A DNA stretch of 64,000 nt from Streptomyces sp. CB03234 (lineage in GTDB: Bacteria > Actinomycetota > Actinomycetes > Streptomycetales > Streptomycetaceae): NCBI RefSeq assembly GCF_001905885.1, contig NZ_LIYH01000002.1, positions 1,231,591-1,295,590 of the forward strand, written 5' to 3'. How positions within the stretch are numbered: position 1 is the stretch's first letter; each line of letters opens with the position of its first letter. Under the pieces are notes generated by a model that had not been told where the DNA came from, ran no database searches, and worked only from the letters and a program-made list of their open reading frames with translations. Positions 1 to 64,000 of this stretch are shown here, one piece after another. The position numbers were made by a program, and so were the translations under genes.

Positions 1-1
1 C

Positions 2-991
2 GTGGCCGGCCGGATCGGCTTCGACCCGCACGACGTCGCCGTCATCGCCGCCCTCGTACGCCACCACCTGCTGCTCGTCGAGACCGCGACCCGCCGCGAC
101 CTGGACGACCCGGCCACCGTCCAGTCCGTCGCCGCGGCCGTCGGCTCGCCCTCGACCCTGGAACTCCTGCACGCCCTCACCGAGGCCGACGCCCTGGCCA
201 CCGGCCCCGCCGCCTGGTCCTCCTGGCGCGCCTCACTCGTCGCCGACCTGGTCAAGCGGGTCGCGGGCGTCCTCGCGGGCGACACACCCCCCGCCCCGGA
301 GCCCGCCGCCGCTCCCAGTGCCGAGGAGGAACGCCTCGCCGTCGAAGCCCTCCGCACCGGCGAACCGGTCCTGACCCTCCACGCCGAGTCCCCTTCCGAC
401 CACACGGAACCGGAACCGGTCGGCGTCGAACTGCTCATCGCCCTCCCCGACCAGCCGGGCGTCCTGCCCGCCGTCGCCGGGGTCCTCGCCCTGCACCGCC
501 TCACCGTCCGCTCCGCCGACCTCCGCGCCATCGACCTGCCCACCGAGCTCGGCCCCGCCGCCGTCCTCGTACTGAACTGGCGCGTCGCGGCCGAATACGG
601 CTCCCTGCCGCAGGCCACCCGGCTGCGCGCCGACCTCTTCCGGGCCCTGGACGGCTCCCTGAACATCGCCGCCCGCCTCGCCGAGCGGGAAGCGGCCTAC
701 CCGCGCCGGCGCGGCGTCACGGCCCCGCCACCGCGGGTCACGGTCGCCCCGGCCGGTTCGACGCTGGCCACGGTCATCGAAGTCCGCGCCCATGACGCCC
801 CGGGCCTGCTGCACCGCATCGGCCGCGCCCTCGAGACGGCCGAGGTCCGCGTCCGCAGCGCCCACGTCTCGACGCTGGGCGCGAACGCTGTCGACGCCTT
901 CTACGTCACGGACGCCACAGGCGCCCCGCTCACCCCGGAAGAGGCCTCGGAGGTGGCCCGCACCCTGGAGACCGACCTCCGCAACCGGTAG
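2..991 (+). CDS. glnD: [Protein-PII] uridylyl/adenylyltransferase, C-terminal part (GlnD)
   Basis: This is the C-terminal 329 residues of GlnD, cut by the left window edge. GlnD modifies and demodifies the PII signal protein in response to nitrogen status. The visible part holds the end of the HD-domain region (about residues 1-95), a charged Pro/Ala linker, and two C-terminal ACT domains (about 142-215 and 259-325). Each ACT domain has the typical D-x-PG-L pattern (DQPGVLPAVAG and DAPGLLHRIG), which senses glutamine in this family. The nucleotidyltransferase domain would lie to the left. It reads in the same direction as ffh, 128 bp upstream of it, as is usual in Streptomyces. The call is firm because paired ACT domains next to ffh are diagnostic. 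Confidence 0.9.
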   Translation: MAGRIGFDPHDVAVIAALVRHHLLLVETATRRDLDDPATVQSVAAAVGSPSTLELLHALTEADALATGPAAWSSWRASLVADLVKRVAGVLAGDTPPAPEPAAAPSAEEERLAVEALRTGEPVLTLHAESPSDHTEPEPVGVELLIALPDQPGVLPAVAGVLALHRLTVRSADLRAIDLPTELGPAAVLVLNWRVAAEYGSLPQATRLRADLFRALDGSLNIAARLAEREAAYPRRRGVTAPPPRVTVAPAGSTLATVIEVRAHDAPGLLHRIGRALETAEVRVRSAHVSTLGANAVDAFYVTDATGAPLTPEEASEVARTLETDLRNR

Positions 992-1119
992 GGCCCGCCC
1001 TGGCGGGCGGCCGCTTCCGGACGGCCGCTTCCGGGCGGGGCTGATGCTCACCGGCGCGAGGCGGATACCCTGGGGGGCGAGTGTCCGCCCGACCCCTACA
1101 CCGAGGATCCGCGACCGCC

Positions 1120-2670
1120 GTGTTCGATACCCTCTCCGACCGCCTTGCAGCGACTTTCAAGAACCTCCGAGGCAAGGGCCGCCTCAGCGAGGCGGACATC
1201 GACGCCACGGCACGTGAGATCCGTATCGCGCTGCTGGAAGCGGACGTCGCCCTGCCCGTCGTCCGCGCCTTCATCAAGCAGGTCAAGGAGCGGGCGCTCG
1301 GCGCCGAGGTCTCGCAGGCGCTGAACCCTGCCCAGCAGGTCATCAAGATCGTCAACGAGGAGCTCATCGGCATCCTCGGCGGCGAGACCCGCAGGCTGCG
1401 GTTCGCCAAGACCGCGCCGACCGTGATCATGCTCGCCGGTCTCCAGGGTGCCGGTAAGACCACCCTCGCCGGAAAGCTCGGCCTGTGGCTGAAGGGCCAG
1501 GGCCACTCCCCGCTGCTCGTCGCCTGTGACCTCCAGCGCCCCAACGCCGTCAACCAGCTCTCGGTCGTCGCCGAGCGCGCCGGCGTCGGCGTCTACGCGC
1601 CGGAGCCGGGCAACGGCGTCGGAGACCCGGTCCAGGTCGCCAAGGACTCCATCGAGTACGCGCGCACCAAGCAGTACGACATCGTCATCGTCGACACCGC
1701 CGGCCGCCTCGGCATCGACCAGGAGCTGATGCAGCAGGCCGCGGACATCCGCGACGCCGTCAGCCCCGACGAGGTGCTGTTCGTCGTCGACGCCATGATC
1801 GGTCAGGACGCGGTCAACACGGCCGAGGCGTTCCGCGACGGCGTCGGCTTCGACGGCGTGGTGCTGTCCAAGCTCGACGGCGACGCCCGCGGTGGTGCCG
1901 CGCTGTCGATCGCGCACGTGACCGGCCGCCAGATCATGTTCGCCTCCAACGGCGAGAAGCTGGACGACTTCGACGCGTTCCACCCGGACCGCATGGCGTC
2001 CCGCATCCTCGGCATGGGCGACATGCTCTCGCTGATCGAGAAGGCCGAGCAGACCTTCAGCCAGGAAGAGGCCGCCAAGATGGCCTCCAAGCTGGCGAGC
2101 AGCAAGGGCAAGGACTTCACCCTCGACGACTTCCTGGCCCAGATGGAGCAGGTCAGGAAGATGGGCTCCATCTCCAAGCTGCTCGGCATGCTCCCGGGCA
2201 TGGCCCAGATGAAGGAGCAGATCAACAACATCGACGAGCGTGACGTGGACCGTACGGCCGCGATCATCAAGTCGATGACGCCGGGCGAGCGCCAGGACCC
2301 GACGATCATCAACGGCTCCCGCCGGGCGCGTATCGCCCGTGGTTCCGGTGTCGACGTCAGCGCGGTCAAGTCGCTGGTCGAGCGCTTCTTCGAGGCCCGC
2401 AAGATGATGTCCCGCATGGCCCAGGGCGGCGGGATGCCCGGTATGCCTGGCATCCCGGGCATGGGCGGTGGCCCCGGCCGGCAGAAGAAGCAGGTCAAGC
2501 AGGCCAAGGGCAAGCGCAAGAGCGGCAACCCGATGAAGCGGAAGGCCGAGGAGCAGGCCGCGGCGGCGCGCCGCGAACAGGCTCAGCAGGGCGGCGCGTT
2601 CGGGCTGCCGAACGGTGAGCCGGGCAAGGACTTCGAGCTCCCCGACGAGTTCAAGAAGTTCATGGGCTGA
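1120..2670 (+). CDS. ffh: Signal recognition particle protein Ffh (SRP54)
   Basis: Ffh is the GTPase subunit of the signal recognition particle and targets nascent membrane and secreted proteins to FtsY and SecYEG. The 516-residue product has the N-terminal four-helix domain, a GTPase domain with P-loop GLQGAGKTT (about residues 107-115), DTAGR, and the SKLDGDARGG guanine-specificity motif. A methionine-rich M domain follows (MLPGMAQM and a Met/Gly/Pro-rich stretch), with a Lys-rich tail. I chose the GTG at 1120 because the protein then begins MFDTLSDRL, the usual Ffh start; an in-frame GTG at 1081 would add 13 atypical residues. A strong hairpin at 2708-2740 follows the gene. Confidence 0.97.
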   Translation: MFDTLSDRLAATFKNLRGKGRLSEADIDATAREIRIALLEADVALPVVRAFIKQVKERALGAEVSQALNPAQQVIKIVNEELIGILGGETRRLRFAKTAPTVIMLAGLQGAGKTTLAGKLGLWLKGQGHSPLLVACDLQRPNAVNQLSVVAERAGVGVYAPEPGNGVGDPVQVAKDSIEYARTKQYDIVIVDTAGRLGIDQELMQQAADIRDAVSPDEVLFVVDAMIGQDAVNTAEAFRDGVGFDGVVLSKLDGDARGGAALSIAHVTGRQIMFASNGEKLDDFDAFHPDRMASRILGMGDMLSLIEKAEQTFSQEEAAKMASKLASSKGKDFTLDDFLAQMEQVRKMGSISKLLGMLPGMAQMKEQINNIDERDVDRTAAIIKSMTPGERQDPTIINGSRRARIARGSGVDVSAVKSLVERFFEARKMMSRMAQGGGMPGMPGIPGMGGGPGRQKKQVKQAKGKRKSGNPMKRKAEEQAAAARREQAQQGGAFGLPNGEPGKDFELPDEFKKFMG

Positions 2671-2707
2671 CCAGCAACCCGCAGGGCGCGGACTCCCGCC
2701 CCCCGCC

Positions 2708-2740
2708 GAACGGGCGTCCACCACGGGTGGACGCCCGTTC
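2708..2740 (+). terminator. Hairpin terminator after ffh
   Basis: The sequence holds a perfect inverted repeat with 15-bp arms (GAACGGGCGTCCACC and its complement) around a 3-nt loop, 37 bp after the ffh stop. There is no U tract, which is common for terminators in high-GC actinobacteria. Confidence 0.75.
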
Positions 2741-2897
2741 GTCCGTGTGAGGGCGGACGCCCCTCGGTTCGTCGGGGAGCGCCTCCGCCCGACGGGCGCG
2801 CCTGCTCCTGAACCGGGCCCCGCGCGTCGGCCATACGGGGGGTGGACGCCCCGGCGTCCGTAATGCCGCTTTCGTTCGCCTCTCGCATCATGGCTGC

Positions 2898-4781
2898 GTG
2901 GCCGATTCCGTACCCCCGCGCGACCGTACCGACCAGCCCTGGCGCTCCGAGGGCGCACCGCCTCCACCGCCTCCGCGCAAGAGGATGCCGGGCTGGATGG
3001 GGCTGCTCCTCGCCGCGGTGGCCGTCTTCGTCCTCACCAACCTGGCCCTGTCCTACTTCGGCGACGGCGACGAGCGGACCATCTCGTACACCGAATTCAG
3101 CCAACAGGTTTCGGACGGCAACGTCACAAAGATCTACTCCAAGGGCGACGCCATTGAGGGGGAGCTGAAGAACAAGCAGCGCTTCACCACCCAGCGGCCG
3201 GCGTTCGCCGACGACAACCTCTGGGCCGAGCTGACGAAGCAGAAGGTCACCGTGACGGCCGAGCCGGTCGTCGAGAAGCCGAGCTTCCTCGCCAACCTGC
3301 TGTTCTCACTGGCGCCGATCCTGCTGCTCGTCGTGCTGTGGCTGTTCATCGCCCGGCGGATGAGGGGCGCCGGGTTCGGCGCGGGCGGCATGCTCGGCCG
3401 CAAGGCGCCGCCCAAACCCGTCGAGCTGGAGGTGGGGCAGCGGACCACCTTCGCCGACGTGGCGGGGATCGACGAGGTGGAGGGCGAGCTCAACGACGTC
3501 GTCGACTTCCTGAAGAACCCCCAGGCCTACCGCAGGATGGGCGCCAAGATGCCGCGCGGCGTGCTGCTGTCCGGCCTGCCCGGCACCGGCAAGACGCTGC
3601 TGGCGCGGGCCGTGGCGGGCGAGGCGGGTGTGCCGTTCTTCTCCGCGTCCGCGTCCGAGTTCATCGAGATGATCGTGGGCGTGGGCGCCTCACGCGTACG
3701 GGAACTCTTCAACGAGGCCCGCAAGGTCGCGCCCGCGATCATCTTCATCGACGAGATCGACACCATCGGACGCGTACGCGGCGGCGGCGCCGCCATGGGC
3801 GGACACGACGAGCGCGAACAGACGCTCAACCAGATCCTCACCGAGATGGACGGCTTCTCCGGCTCCGAGGGCGTCATCGTCATCGCGGCCACCAACCGCG
3901 CCGACGTCCTTGACCCGGCGCTGACCCGCCCCGGCCGCTTCGACCGGATCGTCCACGTCAGCCCGCCCGACCGGGGCGGCCGCGAGGCCATCCTCCGGAT
4001 CCACACCCGTGACATCCCGCTGGCCGACGACGTCGACCTCACCCAGGTCGCCCGTACGACACCGGGCATGACCGGCGCCGAACTGGCCAACCTCGCCAAC
4101 GAAGCCGCCCTCCTCGCGGTCAAGCGCCGGCAGCACCAGGTCACCCGCTCGGACCTCTCCGACGCGCTGGAGAAGGTCCAGCTCGGAGCCGAACGCGCGC
4201 TGGTCATGCCCCTGGAGGAACGGCGCCGTACCGCGTACCACGAGAGCGGGCACGCGCTGCTCGGCATGCTCCAGCCCGGCGCCGACCCGGTCCGCAAGGT
4301 CACCATCGTCCCGCGCGGGCGGGCCCTCGGGGTGACCCTGTCGACGCCGGACGCCGACAAGTACGCGTACACGGAGGACTATCTGCGCGGCCGCATCATC
4401 GGGGCGCTCGGCGGCATGGCGGCCGAGCACATCGTCTTCGGGGTCATCACGACGGGCTCGGAGAGCGACCTGGAACAGGTCACCAACATCGCGCGCGGCA
4501 TGGCCGGCCGCTGGGGCATGAGCGAGCGGGTCGGCCGGCTCAGCGCCATCCCCGGCGACGCGCAGCAGGCGTACGGGCTGTCGGCGGCGCCCGCCACGCT
4601 GGACGCCGTCGCCCACGAGATGCGCCGCATCGTCGACGAGTGCTACGAGAGCGCCTGCCGACTGCTCCAGGAGCACCGCGCCAGGCTGGACGCGCTGGCG
4701 GCGGCGCTCCTGGAGAACGAGACCCTGGAGGAGGAGGACGCCTACCGGGCCGCGGGCATCCCCCGTCTCGCCAAGGAGTAG
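2898..4781 (+). CDS. ftsH: FtsH-type ATP-dependent zinc metalloprotease
   Basis: This is a membrane-anchored AAA+ protease that extracts and degrades membrane and soluble proteins. The 627-residue product has a Pro-rich cytoplasmic N-terminus, two membrane segments (about 34-54 and 130-152) enclosing a small extracytoplasmic domain, an AAA+ module, and an M41 peptidase domain. The AAA+ module has Walker A GLPGTGKT at 226-233, Walker B IIFIDEID at 281-288 and the second region of homology. The M41 domain has zinc motif HESGH at 448-452, and a downstream Asp (GSESDLEQ) probably supplies the third ligand. Start is the GTG at 2898. Streptomyces normally carries another ftsH elsewhere, so this is likely a second paralogue. 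It converges on the methyltransferase gene with a 10-bp gap. Confidence 0.93.
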
Positions 4782-4791
4782 CCCATGGCCG

Positions 4792-5682
4792 TCAGGGCGT
4801 CCTGGCGACGAGGTAGCGGAACACGTTGGGCATCCATACGGTGCCGTCGGGGCGCACATGCGGGTGGAGGGCCTCGGTGACCTCCTTCTCCACCGTCGCC
4901 TGGTCCGAGGCGGCCACCGCCGGGTCGAACAGGCCGGTCGAGAACAGCCCGCGTACGGCGCTGTCCATGTCCGCGTACCCGAACGGGCACGCCACCCGTC
5001 CCGAGCCGTCCGGCCTGAGCCCGGCCCGCGAGGCCACCTCCTCCAGGTCGTCCCGGAGGGCCGGACGCCAGGTCGCGCCCGTGCGCAGCCGCTCGGTCAG
5101 CCGGCCCGCCACCCGCAGCACCGCGGAGGTGGCGCACCGTTCCGGCGGGCCCCAGCCCGCCAGCACCACCGCGCTGCCCCGCTCGGCCAGCCGTACGGCG
5201 GCCGCGAGGGCGGGCGCCAGCCCGTCGGAGTCACCCGCGGAGCAGCCGATCGGCTGGAAGGCGGTGATCAGGTTGTACGCCGGACGGGTGGGATCCGCGG
5301 CGTCCGCGGGCCCGCCGTACAGCAGTCTCGTCTCGCCGCAGCGGTGGGTTTCACGCCCGCCCGCGTCGGGGAGCAGCCGCTTACGAGCCAGGTCCACGCG
5401 CGCGTGGTCCGTGTCGACGCCCGTGACCTGCGCGCCGCGCGCGGCGGCCATCAGCAGGGCGAGGCCGGAGCCGCATCCGAGACCGAGCAGCCGCGTCCCG
5501 GTACCGACCTCCAGGTGCTCGTACACCGCCTCATAGAGCGGGACGAGCATCCGTTCCTGGATCTCCGCCCAGTCGCGGGCACGGCCGGGCGCATCCGAAG
5601 CCGGAGGGGCCGAGGCCGGGTGGGGGTGGTGCTGGACGAGCATAGGTGTCATCGAAAGCGCCCCAATCCGCCGAGAGTCCAT
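4792..5682 (-). CDS. Class I SAM-dependent methyltransferase
   Basis: The 296-residue product carries the SAM-binding glycine motif LGLGCGSGLAL (about residues 66-76), followed by the acidic end of strand 2 (VTGVDTDHARVDLARKR). The substrate cannot be told from the sequence. A short N-terminal segment rich in Pro, Ala and His precedes the Rossmann fold. I used the ATG at 5682; an in-frame ATG at 5652 is possible. It is transcribed alone and convergently to the FtsH-like gene. Methyltransferases are common near ffh-rpsP in Streptomyces, but that is context and not function. The region upstream is a long non-coding gap. Confidence 0.8.
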   Translation of the reverse strand: MDSRRIGALSMTPMLVQHHPHPASAPPASDAPGRARDWAEIQERMLVPLYEAVYEHLEVGTGTRLLGLGCGSGLALLMAAARGAQVTGVDTDHARVDLARKRLLPDAGGRETHRCGETRLLYGGPADAADPTRPAYNLITAFQPIGCSAGDSDGLAPALAAAVRLAERGSAVVLAGWGPPERCATSAVLRVAGRLTERLRTGATWRPALRDDLEEVASRAGLRPDGSGRVACPFGYADMDSAVRGLFSTGLFDPAVAASDQATVEKEVTEALHPHVRPDGTVWMPNVFRYLVARTP

Positions 5683-6397
5683 CTGTGCGTCTCTGCCCTG
5701 ATTGACAGCCCCCGTGTACGTGCGCTCGCACTCCCCGTAGCCAGGGAACTCCGCATCCGCCCCCAAGTCCAGGGGTCGGGGAGCAATGCTTGCGTGCCCC
5801 GGTTGTGCGCCCCCGAGTGCGGCACGAACCACCTCCCATAGTGGCGGCGCCCTGCGAATCCCGCCATGCCAGGACGGCGCCGAGGGACCGCCGGCCCCCG
5901 TGGCCTGGGCCCTTGGCGCGCTTCCCGGCCGGGCCATCGGCCCAGGTCCTGGCCCGGGTCACGGCCCGGGTCACGGCCGGGCTCCCGGCCGGCCGGGTCC
6001 TGGCCGGAACCCCGGCCCGGGTCCTGGCCAGCTCCTGGTCCGGTCCCGATCTCTGTCCCGACCTCGCCCTGACCGGCGGAGGAGCCGCCCGGTGCCGGCC
6101 GACGCGGGGGCGGTCGGCCGCGCCGGGAACGGCCCCGGTACTGTCGGCTCCGTACACCGCTCGGGGCCCGCCCGCGCGCCCTCCACGACCCGGGGGCGGC
6201 GACCGGCGCACGGCGGTCGGCTACGCGCCGGGGCGTACGCGCCGCTACGTACCACCTTGATGCGAGCTGCGCGGCTTCTCCGCAGATCAGCGCACTGGCC
6301 CTCGTCAGGACGCATCAACGGCAACTGACGGGTACGTGCAAATTATTTGGGATGCCCCGGAATGGAACCCGGCGGCACTCCGGCTCGTTGTCACGAC
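5683..6397. other. Long non-coding gap with GGCC-anchored low-complexity repeats
   Basis: No credible gene lies in these 715 bases; open frames on both strands encode Pro/Arg/Gly-rich products without domain character. The left part should hold the promoter of the minus-strand methyltransferase gene. The middle (about 5935-6050) is an imperfect tandem array of roughly 12-nt units beginning with GGCC. An AT-rich patch (CAAATTATTT, 6339-6348) shortly before the next plus-strand gene is a candidate promoter region. Confidence 0.7.
5935..6050. repeat. Imperfect ~12-nt GGCC-anchored tandem repeats
   Basis: Units such as GGCCCGGGTCAC occur twice in perfect tandem and are followed by degenerate relatives (GGCCGGGCTCCC, GGCCAGCTCCT, GGTCCGGTCCC). 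The array is almost entirely G and C and sits in a non-coding gap. Strand slippage is the simplest origin; no function is evident. Confidence 0.7.
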
Positions 6398-6991
6398 GTG
6401 AGCACGACACCACCTGTTCTCGCCGCAGAGCTGGCACAGGCGTGGGCCGACATTCAGCGGCACCACCCCGAGCTGCCCGATCTTGCCGCGCCCGAATCCC
6501 TGATCGGAGAGTCGTCGTCCGCGTGTGGCGCCGAGCTCTCCTTCGAGCGACTGCTCCATGAGGCAGTCCATGGCATCGCCGCCGCGCGAGGCGTCCGGGA
6601 CACCTCGCGCGCCGGTCGCTACCACAACCGCAGATTCCTGGCGATCGCCGAGGAGATGGGCCTGGACCACTCCGAGGAGCCGCACCCCAGCAGCGGTTTC
6701 TCCCTGGTCACGCTCAGCCCCGAGGCCAAGCGCCGGTACCGCCCGACCATCGAGCGGCTGCAGCGCGCCCTCAAGGCGCACACGGTCGCCACGGCCGCGG
6801 ACACCAAGCGCTCCTTCCGTGGGCCGGCCGCCCGGCACGGCTCCTCCGGTGGTGGCGTACGCGTCAAGGCCGTGTGCGACTGCGGTCGCAACGTCCGGGT
6901 CGTGCCCTCGGTCCTCGCGCAGGCGCCCATCGTGTGCGGCGGCTGCGGGAAGCCCTTCCGTATCCCGGAAGCCGTGGGCGCGGCGAGCTGA
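6398..6991 (+). CDS. SprT-like zinc metallopeptidase-fold protein
   Basis: The 197-residue product has an HExxH motif (HEAVH, about residues 54-58) in the helix [14 protein letters not shown], followed about 15 residues later by RYHNRRF, whose His could be the third zinc ligand, as in SprT/Spartan-type domains. Near the C-terminus four cysteines (CDC then CGGC) look like a zinc ribbon. SprT-like proteins are DNA-protein-crosslink proteases or uncharacterised metalloproteins; the substrate here is unknown. I chose the GTG at 6398 because the homologous-looking part begins there; an ATG at 6362 is also in frame. The gene precedes the rpsP operon in the same orientation, 155 bp upstream. Confidence 0.75.
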
Positions 6992-7146
6992 CCGCGCGTG
7001 ATGTGGCACAATGGCTAGCTGTACTCGACAGTCGAACAGGACCCCTCTCTCCTCCGGCTGACGCGTCCATCGGGCACTCGAGTACCGCAACCCCACGCGG
7101 CATCACGTTGTGCCCAACCACGTCAAGACCAGGAGACACCACACCC

Positions 7147-7590
7147 GTGGCAGTCAAGATCAAGCTGAAGCGTCTGGGCAAGATCCGTTCGCCTCACTAC
7201 CGCATCGTCGTCGCCGACTCCCGTACCCGCCGTGACGGCCGGGCCATCGAGGAGATCGGCCTGTACCACCCGGTGCAGAACCCGTCGCGCATCGAGGTCG
7301 ACTCGGAGCGTGCGCAGTACTGGCTGTCCGTCGGCGCCCAGCCGACCGAGCCGGTCCTCGCGATCCTGAAGCTCACCGGCGACTGGCAGAAGGCGAAGGG
7401 CCTCCCGGCCCCGGAGAAGCCGCTGCTGGCCCCGGCCGCCAAGGAAGACAAGCGCGCCTCCTTCGACGCCTTCGCCAAGGCGCTCGAGGGCGACGACACC
7501 AAGGGTGAGGCCATCACCCCGAAGGCGAAGAAGGCCGACAAGAAGGCGGACGAGGCCGAGGCCGCGTCCACCGAGTCGACCGAGGCCTGA
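7147..7590 (+). CDS. rpsP: 30S ribosomal protein bS16
   Basis: S16 is a small-subunit assembly protein. The N-terminal 80 or so residues carry the full S16 signature ([21 protein letters not shown], then [16 protein letters not shown]). The protein is 147 residues long because of an actinobacterial C-terminal extension rich in Ala, Lys and Glu. Start is the GTG at 7147, preceded by AGGAGA. It is the first gene of the rpsP-khpA-rimM-trmD operon, with khpA only 2 bp downstream. Confidence 0.97.
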
Positions 7591-7592
7591 GC

Positions 7593-7832
7593 ATGCTCGA
7601 GGAGGCTCTCGAGCACCTCGTGAAGGGCATCGTCGACAACCCCGACGACGTGCAGGTCGCCTCGCGCAACCTGCGCCGTGGGCGGGTGCTCGAGGTCCGG
7701 GTCCACCCCGACGACCTCGGCAAGGTGATCGGCCGTAACGGCCGCACCGCGCGCGCTCTGCGTACCGTCGTGGGCGCCATCGGCGGCCGTGGCATCCGCG
7801 TCGACCTCGTCGATGTGGACCAGGTCCGCTGA
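7593..7832 (+). CDS. khpA: RNA-binding KH-domain protein KhpA
   Basis: This 79-residue protein is essentially a single KH domain with the RNA-contacting loop [15 protein letters not shown] (about residues 47-61). KhpA-type proteins, often with KhpB/Jag, bind many RNAs and influence ribosome function and cell division. The start ATG at 7593 lies 2 bp after the rpsP stop, implying translational coupling. Its position between rpsP and rimM is conserved in Gram-positive bacteria. Confidence 0.93.
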
Positions 7833-7865
7833 ACACGTTGGCTGTTTTCGCTTAAATGCGCCGGC

Positions 7866-7902
7866 ACGGGCCGGGGAGGGCTTCGGGCCCACCCCGGCCC
7901 GT
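7866..7902 (+). terminator. Stable hairpin between khpA and rimM
   Basis: The sequence has 11-nt arms (ACGGGCCGGGG and its complement) enclosing an inner GGGC/GCCC stem with a TTCGG loop. It lies in the only sizeable gap of the S16-TrmD operon. It could attenuate transcription into rimM-trmD or protect the upstream mRNA; there is no U tract. Confidence 0.55.
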
Positions 7903-7926
7903 AGTCGTTGTCGTAAAGGAGAGGTA

Positions 7927-8475
7927 GTGCAGCTGGTAGTGGCACGGATCGGCCGCGCCCATGGCATCAAGGGCGAGGTCACCGTCGAGGTGCGTACGGA
8001 CGAGCCAGAGCTGCGGCTCGCGCCCGGTGCCGTACTGGCCACGGACCCGGCCTCCGCCGGGCCGCTGACCATCGAGACCGGCCGCGTCCACAGCGGCCGG
8101 CTGCTGCTGCGCTTCGAGGGCGTACGGGACCGCAACGCCGCCGAGGCCCTGCGCAACACGCTGCTGATCGCCGACGTGGACCCGGACGAGCGTCCGGAGG
8201 AGCCCGACGAGTACTACGACCACCAGCTCATCGACCTGGACGTCGTCCTCGCCGACGGCACCGAGGTCGGCCGGATCACCGAAATCTCGCACCTGCCCTC
8301 CCAGGACCTGTTCGTGGTGGAACGGCCCGACGGCAGCGAAGTCATGATCCCGTTCGTCGAGGAGATCGTCACCGACATCGACCTCGACGAGCAGAAGGCG
8401 GTCATCACCCCGCCGCCGGGACTCATCGACGACCGCGCCGAGATCGTGTCCACCCGTGACGAGGACGGGTCCTGA
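7927..8475 (+). CDS. rimM: 16S rRNA processing protein RimM
   Basis: RimM helps mature the 30S head and binds S19. The 182-residue product begins with the RimM motif [17 protein letters not shown], followed by the beta-barrel domain, a linker rich in Asp, Glu and Pro, and a PRC-barrel domain ([12 protein letters not shown] through [10 protein letters not shown]). Start is the GTG at 7927 after AAGGAGA. The stop overlaps the trmD start by one base (TGATG), which fits tight coupling of RimM and TrmD synthesis. Confidence 0.96.
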
Positions 8476-9296
8476 TGCGGCTCGACGTCGTCACGATCTT
8501 CCCCGAGTACCTGGAACCGCTGAACGTCTCCCTCGTCGGCAAGGCACGCGCGCGCGGTCAGCTCGACGTCCACGTACACGATCTGCGCCGGTGGACCTAC
8601 GACCGGCACAACACGGTCGACGACACCCCCTACGGCGGCGGCCCCGGCATGGTCATGAAGACAGAGCCCTGGGGCGACGCCCTGGACGACGTCCTGGCCT
8701 CCGGCTACGAGACCGGCGCCCACGGACCCGTACTGGTCGTCCCCACGCCCAGCGGCCGGCCCTTCACCCAGGAACTGGCCGTCGAGCTCTCCCAGCGCCC
8801 CTGGCTGATCTTCACCCCGGCCCGGTACGAAGGCATCGACCGCCGTGTCATGGACGAGTACGCCACCCGGATACCGGTCTACGAGGTGTCCATCGGCGAC
8901 TACGTACTGGCCGGCGGCGAGGCCGCCGTCCTGGTCGTCACCGAAGCCGTGGCGCGCCTGCTGCCCGGCGTCCTGGGCAACGCCGAATCCCACCGGGACG
9001 ACTCCTTCGCCCCCGGCGCGATGGCCAACCTGCTGGAAGGCCCCGTCTACACCAAGCCGCCCGAGTGGCGTGGCCGCGGCATCCCCGACGTCCTGCTCAG
9101 CGGGCACCACGGCAAGATCGCGAGGTGGCGGCGGGACGAGGCGCTGCGGCGTACCGCCCGCAACCGGCCCGATCTGATCGAGCGCTGCGACCCCTCCGCG
9201 TTCGACAAGAAGGACCGCGAAACCCTCTCCCTGCTGGGCTGGGCACCGGAACAAGGTGGCCGATTTTGGCGCAGGCCCCAGGACGTGGAAGAATAG
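8475..9296 (+). CDS. trmD: tRNA (guanine37-N1)-methyltransferase TrmD
   Basis: TrmD methylates G37 of tRNAs using SAM and so prevents +1 frameshifts. The 273-residue product shows the SPOUT trefoil-knot signatures: PYGGGPGMVMK, the segment around PARYEGIDRRVMDEY, and the SAM loop EVSIGDYVLAGGEAAVLV. It also has the C-terminal domain with PPEWRG and PEVLLSGHH-like (here PDVLLSGHHGKIARWR) motifs. Its start overlaps the rimM stop. A 128-bp gap separates it from rplS. Confidence 0.97.
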   Translation: MRLDVVTIFPEYLEPLNVSLVGKARARGQLDVHVHDLRRWTYDRHNTVDDTPYGGGPGMVMKTEPWGDALDDVLASGYETGAHGPVLVVPTPSGRPFTQELAVELSQRPWLIFTPARYEGIDRRVMDEYATRIPVYEVSIGDYVLAGGEAAVLVVTEAVARLLPGVLGNAESHRDDSFAPGAMANLLEGPVYTKPPEWRGRGIPDVLLSGHHGKIARWRRDEALRRTARNRPDLIERCDPSAFDKKDRETLSLLGWAPEQGGRFWRRPQDVEE

Positions 9297-9424
9297 GCCG
9301 CTGCTGTACGTCCGGCGTGCGCCCCTGCCACAGGGGGACACGACGCCCGCCCGACTCAGCGCCCCTTTTCTCCTTATCGATATTCCGTTGATGACCTGTG
9401 GCATCAGCGAGGAAGCAGACACAC

Positions 9425-9775
9425 ATGTCTCACGTGCTCGACGCTGTCAACTCCGCGTCGCTGCGGACCGACGTCCCGGCGTTCCGTCCCGGTGACACCG
9501 TGAACGTCCACGTCCGCGTCATCGAGGGCAACCGCTCCCGTATCCAGCAGTTCAAGGGTGTCGTCATCCGCCGCCAGGGTTCGGGCGTCAGCGAGACGTT
9601 CACCGTCCGCAAGGTCTCCTTCTCCGTCGGCGTCGAGCGCACCTTCCCGGTGCACAGCCCGATCTTCGAGAAGATCGAGCTCGTGACCCGCGGTGACGTC
9701 CGTCGCGCCAAGCTGTACTACCTCCGTGAGCTGCGCGGCAAGGCCGCGAAGATCAAGGAGAAGCGCGACAACTGA
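9425..9775 (+). CDS. rplS: 50S ribosomal protein bL19
   Basis: L19 sits at the subunit interface of the ribosome. The 116-residue product matches the family in length and in motifs ([27 protein letters not shown], and the C-terminal [15 protein letters not shown]). Start is the ATG at 9425; an upstream in-frame ATG at 9398 would add nine untypical residues. The 128-bp leader suggests its own promoter or post-transcriptional control as well as readthrough from trmD. Confidence 0.97.
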
Positions 9776-9809
9776 CCGTCACAGGAGGGCCGGATACCAT
9801 CTGGCTCCG

Positions 9810-10571
9810 ATGGACACCGAAGCACAGCACACAGAGCGCGGCCGTTCCTCCGAGAAGGAGGAGCGGTCGCGCTCCGTGCGTTTCCGGCCCTCGCGGCTCT
9901 CCTGGCGGCGTGCCGGGCTGATCGGGCTCGCCTGTGCGGTCTTCCTGCTGCTGTTCAGCCACTTCGTGGTGCAGCCCTTCCAGATCCCGAGCGGCTCCAT
10001 GGAACCCACCCTCCGGATCGGGGACCGGGTGCTGGTGAACAAGGTGGCGTACCGTTTCGGTTCCGAGCCCGCGCGCGGGGACGTGGTCGTCTTCGACGGC
10101 ACCGGGTCCTTCGTCCAGGAGGCACCGGAGCAGAACCCGGTCGCCGGGCTGCTGCACGGCGCGGCCGCCGCACTCGGCCTCGCCGAGCCGGCCGACACCG
10201 ACTTCGTCAAGCGCGTCGTGGGGGTGGGAGGCGACCGCGTGAAGTGCTGCGACGAGGGGGGAAGGGTCGAGGTGAACGGCGTACCCGTGGACGAGGACTA
10301 CCTGTACCCCGGTGACGCGCCCTCGCGGGTGCCCTTCGACATCGTCGTACCCCCGGGCACGCTGTGGGTCATGGGGGACCACCGCAGCCACTCGCGCGAC
10401 TCCCGCGACCACCTCGGCTCCCCGGGCGGCGGCATGGTCCCCGTGGACCGGGTGATCGGACGGGCGGACTGGATCGGCTGGCCGTTCGGGCGCTGGTCGG
10501 AGGTGGAGCCCACGGGCGCCTTCCGCGACGTACCGGAGGCGGCGGGAGCGGCGGGCGGGGGCCATGGGTAA
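9810..10571 (+). CDS. sipW: Type I signal peptidase (SipW-like)
   Basis: This serine-lysine protease removes signal peptides from Sec- and Tat-exported proteins at the outer face of the membrane. The 253-residue product has one N-terminal membrane segment (about 36-53). The catalytic Ser is in IPSGSMEPT (Ser63) and the general base Lys in DFVKRVVGVGGD. The box E segment GDHRSHSRDSR follows. It lacks a C-terminal membrane segment, unlike the next three paralogues, which matches S. lividans SipW. It is the first of four consecutive paralogues and starts 34 bp after rplS. Its 3' end overlaps the next gene by 8 bp. Confidence 0.88.
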   Translation: MDTEAQHTERGRSSEKEERSRSVRFRPSRLSWRRAGLIGLACAVFLLLFSHFVVQPFQIPSGSMEPTLRIGDRVLVNKVAYRFGSEPARGDVVVFDGTGSFVQEAPEQNPVAGLLHGAAAALGLAEPADTDFVKRVVGVGGDRVKCCDEGGRVEVNGVPVDEDYLYPGDAPSRVPFDIVVPPGTLWVMGDHRSHSRDSRDHLGSPGGGMVPVDRVIGRADWIGWPFGRWSEVEPTGAFRDVPEAAGAAGGGHG

Positions 10572-11655
10572 CCGCGGCAAGCAGGGCAGCCACCGGGCCG
10601 ACACCCGGCTGCCCACCGGCTCACGTCCCACGGACGGCGCCCGGCCGCTGCCCGGGCGCGCGGAGCGGCGCAAACTGGCCCGCAAGGTCAAGCGGCGCCG
10701 GCGCCGGTCGGCCGTCAAGGAGATACCCCTCCTCATCACCGTGGCGCTGCTCATCGCGCTCGTTCTGAAGACCTTTCTGGTGCAGGCCTTCGTCATCCCG
10801 TCCGGCTCCATGGAGCAGACGATCCAGATCGACGACCGGGTCCTGGTGGACAAGCTCACCCCGTGGTTCGGCTCCAAGCCGCAGCGCGGGGACGTCGTCG
10901 TCTTCAAGGACCCGGGCGGCTGGCTCCAGCAGGAGCAGACGCCCAAGAAGGACGACCCGGTCGTCGTCAAGCAGGTCAAACAGGCCCTGACCTTCATCGG
11001 CCTGCTGCCGTCCGAGGACGAACAGGACCTGATCAAACGGGTCGTCGCGGTCGGCGGGGACACCGTCAAGTGCTGCGACCAGGACCGCAGGGTCACCGTC
11101 AACGGCGTACCGCTCACCGAACCGTATCTGCACCCGGGAGACGTCCCCTCGACCATCCCGTTCGAGGTGAAGGTGCCGGCCGGGAGGATCTTCGTGATGG
11201 GGGACCACCGGTCGAACTCGGCGGACTCGCGGTTTCACCTGAACGAGGCGTTTCAGGGAACGGTCTCGCAAGAGGAGGTCGTCGGGCGGGCGGTCGTCAT
11301 CGCCTGGCCCTTCGACCACTGGCGCAGCCTTGAGGAACCGGACACTTTCGCGTCCGTTCCGGACTCGCGGACCGGGACTGCGACGGCGCTCGGCGCGTCG
11401 CATAGTGTGTCCTCTCGGAATGTGAACGGATTGACCGGGCTCCCGACCCCTGCGGAACTCCCGCTCGTTATGGGAGTGGTGGGCCTGCCCCTGCTGTGGG
11501 GCCGGCGGTTGCACGGAGTGAGGAGTGGATGTGGGGGATTTGGCGGTCGGCGCACGATCCGGACACGACGAGCCCGAGGAGAGGCCCGAGAAGTTCGGCG
11601 AGGCTTCGTCGTCCGGTTCCGCCGGGGAGCCCCCATCCGAGACGGGTCCGACTGA
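10564..11655 (+). CDS. sipX: Type I signal peptidase (SipX-like), with extended C-terminus
   Basis: This is the second signal peptidase paralogue. It has an N-terminal membrane segment (about 57-77), nucleophile Ser in IPSGSMEQT, Lys in DLIKRVVAVGGD, and the GDHRSNSADSR box. A hydrophobic stretch near residue 305 (LPLVMGVVGLPLLWG) looks like the C-terminal anchor. After this the reading frame runs on for about 45 basic residues (many Arg and Gly) that overlap the next gene by 131 nt. The tail is probably a lost-stop extension rather than a conserved domain; a frameshift in this stretch is the alternative. Confidence 0.85.
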   Translation: MGNRGKQGSHRADTRLPTGSRPTDGARPLPGRAERRKLARKVKRRRRRSAVKEIPLLITVALLIALVLKTFLVQAFVIPSGSMEQTIQIDDRVLVDKLTPWFGSKPQRGDVVVFKDPGGWLQQEQTPKKDDPVVVKQVKQALTFIGLLPSEDEQDLIKRVVAVGGDTVKCCDQDRRVTVNGVPLTEPYLHPGDVPSTIPFEVKVPAGRIFVMGDHRSNSADSRFHLNEAFQGTVSQEEVVGRAVVIAWPFDHWRSLEEPDTFASVPDSRTGTATALGASHSVSSRNVNGLTGLPTPAELPLVMGVVGLPLLWGRRLHGVRSGCGGFGGRRTIRTRRARGEAREVRRGFVVRFRRGAPIRDGSD

Positions 11656-12463
11656 CGGCGACACCGCCGAGGACGGCGGCCTCGAGGAGCCGAGGAAGCC
11701 CCGTTCCTTCTGGAAGGAACTGCCGCTGCTGATCGGTATCGCGCTGCTCCTGGCGCTGCTGATCAAGACGTTCCTGGTGCAGGCGTTCTCGATTCCCTCG
11801 GAGTCGATGATGAACACGCTCCAGCGCGGCGACCGGGTGCTGGTCGACAAGCTGACCCCGTGGTTCGGCTCCGAGCCGGAGCGCGGCGAGGTCGTCGTCT
11901 TCCACGACCCGGGCGGCTGGCTGGAGGGCGAGCCCACCCCCGAGCCCAACGTGGTGCAGAAGTTCCTGAGCTTCATCGGACTGATGCCGTCCGCCGAGGA
12001 GAAGGACCTGATCAAGCGGGTCATCGCGGTCGGCGGCGACACCGTGAGCTGCAAGAAGGGCGGCAAGGTCGTCGTCAACGGCAAGCCGCTGGACGAGACC
12101 ACGTACATCCACCCCGGCTCCACGCCGTGCGACGACGAGCCGTTCGGGCCGATCAAGGTGCCCGAGGGCCGTATCTGGGTGATGGGCGACAACCGTCAGA
12201 ACTCGCTGGACTCCCGCTACCACCAGGAACTGCCCGGCAGCGGCACGATCGCCGACGACCAGGTCGTCGGGCGGGCGGTCGTGGTGGCCTGGCCGGTCAC
12301 CCGCTGGTCCACCCTTCCGGTCCCGGACACGTTCGACCAGCCGGGGCTCAGCACCGCGGCGGCCGCGACCGCCGCCGCGGAGATGGCCGGGCCGGGCGCG
12401 CTGGGGCTCGCCGGGGCACTGCCGGTGATCCTGTGGCGGCGGAAGCGGCGTACGGCGGCGTAA
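11525..12463 (+). CDS. sipY: Type I signal peptidase (SipY-like)
   Basis: This is the third paralogue, 312 residues if translation begins at the GTG at 11525 (a second GTG at 11531 is equally placed). A hydrophilic acidic N-terminus of about 65 residues precedes the first membrane segment (LPLLIGIALLLALLIKTF). The catalytic Ser lies in IPSESMMNT and the Lys in DLIKRVIAVGGD; box E is GDNRQNSLDSR. A second hydrophobic segment near the C-terminus (LGLAGALPVILW) precedes a basic tail. In S. lividans, SipY is the main signal peptidase of this cluster; that ranking is inferred here from position. Confidence 0.88.
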   Translation: MDVGDLAVGARSGHDEPEERPEKFGEASSSGSAGEPPSETGPTDGDTAEDGGLEEPRKPRSFWKELPLLIGIALLLALLIKTFLVQAFSIPSESMMNTLQRGDRVLVDKLTPWFGSEPERGEVVVFHDPGGWLEGEPTPEPNVVQKFLSFIGLMPSAEEKDLIKRVIAVGGDTVSCKKGGKVVVNGKPLDETTYIHPGSTPCDDEPFGPIKVPEGRIWVMGDNRQNSLDSRYHQELPGSGTIADDQVVGRAVVVAWPVTRWSTLPVPDTFDQPGLSTAAAATAAAEMAGPGALGLAGALPVILWRRKRRTAA

Positions 12464-12565
12464 CGGCCGACCGACGGTCGGCTTGTGGTCGGCGTACCGC
12501 CGGGTAGGGCACCGCGGGTAGGGTGCCGTCCCAGATCGTGGATCTGGCGAAGGCGGGAGCGCGCG

Positions 12566-13306
12566 ATGAGCAGGAACGTCACGACGGGCGACGGCCACGG
12601 CCGTCTCGGCAGCGTGCTGTCGGGGCTGGCCGTGGCCGTCGGCTGTGTGCTCTTCCTCGGTGGGTTCGCCTGGGGAGCGGTCCAGTACCAGCCGTACACC
12701 GTGCCGACCGACTCGATGGCCCCGACCGTCGTCGCGGGGGACCGCGTGCTGGCGCAGCGGATAGACGGCTCCGAGGTGCGGCGCGGTGATGTGGTGGTGT
12801 TCAGGGACTCGTCCTGGGGCGATCTGCCGATGGTGAAGCGGGTCGTGGGCGTGGGCGGTGACACGGTGGCCTGCTGCGGCAGCGGGGGCCGGCTCACGAT
12901 CAACGGCAAGGCGGTTGAAGAACCGTATCTTCGCTCGGAGGGGCCCGCCTCCACGACGACGTTCTCGGCCTCGGTGCCCGAGGGGCAGCTCTTCCTGCTC
13001 GGTGACGAGCGAGGCAGCTCCCAGGACTCCCGCGTCCACCTCCAGGACCCCGGGCAGGGCTCGGTGCCGCGCAGTGCGGTGAACGCGCGGGTGGACGCCG
13101 TGGCGTGGCCGCTGGGCGCGATGGTGGAGCGGCCGCGGAGCTTCGCGGCGCTGCCGGGCGGTGTGTCGCGGCCCGGTCCGGTGAAGCTGGTGGCCGGGTC
13201 GGTGGTGGCCGGGGCGGTGCTGGTCCTCGGCGGTGCGGCGTACGGGCCGGTCGCCAGGGTCCTGTCGCGGTCTCGGCCGCGTACCGGGGCGGGCGCGCAT
13301 GGCTGA
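12566..13306 (+). CDS. sipZ: Type I signal peptidase (SipZ-like)
   Basis: This is the fourth and most divergent paralogue, 246 residues. It has an N-terminal membrane segment (about 16-36), nucleophile Ser in VPTDSMAPT, Lys in PMVKRVVGVGGD, and the box GDERGSSQDSR. A C-terminal membrane segment (LVAGSVVAGAVLVLGGAAYG) follows. I chose the ATG at 12566. The 102-bp gap upstream suggests it may have its own promoter, as reported for sipZ in S. lividans. Its stop overlaps the start of the Nudix gene by 8 bp. Confidence 0.87.
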   Translation: MSRNVTTGDGHGRLGSVLSGLAVAVGCVLFLGGFAWGAVQYQPYTVPTDSMAPTVVAGDRVLAQRIDGSEVRRGDVVVFRDSSWGDLPMVKRVVGVGGDTVACCGSGGRLTINGKAVEEPYLRSEGPASTTTFSASVPEGQLFLLGDERGSSQDSRVHLQDPGQGSVPRSAVNARVDAVAWPLGAMVERPRSFAALPGGVSRPGPVKLVAGSVVAGAVLVLGGAAYGPVARVLSRSRPRTGAGAHG

Positions 13307-13793
13307 GGAGCCGCGGAAGGTCGCGCGGGTCCTGCTGCTCGACCCCGACGACCGGATCCTGCTGCTGCACGGGTACGAGCCGGACGACCCGGCCGAGACC
13401 TGGTGGTTCACCCCGGGCGGCGGGGTGGAGGGCGACGAGACGCGCGAAGAGGCCGCGGTACGCGAGCTGGCCGAGGAGACCGGGCTCACGGATGTGGAGC
13501 TGGGCCCGGTGGTGTGGCAGCGGTTCTGCTCGTTCCCGTTCGCCGGGCGGCGCTGGAACCAGGACGAGTGGTACTACCTGGCGCGTACGCGGCAGCCCGC
13601 GGCGGCGGTGGCCCTGGCCGACCCCACGGAGCTGGAGGCGCGCAGTGTCACAGGGCTGAGGTGGTGGACCTCCGCCGAACTGTCGGCGGCCCGTGAGACG
13701 GTGTACCCGACACGACTCGCCGAGCTGCTCCGCACGCTGCTCGACGAGGGACCCCCTGCTACGCCAGTGGTGCTGGCCCCGGAAATCGTCTAG
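13299..13793 (+). CDS. Nudix hydrolase
   Basis: The 164-residue protein is a single Nudix domain with a complete Nudix box at about residues 40-62 (GGGVEGDETREEAAVRELAEE), consistent with Mg2+-dependent hydrolysis of a nucleoside diphosphate derivative. The substrate is not predictable. The ATG at 13299 overlaps the sipZ stop, so it is probably co-transcribed with the signal peptidase genes. The same neighbour pair is common in streptomycetes. Confidence 0.88.
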   Translation: MAEEPRKVARVLLLDPDDRILLLHGYEPDDPAETWWFTPGGGVEGDETREEAAVRELAEETGLTDVELGPVVWQRFCSFPFAGRRWNQDEWYYLARTRQPAAAVALADPTELEARSVTGLRWWTSAELSAARETVYPTRLAELLRTLLDEGPPATPVVLAPEIV

Positions 13794-13848
13794 GGGCGCA
13801 GGAGACTGGAGCACAATAGGGGGACGCACGGCTGAAGGGGAACATGCC

Positions 13849-14157
13849 ATGAGCGCCGAGGACCTCGAGAAGTACGAGACCGAGATGGAGCTGAAGCTCT
13901 ACCGGGAGTACCGCGATGTCGTCGGTCTGTTCAAATATGTGATCGAGACCGAGCGTCGCTTCTACCTCACCAATGATTACGAGATGCAGGTGCACTCGGT
14001 CCAGGGCGAGGTGTTCTTCGAAGTGTCCATGGCGGACGCGTGGGTCTGGGACATGTATCGGCCGGCGCGGTTCGTCAAGCAGGTACGCGTTCTCACATTC
14101 AAGGACGTGAACATCGAGGAGCTCAACAAGAGCGACCTGGAGCTGCCCGGCAGCTAG
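13849..14157 (+). CDS. DUF2469 conserved actinobacterial protein
   Basis: This 102-residue acidic protein begins [20 protein letters not shown] and is typical of the DUF2469 family found in nearly all actinobacteria beside lepB/rnhB and yraN. No catalytic motif is visible and its role is unknown. The start ATG at 13849 has a purine-rich AAGGGGAAC upstream. Conservation of position next to YraN and signal peptidase suggests a housekeeping function. In many relatives rnhB lies just upstream; it is not present here. Confidence 0.88.
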
Positions 14158-14275
14158 CTCTTGGTTGGCGTTCACCGGTGTGGGTGACGAGGTTTTCCAC
14201 AACCGGTCGGTTATCCACCAAGATCCACAAGTCCGGCGCCGACGCGTCACAGTCGGTGCCGGAGGTGGTGCCGAA

Positions 14276-14638
14276 ATGAACGCGACGGGGGCACTGGGGC
14301 GGTACGGCGAGGAGCTGGCCGTCCGCCGGCTGGGCGAGGCCGGGATGGCCACGCTCGCCCGGAACTGGCGGTGCGGGCGGGCCGGGGAGATCGACATCGT
14401 CGCCCGCGACGGCGACACGGTGGTCATCTGCGAGGTCAAGACCCGCAGAGGGGGCGGCTTCGAGCACCCCATGGCCGGAGTGACGCCCGCCAAGGCGGAG
14501 CGGCTGCGGCGGCTGGCGCAGTGCTGGCTGGAGCGGCACGGCGGGCCACCGCCCGGCGGGGTGCGCATCGATCTGGTGGGGGTACTGCTGCCCCGGCGCG
14601 GCGCGCCCGTCGTCGAGCACGTGCGGGGGGTGGCCTGA
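14276..14638 (+). CDS. YraN family (UPF0102) nuclease-fold protein
   Basis: The 120-residue product has the restriction-endonuclease-like core of UPF0102: [12 protein letters not shown], then [28 protein letters not shown], containing the GEID and EVK metal-site pattern. It is probably a DNA-processing protein acting with the downstream YifB and DprA, as the three genes are conserved neighbours. The biochemical role is unproven. The start ATG at 14276 follows GGAGG, and the stop overlaps the yifB start by one base. Confidence 0.88.
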
Positions 14639-16251
14639 TGGGGTTCGCCCGGACATGCTCGGTTGCCCTGGTCGGCGTCGAAGGCGTGGTCGTCGAGGTC
14701 CAGGCGGACCTGGAGCCGGGCGTCGCGGCGTTCACGCTGGTCGGGCTGCCGGACAAGAGCCTGACCGAGAGCCGCGACCGGGTGCGGGCGGCGGTCGTCA
14801 ACTCGGGCGCGGAATGGCCGCAGAAGAAACTGACGGTCGGGCTCAGCCCGGCCTCCGTACCCAAGGGCGGCTCGGGCTTCGATCTGGCGGTCGCCTGCGC
14901 GGTACTGGGCGCGGCCGAGCGCATCGATCCCCGGACCATCGCCGACCTGGTGCTCATCGGGGAGCTCGGCCTCGACGGCCGGGTCAGACCCGTCCGGGGC
15001 GTGCTGCCGGCGGTGCTCGCCGCCGCCGAGGCCGGCTACCAGCAGGTGGTCGTCCCGGAGCGGACGGCGGGAGAGGCCGCGCTGGTGCCGGGCGTCTCGG
15101 TCCTCGGCGTCCGTACGCTACGGCAGCTGATCGCCGTGCTCGCCGACGAGCCGGTGCCGGACGAGGAGCCCGCCGAGGCGGGGCGGCCCGACGCCATACT
15201 GGCCGGGCTGCTGGTCCCCGGCGCCGGCGTGGGCACCGGACTGAGCCCAGACCCCGCCGACGGGCCCGACCTCGCCGACGTCGCGGGGCAACGGGCGGCG
15301 CGCGTCGCCCTGGAGGTGGCGGCGGCCGGCGGCCATCACCTGCTGCTGTCCGGCCCGCCGGGCGCGGGCAAGACCATGCTGGCCGAGCGGCTGCCGAGCG
15401 TCCTGCCGCCGCTGACCCGCCAGGAGGCCCTGGAGGTCACCGCGGTCCACTCGGTGGCGGGCCTCCTGCCGCCGGGCGAGCCGCTCGTGCACCGGCCGCC
15501 GTACTGCGCGCCGCACCACTCCGCCACCATGCAGTCCCTGGTCGGTGGCGGCAACGGCCTGCCGAGACCGGGCGCCGTCTCCCTCGCTCATCGAGGGGTG
15601 CTCTTCCTCGACGAGGCGCCCGAGTTCTCCGGCAAGGCGCTGGACGCGCTGCGGCAGCCCCTGGAGTCCGGCCATGTGGTGGTGGCGCGCAGCGCGGGCG
15701 TGGTGCGGCTGCCGGCGCGGTTCCTGATGGTGCTGGCAGCCAACCCGTGCCCGTGCGGGCGGCACACCCTGCACGGGGCGGGCTGCGAATGCCCCGCGTC
15801 GGTGATCCGCCGCTACCAGGCCCGGCTGTCCGGACCGCTGCTGGACCGGGTCGACCTGCGCGTCGAGGTGGAAGCGGTCAGCCGCTCGGACCTGCTGGGC
15901 CAGGGCGGGCGCGGCGAGTCCACCGACGCCGTCGCCGCGCGGGTGCGGGACGCCCGGGCGCGCGCCGCCGCCCGCCTGGACGGCACGCCGTGGAACGTCA
16001 ACTGCGAGGTGCCCGGACACGAACTGCGCACCCGCTGGCAGGTCGCCCCCGGCGCCCTCGCCGCCGCCGAGCGGGACATCGAACGGGGCCTGCTCACCGC
16101 GCGCGGCCTGGACCGGGTCCTCCGCGTCGCCTGGACGATCGCCGACCTCGCCGGCCGCGACCGCCCCGGCCCCGCCGACGTCCACCTGGCGCTGGAGCTC
16201 CGCACCGGCATCGCCCGGGGTGTGCCCATGGCGGTCGGGGACGCACCGTGA
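14638..16251 (+). CDS. YifB family Mg-chelatase-like AAA+ ATPase
   Basis: The 537-residue protein has an N-terminal Lon-protease-like domain (with VGLPDKSLTESRDRVRAAV, typical of the ComM/YifB family), a central Mg-chelatase AAA+ domain with Walker A GPPGAGKTMLAERLPS and Walker B GVLFLDEAPEF, and a C-terminal helical domain. A cysteine cluster (NPCPCGRHTLHGAGCECP) is normal for the family. ComM, the studied relative, is a branch-migration helicase in natural transformation; the role in Streptomyces is unknown. It starts on the yraN stop and is followed by dprA. Confidence 0.92.
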   Translation: MGFARTCSVALVGVEGVVVEVQADLEPGVAAFTLVGLPDKSLTESRDRVRAAVVNSGAEWPQKKLTVGLSPASVPKGGSGFDLAVACAVLGAAERIDPRTIADLVLIGELGLDGRVRPVRGVLPAVLAAAEAGYQQVVVPERTAGEAALVPGVSVLGVRTLRQLIAVLADEPVPDEEPAEAGRPDAILAGLLVPGAGVGTGLSPDPADGPDLADVAGQRAARVALEVAAAGGHHLLLSGPPGAGKTMLAERLPSVLPPLTRQEALEVTAVHSVAGLLPPGEPLVHRPPYCAPHHSATMQSLVGGGNGLPRPGAVSLAHRGVLFLDEAPEFSGKALDALRQPLESGHVVVARSAGVVRLPARFLMVLAANPCPCGRHTLHGAGCECPASVIRRYQARLSGPLLDRVDLRVEVEAVSRSDLLGQGGRGESTDAVAARVRDARARAAARLDGTPWNVNCEVPGHELRTRWQVAPGALAAAERDIERGLLTARGLDRVLRVAWTIADLAGRDRPGPADVHLALELRTGIARGVPMAVGDAP

Positions 16252-16366
16252 CCGGGAGCGGGGAGGTGGTGCGGGGTGGCGCCTGCCCCGGGCGGGGGCG
16301 GCGGAACCGGATCGGGGAGGGCGGCTGCCCAACGGGGGTGCGAACGGCTTGCGATGGGGGAGAGGC

Positions 16367-17536
16367 ATGGCTGAGAAGGTGACGGAGGAAGAGCGGTGGG
16401 CGCGGGCGGCGTTGACGCGGGTCATCGAACCGGGTGATGAGCACGGCGGGCGCTGGCTGCGGCAGCTGGGGGCCGTGGAGTTGTTGCGGCGGCTGACGTC
16501 GGTGCCGTACGACGACAGCGCGCTCACCGGCGCGAGCGAACAGCGGATCCAGGGCCTCCGGACGCGGGCCGCGCGGGCCGAGCCGGACCGGGACCTGGCG
16601 GCGGTGGACGCGTGCGGCGGGCGGTTCGTCGTGCCGGGCGACCCCGAGTGGCCCAGCCAGCTCGACGACCTCGGGGACGGCCGGCCCGTCGGCCTCTGGG
16701 TGCGCGGCCGGCCCGACCTCCGCCGCTGGGCGCTGCGCTCCGTCGCCGTCGTCGGGGCGCGAGCCTGCACACCGTACGGGGCGCACATGGCGGCGACCCT
16801 CGCCTCGGGCCTCTCCGAGCGCGGCTGGGTCGTCGTCTCCGGCGCGGCGTTCGGCGTCGACGGCGCCGCCCACCGGGGTGCGCTGGCCGCCGGCGGGGCG
16901 ACCGTCGCCGTGCTGGCCTGCGGGGTCGACGTGGCCTATCCGCGCGGCCACGCCAAGCTGATCGGGCGTATCGCGGAACAGGGCCTGGTGATCGGCGAGT
17001 TGCCGCCCGGCGCCCATCCGACCCCCGGCCGGTTCATCCTCCGCAACCGCGTGATCGCCGCGCTCACCCGAGGGACCGTCGTCGTCGAGGCCGAGTACCG
17101 CAGTGGCTCCCTGGTGACCGCCCGCGCCGCGCAGCAGCTCGGCCGGTTCACCATGGGCGTCCCAGGCCCGGCCACCAGCGGCCTCTCCGCGGGCGTGCAC
17201 GAGCTGCTGCGCGGCGGGGCCGAGCTGGTCACGGACGCCGCGGAAGTCGCGGAGCTGGTCGGGGAGATCGGCGACCTGGCCCCGCCCCGGCGCGGGCCCG
17301 TCCTGCCCAGGGACCTCCTCGACCCGGTCAGCGCACGCGTGCTCGAAGCCCTGCCCGCACGAGGGAGGACCGCCACCGGGAACGACATCGCGCGTGACGC
17401 CGGCACCAGCGTTGACGCGACGCTCGCCAGGCTGTACGAACTCCACTCCCTCGGTTTCGTCGAACGCCATGGCGACGGATGGCAGTTGACGGCCGCGGCG
17501 GTACGTCGCCCGAACGCCCGGCGAGGCGGTGCTTGA
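16367..17536 (+). CDS. dprA: DNA-processing protein DprA
   Basis: DprA binds single-stranded DNA and loads RecA. The 389-residue product has the Rossmann-like DprA fold with [32 protein letters not shown] and [12 protein letters not shown], plus a C-terminal winged-helix-like domain ([13 protein letters not shown]...). I chose the ATG at 16367 (after GGGGGAGAGGC). It lies 115 bp after yifB. Streptomyces is not classically naturally transformable, so a role in recombination or repair is the usual inference. Confidence 0.92.
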
Positions 17537-17801
17537 CCCGCAGCATTCGGGTGAAAAGGTGATGCGGATGACCCTCGTAGCTCTCTCGGCGACACCCGAG
17601 GGGCCGACGCGCGCGCAGTCGGCCCCGTGGGCCCCATTCGAAGATGCGGCCGACGGCACGCCCTCGCGGAGTCACGATCGAGGGGCCTTCGCTCACTGCG
17701 ACTCCTCAGTCACGCTACGCTCACCAGAATTACCCCCTCCGCATTCCCCCCTCATTCCCCCGTCCCCACTCACACCTCAGCAGAACGGCTCAAGGCGACG
17801 C

Positions 17802-18638
17802 ATGCCCCAGCACACCTCCGGGTCCGACCGCGCAGCGGTGCCCCCCGCTGCCCGGGGCACCGTGCGCCCGCCCGCACCCTCGTCGCTCGACGAGCTGTGG
17901 CGGTCGTACAAGGACACGGGCGACGAGCGGCTGCGGGAACAGCTGATCCTGCACTACTCGCCGCTGGTGAAGTACGTCGCGGGCCGGGTGAGCGTCGGTC
18001 TGCCGTCCAACGTGGAGCAGGCGGACTTCGTGTCGTCCGGGGTCTTCGGACTCATCGACGCGATCGAGAAGTTCGACATCGGGCGGTCGATCAAGTTCGA
18101 GACGTACGCCATCACCCGGATCCGTGGCGCGATGATCGACGAACTGCGGGCGCTGGACTGGATCCCGCGCTCGGTGCGGCAGAAGGCGAGGGCCGTGGAG
18201 CGCGCGTACGCCACCTTGGAGGCCCAGCTGCGGCGCACCCCCTCCGAGAGCGAGGTCGCCTCGGAGATGGGCATCGCCCTGGAGGAACTGCACGCGGTTT
18301 TCAGCCAGTTGTCCCTGGCGAACGTCGTCGCCCTGGAGGAGCTGCTGCACGTCGGCGGCGAGGGCGGCGACCGGCTCAGTCTCATGGACACGCTGGAGGA
18401 CACCGCCGCCGACGACCCCGTCGAGGTCGCCGAGGACCGCGAGCTGCGGCGGCTGCTCGCCCGCGCCATCAACACCCTGCCCGAGCGCGAGAAGACGGTC
18501 GTCACGCTGTACTACTACGAGGGTCTGACCCTGGCCGAAATCGGCAACGTGCTGGGGGTCACCGAGAGCCGCGTCAGCCAGATCCACACCAAGTCGGTCC
18601 TCCAGCTGCGGGCAAAGCTGGCCGATGTAGGACGGTGA
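17802..18638 (+). CDS. whiG: RNA polymerase sigma factor WhiG
   Basis: WhiG is the FliA-family (group 3) sigma factor that commits aerial hyphae to sporulation. The 278-residue product shows sigma region 2 ([17 protein letters not shown], then [21 protein letters not shown] and [19 protein letters not shown]), region 3, and region 4 ([23 protein letters not shown] with [12 protein letters not shown]). The [15 protein letters not shown] form and the short N-terminal tail are characteristic of WhiG. The ATG at 17802 gives the expected length; longer in-frame versions have low-quality N-termini. The 265-bp spacer after dprA should contain its promoter. Confidence 0.95.
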
Positions 18639-18667
18639 CGTCGAACGGGCGGCCGTAAAGTGGAGCC

Positions 18668-19252
18668 GTGCCCAGGATTCGAGCGGCCTCCGTGGCCGAG
18701 CACCGGACCATGCAGCGCGGCGCCCTGCTGGACGCCGCGCGTTCCCTGCTGTCCGAAGGCGGGACGGAAGCGCTGACCTTCCCCGCCCTCGCCGAGCGAA
18801 CCGGCCTGGCCCGGTCGTCCGTGTACGAGTACTTCCGCTCCCGCGCCGCCGTCGTCGAAGAGCTGTGCGCCGTCGACTTCCCCGTGTGGGCGGCGGAGGT
18901 CGAGTCGGCGATGGAGCGGGCGGACACGCCCGAGGGCAAGGTCGAGGCGTACGTCCGCACCCAGCTGGACCTCGTGGGCGACCGGCGCCACCGGGCGGTC
19001 GTCGCGATCTCCGCGAGCGAACTGGACGACGGCGCGCGGGAGAAGATCCGCGCGGCGCACGGTGGCCTGGTCGCCATGATCGTGGAGGCGCTGGCGGAGC
19101 TGGGGCAGGAGCAGCCGCGGCTGGCCGCGATGCTGCTGCAGGGCGTGGTGGACGCCGCGGTGCGCCGCATCGAGCTCGGCGCGGCGGAGGACCCGGGCTC
19201 CATCGCCGACACGGCCGTCGCGATGGCGCTCCGGGGCGTGCGGGGCGCGTAG
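18668..19252 (+). CDS. TetR family transcriptional regulator
   Basis: The 194-residue protein has an N-terminal TetR helix-turn-helix (about residues 13-60: RGALLDAARSLLSEGGTEA, then LAERTGLARSSVYEYFRSR) followed by an all-helical ligand or dimerisation domain. No obvious target gene is adjacent: whiG is 29 bp upstream in the same direction and a repeat-rich spacer follows. It may be co-transcribed with whiG. The ligand is unknown. Confidence 0.88.
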   Translation: MPRIRAASVAEHRTMQRGALLDAARSLLSEGGTEALTFPALAERTGLARSSVYEYFRSRAAVVEELCAVDFPVWAAEVESAMERADTPEGKVEAYVRTQLDLVGDRRHRAVVAISASELDDGAREKIRAAHGGLVAMIVEALAELGQEQPRLAAMLLQGVVDAAVRRIELGAAEDPGSIADTAVAMALRGVRGA

Positions 19253-19351
19253 CGCTTGCCGTCCGTGCTTGGCGGGCGGGCCTGCGACGCGGGCTGCGGC
19301 GCGGGCTCCGGCCCGGTGCTCGGGGCGGCGCCTGCCGGTGGGTGGGGGTGT

Positions 19352-19492
19352 GGCCCCTCCGGGCTCACCTCCTCGAGGCCGGCGGCCTTGGGTCTCGGCG
19401 GTAGGGAGCCCGTCCGACGCCTCCCCCAAGCTCTCGGCTTCGCTCGAGCAGGGGGGACCCCCATCCTCTGCGGGGGCGACCCTGCACGGCCA
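19352..19492 (+). repeat. Dispersed palindromic element, copy 1 (forward)
   Basis: This copy starts with GGCCCCTCCGGGCTCACC and ends with TGCGGGGGCGACCCTGCACG. The same end sequences occur at 19547 (inverted), 35587 (forward) and 53929 (inverted). The copy is longer than the others because of a nested insertion at 19420-19465. Similarity continues about 30 bp beyond the right end (CCCCGGTCGTACGCCGTC is shared with the copy at 35587). Confidence 0.85.
19420..19465. repeat. Nested short hairpin repeat inside element copy 1
   Basis: The segment begins CCTCCCCCAAGCTCTCGGC and ends GCAGGGGGGACCCCCATC, with CCCCC and GGGGG arms that can pair. It is absent from the copies at 35587 and 53929, where AGGGAGCC and the CTCTGCGGGGGC end are separated by a different short spacer. 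This type of short GC hairpin sequence is common in streptomycete intergenic regions; that statement is from general knowledge. Confidence 0.65.
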
Positions 19493-19546
19493 CACCCCGG
19501 TCGTACGCCGTCTGCGGGCCGGTGGTCTTACGAAGACGGCGAGGAG

Positions 19547-19647
19547 GGGCCGTGCAGGGTCGCCCCCGCAGCGGTTGGCGGCGGGATACGGCCACGTGAG
19601 TGCTCGGGCACCCCGCCGACCGCGAGGAGGTGAGCCCGGAGGGGCCC
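19547..19647 (-). repeat. Dispersed palindromic element, copy 2 (inverted)
   Basis: In reverse orientation this copy shares both ends with copy 1: GGCCGTGCAGGGTCGCCCCC at its left and GAGGAGGTGAGCCCGGAGGG at its right. Its middle is divergent. Copies 1 and 2 lie head to head about 55 bp apart and could form a large cruciform or mRNA hairpin. Confidence 0.8.
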
Positions 19648-19662
19648 CGACCTTGGCCCACC

Positions 19663-19813
19663 GGCCGCAGGCGACTTCGCCCGCGCGCCGCACGGCATCC
19701 CGCCCTGACCGGGCCCGCCGGCCGCAGGCGACTTCGCCCGCGCGCCGCACGGCACCCCGTCCCGACCGGGCCCGCGGGTTGCAGGCGACTTCGCCCGCGC
19801 GCCACACGGACAT
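19663..19813. repeat. 57-bp tandem repeat, about 2.7 units
   Basis: Units begin at 19663, 19720 and 19777 with GGCCGCAGGCGACTTCGCCC (the third has GGTTGCAGG). The period is exactly 57 bp, which is divisible by three, but no frame through it has a start with coding character. Spacing and identity do not fit a CRISPR array because there are no unique spacers. Confidence 0.85.
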
Positions 19814-19833
19814 GCACCCGGGCGTGGGTTCGG

Positions 19834-20310
19834 TCAGCCCGGATCGGTGAGGGGCAGCAGGCGGGACGGCGGGCGGTGGAGGAGGGAGAGGGGGTTGAGG
19901 TACGTGTCGGCCCGGCGGAGGCCCCAGTGGAGGCACCGTCGGGTGCAGTGGGAGTCCGGGTCGGGGGACACGACGGCCACCACCTGGCCCGCCGCGACGT
20001 CGGTGCCCGGGCGGACCAGGGGGCGGACCGGTTCGTAGGTGGTGCGCAGCGGCGGGGTGCCCGTGGACGGGTGGGTGACCGACAGGACGCCACGGCCCGC
20101 AACCGGGCCCGCGAAGGAGACCCGGCCGGCCGCCGCCGCGCGGACCTCGGTGCCCGGCGGGGCGGCGAGGTCCACGCCGCGGTGGCCCGGACCGTACGCC
20201 GAGGCGGGAGGCTCCCAGCCCCGCACGATCGCCGGGCGCGGCGGGCCCACCGGCCAGGCGGCGGTGATGAGGGCGGAGGAAAGGACCAGGGCGAATACGG
20301 TGGAGTACAT
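19834..20310 (-). CDS. M23 family peptidoglycan endopeptidase-like protein
   Basis: The 158-residue product has an N-terminal signal peptide or anchor (MYSTVFALVLSSALITAAWP) and a compact LytM/M23 domain. The first zinc-ligand motif is HRGVDLA and the core GTEVRAAAAGRVSFAGPVAGRG is typical. The usual C-terminal HxH is CLHWGLR here, so the first His is Cys while the zinc-binding His is kept. This is an odd feature of many short actinobacterial members. It is probably a secreted cell-wall hydrolase. The gene is divergent from rpsB and runs into the 57-bp repeat region. Confidence 0.82.
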   Translation of the reverse strand: MYSTVFALVLSSALITAAWPVGPPRPAIVRGWEPPASAYGPGHRGVDLAAPPGTEVRAAAAGRVSFAGPVAGRGVLSVTHPSTGTPPLRTTYEPVRPLVRPGTDVAAGQVVAVVSPDPDSHCTRRCLHWGLRRADTYLNPLSLLHRPPSRLLPLTDPG

Positions 20311-20563
20311 GAGCCGAATGTGGCGCAGGCGTACGCGACCGCGCTGATCTTGGACCCGATCTGTGGACTACCCGCCGGTTGTGGACAGCGCCGTCACCCA
20401 CCGCTGCCAGGGTCCCGTACACTTCTTCTGGCGACCCGGGCCACCGGGTCGACTTCGCACGCCCCGCCACCACCCTCAAAAGTCGTGGCAGCGCTCTTCG
20501 GTCCACTCGTGGCACGGCGCGTCGGGGCGTCAGGACATAACCGAGAACCAAGGAGATACGGCC

Positions 20564-21490
20564 ATGGCCGTCGTCACGATGCGGGAGCTGCTGGAAAGCG
20601 GCGTCCACTTCGGTCACCAGACCCGTCGCTGGAACCCGAAGATGAAGCGCTTCATCTTCACCGAGCGCAACGGCATCTACATCATCGACCTGCTCCAGTC
20701 GCTGTCGTACATCGACCGCGCCTACGAGTTCGTCAAGGAGACCGTCGCGCACGGCGGCTCCATCATGTTCGTCGGTACCAAGAAGCAGGCCCAGGAGGCC
20801 ATCGCCGAGCAGGCGACGCGCGTCGGCATGCCGTACGTCAACCAGCGCTGGCTGGGTGGCATGCTCACCAACTTCTCCACCGTCTACAAGCGCCTTCAGC
20901 GTCTGAAGGAGCTCGAGGCGATTGACTTCGAGGACGTCGCCGCGTCCGGTCTGACCAAGAAGGAGCTTCTCGTGCTGTCGCGCGAGAAGGCCAAGCTGGA
21001 GAAGACCCTCGGTGGTATCCGCGAGATGCAGAAGGTGCCGAGCGCCGTCTGGATCGTCGACACCAAGAAGGAGCACATCGCCGTCGGTGAGGCGCGCAAG
21101 CTCCACATCCCGGTCGTCGCGATCCTCGACACCAACTGCGACCCCGACGAGGTCGACTACAAGATCCCGGGCAACGACGACGCGATCCGCTCCGTCACCC
21201 TGCTCACCCGCGTGATCGCCGACGCCGTCGCCGAGGGCCTCATCGCCCGCTCCGGCGCCGCGACCGGCGACCAGAAGCCGGGTGAGAAGGCCGCCGGCGA
21301 GCCGCTGGCCGAGTGGGAGCGCGACCTGCTCGAGGGTGAGAAGAAGGCGGACTCCGACGAGGCTGCCGAGAAGCCGGCCGAGGCCGCTGCGGAGGCTCCG
21401 GCCGAGGCCCCGGCCGCCGAGGCTGCCGAGGCTCCCGCCGCCGAGGCTCCGGCCGCCGAGGCTCCGGCCGCGGACGCCGAGCAGGCCTGA
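20564..21490 (+). CDS. rpsB: 30S ribosomal protein uS2
   Basis: S2 binds late to the 30S head. The 308-residue product has the canonical S2 body ([23 protein letters not shown]... through [11 protein letters not shown]), followed by an actinobacterial tail of about 60 residues made of Ala, Glu and Pro repeats. I chose the ATG at 20564 with AGGAGA upstream. The 253-bp leader should contain the promoter. The gene is followed by a strong terminator-like hairpin before tsf. Confidence 0.97.
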
Positions 21491-21507
21491 CCCTTTCAGG
21501 TTCGGAT

Positions 21508-21538
21508 GACGGCGGGGGCCCACAAAGCCCCCGCCGTC
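21508..21538 (+). terminator. Hairpin between rpsB and tsf
   Basis: A perfect inverted repeat with 12-bp arms (GACGGCGGGGGC / GCCCCCGCCGTC) and a 7-nt loop (CCACAAA) lies 17 bp after the rpsB stop. It probably attenuates readthrough into tsf so that S2 and EF-Ts are made in different amounts. Confidence 0.75.
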
Positions 21539-21589
21539 CACCCGTAGATCTTCGTAGATCTTCCAGACTTCGAGAGAGACTTACAGATC

Positions 21590-22426
21590 ATGGCGAACTA
21601 CACCGCCGCTGACGTCAAGAAGCTCCGCGAGCTCACCGGCGCCGGCATGATGGACTGCAAGAAGGCGCTGGACGAGTCCGACGGCAACGTCGACAAGGCC
21701 GTCGAGGCCCTGCGCATCAAGGGCCAGAAGGGCGTCGCCAAGCGCGAGGGCCGCTCCGCCGAGAACGGCGCCGTCGTCTCCGTGATCGCCGACGACAACA
21801 CCTCCGGTGTCCTCGTCGAGCTGAAGTGCGAGACGGACTTCGTCGCCAAGGGCGAGAAGTTCCAGAGCGTCGCCAAGGCCCTCGCCGAGCACGTCGCCAA
21901 GACCTCCCCGGCCGACATCGAGGCGCTGCTCGCGTCCGAGATCGAGCCCGGCAAGACCGTCCAGGCGTACGTCGACGAGGCCAACGCCAACCTCGGCGAG
22001 AAGATCGTCCTGGACCGCTTCGCGCAGTTCTCCGGCGGTTACGTCTCGGCGTACATGCACCGCACCATGCCCGACCTGCCCCCGCAGATCGGTGTCCTCG
22101 TCGAGCTCGACAAGGAGAACGCCGAGGTCGCCAAGGGCATCGCGCAGCACATCGCCGCCTTCGCCCCGAAGTACCTCTCCAAGGACGACGTCCCGGCCGA
22201 GGTCGTCGAGGCCGAGCGCCGCGTCGCCGAGGAGACCACCCGCGCCGAGGGCAAGCCCGAGGCCGCGCTCCCGAAGATCGTCGAGGGTCGCCTCAACGGC
22301 TTCTTCAAGGACGCCACCCTCCTGGGTCAGCCGTACGCGCTCGACAACAAGAAGTCCGTCCAGAAGGTCCTGGACGAGGCCGGTGTCACCCTGAAGCGCT
22401 TCAGCCGCATCAAGGTCGGCATCTGA
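21590..22426 (+). CDS. tsf: Translation elongation factor Ts
   Basis: EF-Ts is the guanine-nucleotide exchange factor for EF-Tu. The 278-residue product begins with the UBA-like domain MANYTAADVKKLRELTGAGM and contains the TDFVAKGEKF motif that contacts EF-Tu. It has the C-terminal dimerisation part ending VGI. Length matches the actinobacterial family. It lies 99 bp after rpsB. Confidence 0.97.
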   Translation: MANYTAADVKKLRELTGAGMMDCKKALDESDGNVDKAVEALRIKGQKGVAKREGRSAENGAVVSVIADDNTSGVLVELKCETDFVAKGEKFQSVAKALAEHVAKTSPADIEALLASEIEPGKTVQAYVDEANANLGEKIVLDRFAQFSGGYVSAYMHRTMPDLPPQIGVLVELDKENAEVAKGIAQHIAAFAPKYLSKDDVPAEVVEAERRVAEETTRAEGKPEAALPKIVEGRLNGFFKDATLLGQPYALDNKKSVQKVLDEAGVTLKRFSRIKVGI

Positions 22427-22516
22427 GCCGGTACGCGCTCGACACGGGAGCCCGCTAGGGTTTTCCCAGTGGACGGTCGGTCGCGTGAGCGCCGGCGGCC
22501 ACAGATCTGACGAGGA

Positions 22517-22557
22517 GGCCATTGCCGTAGGGACAACCACACCCACCGGCAATGGCC
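22517..22557 (+). terminator. Terminator-like hairpin after tsf
   Basis: An 11-bp inverted repeat (GGCCATTGCCG / CGGCAATGGCC) with a 19-nt loop is followed by TTCTTCG. It lies 90 bp after tsf and upstream of pyrH. Confidence 0.7.
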
Positions 22558-22585
22558 TTCTTCGTATGTGCACGAGGAGATCTCC

Positions 22586-23350
22586 ATGAACCAGGGCGCC
22601 GCACAGGGCGACGACAACACCGGTAAAAAGGCCGGCCGCTTCATGCTGAAGCTGTCCGGCGAGGCGTTCGCCGGCGGTGGTGGCCTCGGCGTCGATCCCG
22701 ACGTCGTACACGCCATCGCACGCGAGATCGCCGCGGTCGTCCGCGACGGCGCGGAGATCGCGGTCGTGATCGGCGGCGGCAACTTCTTCCGCGGCGCCGA
22801 GCTTCAGGTACGTGGCATGGACCGGGCCCGCTCCGACTACATGGGCATGCTCGGTACGGTCATGAACTGCCTCGCCCTCCAGGACTTCCTGGAGAAGGAG
22901 GGCATCGACTCGCGGGTCCAGACCGCCATCACCATGGGGCAGGTCGCGGAGCCGTACATCCCGCTGCGCGCCGTGCGCCACCTGGAGAAGGGCCGCGTCG
23001 TGATCTTTGGCGCCGGTATGGGCATGCCCTACTTCTCCACCGACACCACCGCGGCCCAGCGTGCCCTGGAGATCGACGCGGAAGCGCTCCTCATGGGCAA
23101 GAACGGGGTGGACGGCGTCTACGACTCCGACCCCAAGGCCAACCCCGACGCGGTGAAGTTCGACGCGCTGGAGTACGGCGAGGTGCTCTCCCGCGACCTC
23201 AAGGTCGCCGACGCCACCGCCATCACCCTCTGCCGCGACAACAACCTGCCGATCCTCGTCTTCGAGCTGCTCGCGGCGGGCAATATCGCGCGGGCCGTGA
23301 AGGGTGAGAAGATCGGCACTCTCGTGAGCGACCAGGGCACCAGGACCTGA
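22586..23350 (+). CDS. pyrH: UMP kinase
   Basis: PyrH phosphorylates UMP to UDP in pyrimidine synthesis. The 254-residue amino-acid-kinase fold protein has [21 protein letters not shown] and [12 protein letters not shown] with the loop [11 protein letters not shown]. Start is the ATG at 22586 after GAGGAGA; a short N-terminal extension rich in Gly, Asp and Gln is normal in Streptomyces. It heads the pyrH-frr-cdsA cluster. Confidence 0.96.
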
Positions 23351-23369
23351 CCCCCGGATCCACCGGGGG
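23351..23369 (+). terminator. Short hairpin after pyrH
   Basis: CCCCCGG and CCGGGGG arms surround a 5-nt loop immediately after the pyrH stop, and a second GC hairpin (GGGGGC/GCCCCC) partly overlaps it. It may attenuate transcription between pyrH and frr. Confidence 0.45.
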
Positions 23370-23504
23370 CTCCGGCCCCCGGGGTGCCCCGCGAGGGGAT
23401 GGACAAAGCCCTGCCGGTCGGACACCGTGCAGGGGACAGACGCGACGCAGGTTCCGCAGCCCTTTGTTACGCCGGGCCTACTCATAGACACGCAGGAGCA
23501 AGTG

Positions 23505-24062
23505 GTGATCGAAGAGACCCTCCTCGAGGCAGAGGAGAAGATGGAGAAGGCCGTCCTGGTCGCCAAGGAGGACTTCGCCGCGATCCGTACCGGGCGTGCG
23601 CACCCGGCCATGTTCAACAAGATCGTGGCCGACTACTACGGTGCCACCACGCCGATCAACCAGCTGGCGTCGTTCTCCGTGCCGGAGCCCCGCATGGCCG
23701 TGGTGACCCCGTTCGACAAGAGCGCGCTGCGCAACATCGAGCAGGCCATCCGCGACTCGGACCTCGGCGTCAACCCGAGCAACGACGGCAACATCATCCG
23801 TGTGGTGTTCCCCGAGCTCACCGAGGAGCGCCGCCGCGAGTACATCAAGGTCGCCAAGGGCAAGGCCGAGGACGCCAAGATCTCGATCCGCTCGGTCCGC
23901 CGCAAGTCCAAGGAGACGATCGACAAGTTCGTCAAGGACGGCGAGGTCGGCGAGGACGAGGGCCGCCGCGCGGAGAAGGAGCTCGACGACACCACCGCGA
24001 AGTACGTCGCGCAGGTGGACGAGCTGCTCAAGCACAAGGAAGCCGAGCTGCTCGAGGTCTGA
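23505..24062 (+). CDS. frr: Ribosome recycling factor
   Basis: RRF splits post-termination ribosomes with EF-G. The 185-residue product is a full-length family member: [15 protein letters not shown], then the conserved [14 protein letters not shown] and [17 protein letters not shown] chose the GTG at 23505, with an AGGAG ending 8 bp upstream; a second GTG at 23502 is adjacent. Its stop overlaps the start of cdsA (TGATG). Confidence 0.96.
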
Positions 24063-25255
24063 TGAACGACTCTTCCTGGGGGGCCCCGCCGAGAGGCGGT
24101 CCATGGGGTCCGCCCGACCAGGGGTACCACCCGGGGTTCGCTCCGGCAGCCCCGGCGGGTCCCGCCTACGACGGGCATGAGGCACAGCAGACTCGGCCCA
24201 TGCCCATCGTGCCCGACGTCCCCGCCGGTGGAGACACCGGCGGTGGCCAGGACGACCGCGACCGGGGGACCGCTCCGCTGAGCGGTCCCCCGTTCCGTGA
24301 CGAGACGCGGCAGCGGTGGCAGCCGCAGCCGCAGCCGCAGCAGCCGGAGAATCCGCAGAATCCGCAGGAGCCCATGCCCAGCTCGCCGTCGGGAGCGCCG
24401 CAGCCTCCGGAACAGCCCCGTCCGTCCGGCCCGCAGAAGAAGCGGGCCGGGCGGGACCTCAGGGCCGCCATAGGGGTCGGCGTCGCTCTCGGGACGGTGA
24501 TCGTCGCGTCGCTGTTCATCTGGAAGGCCGCGTTCGTCGGCGTGATAGCCGTCGCGGTCGTGGTCGGGCTGTGGGAACTGACCTCCCGCCTGGAGGAGCG
24601 CAAGTCCATCAAGGCCCCGCTCGTGCCGCTCGCCGTCGGCGGCGCGGCCATGGTCGTGGCCGGGTACGTGCGCGGGGCGGAGGGCGCCTGGGTCGCCATG
24701 GCGCTCACCGCGCTCGCGGTGCTGGTGTGGCGGATGACGGAGCCGCCCGAGGGCTACCTGAAGGACGTCACGGCCGGCGTCTTCGCCGCGTTCTACGTGC
24801 CGTTCCTGGCGACGTTCGTGGCGCTGATGCTCACCGCGGACGACGGCCCCTGGCGGGTGCTCACCTTCCTGCTCCTGACCGTGGTCAGCGACACCGGCGC
24901 GTACGCCGTCGGCTGGCGCTTCGGCAAGCACAAGCTCGCGCCGCGCATCAGCCCCGGCAAGACCCGTGAGGGGCTGCTGGGCGCGGTGGCGTTCGCCATG
25001 GCGGCGGGCGCGCTGTGCATGGAGTTCGCCATCGACGACGGCACCTGGTGGCAGGGCCTGCTTCTGGGCCTCGCCGTCGCGGCCAGCGCCACGCTGGGCG
25101 ACCTCGGCGAGTCGATGATCAAGCGGGACCTCGGCATCAAGGACATGGGCACGCTGCTGCCGGGTCATGGAGGCATCATGGACCGGCTGGATTCGCTGTT
25201 GCCGACAGCTCCGGTGGTGTGGTTGCTGCTGGTGGTCTTCGTCGGAACAGGCTGA
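24062..25255 (+). CDS. cdsA: Phosphatidate cytidylyltransferase
   Basis: CdsA makes CDP-diacylglycerol for phospholipid synthesis. The 397-residue protein has a cytoplasmic N-terminal extension of about 135 residues rich in Pro, Gln and Gly, then about eight membrane segments. It ends with the CDP-alcohol signature SMIKRDLGIKDMGTLLPGHG, followed by GIMDRLDS near the C-terminus. The start overlaps the frr stop by one base. The last 78 bp, including the stop, are repeated as a near-identical copy at 25302-25379, described separately. Confidence 0.95.
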   Translation: MNDSSWGAPPRGGPWGPPDQGYHPGFAPAAPAGPAYDGHEAQQTRPMPIVPDVPAGGDTGGGQDDRDRGTAPLSGPPFRDETRQRWQPQPQPQQPENPQNPQEPMPSSPSGAPQPPEQPRPSGPQKKRAGRDLRAAIGVGVALGTVIVASLFIWKAAFVGVIAVAVVVGLWELTSRLEERKSIKAPLVPLAVGGAAMVVAGYVRGAEGAWVAMALTALAVLVWRMTEPPEGYLKDVTAGVFAAFYVPFLATFVALMLTADDGPWRVLTFLLLTVVSDTGAYAVGWRFGKHKLAPRISPGKTREGLLGAVAFAMAAGALCMEFAIDDGTWWQGLLLGLAVAASATLGDLGESMIKRDLGIKDMGTLLPGHGGIMDRLDSLLPTAPVVWLLLVVFVGTG

Positions 25256-25301
25256 TGGCGGGCCATGGTGCCACGCGGCGGTAGCCGCACATGGGCACGG
25301 T

Positions 25302-25379
25302 ATGGACCGGCTGGATTCGCTGTTGCCGACGGCTCCGGTGGTGTGGTTGCTGCTGGTGATGTTCGTCGGAACAGGCTGA
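25302..25379 (+). repeat. Duplicated 3' end of cdsA (78 bp)
   Basis: This segment, from ATGGACCGGCTGGATTCGCT to the TGA at 25377, matches 25178-25255 (the last 25 codons plus stop of cdsA) at all but 3 of 78 positions. Some upstream sequence is shared too (ACATGGGCACG at 25290 and in cdsA at 25143), with about 24 bp missing between it and the ATG. The copy lacks the catalytic signature and is a remnant, not a gene. Confidence 0.9.
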
Positions 25380-25527
25380 ACCGGCATCCGGTTACCCTGG
25401 AAGGGCTCGTCGCACCGTCGCGGCGGGCCCTTTCGGCCCCGCGGCCCACGCACGCGCGCGGGGATCATCCGGTGAGGTCTCCCGGCTCACGTACCGCGGC
25501 CTCGTCTTTACTGAGGAGTACCAGGTC

Positions 25528-26640
25528 ATGCCACGCCCCGCACCGGGAGAGCTCACCTTCGTCGCCCCGCGCGGAGCCACGAAGCCGCCGCGGCACCTCG
25601 CCGACCTCACGCCCGCCGAGCGCAAGGAGGCCGTCGCCGCGATCGGTGAGAAGCCGTTCCGCGCCAAGCAACTGTCCCAGCACTACTTCGCGCGGTACGC
25701 GCACGACCCGGCCGAGTGGACGGACATCCCCGCCGCGTCCCGCGAGAAGCTCGCGGCCGAGCTGCTGCCCGACCTGATGTCCGTCGTACGGCACATCTCC
25801 TGCGACGACGACACCACCCGTAAGACCCTGTGGCGGCTCCACGACGGCACGCTCGTCGAGTCCGTCCTGATGCGGTACCCCGACCGCGTCACGATGTGCA
25901 TCTCCTCGCAGGCCGGCTGCGGCATGAACTGCCCGTTCTGCGCCACCGGCCAGGCCGGGCTCGACCGGAACCTGTCCACCGCCGAGATCGTGCACCAGAT
26001 CGTCGACGGCATGCGGGCGCTACGCGACGGCGAGGTGCCCGGTGGGCCCGCACGGCTCTCCAACATCGTCTTCATGGGCATGGGCGAGCCGCTGGCGAAC
26101 TACAAGCGGGTCGTCGGAGCGATCAGGCGGCTCACCGACCCCGAGCCGGACGGGCTCGGGCTGTCGCAGCGCGGCATCACCGTCTCGACGGTCGGCCTCG
26201 TCCCGGCGATGCTCCGCTTCGCCGACGAGGGCTTCAAGTGCCGCCTCGCCGTTTCGCTGCACGCCCCCGACGACGAGCTGCGCGACACCCTCGTCCCCGT
26301 CAACACGCGCTGGAAGGTGCGGGAGGTGCTGGACGCCGCCTGGGAGTACGCGGAGAAGTCCGGCCGCCGTGTCTCGATCGAGTACGCCCTGATCCGCGAC
26401 ATCAATGACCAGGCCTGGCGGGGCGACCTCCTCGGCCGCCTCCTCAAGGGCAAGCGCGTCCACGTCAACCTGATCCCGCTCAACCCGACCCCGGGGTCGA
26501 AGTGGACCGCGTCCCGCCCGGAGGACGAGAAGGCGTTCGTCGAGGCCATCGCCGCCCACGGCGTACCGGTCACGGTGCGTGACACCCGCGGTCAGGAAAT
26601 CGACGGTGCCTGTGGACAGCTCGCCGCCTCGGAGAGGTGA
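25528..26640 (+). CDS. rlmN: 23S rRNA (A2503-C2) / tRNA (A37-C2) methyltransferase RlmN
   Basis: RlmN is a radical-SAM enzyme that methylates C2 of A2503 in 23S rRNA and A37 of some tRNAs. The 370-residue product has the [4Fe-4S] motif CGMNCPFC, the SAM-binding GMGEPL motif, and the C-terminal cysteine region [12 protein letters not shown]. The Cys of the latter, with the cysteine in SQAGC, serves the methyl-transfer mechanism. The ATG at 25528 follows a GAGGAG. It is downstream of cdsA in the usual actinobacterial order. Confidence 0.95.
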
Positions 26641-26676
26641 GCTTGTAGTCTGAGCTCGAACACACCTGCATATTCC

Positions 26677-26782
26677 GACAGGGGAGCGCCACAGCGCTGA
26701 GAGTGCGGCACACGCTTTTAAGACAAGCACAGCGGCCGCAGACCCTCTGAACCTCGCCCAGGTCATTCTGGGTAGGAAGTTC
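26677..26782 (+). promoter_or_regulatory. TPP riboswitch (THI element)
   Basis: The conserved thi-box blocks are present in order: GGGGAGC (26681), GCTGAGAGTGCGG (26696), ACCCTCTGAACCT (26742) and TCATTCTGGGTAGGAA (26763). A variable P3 extension of about 28 nt lies between the second and third blocks. This is a class that binds thiamine pyrophosphate and represses thiamine genes. It lies directly upstream of a three-gene importer operon, which it identifies as a thiamine transport system. Confidence 0.93.
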
Positions 26783-26803
26783 GGTCGTTACTCGAGCTGT
26801 TGC

Positions 26804-26837
26804 GCCCTGCCCACTTCCATGAGGGGGTGGGCAGGGC
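26804..26837 (+). terminator. Expression-platform hairpin downstream of the TPP riboswitch
   Basis: Arms of 11 nt (GCCCTGCCCAC / GTGGGCAGGGC) with a 12-nt loop lie between the riboswitch and the start of the importer operon. This is probably the ligand-controlled terminator; an excellent ribosome site (AGGAGG, 26861) lies downstream of it and is not sequestered by this hairpin. Confidence 0.7.
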
Positions 26838-26873
26838 CGCGTCTCTTCCTGGTCATACCCAGGAGGAATCTCA

Positions 26874-27968
26874 GTGAGCACCACCAAGAAGATCGCGGTC
26901 GGCGCCGTCGCCGCCGCGCTGGGCGTCACCACGCTCACCGCCTGCGGCAGCGAGTCCGGCAAGGACGCCGGTGACGGCGGTACGAAGTCGAAGACCGTGA
27001 CGCTCGTCAGCCACGACTCCTTCAACGCCTCCCCGGCCGTCCTGAAGGAGTTCACCAAGCAGACCGGCTACACCGTCAAGGTCCTCAAGAGCGGCGACGC
27101 GGGTGAGGCCGTCAACAAGGCCATCCTCACCAAGGGCGCCCCGCAGGGCGACGTCTTCTTCGGCGTCGACAACACGCTGCTGTCCCGCGCGCTCGACAAC
27201 GGGCTGTTCGAGCCGTACGAGGCCAAGGGCCTGGACCGGGTCCCCGAGGCCGTCCAGCTCGACAAGGACAAGCACCGCGTCACGCCCGTCGACACCGGCA
27301 AGATCTGCGTCAACTACGACAAGAAGTACTTCGCGGACAAGAAGCTCGCGCCGCCGCAGACCTTCGACGACCTCGCCAAGCCCGCGTACAAGAACCTCCT
27401 CGTCGTGGAGAACCCGGAGCGGTCCTCGCCGGGTCTCGGGTTCCTGCTCGGCACGGCCGCCCAGTACGGCGACGACGGCTGGCAGGACTACTGGAAGAAG
27501 CTGAAGGCCAACGGCGTCAAGGTCGTCGACAGCTGGGAGCTCGCCTACAACCAGGAGTTCTCCGGCTCCGCCGGCGGCAAGAAGGCCAAGGGCGACCGGC
27601 CGCTCGTCGTGTCGTACGCCTCCAGCCCGCCCGTCGAGGTGCTGTACTCCGAGCCGCAGCCCGCCGAGGCGCCGACCGGCGTCTCCACCGGGACGTGCTT
27701 CCAGCAGACCGAGTTCGCCGGGCTGCTGACCGGCGCGAAGAACCCCGACGGCGGCAAGGCCCTCATCGACTTCCTGATCAGCAAGAAGTTCCAGGAGGAC
27801 ATGCCGCTGCAGATGTTCGTGAACCCGGTGGCGAAGGACGCGAAGCTGCCGGAGCTGTTCACCAAGCACGGCGCCAAGGTCGACAAGCCGCACACCGTCG
27901 CCCCCGAGAAGATCGCCGAGAAGCGTGACGGGTGGATCCAGTCGTGGTCCTCGCTCGTCCTGAGGTAG
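26874..27968 (+). CDS. thiB: Thiamine ABC transporter substrate-binding lipoprotein
   Basis: This 364-residue exported lipoprotein has signal peptide MSTTKKIAVGAVAAALGVTT and lipobox LTAC (Cys24). The body is a class of periplasmic-type binding protein (VTLVSHDSFNASPAVLKEF through NPEAR-like C-terminus) related to ThiB/TbpA, whose members bind thiamine, TMP and TPP. The upstream TPP riboswitch supports thiamine as ligand. Start is the GTG at 26874 after AGGAGGAATCTCA. Its 3' end overlaps the permease gene. Confidence 0.9.
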   Translation: MSTTKKIAVGAVAAALGVTTLTACGSESGKDAGDGGTKSKTVTLVSHDSFNASPAVLKEFTKQTGYTVKVLKSGDAGEAVNKAILTKGAPQGDVFFGVDNTLLSRALDNGLFEPYEAKGLDRVPEAVQLDKDKHRVTPVDTGKICVNYDKKYFADKKLAPPQTFDDLAKPAYKNLLVVENPERSSPGLGFLLGTAAQYGDDGWQDYWKKLKANGVKVVDSWELAYNQEFSGSAGGKKAKGDRPLVVSYASSPPVEVLYSEPQPAEAPTGVSTGTCFQQTEFAGLLTGAKNPDGGKALIDFLISKKFQEDMPLQMFVNPVAKDAKLPELFTKHGAKVDKPHTVAPEKIAEKRDGWIQSWSSLVLR

Positions 27969-29602
27969 AGCGCAAGGCGCTGCGGGCGGGGCTCATGGCC
28001 CTGCCCGTGGTGTTCTTCGCCGTCTTCTTCGCCTACCCGGTCGCCGCGATCGTCGGGCGCGGGCTGAAGACGGACGACGGTGGCTGGCAGCTCGGGCGGC
28101 TCGGCGACGTGCTGGGCCGCCCGGACATCCTGGACGTGCTCTGGTTCACCACCTGGCAGGCGCTCGCCTCCACCGCGCTCACCCTGCTGATCGCGCTGCC
28201 CGGGGCGTACGTCTTCGCCCGCTTCGACTTCCCCGGCAAGGGGCTGCTGCGGGCCGTCGTCACCGTGCCGTTCGTCCTGCCGACCGTCGTCGTCGGCACC
28301 GCGTTCCTCGCCCTGCTCGGGCGGGGCGGGCTGCTCGACGAGCTGTGGGGCGTACGGCTGGACACCACCGTGTGGGCGATCCTCCTCGCGCACGTCTTCT
28401 TCAACTACGCGGTCGTCGTCCGGACCGTCGGCGGGCTGTGGGCACAGCTCGACCCGCGCCAGGAGGAGGCCGCCCGGGTGCTGGGTGCCTCGCGCTTCGG
28501 GGCGTGGCGGCGGGTGACGCTGCCGGCGCTCGCGCCCGCCGTGGCCGCCGCCGCGCTGATGGTGTTCCTCTTCACGTACACCTCCTTCGGCATCATCCAG
28601 ATCCTCGGCGGGCCCGCGTACCGCACCCTGGAGGCGGAGATCTACCGGCAGACGGCGCAGCTGCTCGACCTGCCGACGGCGGCGGTGCTGACGCTGGTGC
28701 AGTTCGCCGCCGTCGGGGCGATCCTCGCCGTGCACGCCCGGACGGTACGGCGGCGGGAGACCGCGCTGAAGCTCGTCGACGCCGCGCAGACCGCGCGGCG
28801 GCCGCGCGGGGCCGGGCAGTGGGGGCTGCTCGGTGGCGTGCTGCTCACCGTGGTGCTGCTGCTCCTGCTGCCGCTCGGGGTGCTCGTCGAGCGGTCCTTC
28901 GACGGCGGGCTCGGCTACTACCGGGCGCTCCAGGACGTGGACGCGGGCGGCGGGACGTTCCTGGTGCCGCCCCTGGAGGCGATCGGGAACTCGCTGGAGT
29001 ACGCCCTCGCCGCGACCGGGATCGCGCTCCTGGTCGGCGGGCTCGCCGCCGCTGCGCTGACCCGGCGCGCCGGGCGCGTCGTGCGCGGCTTCGACGCGCT
29101 GCTGATGCTGCCGCTCGGCGTGTCCGCCGTGACCGTCGGCTTCGGGTTCCTCATCGCGCTGGACGAGCCGCCGCTCGACCTGCGCTCCTCGTGGATCCTG
29201 GTGCCGCTCGCCCAGGCCCTGGTCGGCGTCCCCTTCGTCGTACGGACCATGCTGCCCGTGCTGCGCGCGGTGGACGCGCGGCTGCGCGAGGCGGCGGCCG
29301 TGCTGGGCGCGTCGCCGTGGCGGGTGTGGCGGGAGGTGGACCTGCCGCTGGTGCGGCGGGCGCTGCTGGTGGCCGCCGGGTTCGCGTTCGCCGTGTCGCT
29401 GGGCGAGTTCGGGGCGACCGTGTTCATCGCCCGCCCCGACAACCCGACCCTCCCGGTCGCGGTCGCCCGGCTCCTCGGCCGGCCCGGCGAGCTCAACTAC
29501 GGCCAGGCCATGGCCCTGTCGACGATCCTGATGGTGGTGTGCGCGGTGGCGCTTCTGCTGCTCGAACGTATCCGTACCACCGAACGCTCCGGGGAGTTCT
29601 GA
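27932..29602 (+). CDS. thiP: Thiamine ABC transporter permease (fused two-domain type)
   Basis: The 556-residue membrane protein contains two copies of the binding-protein-dependent permease domain, each with an EAA loop (EEAARVLGASRFGAWRRVTLP and REAAAVLGASPWRVWREVDLP), giving about twelve membrane segments. This duplicated architecture is typical of ThiP. The GTG at 27932 overlaps the end of thiB by 37 nt; a GTG at 27944 would reduce the overlap to 25 nt. The ATPase gene follows after 1 bp. Confidence 0.9.
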   Translation: MDPVVVLARPEVERKALRAGLMALPVVFFAVFFAYPVAAIVGRGLKTDDGGWQLGRLGDVLGRPDILDVLWFTTWQALASTALTLLIALPGAYVFARFDFPGKGLLRAVVTVPFVLPTVVVGTAFLALLGRGGLLDELWGVRLDTTVWAILLAHVFFNYAVVVRTVGGLWAQLDPRQEEAARVLGASRFGAWRRVTLPALAPAVAAAALMVFLFTYTSFGIIQILGGPAYRTLEAEIYRQTAQLLDLPTAAVLTLVQFAAVGAILAVHARTVRRRETALKLVDAAQTARRPRGAGQWGLLGGVLLTVVLLLLLPLGVLVERSFDGGLGYYRALQDVDAGGGTFLVPPLEAIGNSLEYALAATGIALLVGGLAAAALTRRAGRVVRGFDALLMLPLGVSAVTVGFGFLIALDEPPLDLRSSWILVPLAQALVGVPFVVRTMLPVLRAVDARLREAAAVLGASPWRVWREVDLPLVRRALLVAAGFAFAVSLGEFGATVFIARPDNPTLPVAVARLLGRPGELNYGQAMALSTILMVVCAVALLLLERIRTTERSGEF

Positions 29603-29603
29603 C

Positions 29604-30620
29604 ATGCTGCGTCTTGACGGCGTGACCGTACGCTTCGGATCGCGCGTCGCCGTGGACTCGGTGTCCCTAGACGTCGCCGACCATGAGATCGTGTGCGTCC
29701 TCGGGCCGAGCGGCAGCGGAAAGTCGACCCTGCTGCGGGTCGTGGCCGGGCTCCAGGGCGTGGACGCGGGCCGTGTGCTGCTCGACGGCGCCGACCAGGC
29801 GGGCGTGCCCGTGCACCGGCGCGGCGTCGGGCTCATGTTCCAGGACCACCAGCTGTTCCCGCAGCGGGACGTCGGCGGCAACGTCGCGTTCGGGCTGCGC
29901 ATGCGCGGCGCGTCGCGGAAGGAACAGGCGGAGCGGGTCGCCGAGTTGCTGGAGCTCGTCGGGCTGCCGGGCGCCGAACGGCGGGCCGTCGCCGCGCTGT
30001 CCGGCGGCGAGCAGCAGCGCGTCGCCCTCGCGCGGGCGCTGGCGCCCCGCCCCCGGCTGCTGATGCTCGACGAACCGCTCGGCCAGCTCGACCGGGGGCT
30101 GCGCGAGCGGCTCGTCGTCGAGCTGCGGCACCTGTTCGGGCGGCTCGGTACGACGGTGCTCGCCGTCACGCACGACCAGGGCGAGGCCTTCGCGCTCGCC
30201 GACCGGGTGGTGGTGATGCGCGACGGGCGCATCGCGCAGAGCGGTACGCCGCTGGAGGTGTGGCGGCGCCCGGCGTCGGAGTTCATCGCCCGTTTCCTGG
30301 GCTTCGACAACGTGGTCGCGGCGACGGTGACCGGCGAGGCGGCCGACACCGTGTGGGGCAAGGTCCCCGTGCCGGCCGACTCCGCCCAGGGGGCGGTTCA
30401 GGTGCTGGTGCGGCCGGCGGGGGTACGGCTCGGCGACCCGGCCGACGGACTGCGGTGCACCGTCGAGGGGCGGACGTTCCGGGGGCACCACGTGGCGGTA
30501 CGGCTCCGGCCGGAGACCGGGCCCCTCTTGGAGGCCGAGTGCGCGCTGCGGGACGCGCCCGAGGAGGGGGCGGTGGTGGGCGTGACGTTCGCGGCGGACG
30601 AGGTCGTGGTGCTCGGCTGA
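29604..30620 (+). CDS. thiQ: Thiamine ABC transporter ATP-binding protein
   Basis: The 338-residue ATPase has Walker A GPSGSGKST (about 32-40), Q-loop MFQDHQLF, signature LSGGEQQRVALARAL, Walker B LLMLDEPLGQLD and switch His in AVTHDQGEA. A C-terminal TOBE-like regulatory domain follows. It energises the ThiBP importer encoded upstream. The gene ends 3 bp before the convergent histidine kinase gene, so transcripts from both sides are likely to overlap. Confidence 0.9.
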   Translation: MLRLDGVTVRFGSRVAVDSVSLDVADHEIVCVLGPSGSGKSTLLRVVAGLQGVDAGRVLLDGADQAGVPVHRRGVGLMFQDHQLFPQRDVGGNVAFGLRMRGASRKEQAERVAELLELVGLPGAERRAVAALSGGEQQRVALARALAPRPRLLMLDEPLGQLDRGLRERLVVELRHLFGRLGTTVLAVTHDQGEAFALADRVVVMRDGRIAQSGTPLEVWRRPASEFIARFLGFDNVVAATVTGEAADTVWGKVPVPADSAQGAVQVLVRPAGVRLGDPADGLRCTVEGRTFRGHHVAVRLRPETGPLLEAECALRDAPEEGAVVGVTFAADEVVVLG

Positions 30621-30623
30621 GCG

Positions 30624-31820
30624 TCAGCCTTCGGGCGGTTCCTCGCGGACGGCCCCCGACAGGTCCAGCACGGCGCGCGCGCCGCCGCCCTCCGGGTTGG
30701 TGAACGTCAGGCGGGCGCCCAGCACCCGCGCCTGGCCCGCGGCGATCGTCAGGCCCAGGCCCAGCCCCTTGCCCACCGCGCTGGTCTGGAACCGGCGCGG
30801 CCCGTGCGCCAGCAGGTGCTCGGGGAAACCGGCGCCCCGGTCGCGGACCCGGACGACCCCGCCCTCGACCTCCACCACGACCGGTTCGGCACCGTGCCGC
30901 AACGCGTTGCTGACCAGGTTCGTCAGGACCCGCTCCACGCGCCGCGCATCGGTCTCCAGCAGCGCGTCGGCAACGATGTCAAGGCGCACGCCGCTGTGTT
31001 CGACCGCGCGTACCGCCCGGCGGGCGAGCGCACCCAGCTCCACCAGCCGTACGTCGGCCTCCTCGCCGCCGTTGTCCAGGCGGGCCACCTCCAGGACGTC
31101 CTCCATCAGGTCCCGCATCCGCGCGACCCGCTCCTTCACCATCGACTCGGCCCTGCCGTCCGGGAGCAGCCCGGCCGCCGCGACCAGCCCGGCGACGGGC
31201 GTACGCAGCTCGTGCGCGATGTTCGCCGTCACCTCACGCTCCGCGCGCAGCCGCTCCGCCAGCGCGTCCGCCATGGTGTTCACCGCCCGGGTGAGCGTGG
31301 TGATCTCGTCCCGCCCCGACTGGGGGAGCCGGGCGTCCAGATCACCGCCGGTGATCTGCTCGGCCCGCCGCGCCGACAGCCGCAGCCGCCGGCCCAGCCG
31401 GGTGGCGAGCAGCAGGCCGATCAGGGTGGCCACCGCCGTACCCACGACACCCGCCCGGAACATGCCGGCCTGCAACTCGTCCGACAGCGGGTCCTCGAAC
31501 TGCTTCAGCGCCAGGATGTCGTCGCCGACGCTCGTGGCCGCCCAGATCTGGCGGCGTTCCCCGTACGCCTGCACATAGGTGGCGCGGCGGCCGTCGAGGA
31601 CGGTGCGGCGCAGCTCGTCGGGCAGGTTGGGCGGGTTGACCCTGGCCCCGAAGCGGGCCTGCCCGTCCTCCCGGTAGCCGCGCTCGGCGATACCGAGCCG
31701 TTCCATCGCCTGGTCCCGGGCCCGGTCCTCCATCAGCCGCGGTACCTGGACACCCGTCACGAGCGCGGCGAGCGCGGCGGTCGCGGTGATCGTGGCGCCT
31801 ATCTTGAGCCGTAGCCCCAT
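30624..31820 (-). CDS. Sensor histidine kinase, apparently orphan
   Basis: The 398-residue protein has an N-terminal membrane segment (about 7-27), a short extracytoplasmic domain, a second membrane segment (about 118-138) and a HAMP domain. It has a HisKA dimerisation helix with phospho-acceptor His in ANIAHELRTPVAG, and a HATPase_c domain (NLVSNALRHG, VRDRGAGFP, GLGLGLTIA). No response regulator gene adjoins it: the next gene on the strand encodes a DMT-type membrane protein 38 bp upstream. The ligand and partner are unknown. Confidence 0.88.
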   Translation of the reverse strand: MGLRLKIGATITATAALAALVTGVQVPRLMEDRARDQAMERLGIAERGYREDGQARFGARVNPPNLPDELRRTVLDGRRATYVQAYGERRQIWAATSVGDDILALKQFEDPLSDELQAGMFRAGVVGTAVATLIGLLLATRLGRRLRLSARRAEQITGGDLDARLPQSGRDEITTLTRAVNTMADALAERLRAEREVTANIAHELRTPVAGLVAAAGLLPDGRAESMVKERVARMRDLMEDVLEVARLDNGGEEADVRLVELGALARRAVRAVEHSGVRLDIVADALLETDARRVERVLTNLVSNALRHGAEPVVVEVEGGVVRVRDRGAGFPEHLLAHGPRRFQTSAVGKGLGLGLTIAAGQARVLGARLTFTNPEGGGARAVLDLSGAVREEPPEG

Positions 31821-31857
31821 GTCTCATCTCCCTGCCGGGAGTCTACGAGGGCGCTGT

Positions 31858-32781
31858 TCAGCCGACGCGGGCGAGTTCCCCGGGCTCCTCCGGCACCGGC
31901 GCCGGGCCGCCCTCCCGGCCGCCCTCGGGCTCCCCGAACCACGCCACCGCGACCGCGCCCGCCACCGCCAGGACGAACCCCACCACGGCCAGCCACGCGA
32001 ACCCCGGCCGTGACGCGTCCCCCAGCCACCACACGCCGATCATGCCCGGCAGCACCGTCTCGCCCACCACCAGCGCCGCCGTCGCCCCGTTCACCGAGCC
32101 GATCTGGAGCGCCACGGTGTGCAGGTACATCCCGCCGACCCCGGCGACGAGGATCGCGTACAGCGCCGGGTCGGACAGCAGCGCGCCCAGGTCGAACGGA
32201 TCGATGCCGTTCAGTACGCGTACGCCGACCCCCAGCGCGCCGAAGCCCAGCCCGGACAGCAGACCGGCCAGGATCGCCGCCCGTGCGCCCAGCAGCCGCA
32301 CGACGACCGTCCCGCCCACCATCAGCAGCAGCGACACGGCCAGCAGCCACCAGTGCGTGGAGATCGGCGTGTGCCCGCTGCCCTCCGGGCCCGCCGCCGT
32401 GGCCAGCAGCACCAGCGCCGAACACACCACACCGATCGACGTCCACTCGGCGCGGGTCAGCCGGATGCCGAGCAGCCGCACGCTCAGTACGGCGGTGACC
32501 ACCAGGTTCGCGCTGATCACCGTCTGGGACAGGAACAGCGGCAGCATCCGCGCGGCCAGCGCGCCCAGCCCGAAACCGACGAAGTCGAGGATCGTACCGA
32601 CGATGAACTCCCACGTCATCGCCGCCTTCGCGGTCGACGACAGGGACGGCCCGCCGTGCTGCGTCACCAGGCCGGCGGCCGCCTCGCGGCGGGCCGACTT
32701 GCGGGACCCGACGGCCTGGAGGACCGAGCCCGTGCCGTAGCAGATCGAGGCCGCGACGGCCGTCAACAGTCCTATGAGCAC
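31858..32781 (-). CDS. DMT/EamA-type integral membrane protein
   Basis: The 307-residue product has about nine to ten membrane segments arranged as two weakly similar halves, as in drug/metabolite transporters. The N-terminus MLIGLLTAVAASICYGTGSVLQA is typical of actinobacterial EamA-like proteins. A hydrophilic loop (about residues 29-50) and a short acidic/Pro C-terminal tail are cytoplasmic. The substrate is not predictable. It lies upstream of the orphan histidine kinase gene on the same strand and could be co-transcribed with it. Confidence 0.82.
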   Translation of the reverse strand: MLIGLLTAVAASICYGTGSVLQAVGSRKSARREAAAGLVTQHGGPSLSSTAKAAMTWEFIVGTILDFVGFGLGALAARMLPLFLSQTVISANLVVTAVLSVRLLGIRLTRAEWTSIGVVCSALVLLATAAGPEGSGHTPISTHWWLLAVSLLLMVGGTVVVRLLGARAAILAGLLSGLGFGALGVGVRVLNGIDPFDLGALLSDPALYAILVAGVGGMYLHTVALQIGSVNGATAALVVGETVLPGMIGVWWLGDASRPGFAWLAVVGFVLAVAGAVAVAWFGEPEGGREGGPAPVPEEPGELARVG

Positions 32782-32871
32782 GTCCGGGCTCCGCTTCGTC
32801 TTGTGTGTCTTGTGCGTCTTGGGGTGACTTACGTCTGCCAGACGAGAGAACGGGCCCGGGCGTTGCCTCGG

Positions 32872-33549
32872 TCAGGCAGGTGTGGCGGAGTCGCGGCCGG
32901 GAAGCACCAGTCCCAGCTCGTACGCCAGGATCACCGCCTGCGCCCGGTCCCTGAGGCCCATCTTCGCGAAGAGCCGGTTGATGTGGGTCTTCACGGTGTG
33001 GTCGGTGATCGTCAGCGCCTCCGCGATCTCCGCGTTCGACAGGCCCCTCGCGATCAGCACCAGCACCTCCACCTCGCGTGCCGTCAGCCCCTCCACCGGC
33101 CGTGGCGGCAGCACCCCCGCCCGCTGGCGGGCGAACTCGGCGACCAGCCGCCGCGTCACGGTCGGCGCCAGCAGCGCGTCGCCGCGCGCGACCACCCGTA
33201 CCGCGTGCAGCAACTCCGGAAACGTCGCGTCCTTCAGCAGGAAGCCGCTCGCGCCCGCCGCGAGCGCGTCGTACACGTACTCGTCCAGGTCGAAGGTGGT
33301 CAGCATCAGCACCTTCGTCGCCCCGCCGGACGCGGCGAGGATCTCGCGGGCGGCCTGGATACCGTCCTTGTGCGGCATCCGGATGTCGAGCAATGCCAGG
33401 TCCGGCCGCTGCTCGGCCGCGACCCGGACGGCCCGCTCCCCGTCCTCGGCCTCGCCGACGACCTGGATGTCCGCCTGGGTCGCGAGGAGGTTGACGAAGC
33501 CGGTGCGTACGACCGCCTGGTCGTCGGCCACGATCGCCCTGATCACCAT
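32872..33549 (-). CDS. NarL/LuxR-type response regulator
   Basis: The 225-residue protein has a receiver domain with phospho-acceptor Asp in LALLDIRMP (about residue 55), conserved Thr/Lys positions (MLTTFD, FLLKDA), and a C-terminal LuxR helix-turn-helix (GLTAREVEVLVLIARGLSNA then TVKTHINRLFAKMGLRDR). Its start overlaps the stop of the histidine kinase gene 33543-34766 by 7 nt, so the two form a coupled two-component system. Target genes are unknown; the divergent GT87-type gene is one candidate. Confidence 0.92.
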   Translation of the reverse strand: MVIRAIVADDQAVVRTGFVNLLATQADIQVVGEAEDGERAVRVAAEQRPDLALLDIRMPHKDGIQAAREILAASGGATKVLMLTTFDLDEYVYDALAAGASGFLLKDATFPELLHAVRVVARGDALLAPTVTRRLVAEFARQRAGVLPPRPVEGLTAREVEVLVLIARGLSNAEIAEALTITDHTVKTHINRLFAKMGLRDRAQAVILAYELGLVLPGRDSATPA

Positions 33550-34766
33550 GGGAGTTCCGCCTTCACGAGAAAGCCGCCGTCCGGGCCGGGGCCGGTGGTG
33601 ACGCTCCCGCCGAGCAGCGCGGCACGTTCACGCATGCCGGTCAGGCCGTGGCCCGTGCCGTCGTGCGCGCCCGGGCCCGGGCCGTCGTCCGCGACGCGTA
33701 CCGTCAGCCGGTCCGTCCCGTAGACGACGTCCACCACCGTATGGGCTCCCGGCGCGTGTCTGCGCGCGTTGGTCAGCGCCTCCTGCACGATGCGGTACGC
33801 GGACAGCTCCCAGCCGGCCGGCAACGCCACCCGCTCGCCGCGCACCTTCAGGTCCGCGCTGCCGCCCACCGCGCGGTGCTGCTCCACCAGCTCGTCCAGG
33901 CCCGCGAGCGTCGGCTGCGGGGATGTGGCCGCAGTCTTGTCGCCGGGATGTGTGCGCAACACGCCCAGCAGGCGGCGCAGTTCGGTCATCGACGAGCGGG
34001 CCGTGCCGGCGATCTGCTGGAGCGCCTCGCGTGCCTGCGGGGACAGGTCCGGGGAGGTGTACGTCGCGCTCTCCGCCTGTACGGCGATCATCGACACCGA
34101 GTGCGCGACGACGTCGTGCAGCTCCCGCGCGATCGCGGCGCGCTCGGCCTCGGCGGCCTGCCGCCGCTCCATCGCGAGCAACCGCTCCTGCGCGGCGGCC
34201 CGTTCGTTGCGCGCCTCCTCACGCGCGCGTACCGCGTCGCCCGCGCTCACCGCGGCCAGGACCACGACGGTCAGCAGCAACGTCTCCGCGTACAGGCCCG
34301 GGTCCAGCCGGTGGCCCTCGATGGGGGAGGGGTTCACCCTGGGAGTCAGATCCGCCCACTTCCGGATGTGCACCAGGTTCACGCCCAGCGACGCCAGAGC
34401 ACCCGCGCCGACCAGCACCGCCGGGTGCTGCACCCGGTGGCGGCCCAGGGTGTACAGGCCCACCAGTCCGCTGATCACCGTCACCAGGTACAGGCTCGTG
34501 TCCGCGCCGAAGCCGATGAACGCGGCGGCGACCGTGACCAGCGCCGTCTCCGGCCGTGCACGGCGCCACATCAGCGAGGCGGACGAGGTCAGGACCGAGC
34601 CCGCCACCCACGGCGACCCCGGCACCAGCGCCAGCTCCACCGCTGTGCAGCCGGTGAGGGCGGCCCCGGTGACCCAGGGGTACGCGGGGCTTCTGACGAG
34701 CACGTTCATGGTCCCGATTCTCGGGGAGCGAGGGCGGGGCGCGCGTCGGAGTACGGGTTGATCCAT
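33543..34766 (-). CDS. NarL-family sensor histidine kinase
   Basis: The 407-residue membrane kinase has about five or six hydrophobic segments in the first half, then a HisKA_3 domain with phospho-acceptor His in ARELHDVVAHSVSM and a HATPase_c domain (EALTNARRHAPG, VADDGPGPGAHDGTGHGL). It pairs with the overlapping response regulator gene downstream. The ATG at 34766 has a good ribosome site (GGAGG); an ATG at 34709, directly before the first membrane segment, is the alternative. The divergent gene starts 85 bp away, so the promoters share a short region. Confidence 0.9.
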   Translation of the reverse strand: MDQPVLRRAPRPRSPRIGTMNVLVRSPAYPWVTGAALTGCTAVELALVPGSPWVAGSVLTSSASLMWRRARPETALVTVAAAFIGFGADTSLYLVTVISGLVGLYTLGRHRVQHPAVLVGAGALASLGVNLVHIRKWADLTPRVNPSPIEGHRLDPGLYAETLLLTVVVLAAVSAGDAVRAREEARNERAAAQERLLAMERRQAAEAERAAIARELHDVVAHSVSMIAVQAESATYTSPDLSPQAREALQQIAGTARSSMTELRRLLGVLRTHPGDKTAATSPQPTLAGLDELVEQHRAVGGSADLKVRGERVALPAGWELSAYRIVQEALTNARRHAPGAHTVVDVVYGTDRLTVRVADDGPGPGAHDGTGHGLTGMRERAALLGGSVTTGPGPDGGFLVKAELPW

Positions 34767-34851
34767 GGCCCTCCGTCATGCCAGGGGTGGACGCGGAAGA
34801 CCGGATTCACGTGTGACGTGCGGGAGTTCGGGCGTTCCTAGCCTCGATCGC

Positions 34852-36180
34852 ATGATCGGGTGGAGCGGGACGAGGATCGTCTGGGCGGGGTCCGCGGGCG
34901 TCGCCGGTGCGCTCGCCGCGGTGTCGGACCTGGCCCCGCACCGGGTGTGGGGCGTGGCGGCGGCGCTCGGCTACGGGGCGGCGGCGATGCTCGCGGGTAG
35001 CCACCGCCGTGCGGCCGTCGGCGTCGCCCTGCTGGGGGCGGTGGCCGTGCCGCTGGTGCTGCTCGTCGCCACCGGCCGGGGCCAGCTGGAGGTGGCCGTC
35101 GTCGAACGGTCGGGCGCGCTGCTCACGGCGACCGGCGTCCCGTACGCCCGGGAGCCGGGCGGGCTCGCCGACTACAACCCTTACCTGCCGGGGATGGCGG
35201 TCCTCGGGGCGCTGCCGGGGGACCCGCGATGGTGGACGGGCGCGGTGTTCGTGGCGTCGGTGGCGGCGGTAGGGGCTTCGCCCCGGGTGGCCGGCTGGGT
35301 GGTGGCGTGCCCGCTGGTCGCCCTCCCGCTGGCCGTGGGCGGCGTCGACCTGCCCGTCGCCGGCCTCATGTGCCTGGGCCTCACACTCGCGGGGCGGGGC
35401 CGGGCGGGGCGCGCGGGGCTCGCCCTCGGCGCGGCGGCTGCGCTGAAGTGGACGGCGTGGCCGGCGGTGCTGGTGGCGTTGGCGCTGCTGGTGGCGGTTG
35501 GGCGGCGCCCTTGCCGGGTTGGGCTCGGTCGGTGGGGCGAGTGCGGGCACGCGGTGGCGGCGGTCACGGCCGGTGGGTGGTGGCGGGGCCCCTCCGGGCT
35601 CACTTCCTCGAGGCCGGCGGCCTTGGGTACGACAAAGGGAGCCCGCCCCTTGCCGCCAACCTCTGCGGGGGCGACCCTGCACGGCCCCGCCCCGGTCGTA
35701 CGCCGTCCGTCGGCCGGTGGGTGGCTCCGGCCCGTGCTGCGGTGCCTGGGTGCGGCCGCGGGGGTGGTGGGGGCGGTCAGTCTGCCGGTGCTGGTGAATC
35801 CCGGGGCTTTCTACCAGCACGTCGTCGCCTTTCCGCTCGGCCTGACCGGCACCGAGTCGCCCGCCGCCAGCCCCTTCCCGGGACGGCTGCTGGCCGCGTA
35901 CGTGCCCGGCGGCGCCGTTGTCGCGGGGGTGCTGCTGGGGGTGAGTGCCGTGTTGGTCGCCGTCTCGCTGGCTGTGCGGCCGCCCTCGACCGTGCGGGCG
36001 GCCGCCCGGCGGCTCGCGCTCGGGCTGACGCTCGCGATCGCGTTCATGCCCGCCTCCCGGTTCGGCTACCTCGTCATCCCGTTCGTCCTGCTCACCTGCC
36101 TCAGGGAGACCCCATGCACCGTACGCTCGTCGTCACCAACGACTTCCCGCCCCGGCAGGGCGGCATCGAGACGTTCGTGA
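34852..36180 (+). CDS. Polytopic membrane protein, GT87-like mannosyltransferase, with in-frame repeat insertion
   Basis: The 442-residue product is a multi-pass membrane protein resembling GT87 polyprenyl-phosphate-mannose-dependent transferases (for example PYAREPGGLADYNPYLPG and KWTAWPAVLVALALL, then LVNPGAFYQHVVAFPLG). About residues 239-287 are foreign in composition (GPSGLTSSRPAALGT and following) and are encoded by the dispersed repeat element, bounded by a perfect 14-bp direct repeat 144 bp apart. The frame is kept. Its 3' end overlaps the next gene by 67 nt, and the last 22 or so residues look non-native. Start is the ATG at 34852. It is likely to act with the downstream GT4 enzyme in glycan or glycolipid synthesis. 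Confidence 0.75.
   Translation: MIGWSGTRIVWAGSAGVAGALAAVSDLAPHRVWGVAAALGYGAAAMLAGSHRRAAVGVALLGAVAVPLVLLVATGRGQLEVAVVERSGALLTATGVPYAREPGGLADYNPYLPGMAVLGALPGDPRWWTGAVFVASVAAVGASPRVAGWVVACPLVALPLAVGGVDLPVAGLMCLGLTLAGRGRAGRAGLALGAAAALKWTAWPAVLVALALLVAVGRRPCRVGLGRWGECGHAVAAVTAGGWWRGPSGLTSSRPAALGTTKGARPLPPTSAGATLHGPAPVVRRPSAGGWLRPVLRCLGAAAGVVGAVSLPVLVNPGAFYQHVVAFPLGLTGTESPAASPFPGRLLAAYVPGGAVVAGVLLGVSAVLVAVSLAVRPPSTVRAAARRLALGLTLAIAFMPASRFGYLVIPFVLLTCLRETPCTVRSSSPTTSRPGRAASRRS
35567..35724 (+). repeat. Dispersed palindromic element, copy 3, inside a coding sequence
   Basis: The element core runs from GGCCCCTCCGGGCTCACTTC (35587) to CGGGGGCGACCCTGCACGGC (about 35685), and shared sequence continues through CCCCGGTCGTACGCCGTC. 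The 14-mer CGGCCGGTGGGTGG occurs at 35567-35580 and again at 35711-35724. The distance between the two repeats, 144 bp, equals 48 codons, so the host gene stays open. Confidence 0.9.
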
Positions 36181-37268
36181 AGGCCATGACGGACCGTTTC
36201 CCGCCCGGCGGGGTCGTCGTCCACACGTCGGCGGAGGCGGGCGGCGCCGTGCACGACGCGGGCCTGCCGTACCCGGTCGTCCGGGACCGCACCCGGATGC
36301 TGCTGCCCACGCCGCGCGTGACCGCCCGGGCCGTGGCGCTTGCCCGGGAGTACGGCTGCGACAGCGTGTGGTTCGGGGCCGCCGCCCCGCTCGGGCTGAT
36401 GGGCGGCCGGCTGCGGCGGGAGGCCGGGGTGCGGCGGCTGGTCGCCACGACGCACGGCCACGAGGTGTGGTGGGCCCGTACGCCCGGCGCCCGGGCCGTG
36501 TTCCGGCGCATAGGTGCGGGGGTGGACGTCGTCACGTACCTGGGCGCGAGCACCCGCGCGCCCATCGGCGCGGCGCTCGGGCCGGACGTGCGGATGGCGC
36601 GGCTCGTGCCCGGCGTGGACGCCGGTGTGTTCCGGCCCGGCCTCGATGCCGGGCCGGTGCGCCGCCGGTACGGTCTCGGTGACGCGCCCGTCGTCCTGTG
36701 CGCCGCCCGCCTGGTGGCCCGCAAGGGCCAGGACATCCTGATACGCGCCCTGCCAGCGGTGCGTGAGCGTGTCCCCGGCGTCCGGCTGCTGCTGGTGGGT
36801 TCGGGTCCGTACGAGAGCCGTCTGCGCCGCCTGACCGCCGAGCACGGGGTGACGGGCGCGGTGGTCTTCGCGGGTGGGCAGGCGCACGCCGAGCTGCCGT
36901 CCTTCTACGCCGCCGCCGACGTCTTCGCGATGCCGTGCAGAAGCCGGAAGCGCGGTCTGGAGGTGGAGGGCCTCGGCATCGTGTACCTGGAGGCGGCCGC
37001 GGCCGGCCTGCCGGCCCTCGTGGGCGACTCGGGCGGCGCGCCCGACGCCGTACGGGACGGTGAGACCGGCCATGTCGTCGACGGCCGGGATGCGGAGGCG
37101 GTCACCGAGCGGCTCGTTGAGCTGCTGCGGGACCGTCAGTTGGCGCGGGTCATGGGGGCGAAGGGGCGGAACTGGGTGCGTGAGGAGTGGAGCTGGGACC
37201 GTACGTACGACACGCTCCTCGGCCTCCTGGATGCCGGCGGCCGTTCGCTGTCATCGTGGGCCGGGTGA
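36114..37268 (+). CDS. GT4 family glycosyltransferase (PimB-like)
   Basis: The 384-residue GT-B fold enzyme has the N-terminal acceptor-domain motif DFPPRQGGIETFVK and the donor-domain motifs LVARKGQDILIRALP and EVEGLGIVYLEAAAAGLPAL (the E-x7-E site). It resembles PimB/MgtA-like mannosyltransferases that act on phosphatidylinositol mannosides. The exact acceptor is unknown. Start is the ATG at 36114, within the 3' end of the upstream membrane transferase gene. Its stop overlaps the start of the broken ybdK-like gene (GTGA). Confidence 0.88.
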   Translation: MHRTLVVTNDFPPRQGGIETFVKAMTDRFPPGGVVVHTSAEAGGAVHDAGLPYPVVRDRTRMLLPTPRVTARAVALAREYGCDSVWFGAAAPLGLMGGRLRREAGVRRLVATTHGHEVWWARTPGARAVFRRIGAGVDVVTYLGASTRAPIGAALGPDVRMARLVPGVDAGVFRPGLDAGPVRRRYGLGDAPVVLCAARLVARKGQDILIRALPAVRERVPGVRLLLVGSGPYESRLRRLTAEHGVTGAVVFAGGQAHAELPSFYAAADVFAMPCRSRKRGLEVEGLGIVYLEAAAAGLPALVGDSGGAPDAVRDGETGHVVDGRDAEAVTERLVELLRDRQLARVMGAKGRNWVREEWSWDRTYDTLLGLLDAGGRSLSSWAG

Positions 37269-38377
37269 CGAGCACCCTCAAGATGGGCGTCGAGGAGGAG
37301 TTGCTGCTGGTCGACGGGGCGGCGCTGACGGCCGCCCCGGCCGCACCGGCCGTGCTGGAGCGCTGCGCGGCAGAAGCCCCCGGCCGGGTCTCCGCCGAGA
37401 TCACCACGTTCCAGGTGGAGACGAAGAGCGCCCCGCACGTCCATGCACGGGAACTGCACGACGAGTTGCTCTCCCTGCGGCGCATGGTCGCCCGGTGCGC
37501 GGCGCCGGACGGTCTGCGGGTCGCCGCCTCGGGGTTGCCCGTACTCGGTGACGTCGTCCCCCCGCCCATCACGGAGGGCGAACGGTTCGCCCGGGGCATG
37601 GACACCTACCGTGCGCTCCACGACGACATGTCGATGTGTGCCTTCCAAGTACACGTCGACATCCCCGACCTGGCCCGCGCCCTGGACGTCGGCAACCGGC
37701 TGCGCCCCTAGCTGCCGGTACTGCTCGCCGTGTCGGCCAACTCGCCGTTCTACGGGGGACGCGACACCGGTTACGCCAGTTGGCGTGCGCTCGCCTGGGG
37801 GCGGTGGCCCGTGGCGGGGCCACCGCCGTACCTGCGTTCGCCCGCGCACTACGAGGAAGTCCTCGGCGTGCTGGGGGAATCGGGCGCGCTGGTGGATCCC
37901 GCGACCGTCTTCTGGGACGTGCGCCCGGCCGCGCGCCGGCCCACGGTCGAGGTGCGCGTGGCCGACATGACCGGCACGGCGGCCGAATCGGCGGTGCTGG
38001 CGGCACTCATCCGTGCCCTGGTCGCCGTGTCCTTGAGGGAGGCGGAGCGGGGCGAACCCGCGCCCGCCCCTTCGGCGGAGGTGCTGCGTGCCGCGTACTG
38101 GCGGGCGGCCCGCGACGGGCTGGAGGGCATGGCCCTGGACGTGGTCTCCGGGAAGGCGGTACGGGGGGCCGTACTGGCGGAGCGGATGGTCGCGCACGCC
38201 CGTCCGGCGCTCGAGCGGTACGGGGACACCCTCCTGGTCGAGTCGGGGATGCGGCGGCTGCTCGAGTACGGCTGCGGGGCGGCCCGCCAGCGTGCGGCGG
38301 CCGCCCGGGCGGGCACGCTCGCCGGTGCCGTACGCCATCTGGCAGAGCAGACGTGCGCGCCCGGCCCGCCCGGATGA
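37265..38377 (+). pseudogene. Carboxylate-amine ligase (YbdK/GCS2 family), interrupted by an in-frame TAG
   Basis: Reading from the GTG at 37265, the frame encodes a YbdK-type glutamate-cysteine-ligase-like protein (MGVEEELLLVD, then ETKSAPHVHARELHDELL) up to NRLRP. It then meets a TAG at 37709-37711. The same frame continues immediately with LPVLLAVSANSPFYGGRDTG, which normally follows a Trp in this family, and runs to 38377. A single change TGG to TAG explains it. Ignoring the stop, the product would be 370 residues, the normal family length. There are no other lesions, so the inactivation is recent or the stop is a sequencing error or read through. Confidence 0.85.
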
Positions 38378-38387
38378 TGATGGGTGG

Positions 38388-39944
38388 ATGGCGAGCCCAT
38401 CCGGTGAACGCCACCGCTATGTGGTGCTCGGCGCCGGACCCGCGGGCCTGCAACTGGGCTGCTTCCTCCAGGAGGCCGGCGCCGACCATGTGGTGCTGGA
38501 ACGGGAGGACGCCCCGGGCGGGTTCTTCCGGCGCTTCCCCCGGCACCGGCGCCTGATCTCCCTCAACAAGGTGCACACCCTCGACCAAGACCCGGAAACA
38601 CGGCTGCGCTGGGACTGGAACTCGCTGCTGTCCCCCGCGTCACAGCCGCTGTTCGCCGACTACAGCACCGAATGGTTCCCGCACGCCGATGCGATGACCG
38701 CCTACCTGCGGGACTTCCAGCGAGCGCATGTCCCCCGGGTGCGGTTCGGCACCGACGTGAGACGGATCAGCCGCCATGGCCCCGGCTTCCGGCTGGACAC
38801 CGCTGACGGGCGTCTGTTCACCTGCGACTGCCTGATCGTGGCCACGGGCTGGGGCCGTCCGTACATTCCCGGGATCGACGGCATCGAACACGCGCTGGGT
38901 TACGAGTCCGCGCCGCTCGCCCCCGAGGCGTACCGGGGCAAACGGGTGCTGGTCATCGGCAAGGGCAACTCCGCGTTCGAGACCGCCACCCCGCTGCTCG
39001 GCCACGCCGCCCTCGTCCACCTCGCCTCACCGCACCCCACCCGCCTCGCCTGGCACAGCAAGCACGCCGGGGATGTGCGCGGGCAGTACGGGGCGCTGCT
39101 CGACAGCTACTGGTTCAAGACACTGCACAGCGTCCTGGAGTGCGAGATCGACGAGATCCGCCCGGAGGGCGACACATACCGCGTGGCCGTCTCCTACACC
39201 CTCGCCGAGGGGGAGCGAGAGCTGCTGGAGTACGACACCGTCATCCGCTGCACCGGCTTCCGCATGGACGACTCGCTGTTCGCCGCCGACTGCCGGCCCC
39301 GGCTCGCCCCCCACGGACGCTTTCCCGCCACCGGCCCCGACTGGCAGTCGGTCGACGTCGGCGGGCTGTACTTCGCCGGGACGCTGGCCCAGGCCCGCGA
39401 CTTCCGGCACGCCGCCTCACCGTTCATCGACGGCTTCCGCTACAACCTGCGCACCCTCTCGCGCCTCCTGGCCGAACGGTACGAAGGACGCGCCCTGCGG
39501 TACGGAGTCGTCGACGGCCACCCCGACCGCCTCGCCGACACGATGCTGGACCGGGCCAACCGGTCCTCCGCCCTGTGGACCCAGTTCGAGTACCTCGTCG
39601 ACGTGTTCGTGCCTGACGAGGAGCGGAGGCGGGTCCGGCACTACGAGGACCTGCCGGAGGACTACGCCGTCGCCCGCTTCGGCGACCGGGACCACTTCTA
39701 CACACTGGGCCTGCGCTGGGGGCGCCACGACCACGCCGACATCTTCGCGATCCGCCGCAGCCCGGTGCCCGAGCGGGCCCACGAGTCGGAGTTCCTCCAC
39801 CCGGTGATCCGCCGCTACCGCCGGCGCGACGTCGCGGCCGAACGCCACCTGCTGGAGGACCTGTGTGCCCAGTGGCGCCGCCCGGACCGCCATGTGGAGC
39901 CGCTGCGCGCCTTCCTGCGCGAGTGCCCGCTACGGAGCCGATAG
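38388..39944 (+). CDS. FAD-dependent oxidoreductase, flavin monooxygenase-like
   Basis: The 518-residue flavoprotein has an N-terminal FAD-binding Rossmann motif (VVLGAGPAGLQLGCFLQEAG, about residues 12-31) and a second nucleotide-binding motif (VLVIGKGNSAFE, about 187-198) expected for NADPH. The overall pattern resembles FOXRED2/flavin-containing monooxygenase-like proteins. The substrate is unknown. The ATG at 38388 starts 10 bp after the broken ligase gene, so they may be one operon. Its 3' end overlaps the convergent LOG gene by 15 nt. Confidence 0.85.
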   Translation: MASPSGERHRYVVLGAGPAGLQLGCFLQEAGADHVVLEREDAPGGFFRRFPRHRRLISLNKVHTLDQDPETRLRWDWNSLLSPASQPLFADYSTEWFPHADAMTAYLRDFQRAHVPRVRFGTDVRRISRHGPGFRLDTADGRLFTCDCLIVATGWGRPYIPGIDGIEHALGYESAPLAPEAYRGKRVLVIGKGNSAFETATPLLGHAALVHLASPHPTRLAWHSKHAGDVRGQYGALLDSYWFKTLHSVLECEIDEIRPEGDTYRVAVSYTLAEGERELLEYDTVIRCTGFRMDDSLFAADCRPRLAPHGRFPATGPDWQSVDVGGLYFAGTLAQARDFRHAASPFIDGFRYNLRTLSRLLAERYEGRALRYGVVDGHPDRLADTMLDRANRSSALWTQFEYLVDVFVPDEERRRVRHYEDLPEDYAVARFGDRDHFYTLGLRWGRHDHADIFAIRRSPVPERAHESEFLHPVIRRYRRRDVAAERHLLEDLCAQWRRPDRHVEPLRAFLRECPLRSR

Positions 39945-41060
39945 CCGCCGCAGCGCCTCCGGGGCCTCGTCCACGCTGTCGACGAGGGCGATACGCGGCT
40001 CCATGGAGCGGCCTCGGGCGAGGGCCTGCAGGAGGGGCCAGGCGGGCAGGTGCTCGGTCCAGTGGGTGCGGTTGACCAGGACCATGGGGGTCGGTTCGCC
40101 GCGCGACTCGTAGTAGTTGGGGGTCGCGTTGTCGAAGATCTCCTGGACGGTGCCGGCGGCGCCCGGGAGGAAGACCACGCCCGCGGTGCAGCGGGCCAGC
40201 AGGCCGTCCTCGCGGGTGGCGTTAGCGAAGTACTTCGCCGTGTGGGAAGCGAAGGCGTTCGGCGGCTCGTGGCCGTAGAACCAGGTGGGGATGCCGACCG
40301 AGTCGCCGCCCCCCGGCCAGCGGGACCGCACCTCGAACGCCACCCGCGCCCAGTCGCCCACGGACGGCGCGAACGACGGCTCCTTGCCGAGCAGCAGCAG
40401 CGCCTCCTCCAGCATGGCGTCGTCATGGGGCGCGGCGTACGCGCCCAGGTTGGCCGCCTCCATGGCGCCGGGCCCGCCGCCCGTCGCGACGGTCATCCCG
40501 GCACGGGCGAGGCTCCGGCCGAGGCGGGCGGCACCGGCGTACGCGTCCGTGCCGCGTGCCATGGCGTGTCCGCCCATCACGCCGACCACGCGGGCGCCGG
40601 CGAGGTGCTCGTCCAGCGCGTCGGAGACCGCGTCGTCGTGCACGGCCCGCAGCATCGACGCGAAGATGTCGCCGTCGGCCTTGGTGCGCTGGAACCAGGC
40701 GTACGTGAGCGCGTCCGGCGTCCGCTCGTAGCCGTGCTCGGTGAGGCCCGCGAACAGCTCGTCGGGGGAGTACAGCAGCCCCCGGTACGGATCGAACGGC
40801 ACATCCGGTACGGGCGGGAAGACGAGCGCCCCGTCGGCCCGCACCTTCGCGGCCGCGTCCGGCTCCATGGGGCAGCCCAGGAAGACGGCGCCCGTCGTCG
40901 GGAGGGAGAGCAACGCGCCCGTACGGGCTGTCAGGTCCACCGACTGGAGGCGGTGGCCGACGAGACTGCCGCGCGCGGCGACCCCGTCGAACTCCTGGAG
41001 CGTTTCGATCTCGCGGTCGTGGCCGTGCCGAGGGGCGTGCGGCCGAGGGGTGTGCGCCAT
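39930..41060 (-). CDS. LOG family (lysine decarboxylase-like) protein
   Basis: The 376-residue product has a Rossmann core with the LOG family motifs TVATGGGPGAMEAANLG and FLPGAAGTVQEIFD (variants of GGGxGxME and PGGxGTxxE). Classic LOG proteins are cytokinin riboside 5'-monophosphate phosphoribohydrolases, about 190 residues. This is a longer form with an N-terminal extension of about 170 residues and an internal loop, for which the substrate is not established. It is monocistronic in appearance and converges on the flavoprotein gene. Confidence 0.83.
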   Translation of the reverse strand: MAHTPRPHAPRHGHDREIETLQEFDGVAARGSLVGHRLQSVDLTARTGALLSLPTTGAVFLGCPMEPDAAAKVRADGALVFPPVPDVPFDPYRGLLYSPDELFAGLTEHGYERTPDALTYAWFQRTKADGDIFASMLRAVHDDAVSDALDEHLAGARVVGVMGGHAMARGTDAYAGAARLGRSLARAGMTVATGGGPGAMEAANLGAYAAPHDDAMLEEALLLLGKEPSFAPSVGDWARVAFEVRSRWPGGGDSVGIPTWFYGHEPPNAFASHTAKYFANATREDGLLARCTAGVVFLPGAAGTVQEIFDNATPNYYESRGEPTPMVLVNRTHWTEHLPAWPLLQALARGRSMEPRIALVDSVDEAPEALRRLSAP

Positions 41061-41073
41061 GCCGCCACGATAG

Positions 41074-42048
41074 CTACACGCGTTCGACCCCCGGCGCGCC
41101 GGACGTCCGGAACCGCTCCCGGTACGCGCCCGGCGTGACGCCCAGCTCCCGCTGGAACACCCGCCGCAGCGTCTCGGGGCTGCCGAACCCGGCGTGCCGG
41201 GCGACCGCGTCCAGCGGGTCGGCGCCCGTCACGAGCAGCGTCGTGGCCGCCTCCAGCCGCACCTGCTCCACGAACCGCGCCGGAGTCGTCCCCGTCTCCG
41301 CCCGGAACAGCCGCGTCAGATGCCGGGCGCTCACGCCCACCCGCCGGGCCAGGCTCTCCAGGGTGTGGTCGCCGCCCGGCTCGGCCGTCACCGCGTCAAG
41401 AACCGTGCGCAGCAGCGGCGTGCGGGGCTGCCGCACCCGCGACCGGGCACTGAACTGCGACTGCCCGCCCGGCCTGGCCAGGAACACCACCAGGTGGCGC
41501 GCCACCGCCCGCGCGGCGTCGGCGCCCAGGTCCTCCTCGACCAGGGCGAGCGCCAGGTCGATCCCCGCGGTCACCCCGGCGGAGGTGTGGAGGTTCCCGT
41601 CCCGTACGAAGAGCGAGTCGGCGTCCACGGACACGCGCGGGAACCGCCGGGCGAGCGCCTCGGCCAGCTCCCAGTGCGTCGCGGCCCGCCGCCCGTCCAG
41701 CAGCCCGGTCGCCGCCAGCGGGAACGCCCCGGCGCACACCGCCGCCGTACGCCCCGCCGTACCGGCCAGGTGCTTGAGGGCGCCCTGCAACTCCCGGTCG
41801 AGGACGGCGGGGCGCCAGTCGGGGGCGCCGGGCACGATCAGCGTCCCCAGTGGGGGCAGGTCGGCGACGGCGCAGTCGGCCGCGAGCGTCACGCCCGCGC
41901 TGGTGCGCACCGGTCCGCCGGTCACGGTCGCCGTCCTCACCACGTACCGGCCGCCGTGCTCGTTGGCGGCGGCGAAGACGTCCACCGGTCCGGCGACGTC
42001 GAGCAGTTGGACACCCTCGTGTAGCAGCACCGCGATCACATGCGTCAT
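41074..42048 (-). CDS. GlxA family transcriptional regulator (DJ-1/PfpI plus AraC HTH)
   Basis: The 324-residue protein has an N-terminal DJ-1/PfpI domain (VIAVLLHEGVQLLDVAGPVDVF, and the nucleophile-elbow sequence AAVCAGAFPLAATGLLDGR) and a C-terminal AraC/XylS helix-turn-helix pair (ESLARRVGVSARHLTRLFRAE then AVARHAGFGSPETLRRVFQRE). I chose the ATG at 42048 because the domain starts there, though the frame is open further upstream. The HD-domain gene lies 13 bp upstream on the same strand and is a likely operon partner. Confidence 0.9.
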   Translation of the reverse strand: MTHVIAVLLHEGVQLLDVAGPVDVFAAANEHGGRYVVRTATVTGGPVRTSAGVTLAADCAVADLPPLGTLIVPGAPDWRPAVLDRELQGALKHLAGTAGRTAAVCAGAFPLAATGLLDGRRAATHWELAEALARRFPRVSVDADSLFVRDGNLHTSAGVTAGIDLALALVEEDLGADAARAVARHLVVFLARPGGQSQFSARSRVRQPRTPLLRTVLDAVTAEPGGDHTLESLARRVGVSARHLTRLFRAETGTTPARFVEQVRLEAATTLLVTGADPLDAVARHAGFGSPETLRRVFQRELGVTPGAYRERFRTSGAPGVERV

Positions 42049-42061
42049 CAAAAGAGGGTCC

Positions 42062-42697
42062 TCACTCCGGCCAGTCGGAGTCCAGGATGATGTCGACAAA
42101 GTTCTGCCGGGTGAAACCGGGCGAGTAGCGGTCCAGGACGTCCGCCTTGACGTTGCCGAACGCCGTGTGCGGCCGGTGCGCGATGCCGGCGGTGAACTCG
42201 GCGAGGATGCGCCGCTTGAAGTCGGGGCGCGGATGCAGCGCCACGACCTCCTCGCGGGCACCCGTGTCGACCTCGTCGAGCCCGATGCCGAGTACGTCGA
42301 CCTCGACGCCCGCCGTCACCAGCGCCACCTCGGGCGCCATGTGCCAGGGGATCTCGGGGGTGGTGTGCAGGGCGATGCCCTGCCACACCAGGTCTGCGGC
42401 GTCCGGGGCGACCCCGTGCCGGAGGAGGAAGCGGCGGGCCTCGTCGGCGCCGTCGATCTCGAAGCGCCGGCCGTCGCCGCGGTGGCGCTCGGTCAGGCCG
42501 AGGTCGTGGAAGAGGGCGCCGACGTACAGCAGCTCCGGGTCGGCCTTCAGGCCACGGGCGAGGCCGCGCAGGGAACCCCAGAAGAACACGCGGCGGGAGT
42601 GGTGGAAGACGGTCGGCGAGGCCGCCTCGCGCACCAGCTCGGTGGCCTCACGGGCCAGGCGGCTGTCGGGGACGTCGATACCGGCGACGGTGGTCAT
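42062..42697 (-). CDS. HD-domain phosphohydrolase-like protein (cyanamide hydratase-like)
   Basis: The 211-residue product has the HD metal-binding pattern with His in VFHHSRRVFFWG, the HD pair in GALFHDLGLTERH, and a downstream Asp. The order and spacing resemble cyanamide hydratase or diguanylate-type HD hydrolases rather than nucleotidyltransferase-linked ones. The substrate is unknown. It is transcribed toward the GlxA-type regulator gene, which may control it. Confidence 0.8.
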   Translation of the reverse strand: MTTVAGIDVPDSRLAREATELVREAASPTVFHHSRRVFFWGSLRGLARGLKADPELLYVGALFHDLGLTERHRGDGRRFEIDGADEARRFLLRHGVAPDAADLVWQGIALHTTPEIPWHMAPEVALVTAGVEVDVLGIGLDEVDTGAREEVVALHPRPDFKRRILAEFTAGIAHRPHTAFGNVKADVLDRYSPGFTRQNFVDIILDSDWPE

Positions 42698-42800
42698 GTG
42701 TCTGTCTCCTGTGGTGGTCGGTCACCCCACCCAACCGCCGTCCGGCACCGGGGCATGAGGGTCCGACGGGACACACGACCCTCGGATCAGGACATGAGGG

Positions 42801-43970
42801 TCACCGCCGCAGCGGCAGCGCCGCCAGCTCCGCCACCGCCCACGTCAGCGGCGCGAACACCACCAGCAGGGTCAGCGCGCGCAGCGCCACGGCCAGCCGG
42901 AGGAGCGATTCCGAGGCGCCCAGCCGCAGCAGCGCGTCCTTCGTGGTCACGCGGGTCTGCCGGGACTCCAGCGCCGCGGTCAGCAGCGTCGCCGTGGTGC
43001 ACGCCATGACCAGCGCCGCGCCCAGCCCGGTCAGCGGCCCGAACGGATGGGCGCCGCCCTCGTACAGCCTCGTCGCCCCGATCGTCGCCGAGGCCACCGC
43101 GCACGCCACGCCCAGCGGGCGCCCGATGCGCCGCGCCTCGTCCATCAGGGCGCGCCCCGCCAGCAGCCGGGTCACGCCGGGCCGGAAGGTCTGGAGCAGC
43201 CGCCCCGACAGGTGCGTGAGCCCCGGGCCGGCGACGGCGAGCCCGAGCGCGGTGAGCGCCCAGCCCGCCAGGACGCCCGCCGGGCCGCCGCCGATGCCGC
43301 CCGGCAGCGGCAGGGCGGCCGCGCCGCCGCCGCTGCCCCGGGAGGCGTACGTCTCGACGGCGAGGCCCAGCGCGATCAGCGCCACGCCCCACGGCAGCCC
43401 GGTGGGCGCCGTCGCCGCGGCGGGCTCGGCGGTCGCCGGGTCGTCGTCCAGGACCTCCTTGCGGCTGCGCCGCAGCGCCAGGGCGGCGGCCGCGGAGGCG
43501 ACGACCGGCACGATGGCGAGCAGGGTCAGCGCGGCCGCGAGCGGCAGGGGCCGGCCCGCCGCCAGCAGCTCGGCGGACGCCCCGTCGAACGGCAGGCCCG
43601 TGAGGTCGCCGCGCAGGTGCAGGAAGACCAGCAGCGCGACCATCGAGCCGAGCGTGCACGACACGGCGGTCGACGCGGCAGCGACCGCGGCCAGCCGGGC
43701 CGGGCCCAGGCCGATCGCCGACAGCCCGGGGCGCGGCCGGGTGGCCGGGTCGGTACGGGCGACGGCGACGGCGAAGTGCACGGTCGCGGCGAGCGGCAGG
43801 GCGCACCAGGCCAGGCGCATCAGCGCGGCCCGTGACTCGCCGGGGTGCCCGACCGCGTACCCCAGGGTGCACAGCAGCAGGAAGCCGACCCCGGCCGAGG
43901 CGGCCGCGACGAGCAGCCGGCGCAGCAGTACCAGGGGGTGGGCGCCGCGGGCTAGACGGAGAGCGAGCAC
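42801..43970 (-). CDS. FtsX-type ABC transporter permease
   Basis: The 389-residue protein has about ten hydrophobic segments and ends with an FtsX-like domain (TTKDALLRLGASESLLRLAVALRALTLLVVFAPLTW). It is shorter than the usual MacB/FtsX permeases and has no large extracytoplasmic domain. It overlaps the ATPase gene by 19 nt, so the two make one transporter, probably an exporter or lipoprotein/peptide-handling system. Cargo is unknown. Confidence 0.82.
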   Translation of the reverse strand: MLALRLARGAHPLVLLRRLLVAAASAGVGFLLLCTLGYAVGHPGESRAALMRLAWCALPLAATVHFAVAVARTDPATRPRPGLSAIGLGPARLAAVAAASTAVSCTLGSMVALLVFLHLRGDLTGLPFDGASAELLAAGRPLPLAAALTLLAIVPVVASAAAALALRRSRKEVLDDDPATAEPAAATAPTGLPWGVALIALGLAVETYASRGSGGGAAALPLPGGIGGGPAGVLAGWALTALGLAVAGPGLTHLSGRLLQTFRPGVTRLLAGRALMDEARRIGRPLGVACAVASATIGATRLYEGGAHPFGPLTGLGAALVMACTTATLLTAALESRQTRVTTKDALLRLGASESLLRLAVALRALTLLVVFAPLTWAVAELAALPLRR

Positions 43971-44680
43971 GCGTCGCGGCCCTCCGCTCCATTGAGGTGT
44001 ACGGAGTTGACGCGCCGCCCGTCGAGCAGGTGCACCGTGCGGTCGGCGAGCGCCGCGACGTCCGGGTCGTGCGTGGCGAGCAGGACGGTGATGCGGTGCG
44101 AGCGGGCGGCGGCGGTCAGGGTGCGCAGCACCTGGGCGCCGTCGGCGCGGTGCAGCGTCGCGGTGGGTTCGTCGGCGAACAGCAGCGACGGCATGGTGAC
44201 CAGGGCGCGGGCGATGGCGATGCGCTGGCGCTGGGCCTGGAGGAGGGCGTGCGGCCGTTTGCGCGCGCAGTCGCCGGTGTCGAGGCGCTCCAGCCAGTCG
44301 AGTGCGGCGGCCTTGGCGGCGCGGTGGGAGGTGCCGCGCAGCAGCAGGGGCAGGGCGGCGTTCTCCCAGGCGGTCAGTTCGGGGACGAGGTCGGGTTTGG
44401 GGCCAACCCAGCCGAACCGGTCGCGGCGCAGCCGCTCACGCTGGAGCGGGCTCATGGTGTGGACGGGGGCGCTGTTGTACCAGACCTCGCCCTCGCGCGG
44501 GACCAGCCGACCGGACAGGCAGCGCAGGAGGGTCGTCTTGCCACAGCCGCGCGGCCCGCTGACCGCGAGGATCTCGCCCTCGCGCACGCCGAGGGAGACG
44601 CCTTGAAGCGCGGGGGAGCCGTTGTGGGAGTGGTGCAGGGCGCGTGCCCAGAGCACGTCGTTGTCCGGCGGGGCCACCAT
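43952..44680 (-). CDS. ABC transporter ATP-binding protein with degenerate signature motif
   Basis: The 242-residue ATPase has Walker A GPRGCGKTT and Walker B LLFADEPTATLH, plus the switch His in LATHDPDV. The usual LSGGQ signature is replaced by LLQAQ (HALLQAQRQRIAIARAL). The D-loop is also changed (TATLH instead of TGNLD). It may hydrolyse ATP poorly or in an unusual way. The ATG at 44680 is preferred over upstream starts. It is the first gene of a two-gene operon and is preceded by a perfect 20-bp palindrome (44729-44748). Confidence 0.85.
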   Translation of the reverse strand: MVAPPDNDVLWARALHHSHNGSPALQGVSLGVREGEILAVSGPRGCGKTTLLRCLSGRLVPREGEVWYNSAPVHTMSPLQRERLRRDRFGWVGPKPDLVPELTAWENAALPLLLRGTSHRAAKAAALDWLERLDTGDCARKRPHALLQAQRQRIAIARALVTMPSLLFADEPTATLHRADGAQVLRTLTAAARSHRITVLLATHDPDVAALADRTVHLLDGRRVNSVHLNGAEGRDACSLSV

Positions 44681-44728
44681 GGCGAACACCTCGGTATCGG
44701 TTCTGATGTGTGTCGTCCCCCGTACGTT

Positions 44729-44748
44729 GTTCCCCCGTACGGGGGAAC
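44729..44748. promoter_or_regulatory. Perfect 20-bp palindrome, candidate operator
   Basis: GTTCCCCCGTACGGGGGAAC is its own complement and lies 49 bp upstream of the ABC ATPase gene. A related half (GTCCCCCGTACG, 44715-44726) precedes it. The size and symmetry suit a dimeric repressor or an autoregulated promoter; no regulator gene is adjacent. Confidence 0.65.
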
Positions 44749-44893
44749 GAAGGCAGGGCCGATCGGTCACTGGAACCGTAGGGATTGGCGAGCCGGGTGT
44801 CTGGACAGCACACGGCCCGGGTCCGCCCATCTCACTCGGATGGGGCATGACCCGGGCCGCGTTCAGCCTACGATCGGACGATCACGCCGAGGG

Positions 44894-46255
44894 TTACAGC
44901 TTCGTCCAGGCCTCGGTGAGGGTGGCCCGGAGGATCTGCTCGATCTCGTCGAACGTGGACTGGTCGGACACCAGCGGCGGCGCCAGCTGGACGACCGGGT
45001 CGCCGCGGTCGTCGGCACGGCAGTACAGGCCGTTGTCGAACAGCGCCTTGGAGAGGAACCCGTACAGGACGCGCTCGGTCTCGTCGTCGTTGAACGACTC
45101 CTTGGTCACCTTGTCCTTGACGAGCTCGATGCCGTAGAAGTAGCCGTTGCCGCGGACGTCGCCGACGATCGGCAGGTCCTTCAGCTTCTCCAGCGTGGCG
45201 CGGAAGTTGCCCTCGTTGTCCAGGACGTGCTGGTTGAGGTTCTCGCGCTCGAAGATGTCGAGGTTGGCGAGGCCCACCGCCGCGGAGACCGGGTGGCCAC
45301 CGAAGGTGTAGCCGTGCAGGAAGGTGTTGTCACCCTTGTAGAACGGCTCGGCGATGCGGTCGGAGATGATGCACGCGCCGATCGGGGAGTAGCCCGAGGT
45401 CATGCCCTTGGCGCAGGTGATCATGTCCGGTACGTAGTCGAACTTGTCGCACGCGAACATGGTGCCGAGGCGGCCGAAGGCGCAGATGACCTCGTCGGAG
45501 ACGAGCAGCACGTCGTACTGGTCGCAGATCTCGCGCACCCGCTGGAAGTACCCGGGCGGCGGCGGGAAGCAGCCACCGGCGTTCTGCACCGGCTCCAGGA
45601 AGACCGCGGCGACGGTCTCCGGGCCCTCGAAGAGGATCTGCTGCTCGATCTGGTCGGCGGCCCAGCGGCCGAAGGCCTCGGGGTCGTCGCCGTGGATCGG
45701 GGCGCGGTAGATGTTGGTGTTCGGCACCTTGTGCGCGCCGGGGACCAGCGGCTCGAAGGGGGCCTTCAGGGCCGGCAGGCCGGTGATGGACAGCGCGCCC
45801 TGCGGGGTGCCGTGGTAGGCGACCGCGCGGGAGATGACCTTGTACTTGGTGGGCTTGCCCACCAGCTTGAAGTACTGCTTGGCCAGCTTCCAGGCGGTCT
45901 CGACCGCCTCGCCGCCACCGGTGGTGAAGAAGACCTTGTTCAGGTCACCGGGGGCGTGGTGCGCGAGGCGCTCGGCCAGCTCGACGGCCTTCGGGTGGGC
46001 GTAGGACCACACCGGGAAGAAGGCGAGCTCCTGGGCCTGCTTGTAGGCGGTCTCGGCGAGCTCGGTCCGGCCGTGGCCGGCCTGGACCACGAACAGGCCG
46101 GCGAGGCCGTCGAGGTAGCGCTTGCCCTTGTCGTCGAAGATGTAGGTGCCCTCGCCGCGAACGATGGTCGGGACGGGGCTGTTCTCGTACGACGACATGC
46201 GGGTGAAGTGCATCCACAGGTGGTCGTACGCGGTCTTGGAGAGGTCCTTGCTCAC
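44894..46255 (-). CDS. Class III aminotransferase (putrescine/polyamine type)
   Basis: The 453-residue PLP enzyme has the family pattern HGRTELAETAYKQ, FTTGGGEAVETAWKL, LVSDEVICAFGRLG, and the PLP lysine in ITCAKGMTSGYSPIG. It belongs to the group containing putrescine- and 4-aminobutyrate-type transaminases (SpuC/GabT-like). The divergent aldehyde dehydrogenase and the distal polyamine operon suggest it transaminates putrescine or a related diamine; the exact donor is inferred. I prefer the GTG at 46255, just after the regulator stop and behind GGGGAA, over the GTG at 46273. Confidence 0.85.
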   Translation of the reverse strand: MSKDLSKTAYDHLWMHFTRMSSYENSPVPTIVRGEGTYIFDDKGKRYLDGLAGLFVVQAGHGRTELAETAYKQAQELAFFPVWSYAHPKAVELAERLAHHAPGDLNKVFFTTGGGEAVETAWKLAKQYFKLVGKPTKYKVISRAVAYHGTPQGALSITGLPALKAPFEPLVPGAHKVPNTNIYRAPIHGDDPEAFGRWAADQIEQQILFEGPETVAAVFLEPVQNAGGCFPPPPGYFQRVREICDQYDVLLVSDEVICAFGRLGTMFACDKFDYVPDMITCAKGMTSGYSPIGACIISDRIAEPFYKGDNTFLHGYTFGGHPVSAAVGLANLDIFERENLNQHVLDNEGNFRATLEKLKDLPIVGDVRGNGYFYGIELVKDKVTKESFNDDETERVLYGFLSKALFDNGLYCRADDRGDPVVQLAPPLVSDQSTFDEIEQILRATLTEAWTKL

Positions 46256-46257
46256 GG

Positions 46258-46764
46258 CTATCGGGTTCCCCACATATAGGTCTGCTTCTTGAGCTTGAGG
46301 TAGACGAAGCTCTCGGTGGAGCGCACGCCGGGGAGTGTGCGGATGCGCTTGTTGATCACATCCAGAAGGTGGTCGTCGTCCTCGCAGACGATCTCCACCA
46401 TGAGGTCGAAGGAGCCCGCGGTCATCACCACGTACTCACATTCGGCCATGGCCGTCACGGCGTCCGCCACCTGCTCCACGTCGCCCTCGACGTTGATGCC
46501 GACCATCGCCTGCCGGCGGAAGCCGACGGTGAGCGGGTCGGTGACGGCGACGATCTGCATGACGCCTTGATCCAGGAGCTTCTGGACGCGCTGGCGCACG
46601 GCCGCCTCGGAGAGGCCGACGGCCTTGCCGATGGCGGCGTACGGACGGCGTCCGTCCTCCTGGAGCTGTTCGATGATCGCCAGGGATACGGCGTCGATCG
46701 TCGGTGACGATCCGTTCCCGGCCCTGGGGTCTGCGCTTCGACTGGCCACGTCTCCACTGTGCAC
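46258..46764 (-). CDS. Lrp/AsnC family transcriptional regulator
   Basis: The 168-residue protein has an N-terminal AsnC helix-turn-helix (IIEQLQEDGRRPYAAIGKAVG then EAAVRQRVQKLLDQG) and a C-terminal RAM/effector domain (VMTAGSFDLMVEIVCEDDDHLL). It is the first gene of the regulator-aminotransferase pair, and is divergent from the aldehyde dehydrogenase gene. Such regulators usually bind repeated sites between the divergent genes and sense an amino acid or amine. Candidate sites at 46800 and 46831 are described separately. The start may be the GTG at 46764 or one of the later codons (46749). Confidence 0.9.
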   Translation of the reverse strand: MHSGDVASRSADPRAGNGSSPTIDAVSLAIIEQLQEDGRRPYAAIGKAVGLSEAAVRQRVQKLLDQGVMQIVAVTDPLTVGFRRQAMVGINVEGDVEQVADAVTAMAECEYVVMTAGSFDLMVEIVCEDDDHLLDVINKRIRTLPGVRSTESFVYLKLKKQTYMWGTR

Positions 46765-46799
46765 CGAGTCTCGTCACTCGCGCAACCTCAGATCGAGGA

Positions 46800-46847
46800 A
46801 ATCCGTTGTTCTGGAGATTGAATCCCACTGAATCCGAAGTTCTGGAG
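46800..46847. promoter_or_regulatory. Direct repeats, candidate Lrp-type operator
   Basis: AATCCGTTGTTCTGGAG at 46800-46816 is repeated with two changes as AATCCGAAGTTCTGGAG at 46831-46847. The starts are 31 bp apart, about three helical turns. A third AATCC occurs at 46820. The sites lie between the divergent regulator and dehydrogenase genes. Confidence 0.6.
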
Positions 46848-46942
46848 CGTCGGGCCTGTCGGAATCGTCGCATCAGCGATTAGGGTGGGGCTGTCCAGCA
46901 CTTGGACACCGAGAACCACGAGACCGACAGGAGGGGTGGCAA

Positions 46943-48379
46943 GTGACCACCGAGCTGCGTCGTCTGCGCAACTACATCAACGGGGAGTTCCGGGACGCCG
47001 CCGACGGACGGACCATCGACGTGGTCAACCCGGCCACCGGCGAGGTGTACGCCACTTCCCCGCTGTCCGGCCAGGCCGACGTCGACGCCGCCATGGAGGC
47101 CGCCGCGGCCGCCTTCCCCGCCTGGCGTGACACCACGCCGTCCGAGCGCCAGAAGGTCCTGCTGAAGATCGCCGACGCCTTCGAGGAGCGCGCCGAGGAC
47201 CTCATCGCGGCCGAGTCGGAGAACACCGGCAAGCCGGTCGAGCTCACCCGCACCGAAGAGGTCCCGCCGATGGTGGACCAGATCCGGTTCTTCGCGGGCG
47301 CCGCGCGGCTGCTGGAGGGCAAGTCCGCCGGTGAGTACATGGAGGGCCTGACCTCGATCGTCCGCCGTGAGCCGGTCGGCGTCTGCGCGCAGGTCGCGCC
47401 GTGGAACTACCCGATGATGATGGCCGTGTGGAAGTTCGCCCCGGCGCTCGCCGCGGGCAACACGGTCGTCCTCAAGCCGTCGGACACCACCCCGGCCTCC
47501 ACCGTGCTGATCGCCGAGATCATCGGCCAGATCGTCCCCAAGGGCGTCTTCAACGTCATCTGCGGCGACCGCGAGACCGGCCGCGCCATGGTCGAGCACC
47601 CGACCCCCGCGATGGCCTCCATCACCGGCTCCGTACGCGCCGGCATGCAGGTCGCCGAGTCCGCCGCCAAGGACGTCAAGCGCGTCCACCTGGAGCTGGG
47701 CGGCAAGGCGCCGGTCGTCGTCTTCGAGGACACCGACATCGCCAAGGCCGTCGAGGACATCTCCGTGGCGGGCTTCTTCAACGCCGGCCAGGACTGCACC
47801 GCCGCCACCCGCGTGCTCGTCCACGAGTCCATCCACGACGAGTTCGTGGCCGCCCTCGCCAAGGCCGCGTCCGAGACCAAGACCGGTCAGCCGGACGACG
47901 CGGACGTGCTGTACGGGCCGCTCAACAACGCCAACCAGCTGGGGCAGGTCAGCGGCTTCATCGACCGCCTCCCCGCCCACGCCAAGGTCGAGGCCGGCGG
48001 CCACCGGGTCGGTGACAAGGGCTACTTCTACGCCCCGACCGTCGTCTCCGGCCTCAAGCAGGACGACGAGATCATCCAGAACGAGGTCTTCGGCCCCGTC
48101 ATCACCGTCCAGTCGTTCCGCGACGAGGAGCAGGCCCTGGAGTACGCCAACGGCGTCGAGTACGCCCTGGCCTCCTCGGTCTGGACGAAGGACCACGCCC
48201 GTGCGATGCGCATGTCCAAGGCGCTGGACTTCGGCTGCGTGTGGATCAACACCCACATCCCGCTGGTCGCGGAGATGCCGCACGGTGGCTACAAGAAGTC
48301 CGGCTACGGCAAGGACCTCTCGGCGTACGGCTTCGAGGACTACACGCGCATCAAGCACGTGATGACCTCGCTGGGCTGA
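46943..48379 (+). CDS. 4-Aminobutyraldehyde dehydrogenase-like aldehyde dehydrogenase
   Basis: The 478-residue enzyme is a full-length NAD(P)-dependent aldehyde dehydrogenase. It has the PWNYP nucleotide motif, general base Glu in LELGGKAP and catalytic Cys in NAGQDCTAATR. The signature resembles gamma-aminobutyraldehyde dehydrogenases (PatD/PuuC-like), which follow a putrescine transaminase. Start is the GTG at 46943. It is divergent from the regulator-aminotransferase operon and ends in a strong intrinsic terminator. Confidence 0.88.
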   Translation: MTTELRRLRNYINGEFRDAADGRTIDVVNPATGEVYATSPLSGQADVDAAMEAAAAAFPAWRDTTPSERQKVLLKIADAFEERAEDLIAAESENTGKPVELTRTEEVPPMVDQIRFFAGAARLLEGKSAGEYMEGLTSIVRREPVGVCAQVAPWNYPMMMAVWKFAPALAAGNTVVLKPSDTTPASTVLIAEIIGQIVPKGVFNVICGDRETGRAMVEHPTPAMASITGSVRAGMQVAESAAKDVKRVHLELGGKAPVVVFEDTDIAKAVEDISVAGFFNAGQDCTAATRVLVHESIHDEFVAALAKAASETKTGQPDDADVLYGPLNNANQLGQVSGFIDRLPAHAKVEAGGHRVGDKGYFYAPTVVSGLKQDDEIIQNEVFGPVITVQSFRDEEQALEYANGVEYALASSVWTKDHARAMRMSKALDFGCVWINTHIPLVAEMPHGGYKKSGYGKDLSAYGFEDYTRIKHVMTSLG

Positions 48380-48393
48380 CGCACCGGCCGTAC

Positions 48394-48438
48394 GGCGGGC
48401 GGGCCGGGGTACGTCCCCGGCCCGCCCGCCGCCTTTTT
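48394..48438 (+). terminator. Intrinsic terminator after the aldehyde dehydrogenase gene
   Basis: A hairpin with 16-nt GC-rich arms (GGCGGGCGGGCCGGGG and its complement) and a 5-nt loop is followed by CCTTTTTG, one of the few real T tracts in this window. Confidence 0.9.
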
Positions 48439-48478
48439 GCGGGCGTATGACGGCCCCGGCCACGGGTACCCGGGCGCC

Positions 48479-48679
48479 ATGAACGACAAGACGCCGCGGG
48501 AACGCGCCCGCAAGCGCAGCGAAGAAGAGCCCGGAGCCCACTCCGGCGCCGAGCGCCAGGCCGGCCGCCGCACCGTCCCCGGCACGGCGAGCGCCGCGGA
48601 GGGCTACCGCCCCGAAGAGGGCACCGAGGGTGGCGAACCGCTCAAGGGGGTGGAGGCCGACGAGGACGACACCCAGTAG
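48479..48679 (+). CDS. Small hydrophilic hypothetical protein
   Basis: The 66-residue product begins MNDKTPRERARKRSEEE and is charged and disordered-looking, with a basic start and an acidic end (GVEADEDDTQ). I do not recognise a family and no function can be given. Codon use is like neighbouring genes and the ATG follows a weak GGGCGCC leader. It lies between a strong terminator and the end of the kinase gene (16 bp away, convergent). Confidence 0.5.
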   Translation: MNDKTPRERARKRSEEEPGAHSGAERQAGRRTVPGTASAAEGYRPEEGTEGGEPLKGVEADEDDTQ

Positions 48680-48695
48680 CGCCGCCGGGCCGCGG

Positions 48696-50558
48696 TCAGG
48701 GCTGGTAGCGGTGCAGCTCCTCCTGGCGGGCGTCCTCCGGCCGGTCCGCCCGGTCCACGTAGAGCTTGCCCTCACCCGCCGGAGTGATCACCATCGAACT
48801 CCGTACCGGACAGGCGCTCCGGCTCGAGGTGAGCGGCCCCAGGACGAGCCGGTCGCTGTGCGCACCGGCCAGGACGCCCTTCCACCTGCACTTCTCGAAG
48901 GAGCCCGCGCCGATCGCCGTGACGACCTCCTCGCCGACCGCACCCTGCTTGATCGTCAGCCTGAGGCTGTTGACGGCCGGCTTGGTCGGGAGGTCCCAGG
49001 TGCCCAGGAACTTCGGGTGGACGGCCGCCTCGCTGGTCTCCGCGGGCTTGAGCGCCGTGGACGCGCCCCTCGTCTCCCACAGCAGCGTGCCGTCCGGCTG
49101 CGCCTTGAGGGTCTGCTCCGGTGACGGCTTGGCGCAGCTCTTCGTGCCGGCCGGCACACTCTTCGTCCTGCTGCCCTCGCCCAGGACGATCTTCTCGTCG
49201 TCGGCGGTCAGCAGCGCCGCGCGGTCCTGGCAGAGGGCGTGGGGGAGCGTGTAGGTGACCGTGGCGACCACCGTGTCCTTCTCGCCCTGGACGATGTCGA
49301 AGCGCCCCTGGAACTCGCCCTCCGGGCCCGCCTTCATCACGCCCTCCCAGGCGCCGAGGTAGGCGTCCGGTACGGCGCCGGCGACCTCGCGGACCTCGGG
49401 CGGCTTCTCGTCGCCGGCCAGCAGGCCGATCATGAACAGCAGGAAGACACCCACCACCGGCAGCCCGACCACGACGCTCAGGACGATCAGCGCCACCCGC
49501 CCACCGCCCCCGGACCGGCCACCGGAGGGGCTCGGGGGTACGGGATGGGGGTACGGATAGGGGACGGGCGCGGGCGGCGGCGTCTGGAACGCCGTGGGCG
49601 CGTACGGCAGTGCCGCGTGCGGCTGCTGCGGCACCGGCGTGTGGGCCGACGCGGGCACCTCCGCGTCCAGCAGCCGCGCCGCCCGCTGCCCGAGCTGCGC
49701 GAGCAGCGCGCCGGGCAGCCAGGCCCCGGTGGGTTCGGCGTCCCGGGTCGCCTCGACCAGCTCCGCGACCGACGGCCGGCCCGCCGGGTCCTTGATCAGG
49801 CAGGCCCTGACGAGCCCGGCCAGCCTCGGCGGCACACCCACCAGGTCCGGCTCCTCCTGCACGATCCGGTACAGCAGACTGTGGACGCCGCTCTCGGCGC
49901 TCCCGAACGGCATGCGTCCCGTCGCCGCGTACGCGAGGACCGCGCCCAGGCAGAACACGTCCGACGCGGCCGTGACGCCCTCGCCGCGCACCTGCTCGGG
50001 CGACATGAACCCGGGCGAACCCACCACCGCGCCCGTGCGGGTGCGCACATCGCCCGCCGCGCTGTGCGCGTCCAGCGCGCGGGCGATGCCGAAGTCGATC
50101 ACCCGCGGACCGTCCACCGTCAGCAGCACGTTGGAGGGCTTCAGGTCGCGGTGCACCAGCCCCACGGAGTGGATGGCCTCCAGCGCCTGGGACAACCCGC
50201 TCGCCAGGGCGCGTACGGACGTGTCGGGCAACGGCCCGTGGTCCTTGCCCACGACCTCCGACAGGGCGGGGCCCGGGATGTAACCGGTCGCCACCCAGGG
50301 CATCGCGGCCCCGGTGTCGGCGTCCAGCACGGGCGCGGTCCACCGCCCACCGACCCTCCGCGCCGCGGCCACCTCCTGGGCGAACCGCTGCCGGAACTCG
50401 CCGTCCTGGGCCAGCTGACGGAGAATCAGCTTCACCGCCACGGTCCGGCCGCCCTCGCTGCGTGCGAGATAGACACGGCCCATTCCGCCTTCGCCCAGGA
50501 GTCCGAGGAGGCGGTAGGGGCCTATCCAGGCGGGGTCTTCAGCGCTGATCGGATGCAC
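48696..50558 (-). CDS. Membrane-anchored Ser/Thr protein kinase
   Basis: The 620-residue protein has an N-terminal Hanks-type kinase domain: glycine loop GEGGMGRVYLA, Lys43 in AVKL, catalytic HRDLKPSN (about 136-143) and DFG (155-157), with an SPEQ activation region. A Pro/Ala-rich linker leads to one membrane segment (ALIVLSVVVGLPVVGVFLLF), and an extracellular domain of about 210 residues follows. It lacks PASTA repeats, so it senses something other than muropeptides. Start is the GTG at 50558. It is divergent from a small membrane protein gene 72 bp away. Confidence 0.9.
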   Translation of the reverse strand: MHPISAEDPAWIGPYRLLGLLGEGGMGRVYLARSEGGRTVAVKLILRQLAQDGEFRQRFAQEVAAARRVGGRWTAPVLDADTGAAMPWVATGYIPGPALSEVVGKDHGPLPDTSVRALASGLSQALEAIHSVGLVHRDLKPSNVLLTVDGPRVIDFGIARALDAHSAAGDVRTRTGAVVGSPGFMSPEQVRGEGVTAASDVFCLGAVLAYAATGRMPFGSAESGVHSLLYRIVQEEPDLVGVPPRLAGLVRACLIKDPAGRPSVAELVEATRDAEPTGAWLPGALLAQLGQRAARLLDAEVPASAHTPVPQQPHAALPYAPTAFQTPPPAPVPYPYPHPVPPSPSGGRSGGGGRVALIVLSVVVGLPVVGVFLLFMIGLLAGDEKPPEVREVAGAVPDAYLGAWEGVMKAGPEGEFQGRFDIVQGEKDTVVATVTYTLPHALCQDRAALLTADDEKIVLGEGSRTKSVPAGTKSCAKPSPEQTLKAQPDGTLLWETRGASTALKPAETSEAAVHPKFLGTWDLPTKPAVNSLRLTIKQGAVGEEVVTAIGAGSFEKCRWKGVLAGAHSDRLVLGPLTSSRSACPVRSSMVITPAGEGKLYVDRADRPEDARQEELHRYQP

Positions 50559-50630
50559 CGTCGGATCTTCGCACAGTGCCGAACCGGTACCGGCGCGGAG
50601 GGCGGACGGGCACGGTCGTACGCTGCGGGC

Positions 50631-51164
50631 ATGAGCGAGACCCGCGCCCTTCTGCGGCGTATACGTGTGTGGTTGGCCGTTTTCATCGTCTGTCTGGTGC
50701 TCAGCGGTGCGACGGCCTTCCCGCTCGTCACCGAACTGCACCTCCTCGAGGACGCCCTGGACGGCTGGGCGTCCCCCGCCGCCGACGCCTTCCCCGGCCT
50801 CCAGGAGTGGATCGAGCGCGTACGCGCCGGCCTCGACACCGCCGACCAGAAGTACCCGTTCCTCCTGTACGGGACCGACTGGCTCGCCTTCGCGCACCTC
50901 GTCATCGCCGTCGCCTTCTACGGGCCCTACCGCGACCCCGTACGCAACATCTGGGCGATCGACTTCGGCATGATCGCCTGTGCCGGTATCATCCCGCTCG
51001 CCCTGATCTGCGGCCCCATCCGGGGCATCCCCTTCTGGTGGTCGCTGATCGACATGTCCTTCGGCGTCTTCGGGGTGATCCCGCTGCTCGTCGTACGCCG
51101 CATGATCAAGCGCCTGGAGGCGCTGACCGCGCCGGTGCTCAGAGCGCGAATGCTGCCCGCATGA
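50631..51164 (+). CDS. Integral membrane protein of unknown function
   Basis: The 177-residue product has about four hydrophobic segments (VWLAVFIVCLVLSGATAFPL, LLYGTDWLAFAHLVIAVAFYG, WAIDFGMIACAGIIPLALICG and a fourth) with basic ends. I do not recognise a named family. It is divergent from the kinase gene; they may share a regulatory region. Its last 26 bp overlap the convergent serine-hydrolase remnant. Confidence 0.8.
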   Translation: MSETRALLRRIRVWLAVFIVCLVLSGATAFPLVTELHLLEDALDGWASPAADAFPGLQEWIERVRAGLDTADQKYPFLLYGTDWLAFAHLVIAVAFYGPYRDPVRNIWAIDFGMIACAGIIPLALICGPIRGIPFWWSLIDMSFGVFGVIPLLVVRRMIKRLEALTAPVLRARMLPA

Positions 51165-51399
51165 TCTGCTCGGCCACCGGGTTCATCTCCTCGCCCTTCG
51201 TGTCGGTGGAGTCCACCGAGTACACCAGGGTGCGGGAGAGGTCCTCGGTGGCCGCGATCACCGTGTTGCAGCCCCAGCGGCCGCCGGTCTTCAGCCACAG
51301 GACAGCGCACGCGGGAACCGCTCCAGATCCGGCGGTCGGCAGGCCCGTGCCGATGTCCAGGAGCTGCCGTACGCCCGCCTCACCCGCGGGACGGGTCAC
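51139..51399 (-). pseudogene. C-terminal fragment of a serine hydrolase, probable remnant
   Basis: The 86-residue frame encodes ACAVLWLKTGGRWGCNTVIAATEDLSRTLVYS and SVDSTDTKGEEMNPVAEQIM, which looks like the C-terminal end of a beta-lactamase-fold or D-alanyl-D-alanine carboxypeptidase-like secreted serine hydrolase. Those proteins are normally over 350 residues, and the region upstream (51400-51468) continues in another frame with a stop, ending close to the phosphodiesterase gene. The remnant is short, lacks the catalytic SxxK, and overlaps the preceding gene. The family assignment is tentative. Confidence 0.55.
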
Positions 51400-51468
51400 G
51401 GCCCGGCCACGAACGCCCGGTCGGCGCGGGCGACTTCGCCGATGCTCGGGTACTTCGCGACGACCTGG

Positions 51469-52188
51469 TCACCGACCGCGCGGTCGACGGGGTGGTTGTC
51501 TCCCCGGCCCCCTCAGGACGGCGCTCAGCGCGTCCACGCGGTTGGTGGTGATCGAGTCCACCCCGTCAGCGATCAGCCTGCGCATGGTTCTGCGCGTGTC
51601 GGCCGTCCACGCGGAAACGAGCAGCCCGTCCCGGTGCACCCGGTCCGCCAGCCCCCTACTGACCAGCCCGAAACGGTAGTTGAGCCAGCGCGGCCCCACC
51701 GCCTCCAGCAGCACCGGGCGCGGCGGAGCGAGCGTCGTCCACGTCAGGGCGATCTCGGCGCCGGGGTCGGCGGCCCGGACGAGCAGCATGGCCGCGGCAC
51801 TGGAGCAGTAGTACACGCGGTCACCCGCGCCGCACTCGTGGACGGTGCCGACGATGGTGCGCACCGAACGCTCCGTGGCACCCGGCAGGTCGATCATCAC
51901 CCGGTGACCGCCGACCGCGTCCAGCGCCTCGCCCAGGGTCGGCACGCCCTCCGCGCCGGTCAGCCCCCGCAGCTCCTCCAGCGTCATGTGCGCGAGCGGC
52001 CGGTCGATGCCCCACAGGCGCTTCAGCGACTCGTCGTGCAGGAGGACCGGGACGCCGTCGCGGGTGAGCCGTACATCGATCTCGACCGCGTCCGCCCCCC
52101 GCGCCAGCGCCGAGCGGAGCGACGCGAGCGTGTTCTCGCGGACGCGGTACGGGTCGCCCCGGTGCGCCACCACGGTGACGGGGCGCAT
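51469..52188 (-). CDS. Glycerophosphodiester phosphodiesterase
   Basis: The 239-residue product has the GDPD catalytic pattern: VVAHRGDPYRVRENTLAS, VEIDVRLTRDGVPVLLHD with the HRG-, EID- and HD-type metal/acid residues, and C-terminal LLVSAWTADTRRTMRRLIADGVDSI. It cleaves glycerophosphodiesters to glycerol-3-phosphate and an alcohol. The ATG at 52188 overlaps the adenosine deaminase stop by one base, so the two are one operon. A short basic tail (QPPRRPRGR) precedes the stop. Confidence 0.9.
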   Translation of the reverse strand: MRPVTVVAHRGDPYRVRENTLASLRSALARGADAVEIDVRLTRDGVPVLLHDESLKRLWGIDRPLAHMTLEELRGLTGAEGVPTLGEALDAVGGHRVMIDLPGATERSVRTIVGTVHECGAGDRVYYCSSAAAMLLVRAADPGAEIALTWTTLAPPRPVLLEAVGPRWLNYRFGLVSRGLADRVHRDGLLVSAWTADTRRTMRRLIADGVDSITTNRVDALSAVLRGPGRQPPRRPRGR

Positions 52189-53213
52189 CAGCGGCGCAGC
52201 CACTCGGCGGTGTAACGGTCGATCTCGTCGGCGATCCTCGCCTTGCCGGCCGCGTCCAGGAACGACGCCTCCACCGCGTTCTTGGCCAGGTCGGCGACAC
52301 CCCGCTCGTCCAGCTCCAGCAGCCGGGCGGCGACCTCGTACTCGTTGTTGAGGTCGGTACCGAACATCGGCGGGTCGTCGGAGTTGATGGTCACCAGCAC
52401 CCCCGCGGCGACCATCTTCTTGACCGGGTGCGCGTCGATGTCCACAACCGCCCGGGTGGCGATGTTGGACGTCGGGCACACCTCCAGCGCGATGCGGTGC
52501 TCCGCCAGGTACGCCAGCAGCTCCGGGTCCTGGACGGAGCTGGTGCCGTGGCCGATGCGCTCGGCGCGCAGTTCCGTCAGGGCGTCCCAGACGGTCCGCG
52601 GACCGGTCGTCTCGCCCGCGTGCGGCACCGAGTGCAGGCCCGCCGCGATGGCCCGGTCGAAGTACGGCTTGAACTGCGGCCGCGGTACGCCGATCTCGGG
52701 GCCGCCCAGCCCGAACGACACCAGGCCCTCGGGCCGCAGGTCCACCGCCAGCCGCGCGGTCTCCTCGGCGGCCTCCAGGCCGGCCTCGCCGGGGATGTCG
52801 AAGCACCAGCGCAGGATGACGCCCAGCTCGCTCTCGGCGGCGAGCCGGGCGTCCTCGATCGCCGCCATGAACGCCTTCTCGTCGATGCCGCGCCGGGTGG
52901 AACTGAAGGGCGTGACGGTCAGCTCCGCGTACCGGATGTTCTGCCGCGCCATGTCGCGGGCCACCTCGTACGTCAGCAGCCGCACGTCCTCCGGGGTCCT
53001 GATCAGGTCCACCACCGACAGGTAGACCTCGATGAAGTGCGCGAAGTCCGTGAAGGTGAAGTAGTCGACGAGCGCCTCGGGATCGGTGGGCACCTTCGAG
53101 TCGGGGTGGCGGGCCGCCAGCTCGGCGACGATCCGGGGGGAGGCCGAACCGACATGGTGGACGTGCAGTTCGGCCTTGGGCAGCCCCGCGATGAAGGGGT
53201 GCAGATCGGTCAT
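52188..53213 (-). CDS. add: Adenosine deaminase
   Basis: The 341-residue product has the ADA family sites: HVHHVGSASP (metal-binding HxH), the SFGLGGPE region, PHAGETTGPRTVWDAL, RIGHGTSS and LEVCPTSN. It hydrolyses adenosine to inosine. The start is the ATG at 53213; an upstream in-frame extension to 53237 is possible. It is the first gene of the add-phosphodiesterase operon and is divergent from the DUF4190 gene by 88 bp. Confidence 0.92.
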   Translation of the reverse strand: MTDLHPFIAGLPKAELHVHHVGSASPRIVAELAARHPDSKVPTDPEALVDYFTFTDFAHFIEVYLSVVDLIRTPEDVRLLTYEVARDMARQNIRYAELTVTPFSSTRRGIDEKAFMAAIEDARLAAESELGVILRWCFDIPGEAGLEAAEETARLAVDLRPEGLVSFGLGGPEIGVPRPQFKPYFDRAIAAGLHSVPHAGETTGPRTVWDALTELRAERIGHGTSSVQDPELLAYLAEHRIALEVCPTSNIATRAVVDIDAHPVKKMVAAGVLVTINSDDPPMFGTDLNNEYEVAARLLELDERGVADLAKNAVEASFLDAAGKARIADEIDRYTAEWLRR

Positions 53214-53300
53214 CGGGGTCCTCCGTGTGCGGTACACCGGGCTGGTCAGGGATCATCGTAGGGCGGCGGTTAGCATGACCGGACACGATGGGGGAGGCCC

Positions 53301-53891
53301 ATGCCAGAGATGAGCGATCCGAACGATCCGTGGGCTCCGCCGGAGAGCCGGCCGCCCCAGCCGCCGCCGTACCAGCCCCCTCCGGGCGTGCACGACCAGC
53401 CGACGATGACGTCCATACCCGGCACCGGCGGCGAGCTCCCGCCGCCCCCGACAGCCCCGGGCGGCCCCGCCCAGTCCACCCCGTACGGCTACCCCGCCCC
53501 CATGCCGCCCACCGGGGCGTACGGCTACCCCGGCTACCCCGGCTACGTCCAGCCCGGCTGGCAGCAGGTCCCCTCCAACGGCATGGGCATCGCCGCGTTG
53601 GTCCTCGGCATCGTCTCGGTGGTCGTCTTCTGCCTGTACGGCCTGGGCATCATCCTCGGCATCCTCGCGCTGGTCTTCGGCATCATCGGCCGCAAGAAGG
53701 CCCAGCGCGGTGAGGCCACCAACAACGGCATGGCCATCACGGGAATCATCCTGGGCGCGGTGGGGATCGTGGCCAGCGCCGCGTTTCTGGCCTTCGCGAT
53801 CTGGATGATCGTGACGCACGGGAACACCGACACCTACGAGGAGGAGCACGGCTCCGACCCCTTCGGCACGTCGCTGGTGTCCCACCGCTGA
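53301..53891 (+). CDS. DUF4190-type membrane protein with Pro/Tyr-rich cytoplasmic tail
   Basis: The 196-residue protein has a long N-terminal stretch rich in Pro, Gly and Tyr (about 95 residues) and two hydrophobic segments (GIAALVLGIVSVVVFCLYGL and GMAITGIILGAVGIVASAAF) separated by the basic motif GRKKAQRGEAT, typical of DUF4190. The function is unknown. The ATG at 53301 is used; an internal ATG at 53310 would shorten it by three residues. It lies next to a repeat-rich spacer. Confidence 0.85.
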   Translation: MPEMSDPNDPWAPPESRPPQPPPYQPPPGVHDQPTMTSIPGTGGELPPPPTAPGGPAQSTPYGYPAPMPPTGAYGYPGYPGYVQPGWQQVPSNGMGIAALVLGIVSVVVFCLYGLGIILGILALVFGIIGRKKAQRGEATNNGMAITGIILGAVGIVASAAFLAFAIWMIVTHGNTDTYEEEHGSDPFGTSLVSHR

Positions 53892-53928
53892 CCCCGGGCT
53901 GCCCGCAGACGGCCACCGGCCGGGGTGG

Positions 53929-54029
53929 GGCCGTGCAGGGTCGCCCCCGCAGAGGCCGGCGGCCTCGTTGCGGCTCCCAACCCTCGTACCCAAGGCCGCC
54001 GGCCTCGAGGAGGTGAGCCCGGAGGGGCC
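53929..54029 (-). repeat. Dispersed palindromic element, copy 4 (inverted)
   Basis: The copy runs from GGCCGTGCAGGGTCGCCCCC to GGTGAGCCCGGAGGGGCC. Internal arms GAGGCCGGCGGCC (53952-53964) and GGCCGCCGGCCTC (53994-54006) form a perfect 13-bp inverted repeat, so this copy can fold into a hairpin. The reverse complement aligns with copies 1 and 3 across both ends and the GGGAGCC core. Confidence 0.85.
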
Positions 54030-54130
54030 ACGCCCCCCACCCCCCGGCAGGCCGCCGACCCGCACCGCACCGGGGCGAACCGGGAAGGGGCACCGCCCCG
54101 GGTGGAACCGCCGAAAGGGAACCGCCCCGG

Positions 54131-54285
54131 TCCCGTTGTGCCCACCCGTCCCGCCCTGCGGGACGGCTGCCCACAACGGGGGACCCCCAGCGGGACGGCT
54201 GCCCACAACGGGGGGCGGCGGGCCCGGCGGGACGGCTGTCCACGACGGGGAGTGGGCCGTGCGGGACGGCTGCCCACGACGGGGG
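54131..54285. repeat. Short GGGACGGCTGCCCACAACGG repeats (four direct, one inverted)
   Basis: Direct copies begin near 54158, 54190, 54227 and 54261, two reading CACAACGGGG and two CACGACGGGG. A partial inverted copy (CCCGTTGTGCCCACCCGTCC) starts near 54132. They can pair with each other and lie between the DUF4190 gene and the 3' end of the NADAR gene. Similar REP-like sequences are widespread in streptomycetes. Confidence 0.8.
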
Positions 54286-54843
54286 TCAGCCGACCGAGGT
54301 CGCCCGCAGCTTCGCCCGTGCCTGCATCAGGGCGAAGCCCAGGAGGTTCAGGCCCCGCCAGCGGGCCGGGTCGTGGGCGCGCTCGTCGTCGGCGGCGAGG
54401 CCGATGCCCCAGACGCGGTCCATGGGGCTCGCCTCCACCAGCACGCGGTCGCCCGTCGACAGCAGGAACGCCCGCAGCTCCGGGTCCGCCGCGAACTTGT
54501 GCTCGCTGCCCGCCACCACGATGCCGAACCGCTCCCGCTTCCATATCGTCTCGTCGAAGCCGCGCACCAGCCGGCCCGCCTTCTTCGCGAGCGCCGGGTT
54601 CGGCGCCTCGATGGCCTGGCGCTCGGCGTCCGCGTCGCCGAAGAGCCGGGCCTTGGCCGCCATCATCCAGTGCTCCGCCGTCGCGTACTCCACGCCGTCG
54701 ACCGTGAACGGCGACGGCCACCACTGGCTCAGGCAGCTCGCCCCGATCGTCCCGTCCCGCCTCGGCGTGTGCCCCCAGAAGTGCAGAAACTTCACTCGCT
54801 CACCCCTGCTGACCTGCTCGATCAGCTCGTGGATCTTCTCCAT
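54286..54843 (-). CDS. NADAR family protein (YbiA-like)
   Basis: The 185-residue product is a NADAR-domain (DUF1768) protein with the core sequence LSQWWPSPFTVDGVEYATAEHWMMAAKA, then VVAGSEHKFAADPELRAFLLSTG and MDRVWGIGLAADD. NADAR proteins are ADP-ribose/riboflavin-intermediate hydrolases; some remove ADP-ribose from DNA in toxin systems. The cellular role here is unknown and no DarT-like partner adjoins it. Start is the ATG at 54843. Its 3' end abuts the short repeat array. Confidence 0.85.
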   Translation of the reverse strand: MEKIHELIEQVSRGERVKFLHFWGHTPRRDGTIGASCLSQWWPSPFTVDGVEYATAEHWMMAAKARLFGDADAERQAIEAPNPALAKKAGRLVRGFDETIWKRERFGIVVAGSEHKFAADPELRAFLLSTGDRVLVEASPMDRVWGIGLAADDERAHDPARWRGLNLLGFALMQARAKLRATSVG

Positions 54844-54936
54844 GCACGCCAGTCTGGCAGTCGCCACTGACACTCCGTACCGAGATATCGACCCCCACCC
54901 GACACATGGTCGACCGATTCCGTCGCGTAACCAAAA

Positions 54937-54961
54937 GGCAACAACGGAATCCCTTGTTGCC
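54937..54961. promoter_or_regulatory. Inverted repeat upstream of the polyamine operon
   Basis: GGCAACAA and TTGTTGCC arms (8 bp, perfect) surround 9 nt. Each half, with its inward flank, reads ATTCCGTTGTTGCC or AATCCCTTGTTGCC and resembles the AATCCGTTGTT site upstream of the other aldehyde dehydrogenase gene. It lies 58 bp before the start codon of the operon. Confidence 0.65.
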
Positions 54962-55018
54962 CCGGACCTCCTCTGTCAGGATCGGCACTCAATTCGAGCC
55001 GGGACAACGGAGAGCGTC

Positions 55019-56524
55019 ATGGGCAACCGCTTCCAGGGACTCGACCGCTTCGCGGCCGGGGCGCAGTACATCGACGGGCGGCTGCGGCCCGGTACCTCGG
55101 GGCGCGGCCACACCGTCGTCGACCCCGCGACCGGCGAGGACGTGCTCACGTACGAACTCGCCGCGACCGCCGACGTGGACGCGGCCGTCGCCGCCGCCCG
55201 CGCCGCGCTGCCGGGCTGGGCGGGCGCGACACCGGGCGAGCGCTCCGAAGCGATGCACCGGTTCGCCGCCCAGCTGCAGGAACACGCGGAGGACTTCGCC
55301 CACGCGGAGTCCCTCCAGTGCGGCAAGCCCATCAAGCTGACGCGCGAGTTCGACGTGCCGGGCACGGTCGACAACACCGCCTTCTTCGCGGGGGCCGCCC
55401 GCCACCTCCAGGGCCAGTCGGCCGGCGAGTACAGCGGCGACCACACCTCGTACGTCCGCCGCGAACCCATCGGCGTCATCGGCTCGATCGCACCCTGGAA
55501 CTACCCCCTGCAGATGGCCGCCTGGAAGGTCCTGCCGGCCATCGCCGCCGGCAACACGATCGTCCTCAAGCCCGCCGAACTCACCCCGCTCACCTCGCTG
55601 ATGTTCGCGCAGGCGGCGACCGACGCCGGTATCCCCGACGGGGTCGTCAACATCGTCACCGGGGCCGGAAAGGAAGCCGGTGAGCACCTCGTCGGGCACC
55701 CCGACGTCGCGATGACGTCCTTCACCGGCTCCACCGCAGTCGGCAAGCGGGTCGCCGAGATCGCCACCACCACCGTCAAGCGCCTCCACCTCGAACTCGG
55801 CGGCAAGGCACCCTTCGTCGTCTTCGACGACGCCGACCTGGAGGCCGCCGTCCACGGCGCGGTCGCCGGCGCGCTCATCAACACCGGCCAGGACTGCACC
55901 GCCGCCACGCGCGCGTACGTCCAGCGCCCGCTGTACGACGCGTTCGTCTCCGGCGTCGCCGACCTGATGGCGACCGTCCGCATCGGTGACCCGTTCCAGG
56001 AGGACACCGACCTCGGCCCGCTCATCAGCCACGCCCAGCGCGACCGGGTGGCCGCCTTCGTCGACCGTGCCCGCGCGTACGCCACCGTCGTCACCGGCGG
56101 CGTGGCGCCCCACAACTCCGGCGCCTACTACCGCCCCACCCTCATCACCGGCGCCGCCCAGGACAGCGAGATCGTCCAGGCGGAGATCTTCGGCCCCGTC
56201 CTCGTCGTCCTGCCCTTCGACAGCGACGACGAGGGCCTGGCCCTCGCCAACGACACGCCCTACGGCCTCGCCGCCTCCGCCTGGACCCGTGACGTCTACC
56301 GCGCCGGCCGCGCCACCCGCGAGATCAAGGCGGGCTGCGTCTGGGTCAACGACCACATCCCGATCATCAGCGAGATGCCGCACGGGGGCTACAAGGCATC
56401 CGGCTTCGGAAAGGACATGTCAACGTACTCCTTCGAGGAGTACACGCAGGTCAAGCATGTGATGTACGACAACACGGCGGTCGCCAGGAAGGACTGGCAC
56501 CGGACCGTCTTCGGGGACCGATAG
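55019..56524 (+). CDS. Aminobutyraldehyde dehydrogenase-like aldehyde dehydrogenase, second paralogue
   Basis: The 501-residue enzyme is a second member of the same aldehyde dehydrogenase group as 46943-48379, with PWNYP, LELGGKAP and catalytic Cys in NTGQDCTAATR. It opens a six-gene operon with polyamine uptake genes and a PuuB-like oxidase. Together these suggest oxidation of gamma-aminobutyraldehyde or the gamma-glutamyl derivative. The start ATG at 55019 follows GGAGAGCGTC. The operator-like inverted repeat lies just upstream. Confidence 0.88.
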   Translation: MGNRFQGLDRFAAGAQYIDGRLRPGTSGRGHTVVDPATGEDVLTYELAATADVDAAVAAARAALPGWAGATPGERSEAMHRFAAQLQEHAEDFAHAESLQCGKPIKLTREFDVPGTVDNTAFFAGAARHLQGQSAGEYSGDHTSYVRREPIGVIGSIAPWNYPLQMAAWKVLPAIAAGNTIVLKPAELTPLTSLMFAQAATDAGIPDGVVNIVTGAGKEAGEHLVGHPDVAMTSFTGSTAVGKRVAEIATTTVKRLHLELGGKAPFVVFDDADLEAAVHGAVAGALINTGQDCTAATRAYVQRPLYDAFVSGVADLMATVRIGDPFQEDTDLGPLISHAQRDRVAAFVDRARAYATVVTGGVAPHNSGAYYRPTLITGAAQDSEIVQAEIFGPVLVVLPFDSDDEGLALANDTPYGLAASAWTRDVYRAGRATREIKAGCVWVNDHIPIISEMPHGGYKASGFGKDMSTYSFEEYTQVKHVMYDNTAVARKDWHRTVFGDR

Positions 56525-56555
56525 CCCACCACGGCCACACCGAAAGGCACAGCGC

Positions 56556-57803
56556 ATGGAGCAGTACGAGCCCGACAGCCTGTCAGCGGCACAGCTCGCC
56601 GCGATGCGGCGCAGCCTGACGAACGGCAGAGGCGCCCTCACCCGCCGTTCCATGCTGCGCGCCACGGGCGTCGGCGCGCTCGCGGTCGGCGGCATGGCGT
56701 CCTTGAGCGCCTGTGGCATCCCGCCCGCCGAGCGGGAGGGTGACGGCCCCGCCTCCACCGACTACTCGGCCAAGGAGAAGCGCTTGAGCTTCTCCAACTG
56801 GACCCAGTACATCGACATCAGCGACGACGAGAAGTCCCGCCCCACCCTGGAGGCGTTCACCAGGCGCACCGGGATCAAGGTCAAGTACACCGAGGACATC
56901 AACGACAACGTCGAGTTCTTCGGCAAGGTCAAGCCGCAGCTCGCCGCCGGCCAGGACACCGGCCGCGACCTGATCTGCGTCACCGACTGGCTCGCCGCCC
57001 GCATCATCCGCCTCGGCTGGGCGCAGAAGCTCGACCCGGCCAACCTCCCCCACGCGTACGCCAACCTGTCCTCCCAGTTCCGCCGCCCCGACTGGGACCC
57101 GGGCCGCGCCCACTCCTACCCCTGGACGGGCATCTCCACGGTCATCGCGTACAACACCAAGGCGACCGGGGGCCGCAAGGTCGACTCCGTCACCCAGCTC
57201 CTGGACGACCCCAAGCTCAAGGGGCGGGTCGCGTTCCTGTCGGAGATGCGCGACTCGATCGGCATGACGCTGATCGACATGGGCAAGGACCCGGGCTCGT
57301 TCACCGACGCCGACTTCGACGCGGCACTCGGCCGCCTCCAGAAGGCGGTCGACACCCAGCAGATCCGGCGCTTCACGGGCAACGACTACACCGGCGACCT
57401 CGCCAAGGGCGACATCGCCGCCTGTCTGGCCTGGGCCGGTGACGTCATCCAGCTCCAGGCCGACAACCCGGACATCCAGTTCGCGATCCCCAACGCCGGC
57501 TACATCACCTCCAGCGACAACCTCCTGGTGCCCGCCAAGGCCCGGCACAAGACCAACGCCGAGAAGCTCATCGACTACTACTACGAGCTTCCCAACGCCG
57601 CCCGGCTCGCCGCGTACATCAACTACGTCTGCCCCGTCGAGGGCGTACGCGAGGAACTCAGCAAGATCGACCCCGCGCTGGCGTCGAACACCCTGATCCT
57701 CCCGGACAAGGCGATGGCCGCGAAGTCCCGCGCCTTCCGCTCCCTGACCAGTGAGGAAGAGACGGCGTACGAGGAGAAGTTCGCCAAGCTCATCGGTGCC
57801 TGA
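56556..57803 (+). CDS. potD: Polyamine ABC transporter substrate-binding lipoprotein (PotD-like)
   Basis: The 415-residue protein has a twin-arginine-like N-terminus (LTRRSMLRATG, about 28-38) and a lipobox (LSAC, Cys53), so it is probably exported folded and lipid-anchored. The body is a PotD/PotF-type solute-binding protein: LSFSNWTQYIDI, VKYTEDINDNVEFFGKV, and CLAWAGDVIQLQ. The ligand is likely putrescine or spermidine from context. It lies 31 bp after the dehydrogenase gene. Confidence 0.9.
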   Translation: MEQYEPDSLSAAQLAAMRRSLTNGRGALTRRSMLRATGVGALAVGGMASLSACGIPPAEREGDGPASTDYSAKEKRLSFSNWTQYIDISDDEKSRPTLEAFTRRTGIKVKYTEDINDNVEFFGKVKPQLAAGQDTGRDLICVTDWLAARIIRLGWAQKLDPANLPHAYANLSSQFRRPDWDPGRAHSYPWTGISTVIAYNTKATGGRKVDSVTQLLDDPKLKGRVAFLSEMRDSIGMTLIDMGKDPGSFTDADFDAALGRLQKAVDTQQIRRFTGNDYTGDLAKGDIAACLAWAGDVIQLQADNPDIQFAIPNAGYITSSDNLLVPAKARHKTNAEKLIDYYYELPNAARLAAYINYVCPVEGVREELSKIDPALASNTLILPDKAMAAKSRAFRSLTSEEETAYEEKFAKLIGA

Positions 57804-57847
57804 GCACCACCGCCGTCCGCCCTCGACACCCCCTGGGATCGCCACGC

Positions 57848-59002
57848 ATGACTGACACGCACAGCGCCACCGGCGGCGACGTCCGCCTCTCCGGCATCAG
57901 CAAGACGTACGGCTCCTTCACCGCCGTCCACCCCCTCGACCTGACCGTCCCGCAGGGCTCCTTCTTCGCCCTCCTCGGCGCGTCCGGCTGCGGCAAGACC
58001 ACCACCCTGCGCATGATCGCCGGCCTGGAGGAGCCCACCACGGGCACCGTCCACCTCGGCGACAAGGACGTCACCGACCTGCCCCCGTACAAGCGGCCCG
58101 TCAACACCGTCTTCCAGTCGTACGCCCTCTTCCCGCACCTGAACATCTACGAGAACGTCGCCTTCGGCCTGCGCCGCCGCGGCGTCAAGTCCGTCAAGAA
58201 GCAGGTCGGCGACATGCTCGACCTCGTCCAGCTCGGCGACAAGGCGGGCCACAAGCCGCACCAGCTCTCCGGCGGCCAGCAGCAGCGCGTCGCCGTCGCC
58301 CGCGCGCTCATCAACCACCCCCAGGTGCTGCTCCTCGACGAGCCGCTCGGCGCCCTCGACCTCAAGCTGCGCCGCCAGATGCAGCTGGAGCTCAAGCGCA
58401 TCCAGACGGAGGTCGGCATCACCTTCGTCCACGTCACCCACGACCAGGAGGAGGCCATGACGATGGCCGACACGGTCGCGGTGATGAACGGCGGCCGCGT
58501 CGAGCAGCTCGGCGCGCCCGCCGACCTCTACGAGAACCCCCGCACCACCTTCGTCGCCAACTTCCTCGGCACGTCCAACCTCATCGAGGCCGAGGTCGCC
58601 GAGGCGTCCTCCGACATCACCGTCACCGCCGGCGGCGGCAAGCTGCGGCTGCCCGCCGACCGGTGCAGCGCCGACACCCGCACCGGCGGCAAGCTGCTCG
58701 TCGGCATCCGCCCGGAGAAGATCTCGCTCGCCCACGCCGACGACGCGAGCGGGATCCCCCTCGGCCGCAACAAGGTCACCGGCCGGATCGTCGACACCTC
58801 GTTCAACGGTGTCTCCACCCAGTACGTCGTCGACAGCCCCGCCGGTACCGCCCTCCAGGTGTACGAGCAGAACATCGAGCGCGACTCCCGCCTTACTCCC
58901 GGCGCCGAGGTCGTCCTGCACTGGAACCCGGCCCACACCTTCGGCCTGGACGCCGCCCAGGACATCGACGCGGGCGTGGAAAAGGTGGAGGACGCCGCGT
59001 GA
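57848..59002 (+). CDS. potA: Polyamine ABC transporter ATP-binding protein (PotA-like)
   Basis: The 384-residue ATPase has Walker [11 protein letters not shown]-loop [11 protein letters not shown], signature [15 protein letters not shown], Walker [12 protein letters not shown] and switch His in [11 protein letters not shown]-terminal TOBE domain follows (from about residue 245). It powers PotBC. Its stop overlaps the permease gene start by 4 nt (GTGA). Confidence 0.92.
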
Positions 59003-59928
59003 CGATCACCGAAGCACCACCCGCACCGCCCGCGCCGGACCAGCCGGTCGTACGCAAACCGGCCACCCGCAAGCGGCTCGTCCCGTACTGGCTGCTCCTG
59101 CCCGGCATCCTCTGGCTGCTCGTCTTCTTCGCGCTGCCGATGGTCTACCAGGCCTCCACGTCCGTGCAGACCGGCTCCCTGGAGCGGGGTTTCCAGGTCA
59201 CCTGGCACTTCCAGACCTACTGGGACGCCTTCACCGAGTACTGGCCGCAGTTCGTCCGGTCCCTGGTGTACGCCGGAACCGCCACCTTCCTGTGCCTGCT
59301 GCTCGGCTACCCGCTCGCGTACCTCATCGCCTTCAAGGCGGGCCGCTGGCGCAACCTCCTCCTGGTCCTGGTCATCGCGCCGTTCTTCACCAGCTTCCTC
59401 ATCCGTACGCTGGCGTGGAAGACGATCCTCGCGGACGGCGGCGCCGTCGTCGGCGCCCTGGACGCGCTGCACGTCCTGGACGTCACCAACTGGCTGGGCT
59501 GGACCCAGGGGGACCGCGTTCTGGCCACGCCCATGGCGGTGGTCTGCGGCCTCACCTACAACTTCCTGCCCTTCATGATCCTGCCCCTCTACACCTCGCT
59601 GGAGCGGATCGACGGACGGCTCCACGAGGCCGCCAAGGACCTGTACGCCTCGCCCGCCACCACCTTCCGCAAGGTGACCTTCCCGCTGTCCATGCCGGGC
59701 GTGGTCTCCGGGACGCTGCTCACCTTCATCCCCGCGAGCGGCGACTACGTCAACGCCGAGCTGCTCGGCTCGACCGACACCAAGATGGTCGGCAACGTCA
59801 TCCAGTCGCAGTTCCTGCGGGTGCTGGACTACCCGACGGCGGCCGCGCTGTCCTTCATCCTGATGGCCATCGTGCTGATCATGGTCACCGTCTACATCCG
59901 CCGGGCCGGAACGGAGGACCTGGTCTGA
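58999..59928 (+). CDS. potB: Polyamine ABC transporter permease (PotB-like)
   Basis: The 309-residue protein has six membrane segments and the EAA loop (HEAAKDLYASPATTFRKVTFP) that contacts PotA. The N-terminal cytoplasmic part is rich in Pro and Ala. Start is the GTG at 58999 within the potA stop, and its stop overlaps the next start (TGATG), so the permease genes are translationally coupled. Confidence 0.92.
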   Translation: MTITEAPPAPPAPDQPVVRKPATRKRLVPYWLLLPGILWLLVFFALPMVYQASTSVQTGSLERGFQVTWHFQTYWDAFTEYWPQFVRSLVYAGTATFLCLLLGYPLAYLIAFKAGRWRNLLLVLVIAPFFTSFLIRTLAWKTILADGGAVVGALDALHVLDVTNWLGWTQGDRVLATPMAVVCGLTYNFLPFMILPLYTSLERIDGRLHEAAKDLYASPATTFRKVTFPLSMPGVVSGTLLTFIPASGDYVNAELLGSTDTKMVGNVIQSQFLRVLDYPTAAALSFILMAIVLIMVTVYIRRAGTEDLV

Positions 59929-60722
59929 TGCGCTGGCTCCGCAAGAACCTCGTCGCCATAGCGGGTCTGCTGACCCTCGCGTACATGATCCTGCCGAACA
60001 TCGTCGTCATGGTGTTCTCGTTCAACAAGCCGGCGGGACGCTTCAACTACTCCTGGCGCGAGTTCTCCACCGACGCCTGGCGGGACCCGTGCGGCGTCGC
60101 CGACCTGTGCGGTTCGCTCACACTGTCCCTGCAGATCGCCGGCTGGGCGACGCTCGGCGCCACCGCGCTCGGCACGATGATTGCCTTCGCGCTCGTCCGC
60201 TACCGCTTCCGGGCGCGTGGCACGATCAACTCGCTGATCTTCCTGCCGATGGCGATGCCCGAGGTCGTCATGGCCGCCTCCCTGCTCACGCTCTTCCTCA
60301 ACATGGGCACCCCGCTGGGCTTCTGGACGGTCCTCATCGCCCACATCATGTTCTGCCTGAGCTTCGTCGTGACGGCGGTCAAGGCGCGGGTGATGTCCAT
60401 GGACCCGCGCCTGGAGGAGGCCGCCCGGGACCTGTACGCGGGGCCCGTGCAGACCTTCCTTCGGGTCACCCTGCCCATCGCCGCGCCCGGCATCGCCGCC
60501 GGCGCGCTCCTCGCCTTCGCGCTGTCGTTCGACGACTTCATCATCACCAACTTCAACGCGGGCTCCACCGTGACCTTCCCCATGTTCGTGTGGGGCTCGG
60601 CGCAGCGCGGTACGCCCGTACAGATCAACGTCATCGGCACGGCGATGTTCGTCATCGCGGTCCTGGTGGTGGTCGCCGGCCAGGTCGCGGCCGGCCGGCG
60701 CAAGCGCACAACCATCTCGTGA
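59928..60722 (+). CDS. potC: Polyamine ABC transporter permease (PotC-like)
   Basis: The 264-residue second permease also has six membrane segments and the EAA loop LEEAARDLYAGPVQTFLRVTLP, followed by FALSFDDFIITNF, a motif characteristic of PotC. It begins on the potB stop. The downstream oxidase gene starts 22 bp later. Confidence 0.92.
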   Translation: MRWLRKNLVAIAGLLTLAYMILPNIVVMVFSFNKPAGRFNYSWREFSTDAWRDPCGVADLCGSLTLSLQIAGWATLGATALGTMIAFALVRYRFRARGTINSLIFLPMAMPEVVMAASLLTLFLNMGTPLGFWTVLIAHIMFCLSFVVTAVKARVMSMDPRLEEAARDLYAGPVQTFLRVTLPIAAPGIAAGALLAFALSFDDFIITNFNAGSTVTFPMFVWGSAQRGTPVQINVIGTAMFVIAVLVVVAGQVAAGRRKRTTIS

Positions 60723-60744
60723 GTTCCGATAGGAGTTGAAAACC

Positions 60745-62163
60745 ATGGCCCCAGCTGCCATGCGTACTGCTGCACAATCACTCGCGGACGCCCAGCCCGT
60801 CCCCTTCTGGCTGGAAGACCCGGGCAAGCCGGCCGCACTGCCCGCCCTCACCGGCACCGAGCACTGCGACCTGCTGGTCGTCGGCGGCGGCTACAGCGGC
60901 CTGTGGACCGCGCTCCTCGCCAAGGAGCGGGACCCCGCGCGGGACGTCGTCCTCATCGAGGGCCGGGAGGCGGGCTGGGCCGCCTCCGGCCGCAACGGAG
61001 GCTTCTGCGCCGCCTCCCTCACCCACGGCTTCGGCAACGGGCTCGCCCGCTGGCCCGACGAGCTGGCCACCCTCGAAGAGCTGGGCATCCGCAACCTCGA
61101 CGCCATCGAGGCGGCCGTCTCCGCGTACGGCATCGACTGCGACTTCGAACGCACCGGCGAGATCGACGTCGCCACCGAACCCCACCAGATGGCCGAGCTG
61201 ACCGAGGTGTACGAGGAGGCCGACCGCCTCGGCCTCGCCGGCCACCTGGAACTCCTCGACCGGGACGCCGTACGCGCCCAGGTCGACTCGCCCACCTTCC
61301 TGGGCGGGCTGTGGGACCGGCGCGGCGTCGCCATGCTGCACCCGGCCAAGCTGGCGTGGGGCCTCAAGCGGGCCTGTATCGACCTCGGCGTACGCGTCTA
61401 CGAGAACACCCGGGGCCTCGAACTCGCCCGCGCGGGTGCCGGAATGGCCGTACGCACGCCCTACGGGCGGGTTTTCGCCCGGCAGGTCGCGCTCGGCACC
61501 AACGTCTTCCCGTCGCTCGTCAAGCGCGTACGCGCCTACACGGTCCCCGTCTACGACTACGCCCTGATGACCCAGCCGCTGACGGACGATCAGCTGGAGT
61601 CGATCGGCTGGAAGAACCGCCAGGGCCTCGGCGACAGCGCCAACCAGTTCCACTACTTCCGGCTCTCCGCCGACAACCGGATCCTCTGGGGCGGTTACGA
61701 CGCGATCTATCCGTTCGGCGGACGGGTCAGCCCCGAGCACGACCACCGGCCCGAGACCTACCTCAAGCTCGCGGAGCACTTCTTCCGCTGCTTCCCGCAG
61801 TTGGAGGGCGTCCGGTTCAGCCACGCCTGGGGCGGCGCCATCGACACCTGCTCCCGCTTCTCGGCTTTCTTCGGCACGGCACACGGGGGACGGGTCGCCT
61901 ACGCGGCGGGCTTCACGGGCCTGGGCGTGGGCGCCACGCGGTTCGGGGCGGACGTGATGCTCGACCTGCTGTCGGGTGAGCGGACCGAGCGTACGGAGCT
62001 GGAAATGGTGCGCTCCAAGCCGCTCCCCTTCCCGCCGGAGCCCATCGCCTGGGCGGGCATCGGGCTGACCAAGTGGTCCCTGGCCCGGGCCGACGCCAAT
62101 GGGGGCCGCCGGAACCTGTGGCTGAAGGCGATGGACCGGCTCGGGCTCGGCTTCGACAGCTGA
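60745..62163 (+). CDS. FAD-dependent amine oxidase, gamma-glutamylputrescine oxidase-like (PuuB-like)
   Basis: The 472-residue flavoprotein belongs to the DAO/glycine-oxidase-type family: FAD-binding GGGYSGLW (about residues 47-54) and GWAASGRNGGF, and C-terminal GRVAYAAGFTGLGVGATRFG. It resembles PuuB and related oxidases that act on gamma-glutamylputrescine or other amines. The ATG at 60745 follows AGGAG at 60731; the in-frame TTG at 60736 overlaps the ribosome site and is not used. It is the last gene of the polyamine operon. No gamma-glutamylputrescine synthetase gene is present in the window. Confidence 0.85.
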   Translation: MAPAAMRTAAQSLADAQPVPFWLEDPGKPAALPALTGTEHCDLLVVGGGYSGLWTALLAKERDPARDVVLIEGREAGWAASGRNGGFCAASLTHGFGNGLARWPDELATLEELGIRNLDAIEAAVSAYGIDCDFERTGEIDVATEPHQMAELTEVYEEADRLGLAGHLELLDRDAVRAQVDSPTFLGGLWDRRGVAMLHPAKLAWGLKRACIDLGVRVYENTRGLELARAGAGMAVRTPYGRVFARQVALGTNVFPSLVKRVRAYTVPVYDYALMTQPLTDDQLESIGWKNRQGLGDSANQFHYFRLSADNRILWGGYDAIYPFGGRVSPEHDHRPETYLKLAEHFFRCFPQLEGVRFSHAWGGAIDTCSRFSAFFGTAHGGRVAYAAGFTGLGVGATRFGADVMLDLLSGERTERTELEMVRSKPLPFPPEPIAWAGIGLTKWSLARADANGGRRNLWLKAMDRLGLGFDS

Positions 62164-62314
62164 GCCGGATGCGCCCGGTTCGCGCCCCCGCCGACCCGGT
62201 TCACCACCATGCCGGCGTCCCAGCCGCGTAATGATCCAGGCGGACCGCTCTCTCCTCGTGTGAACGCACTGCCCGCCGGGGCAGTCACAGACACGGACAT
62301 GGAGGCGGCGGGCG

Positions 62315-62794
62315 ATGACTGGTTCGGCGGACAGGACCGCGGTGGAGTGGCTGGCGGCGGTGGCGCCGGATCCCGCCGCCTGCCGGTGGGAGTGGGAGCG
62401 CAACCCCCTCGGGGTCGCGCTCCTGCCCGCCGGCCGGCGCTGGGACGTGCTGATCACCCCCGCCGAGCTCGGCCACGCCACCCTCGACGTCCTGTGCCGG
62501 CTCGTCGACCGGCCGGGTCCGGTACTGCTCGCCGACACGGGCGACGCGCGCCTGGGCTTCTTCGTGCCCGTGGGCACCGCCGCCCGCTGGGTCGGCACCG
62601 GGATACGGGCCGCCGGCCGCGGCACCTGGATCGTCGCCCCGTACCCGGGACGGGCGACGGGCGCGGCCCGCTGGCTGGTGGTGCCGGACGGCAGTGGCAC
62701 GCTCAACGACCCGGCGCTCCTGGAGCTGGCGATGCACGAGGCGGCGGGCCTGGCGGGCCGACGGGCACGGAAGCGGCCCCATCGGGACCGCTGA
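62315..62794 (+). CDS. Conserved actinobacterial hypothetical protein
   Basis: The 159-residue product contains no motif I can assign with confidence. Recurrent features are WDVLITPAELGHATLDVL, DRPGPVLLADTGDARLGFF and RGTWIVAPYPG, which resemble the core of short bifunctional primase/polymerase-like proteins of Streptomyces, but I see no complete catalytic site. The ATG at 62315 follows GGAGG. It converges on the next gene, with a 15-bp gap. Confidence 0.7.
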   Translation: MTGSADRTAVEWLAAVAPDPAACRWEWERNPLGVALLPAGRRWDVLITPAELGHATLDVLCRLVDRPGPVLLADTGDARLGFFVPVGTAARWVGTGIRAAGRGTWIVAPYPGRATGAARWLVVPDGSGTLNDPALLELAMHEAAGLAGRRARKRPHRDR

Positions 62795-62809
62795 TGGGGT
62801 TACGCGCGC

Positions 62810-63079
62810 CTAGGCGGCTTCCCTCCGGACTTCGCGGGTGTCGACGATGAGGGTGCCGTCGTGCTGCTCGTAGTGGGAGAGGGCGAGCCCGAGGCCGAAG
62901 AACGTGGGTGCCCACTCTCCGACGAAGATCCCCCACCGGTCGGCGCGGGCCAGTCCAGTGCCGGGCTCCATTTTGAGGGACCCCATCCAGGTGGCGACGG
63001 AGAGGCCGATGGAGGCGAAGGCGGCCACGTACGCGTGCTCGCTGCGCACGCCCATCTGGTGCAGCTTGCGGATGACCAT
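62810..63079 (-). CDS. Small conserved membrane protein
   Basis: The 89-residue protein has one or two hydrophobic segments (YVAAFASIGLSVATWMGSL and GEWAPTFFGLGLALSHY) and a charged C-terminus. No family function is known to me. The ATG at 63079 follows AGGAGCACCACC. It is followed on the same strand by nothing else in this window; the phosphatase gene starts upstream of it. Confidence 0.75.
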   Translation of the reverse strand: MVIRKLHQMGVRSEHAYVAAFASIGLSVATWMGSLKMEPGTGLARADRWGIFVGEWAPTFFGLGLALSHYEQHDGTLIVDTREVRREAA

Positions 63080-63122
63080 GGTGGTGCTCCTTTCGATGGC
63101 AGTACGCCACGAAGTGCCCAAA

Positions 63123-63950
63123 CTAGGACAATCCATGCAAACGTCGTGCTGCCGGCAGGAGCGTCGCGAACAGGCAGCCGCTGGCCAGGACGTCCAGCGG
63201 CCAGTGGTAGCCGCGCAGCACCAGGCCGATGCCCGTCGCCACCGTCAGCAGCACGGCGACCGGCAACAGGCGCCGGTGCACCAGCAGGGCCGCGCCGCAG
63301 TACGCCACCAGGGCCGTCGCCGTGTGCCCGGACGGGTAGTAGCCGGTCTCGGAGGTGAGCGGGCCGACCCGGTCCACGAGCAGTTTCAGCGGTACGACCA
63401 CGGCCGGTACGAGCGCCATGGCGAGCCCCGCGCACAGCGCCTCGGCGCGGCGGCCGCGCCAGACCGCGTACGCCAGCGCGGCGGCCAGCACGGGGAGGGC
63501 GACCTGCATGTTGCCCAGGTCGGCGAGGAGCTCGGTCAGGGGAGCGGGGCCGTGGCCCACCAGGGCGCGGCTCGCGCGCTCGTCGAGGCGGGCGAGGGGA
63601 CCGTGGGCGGCGACCTGCCAGGTGATGACCCCGAAGAGGGCCAGCAGCGTCGCGGAGAGGAAAGCCGGCCGCCCCGGAACAGGGGGGGTGGTTCCGGGGC
63701 GGCCGCCAGGACCGGTGCGTCGCGCGCCCCGGGGGGTGTGGGGCGGGCGACTGTCCGATCGGTGAGGAGATCCGGAGCCGGAAGCTCCGGTGGTGTGCGC
63801 GAGGGCACGACCAGGACGAGGCTGGGGAGGCTCCGTCCCGGAGCCGCCCGCAGTTGCCTGCGGACGGGGTGTTTCTCTCATCTGCAGAAACCGTACGGCA
63901 GAGAACGGGGGGCCGACAGACGGATCTCCATCCCGCCATCGGCCCCCCAC
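63123..63950 (-). CDS. PAP2-type membrane phosphatase
   Basis: The 275-residue product has a long Pro/Arg-rich N-terminus (about 95 residues) and then five or six membrane segments carrying the PAP2 motifs: KLLVDRVGP, PSGHTAT and RGYHWPLDVLA. This family removes phosphate from lipids such as undecaprenyl diphosphate or phosphatidate. The start is uncertain: 63950, 63881 (MRETPRPQ), or a site near the membrane domain. A 14-bp inverted repeat at 63667-63704 falls inside the low-complexity 5' part. Confidence 0.82.
   Translation of the reverse strand: MGGRWRDGDPSVGPPFSAVRFLQMRETPRPQATAGGSGTEPPQPRPGRALAHTTGASGSGSPHRSDSRPPHTPRGARRTGPGGRPGTTPPVPGRPAFLSATLLALFGVITWQVAAHGPLARLDERASRALVGHGPAPLTELLADLGNMQVALPVLAAALAYAVWRGRRAEALCAGLAMALVPAVVVPLKLLVDRVGPLTSETGYYPSGHTATALVAYCGAALLVHRRLLPVAVLLTVATGIGLVLRGYHWPLDVLASGCLFATLLPAARRLHGLS
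63667..63704. repeat. Perfect 14-bp inverted repeat in the 5' part of the phosphatase gene
   Basis: GGCCGCCCCGGAAC and its complement surround a 10-nt loop (AGGGGGGGTG). It would form a strong hairpin in the mRNA. If the true start lies downstream of it on the minus strand, it would be a leader hairpin; otherwise it encodes part of the Pro/Arg/Gly-rich region. Confidence 0.6.
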
Positions 63951-64000
63951 TGCTTCTTCACAACCGGTCGCTGTGCGTCAGCGTCACACGCCCGCGAAGG

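Follow-up and report, generated by a model that had tools for sequence, protein, structure and literature searches.

A dispersed palindromic repeat of Streptomyces with a copy in frame inside a GT87-like glycosyltransferase gene

The GT87-like gene and its insert

In a 64,000-nt stretch of the Streptomyces sp. CB03234 genome (the window), a membrane glycosyltransferase gene holds a copy of a dispersed repeat family. Features discussed here are listed with their window coordinates and strand; G209 and G250 denote two Streptomyces relatives of CB03234, G250 being Streptomyces sp. WAC05374.

34852..36180, + strand: ORF for a GT87-like (GT-C fold) membrane glycosyltransferase of 442 aa with the element in frame (basis: ORF, orthologue L085 over the Pfam GT87 cut-off, AlphaFold, structure search)
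35506..35727, + strand: insert, residues 219-292, where 60 of 68 orthologous ORFs have at most 10 residues (orthologue alignment)
35556..35724, + strand: repeat-family copy as bounded by a profile from 42 other CB03234 copies (E 1.3e-48)
35567..35580, + strand: left copy of the 14-bp direct repeat CGGCCGGTGGGTGG, at the family 5' end
35580..35693, + strand: palindrome predicted to fold as a long, imperfect hairpin; the in-gene copy has 32 of the 33 consensus pairs
35711..35724, + strand: right copy of the 14-bp direct repeat CGGCCGGTGGGTGG, at the family 3' end
36114..37268, + strand: next gene downstream, for a GT4-type glycosyltransferase; the final 67 nt of the GT87 ORF overlap it
19345..19525, + strand: intergenic copy, type a, with an internal 42-nt hairpin-forming repeat at 19421-19462
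19540..19652, - strand: intergenic copy, type b, tail-to-tail partner of the copy at 19345..19525
53901..54036, - strand: intergenic copy, common to G209 and not found at this site in G250

The host ORF is stop-free throughout. Against the Pfam GT87 model (PF09594, cut-off 25 bits) its product scores 11.4 bits, the WAC05374 and G209 proteins 15.8 and 21.3, and the orthologues L101 and L085 24.3 and 35.4, so that L085 passes. AlphaFold models the window protein with a mean pLDDT of 84.4 and a pTM of 0.82; pLDDT is at least 90 at 306 of 442 residues (309 of 526 in the G209 protein). The chains nearest to the model in Foldseek are of GT-C type: GPI transamidase chain U (which we take to be PIG-U), a GPI mannosyltransferase, ArnT, ALG3 and PimE (presumably a GT87 enzyme). 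Their probabilities are 0.97-1, yet their E-values are 0.02-0.5 and none reaches 0.001. The likeness to GT87 and other GT-C enzymes thus lies in the Pfam GT87 domain of L085 and the type of the structural matches, weak as these are, whereas the window protein differs in its in-frame element and its score under the Pfam cut-off.

The end of the ORF (36100-36180) enters the next gene, which starts at 36114, out of frame. This overrun of the next-gene boundary is common to CB03234, WAC05374 and G209, and the ancestral GT87 stop may therefore have been lost in this group; an ORF end inside the next gene could hint at relaxed C-terminal constraint.

Compared with its orthologues, the window protein has about 72-74 extra codons (35506-35727; 74 residues between positions 218 and 293), and the 48 inserted residues of the initial annotation are to be corrected to this figure. 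Its claim of a repeat copy in frame within a membrane glycosyltransferase gene is borne out by the open ORF and by the family profile, which was trained without the in-gene copy. The left ~50 nt of the insert (35506-35555) are GC-rich, lie outside the profile match and align loosely to the corresponding loop of WAC05374. As the annotation also held, the insert falls between membrane segments: in the AlphaFold model it sits between helices 200-218 and 292-309, with 10-residue pLDDT means of 40-56 over residues 221-280 and 75 over 281-290, and is thus predicted to be a disordered loop joining the two helices.

Mean K+R counts per loop, which take in three flanking residues, are 2.8 for the N-terminus, 0.04 for 25-27, 2.0 for 48-51, 1.5 for 141-143, 0.0 for 163-166, 2.2 for 182-184 and 3.2 for the insert loop (median length 7); for loops past the insert, the values (0.9, 0.3, 1.6, 1.0, 1.0) give a less distinct pattern. 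By the positive-inside rule, this pattern suggests that the insert loop probably faces the cytoplasm.

Exact copies of the 14-mer CGGCCGGTGGGTGG start at 35567 and 35711, 144 bp apart as originally noted, and the window has no other on either strand. In the family as a whole, GCCGGTGG-type sequence is the consensus at both ends, in direct orientation. Of 55 CB03234 copies, 41 have a recognisable motif at the 5' end, 21 have one at the 3' end and 15 have it at both; in relatives, the corresponding counts are 61, 24 and 23 of 75 copies. Two origins had been offered for the direct repeat, a target duplication or the element's own ends. Given this consensus, the repeat probably represents the element's own ends. 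We did not adopt it as a clear target duplication, as it resembles the family's end motif, and across a 104-kb syntenic stretch filled and empty sites are too divergent to reveal a target-site duplication. The hairpin arms are inverted repeats inside these direct ends.

Positions 35509-35727 are stop-free in all three forward frames. We rejected this as a sign of selection on the peptide: in copies of the in-gene extent, 81% of forward frames are open in CB03234 and 60% in G209/G250 (null fractions 0.81 and 0.60), and for the longer G209-type module 27-28% are open (0.27-0.28). More telling are an insert length divisible by three and normal constraint in the downstream half. Pairwise dN/dS, calculated for 21 of 48 aligned sequences, is 0.35 (window-WAC05374), 0.34 (window-G209) and 0.43 (WAC05374-G209) over residues 320-414, where all pairs listed span 0.13-0.46; with a cut at residue 300 it is 0.39-0.47 downstream versus 0.21-0.25 for the N part. 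Being pairwise, these ratios take in time before the insertion and are not proof of constraint since then. Invariant columns in the 48 sequences, element-bearing proteins included, lie on both sides of the insert. Constraint in the downstream half is about as usual and resembles that in insert-free relatives, as expected if translation passes through the insert; we infer that it actually does.

The repeat family and its hairpin

The window holds four family copies, at 19345-19525 (+), 19540-19652 (-), 35567-35724 (+) and 53901-54036 (-). All copy numbers per genome are minimum values, and weak copies outside CB03234 may have escaped detection. In CB03234, blastn gave at least 49 matches (40 of 223 candidate places scored). 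At least 40 are strong, namely the query itself plus 39 further places with 80-91% identity and an E-value of at most 3e-32. With a sequence-only model trained on 26 copies, there were at least 78 matches in CB03234 (150 of 19263 candidates scored), at least 71 in G209 and at least 22 in G250. At E 1e-6 the core was matched in at least 6 of 295 Streptomyces genomes (two candidates scored per genome), namely CB03234, G209 and G250 and, more weakly (72-78%), G157, G284 and G293. Among ten genomes tried with the sequence model, G157 had at least three matches and G284 at least five; the other eight, G293 included, had none, and neither did two further genomes with orthologues of the GT87 gene. 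On sequence comparison, the family looks clade-restricted. Plasmid and phage collections held no element match at E 1e-5, and an Rfam search of 35400-35900 up to E 10 returned two weak matches only, outside the element and below the gathering score.

Genomic context was assigned at 134 loci in three genomes: 59 are in convergent, 70 in tandem and 3 in divergent gaps, and 2 are intragenic. By genome these are 30, 26, 3 and 1 of 60 loci in CB03234, 26, 32, 0 and 1 of 59 in G209, and 3, 12, 0 and 0 of 15 in G250; for comparison, neighbouring gene pairs in the window are convergent in 6 cases, tandem in 53 and divergent in 5. The loci represent 60 of 78 model matches in CB03234 and 59 of 71 in G209, the rest being pair partners or unlisted matches, and 17 stretches in G250, two without a match. 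Contexts come from a simple codon-usage gene caller trained on the window, by which a frame-breaking copy would count as intergenic. Both intragenic loci are the same GT87 loop, in CB03234 and G209. Two further G209 loci considered as in-frame cases, L222 and L236, have the same coding frame on both sides, but were rejected because a stop in that frame lies before or in the element.

Copies avoid divergent gaps; their usual place is 3' of genes. Some copies form inverted pairs, mostly tail to tail; at tandem positions there is no orientation bias (32 same, 25 opposite, p 0.43). Together with the covariation described below, the gene-end position suggests that intergenic copies may act as 3'-end RNA hairpins in processing, stabilisation or termination. 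In S. clavuligerus, 3'-end stem-loops are described as crucial for termination and degradation (PMC8269248).

The core palindrome spans 114 nt with 33 consensus pairs. Given an alignment of 46 copies, RNAalifold failed to recover most of the hairpin; given 26 copies, it folds the core as one long stem with changes on both sides in 4 of 37 pairs and a small covariation term (-0.35 of -52.67 kcal/mol). The 33-pair structure is hand-adapted from the RNAalifold fold, with 31 of the 37 pairs kept, 6 dropped (inner loop, small outer stem) and pairs 6-119 and 8-117 added, which fail in 60 and 63 of 104 sequences. These 104 were taken from 109 element references, leaving out L012:1331-1440, L258, L260, L262 and window:19344-19504. 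The structure is formed in 93.8% of cells, versus 46.9-58.8% when slid and 91.3% when shuffled. Cells with changes on both sides number 92 versus 29.6 in shuffles (0 of 500 as high), a count of copies rather than events, in which copies of one event enter many times. The covariation score is 0.075, versus 0.031 for shuffles and 0.051 for the best slide. Pair 34-91 is G-C in 48 copies, A-U in 45 and C-G in 10; pair 35-90 is G-C in 90 and C-G in 12, pair 26-101 C-G in 96 and U-A in 5, and pair 5-120 G-C in 78 and C-G in 9. Other counts speak against the hairpin: pairs with a double change are as numerous as in shuffles (6 versus 5.3), and further pair types are rarer (16 versus 19.9).

Minimum-energy folds beat the 33-pair hairpin by 12 kcal/mol in the CB03234 in-gene copy, 26 in the G209 in-gene copy and ~20 on average, and single-sequence fold stability is not unusual (z -1.1 for RNA, -1.6 for DNA). 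Single copies favour other folds; the case for the hairpin is one of covariation, from which the family core is predicted to be able to adopt a long, imperfect stem with compensatory base changes. Matching changes could alternatively arise from template-switch repair of palindromes. Of the 33 pairs, 32 are formed in the CB03234 in-gene copy and 31 in that of G209, the mean of the 104 copies being 30.9.

In the syntenic stretch, one copy is present in all three species, three are common to CB03234 and G209 and were not found in G250, two occur in CB03234 alone and one in G209 alone; a further copy common to CB03234 and G209 lies beyond the compared G250 stretch. The two sides of stem pair 34-91 are A in 38 and T in 37 of 45 CB03234 copies (most others C-G), and G and C in 47 of 48 G209 copies. 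Similarity was ranked among copies with at least 78% identity and more than 110 aligned bases, duplicates removed (41 CB03234, 43 G209 and 11 G250 copies). At four orthologous intergenic sites the partners rank 2, 12, 24 and 19 of 43, a fifth same-orientation pair (CB03234 19345) being lost to the filter; copies at orthologous sites are little or no better matched than random pairs. That species-specific bases are shared by nearly all copies, even at orthologous sites, is a sign of concerted evolution or fast turnover.

Other repeats lie in or near family copies. The 42-nt hairpin-forming repeat CTCCCCCAAGCTCTCGGCTTCGCTCGAGCAGGGGGGACCCCC (19421-19462), nested in the copy at 19345-19525, is also present in the G209 GT87 insert and, by eye and in the other orientation, in a G250 copy. 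A second dispersed repeat at 54158-54295, four units 32-37 nt apart around GCGGGACGGCTGCCCACAACGGGG, adjoins the copy at 53901, and three units similar to it lie in the G209 GT87 insert. Directly beside the inverted element pair, a 57-nt unit forms three tandem repeats (19655-19825). Elsewhere in the window, a 78-nt stretch starting ATGGACCGGCTGGATTCG is duplicated (25178-25255 and 25302-25379; 96% identity, starts 124 nt apart), and both copies of it have coding potential for a hydrophobic peptide of 25 residues. In the intergenic family copies, the conserved core contains CTCACCTCCTC, at 19364-19374 (+), 19624-19634 and 54007-54017; its reverse complement, GAGGAGGTGAG, resembles a strong ribosome-binding sequence. 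In the in-gene copy, CTCACTTCCTC stands in its place at 35599.

The GT87 loop in related species

Over all 68 orthologous ORFs, including 4 identical duplicates, the loop has at most 10 residues in 60; in the other eight it has 156 (G209), 48 (WAC05374), 36 (L038), 23 (L088 and L100) and, in three, 12. A first alignment of 47 of the 68 gave at most 10 loop residues in 42, 38 of these with one residue. Both counts are quoted from alignments, as a tblastn-based count had artefact rows (L057, L058, L100, L131, L132). The in-frame element is absent from the great majority of orthologues, in keeping with its annotation as an insertion, and we infer that it arose by insertion rather than by loss elsewhere.

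In G209, the same loop carries a 564-nt in-frame insert, a multiple of three that leaves the gene frame open. Its family copy (81% to consensus, E 9e-32), called inside the gene by the same gene caller as used for CB03234, lies in the opposite orientation to the CB03234 copy. The insert also holds a second, 43-nt copy of the element's 3' part, the 42-nt repeat of window 19421 (less the first base) and another repeat, GCGGGACGAYTGCCCACAACG, in three units. In the AlphaFold model of the G209 protein, pLDDT means are 33-56 across residues 221-370. The WAC05374 protein is 84% identical to the window protein over residues 1-204 and has a glycine-rich loop of 48 residues, in which the family profile found no match up to E 10, though the WAC05374 genome carries the family. 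With this loop also expanded, WAC05374 is no sure guide to the ancestral loop. The reversed element in G209 and the glycine-rich loop in a third species speak for a loop tolerant of inserts in general.

Identity is 90.8% between CB03234 and G250 and 89.5% between CB03234 and G209. The two GT87-loop copies are 74.5% identical, rank 39 of 43 when the in-gene copy is compared with G209 copies, and each bears its own species' bases at stem pair 34-91. Opposite orientation, low similarity and species-specific bases are best fitted by two insertions, one in CB03234 and one in G209.

Known repeat systems and the origin of the insert

A position 3' of genes and rarity between divergent genes are typical of REPs. 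The Streptomyces family resembles REP/BIME elements in these respects and in consisting of extragenic hairpins in many copies, some in inverted pairs. Its conserved unit of about 120-170 nt is much longer than the 14-40 nt of an E. coli REP unit (PMC12306157, a REP survey in whose main text the word Streptomyces is absent). A Y1_Tnp (RAYT-type, PF01797) gene was found in none of the three genomes searched (CB03234, G209, G250; the control was positive in 5 of 14 known genomes), and a RAYT-driven REP was rejected on this ground. Genomes with REPs yet without a tnpAREP gene are mentioned in PMC6006769.

The initial annotation drew a parallel with Rickettsia palindromic elements (RPEs). These are 105-146 bp long, palindromic and found both between genes and in frame inside protein genes, in 19 reading frames, and the residues they add are tolerated, as in the gmk example (PMC2229807); in R. 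conorii, 44 RPE integrations in genes are described (PMC10969869). The parallel holds for the palindrome (32 of 33 pairs), the position between genes and the in-frame case in CB03234 and G209. It does not extend to a generally protein-coding habit: RPEs occur in many genes, whereas the Streptomyces family occupies one loop of one gene among 134 loci. The family is also GC-rich, and its likeness to RPEs is one of description.

ERIC/RU-1, YPAL/RU-2, Correia/NEMIS and QMITE are hairpin repeats of 100-200 bp, mostly intergenic and in some cases fused in frame (PMC2229807, PMC5896051). The Streptomyces family is a hairpin repeat of similar size, mostly intergenic with one loop in frame, but appears to differ from these MITE-like repeats in that its consensus ends are direct GCCGGTGG-type repeats; no inverted repeat was noticed at the outermost ends. 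YPAL, with internal inverted repeats and not A+T-rich (PMC2229807), is like it in both traits. In-frame fusion of small palindromic repeats is known from Rickettsia, enterobacteria, Neisseria and Coxiella (PMC2229807, PMC10969869, PMC5896051); titles and abstract openings in the open-access literature yielded no description of the Streptomyces family or of an in-frame repeat insertion in Streptomyces. The Streptomyces element works like RPEs, yet it probably represents a family of its own that is REP/BIME-like, extragenic outside the GT87 loop and without a RAYT gene found in the three genomes.

Our main reading (probability about 0.86) is that a copy of a dispersed, palindromic family of about 145-170 nt, found in a small group of Streptomyces, landed in frame in the GT87 loop and is read through, the enzyme being otherwise under purifying selection. 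The likeliest origin is an event of transposition or recombination type that brought an extragenic palindromic repeat into a short cytosolic loop; together with a little adjoining GC-rich DNA, one copy would have entered between two GT-C transmembrane helices. Because its length is a multiple of three, it has no in-frame stop and its loop is probably cytoplasmic, away from the presumed extracytoplasmic active site, translation would run through it and add a disordered, basic loop of about 73 residues. The remaining enzyme would have been kept under ordinary purifying selection, and the insert would have survived through an intact frame and a loop free to grow.

Three other accounts of the open frame all appear improbable. 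A decaying pseudogene, with the open frame a by-product of GC-rich DNA, would accord with an insert open in three forward frames where 81% (CB03234) or 60% (G209/G250) are open elsewhere, with an ORF end displaced into the next gene, and with dN/dS that takes in pre-insertion time; we nevertheless consider it very unlikely, since both inserts are multiples of three, G209-type module frames are open in only 27-28%, dN/dS past the insert (0.34-0.43) falls inside the span of all pairs listed, and columns invariant in 48 sequences flank the insert on both sides. Hardly more credible, and if anything less so, is a split gene in which the hairpin halts transcription or translation, so that the C-terminal half is either produced on its own or missing. 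REP-type hairpins between genes can attenuate expression, and a palindrome inside a coding region could do the same, but in two species whose inserts differ the frame runs on unbroken, and the helices of both halves are modelled confidently as one fold. The insert might instead be a selected feature, its basic cytoplasmic loop or an mRNA hairpin regulating the enzyme. For this speak the same loop struck in two species and expanded in a third, and in-gene copies that retain 32 and 31 of 33 hairpin pairs; against it, the elements are read on opposite strands and give unrelated peptides, both loops are predicted to be disordered, and the 104 copies as a whole retain pairs to a similar degree (mean 30.9), so that retention may reflect recency. 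We regard it as improbable, though less so than the other two.

How often the loop was entered is a matter on which we are more tentative. At a little under even odds, the GT87 loop would be a recurrent landing site hit by two independent, opposite insertions of a new RAYT-less family whose hairpin is kept by compensation and whose copies are homogenised per species. A single ancestral insertion before the CB03234/G209 split, followed by inversion or replacement and by loss from WAC05374 leaving a GC-rich remnant, is also a serious possibility, though on balance we doubt it. With only 2 of 134 loci intragenic and both in the same loop, independent hits are unlikely unless the target is preferred. 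G250 is moreover slightly closer to CB03234 (90.8%) than G209 is (89.5%), and it lacks three copies common to CB03234 and G209 in the compared stretch, so that loss in G250 is common. Set against a single insertion are the opposite orientations, the low identity of the copies (74.5%, rank 39 of 43) with each species' own bases at pair 34-91, the larger composite nature of the G209 insert with its other repeats, and the WAC05374 loop without a family-profile match up to E 10. If the loop is indeed a recurrent landing site, one element has given rise to two unrelated peptides.

That selfish non-coding DNA can become protein by way of in-frame palindromic repeats is known, and the GT87 gene offers a case in a GC-rich actinobacterium. 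The case has an inbuilt control, as three close species have a forward, a reversed and no recognisable element in the same loop, alongside dozens of insert-free orthologues; insert tolerance and the effect of element orientation or peptide thereby become directly testable in the GT87 gene. The family itself, with its hairpin covariation, copies alike across each species and no RAYT found, raises the question of how repeats spread and stay alike in Streptomyces.
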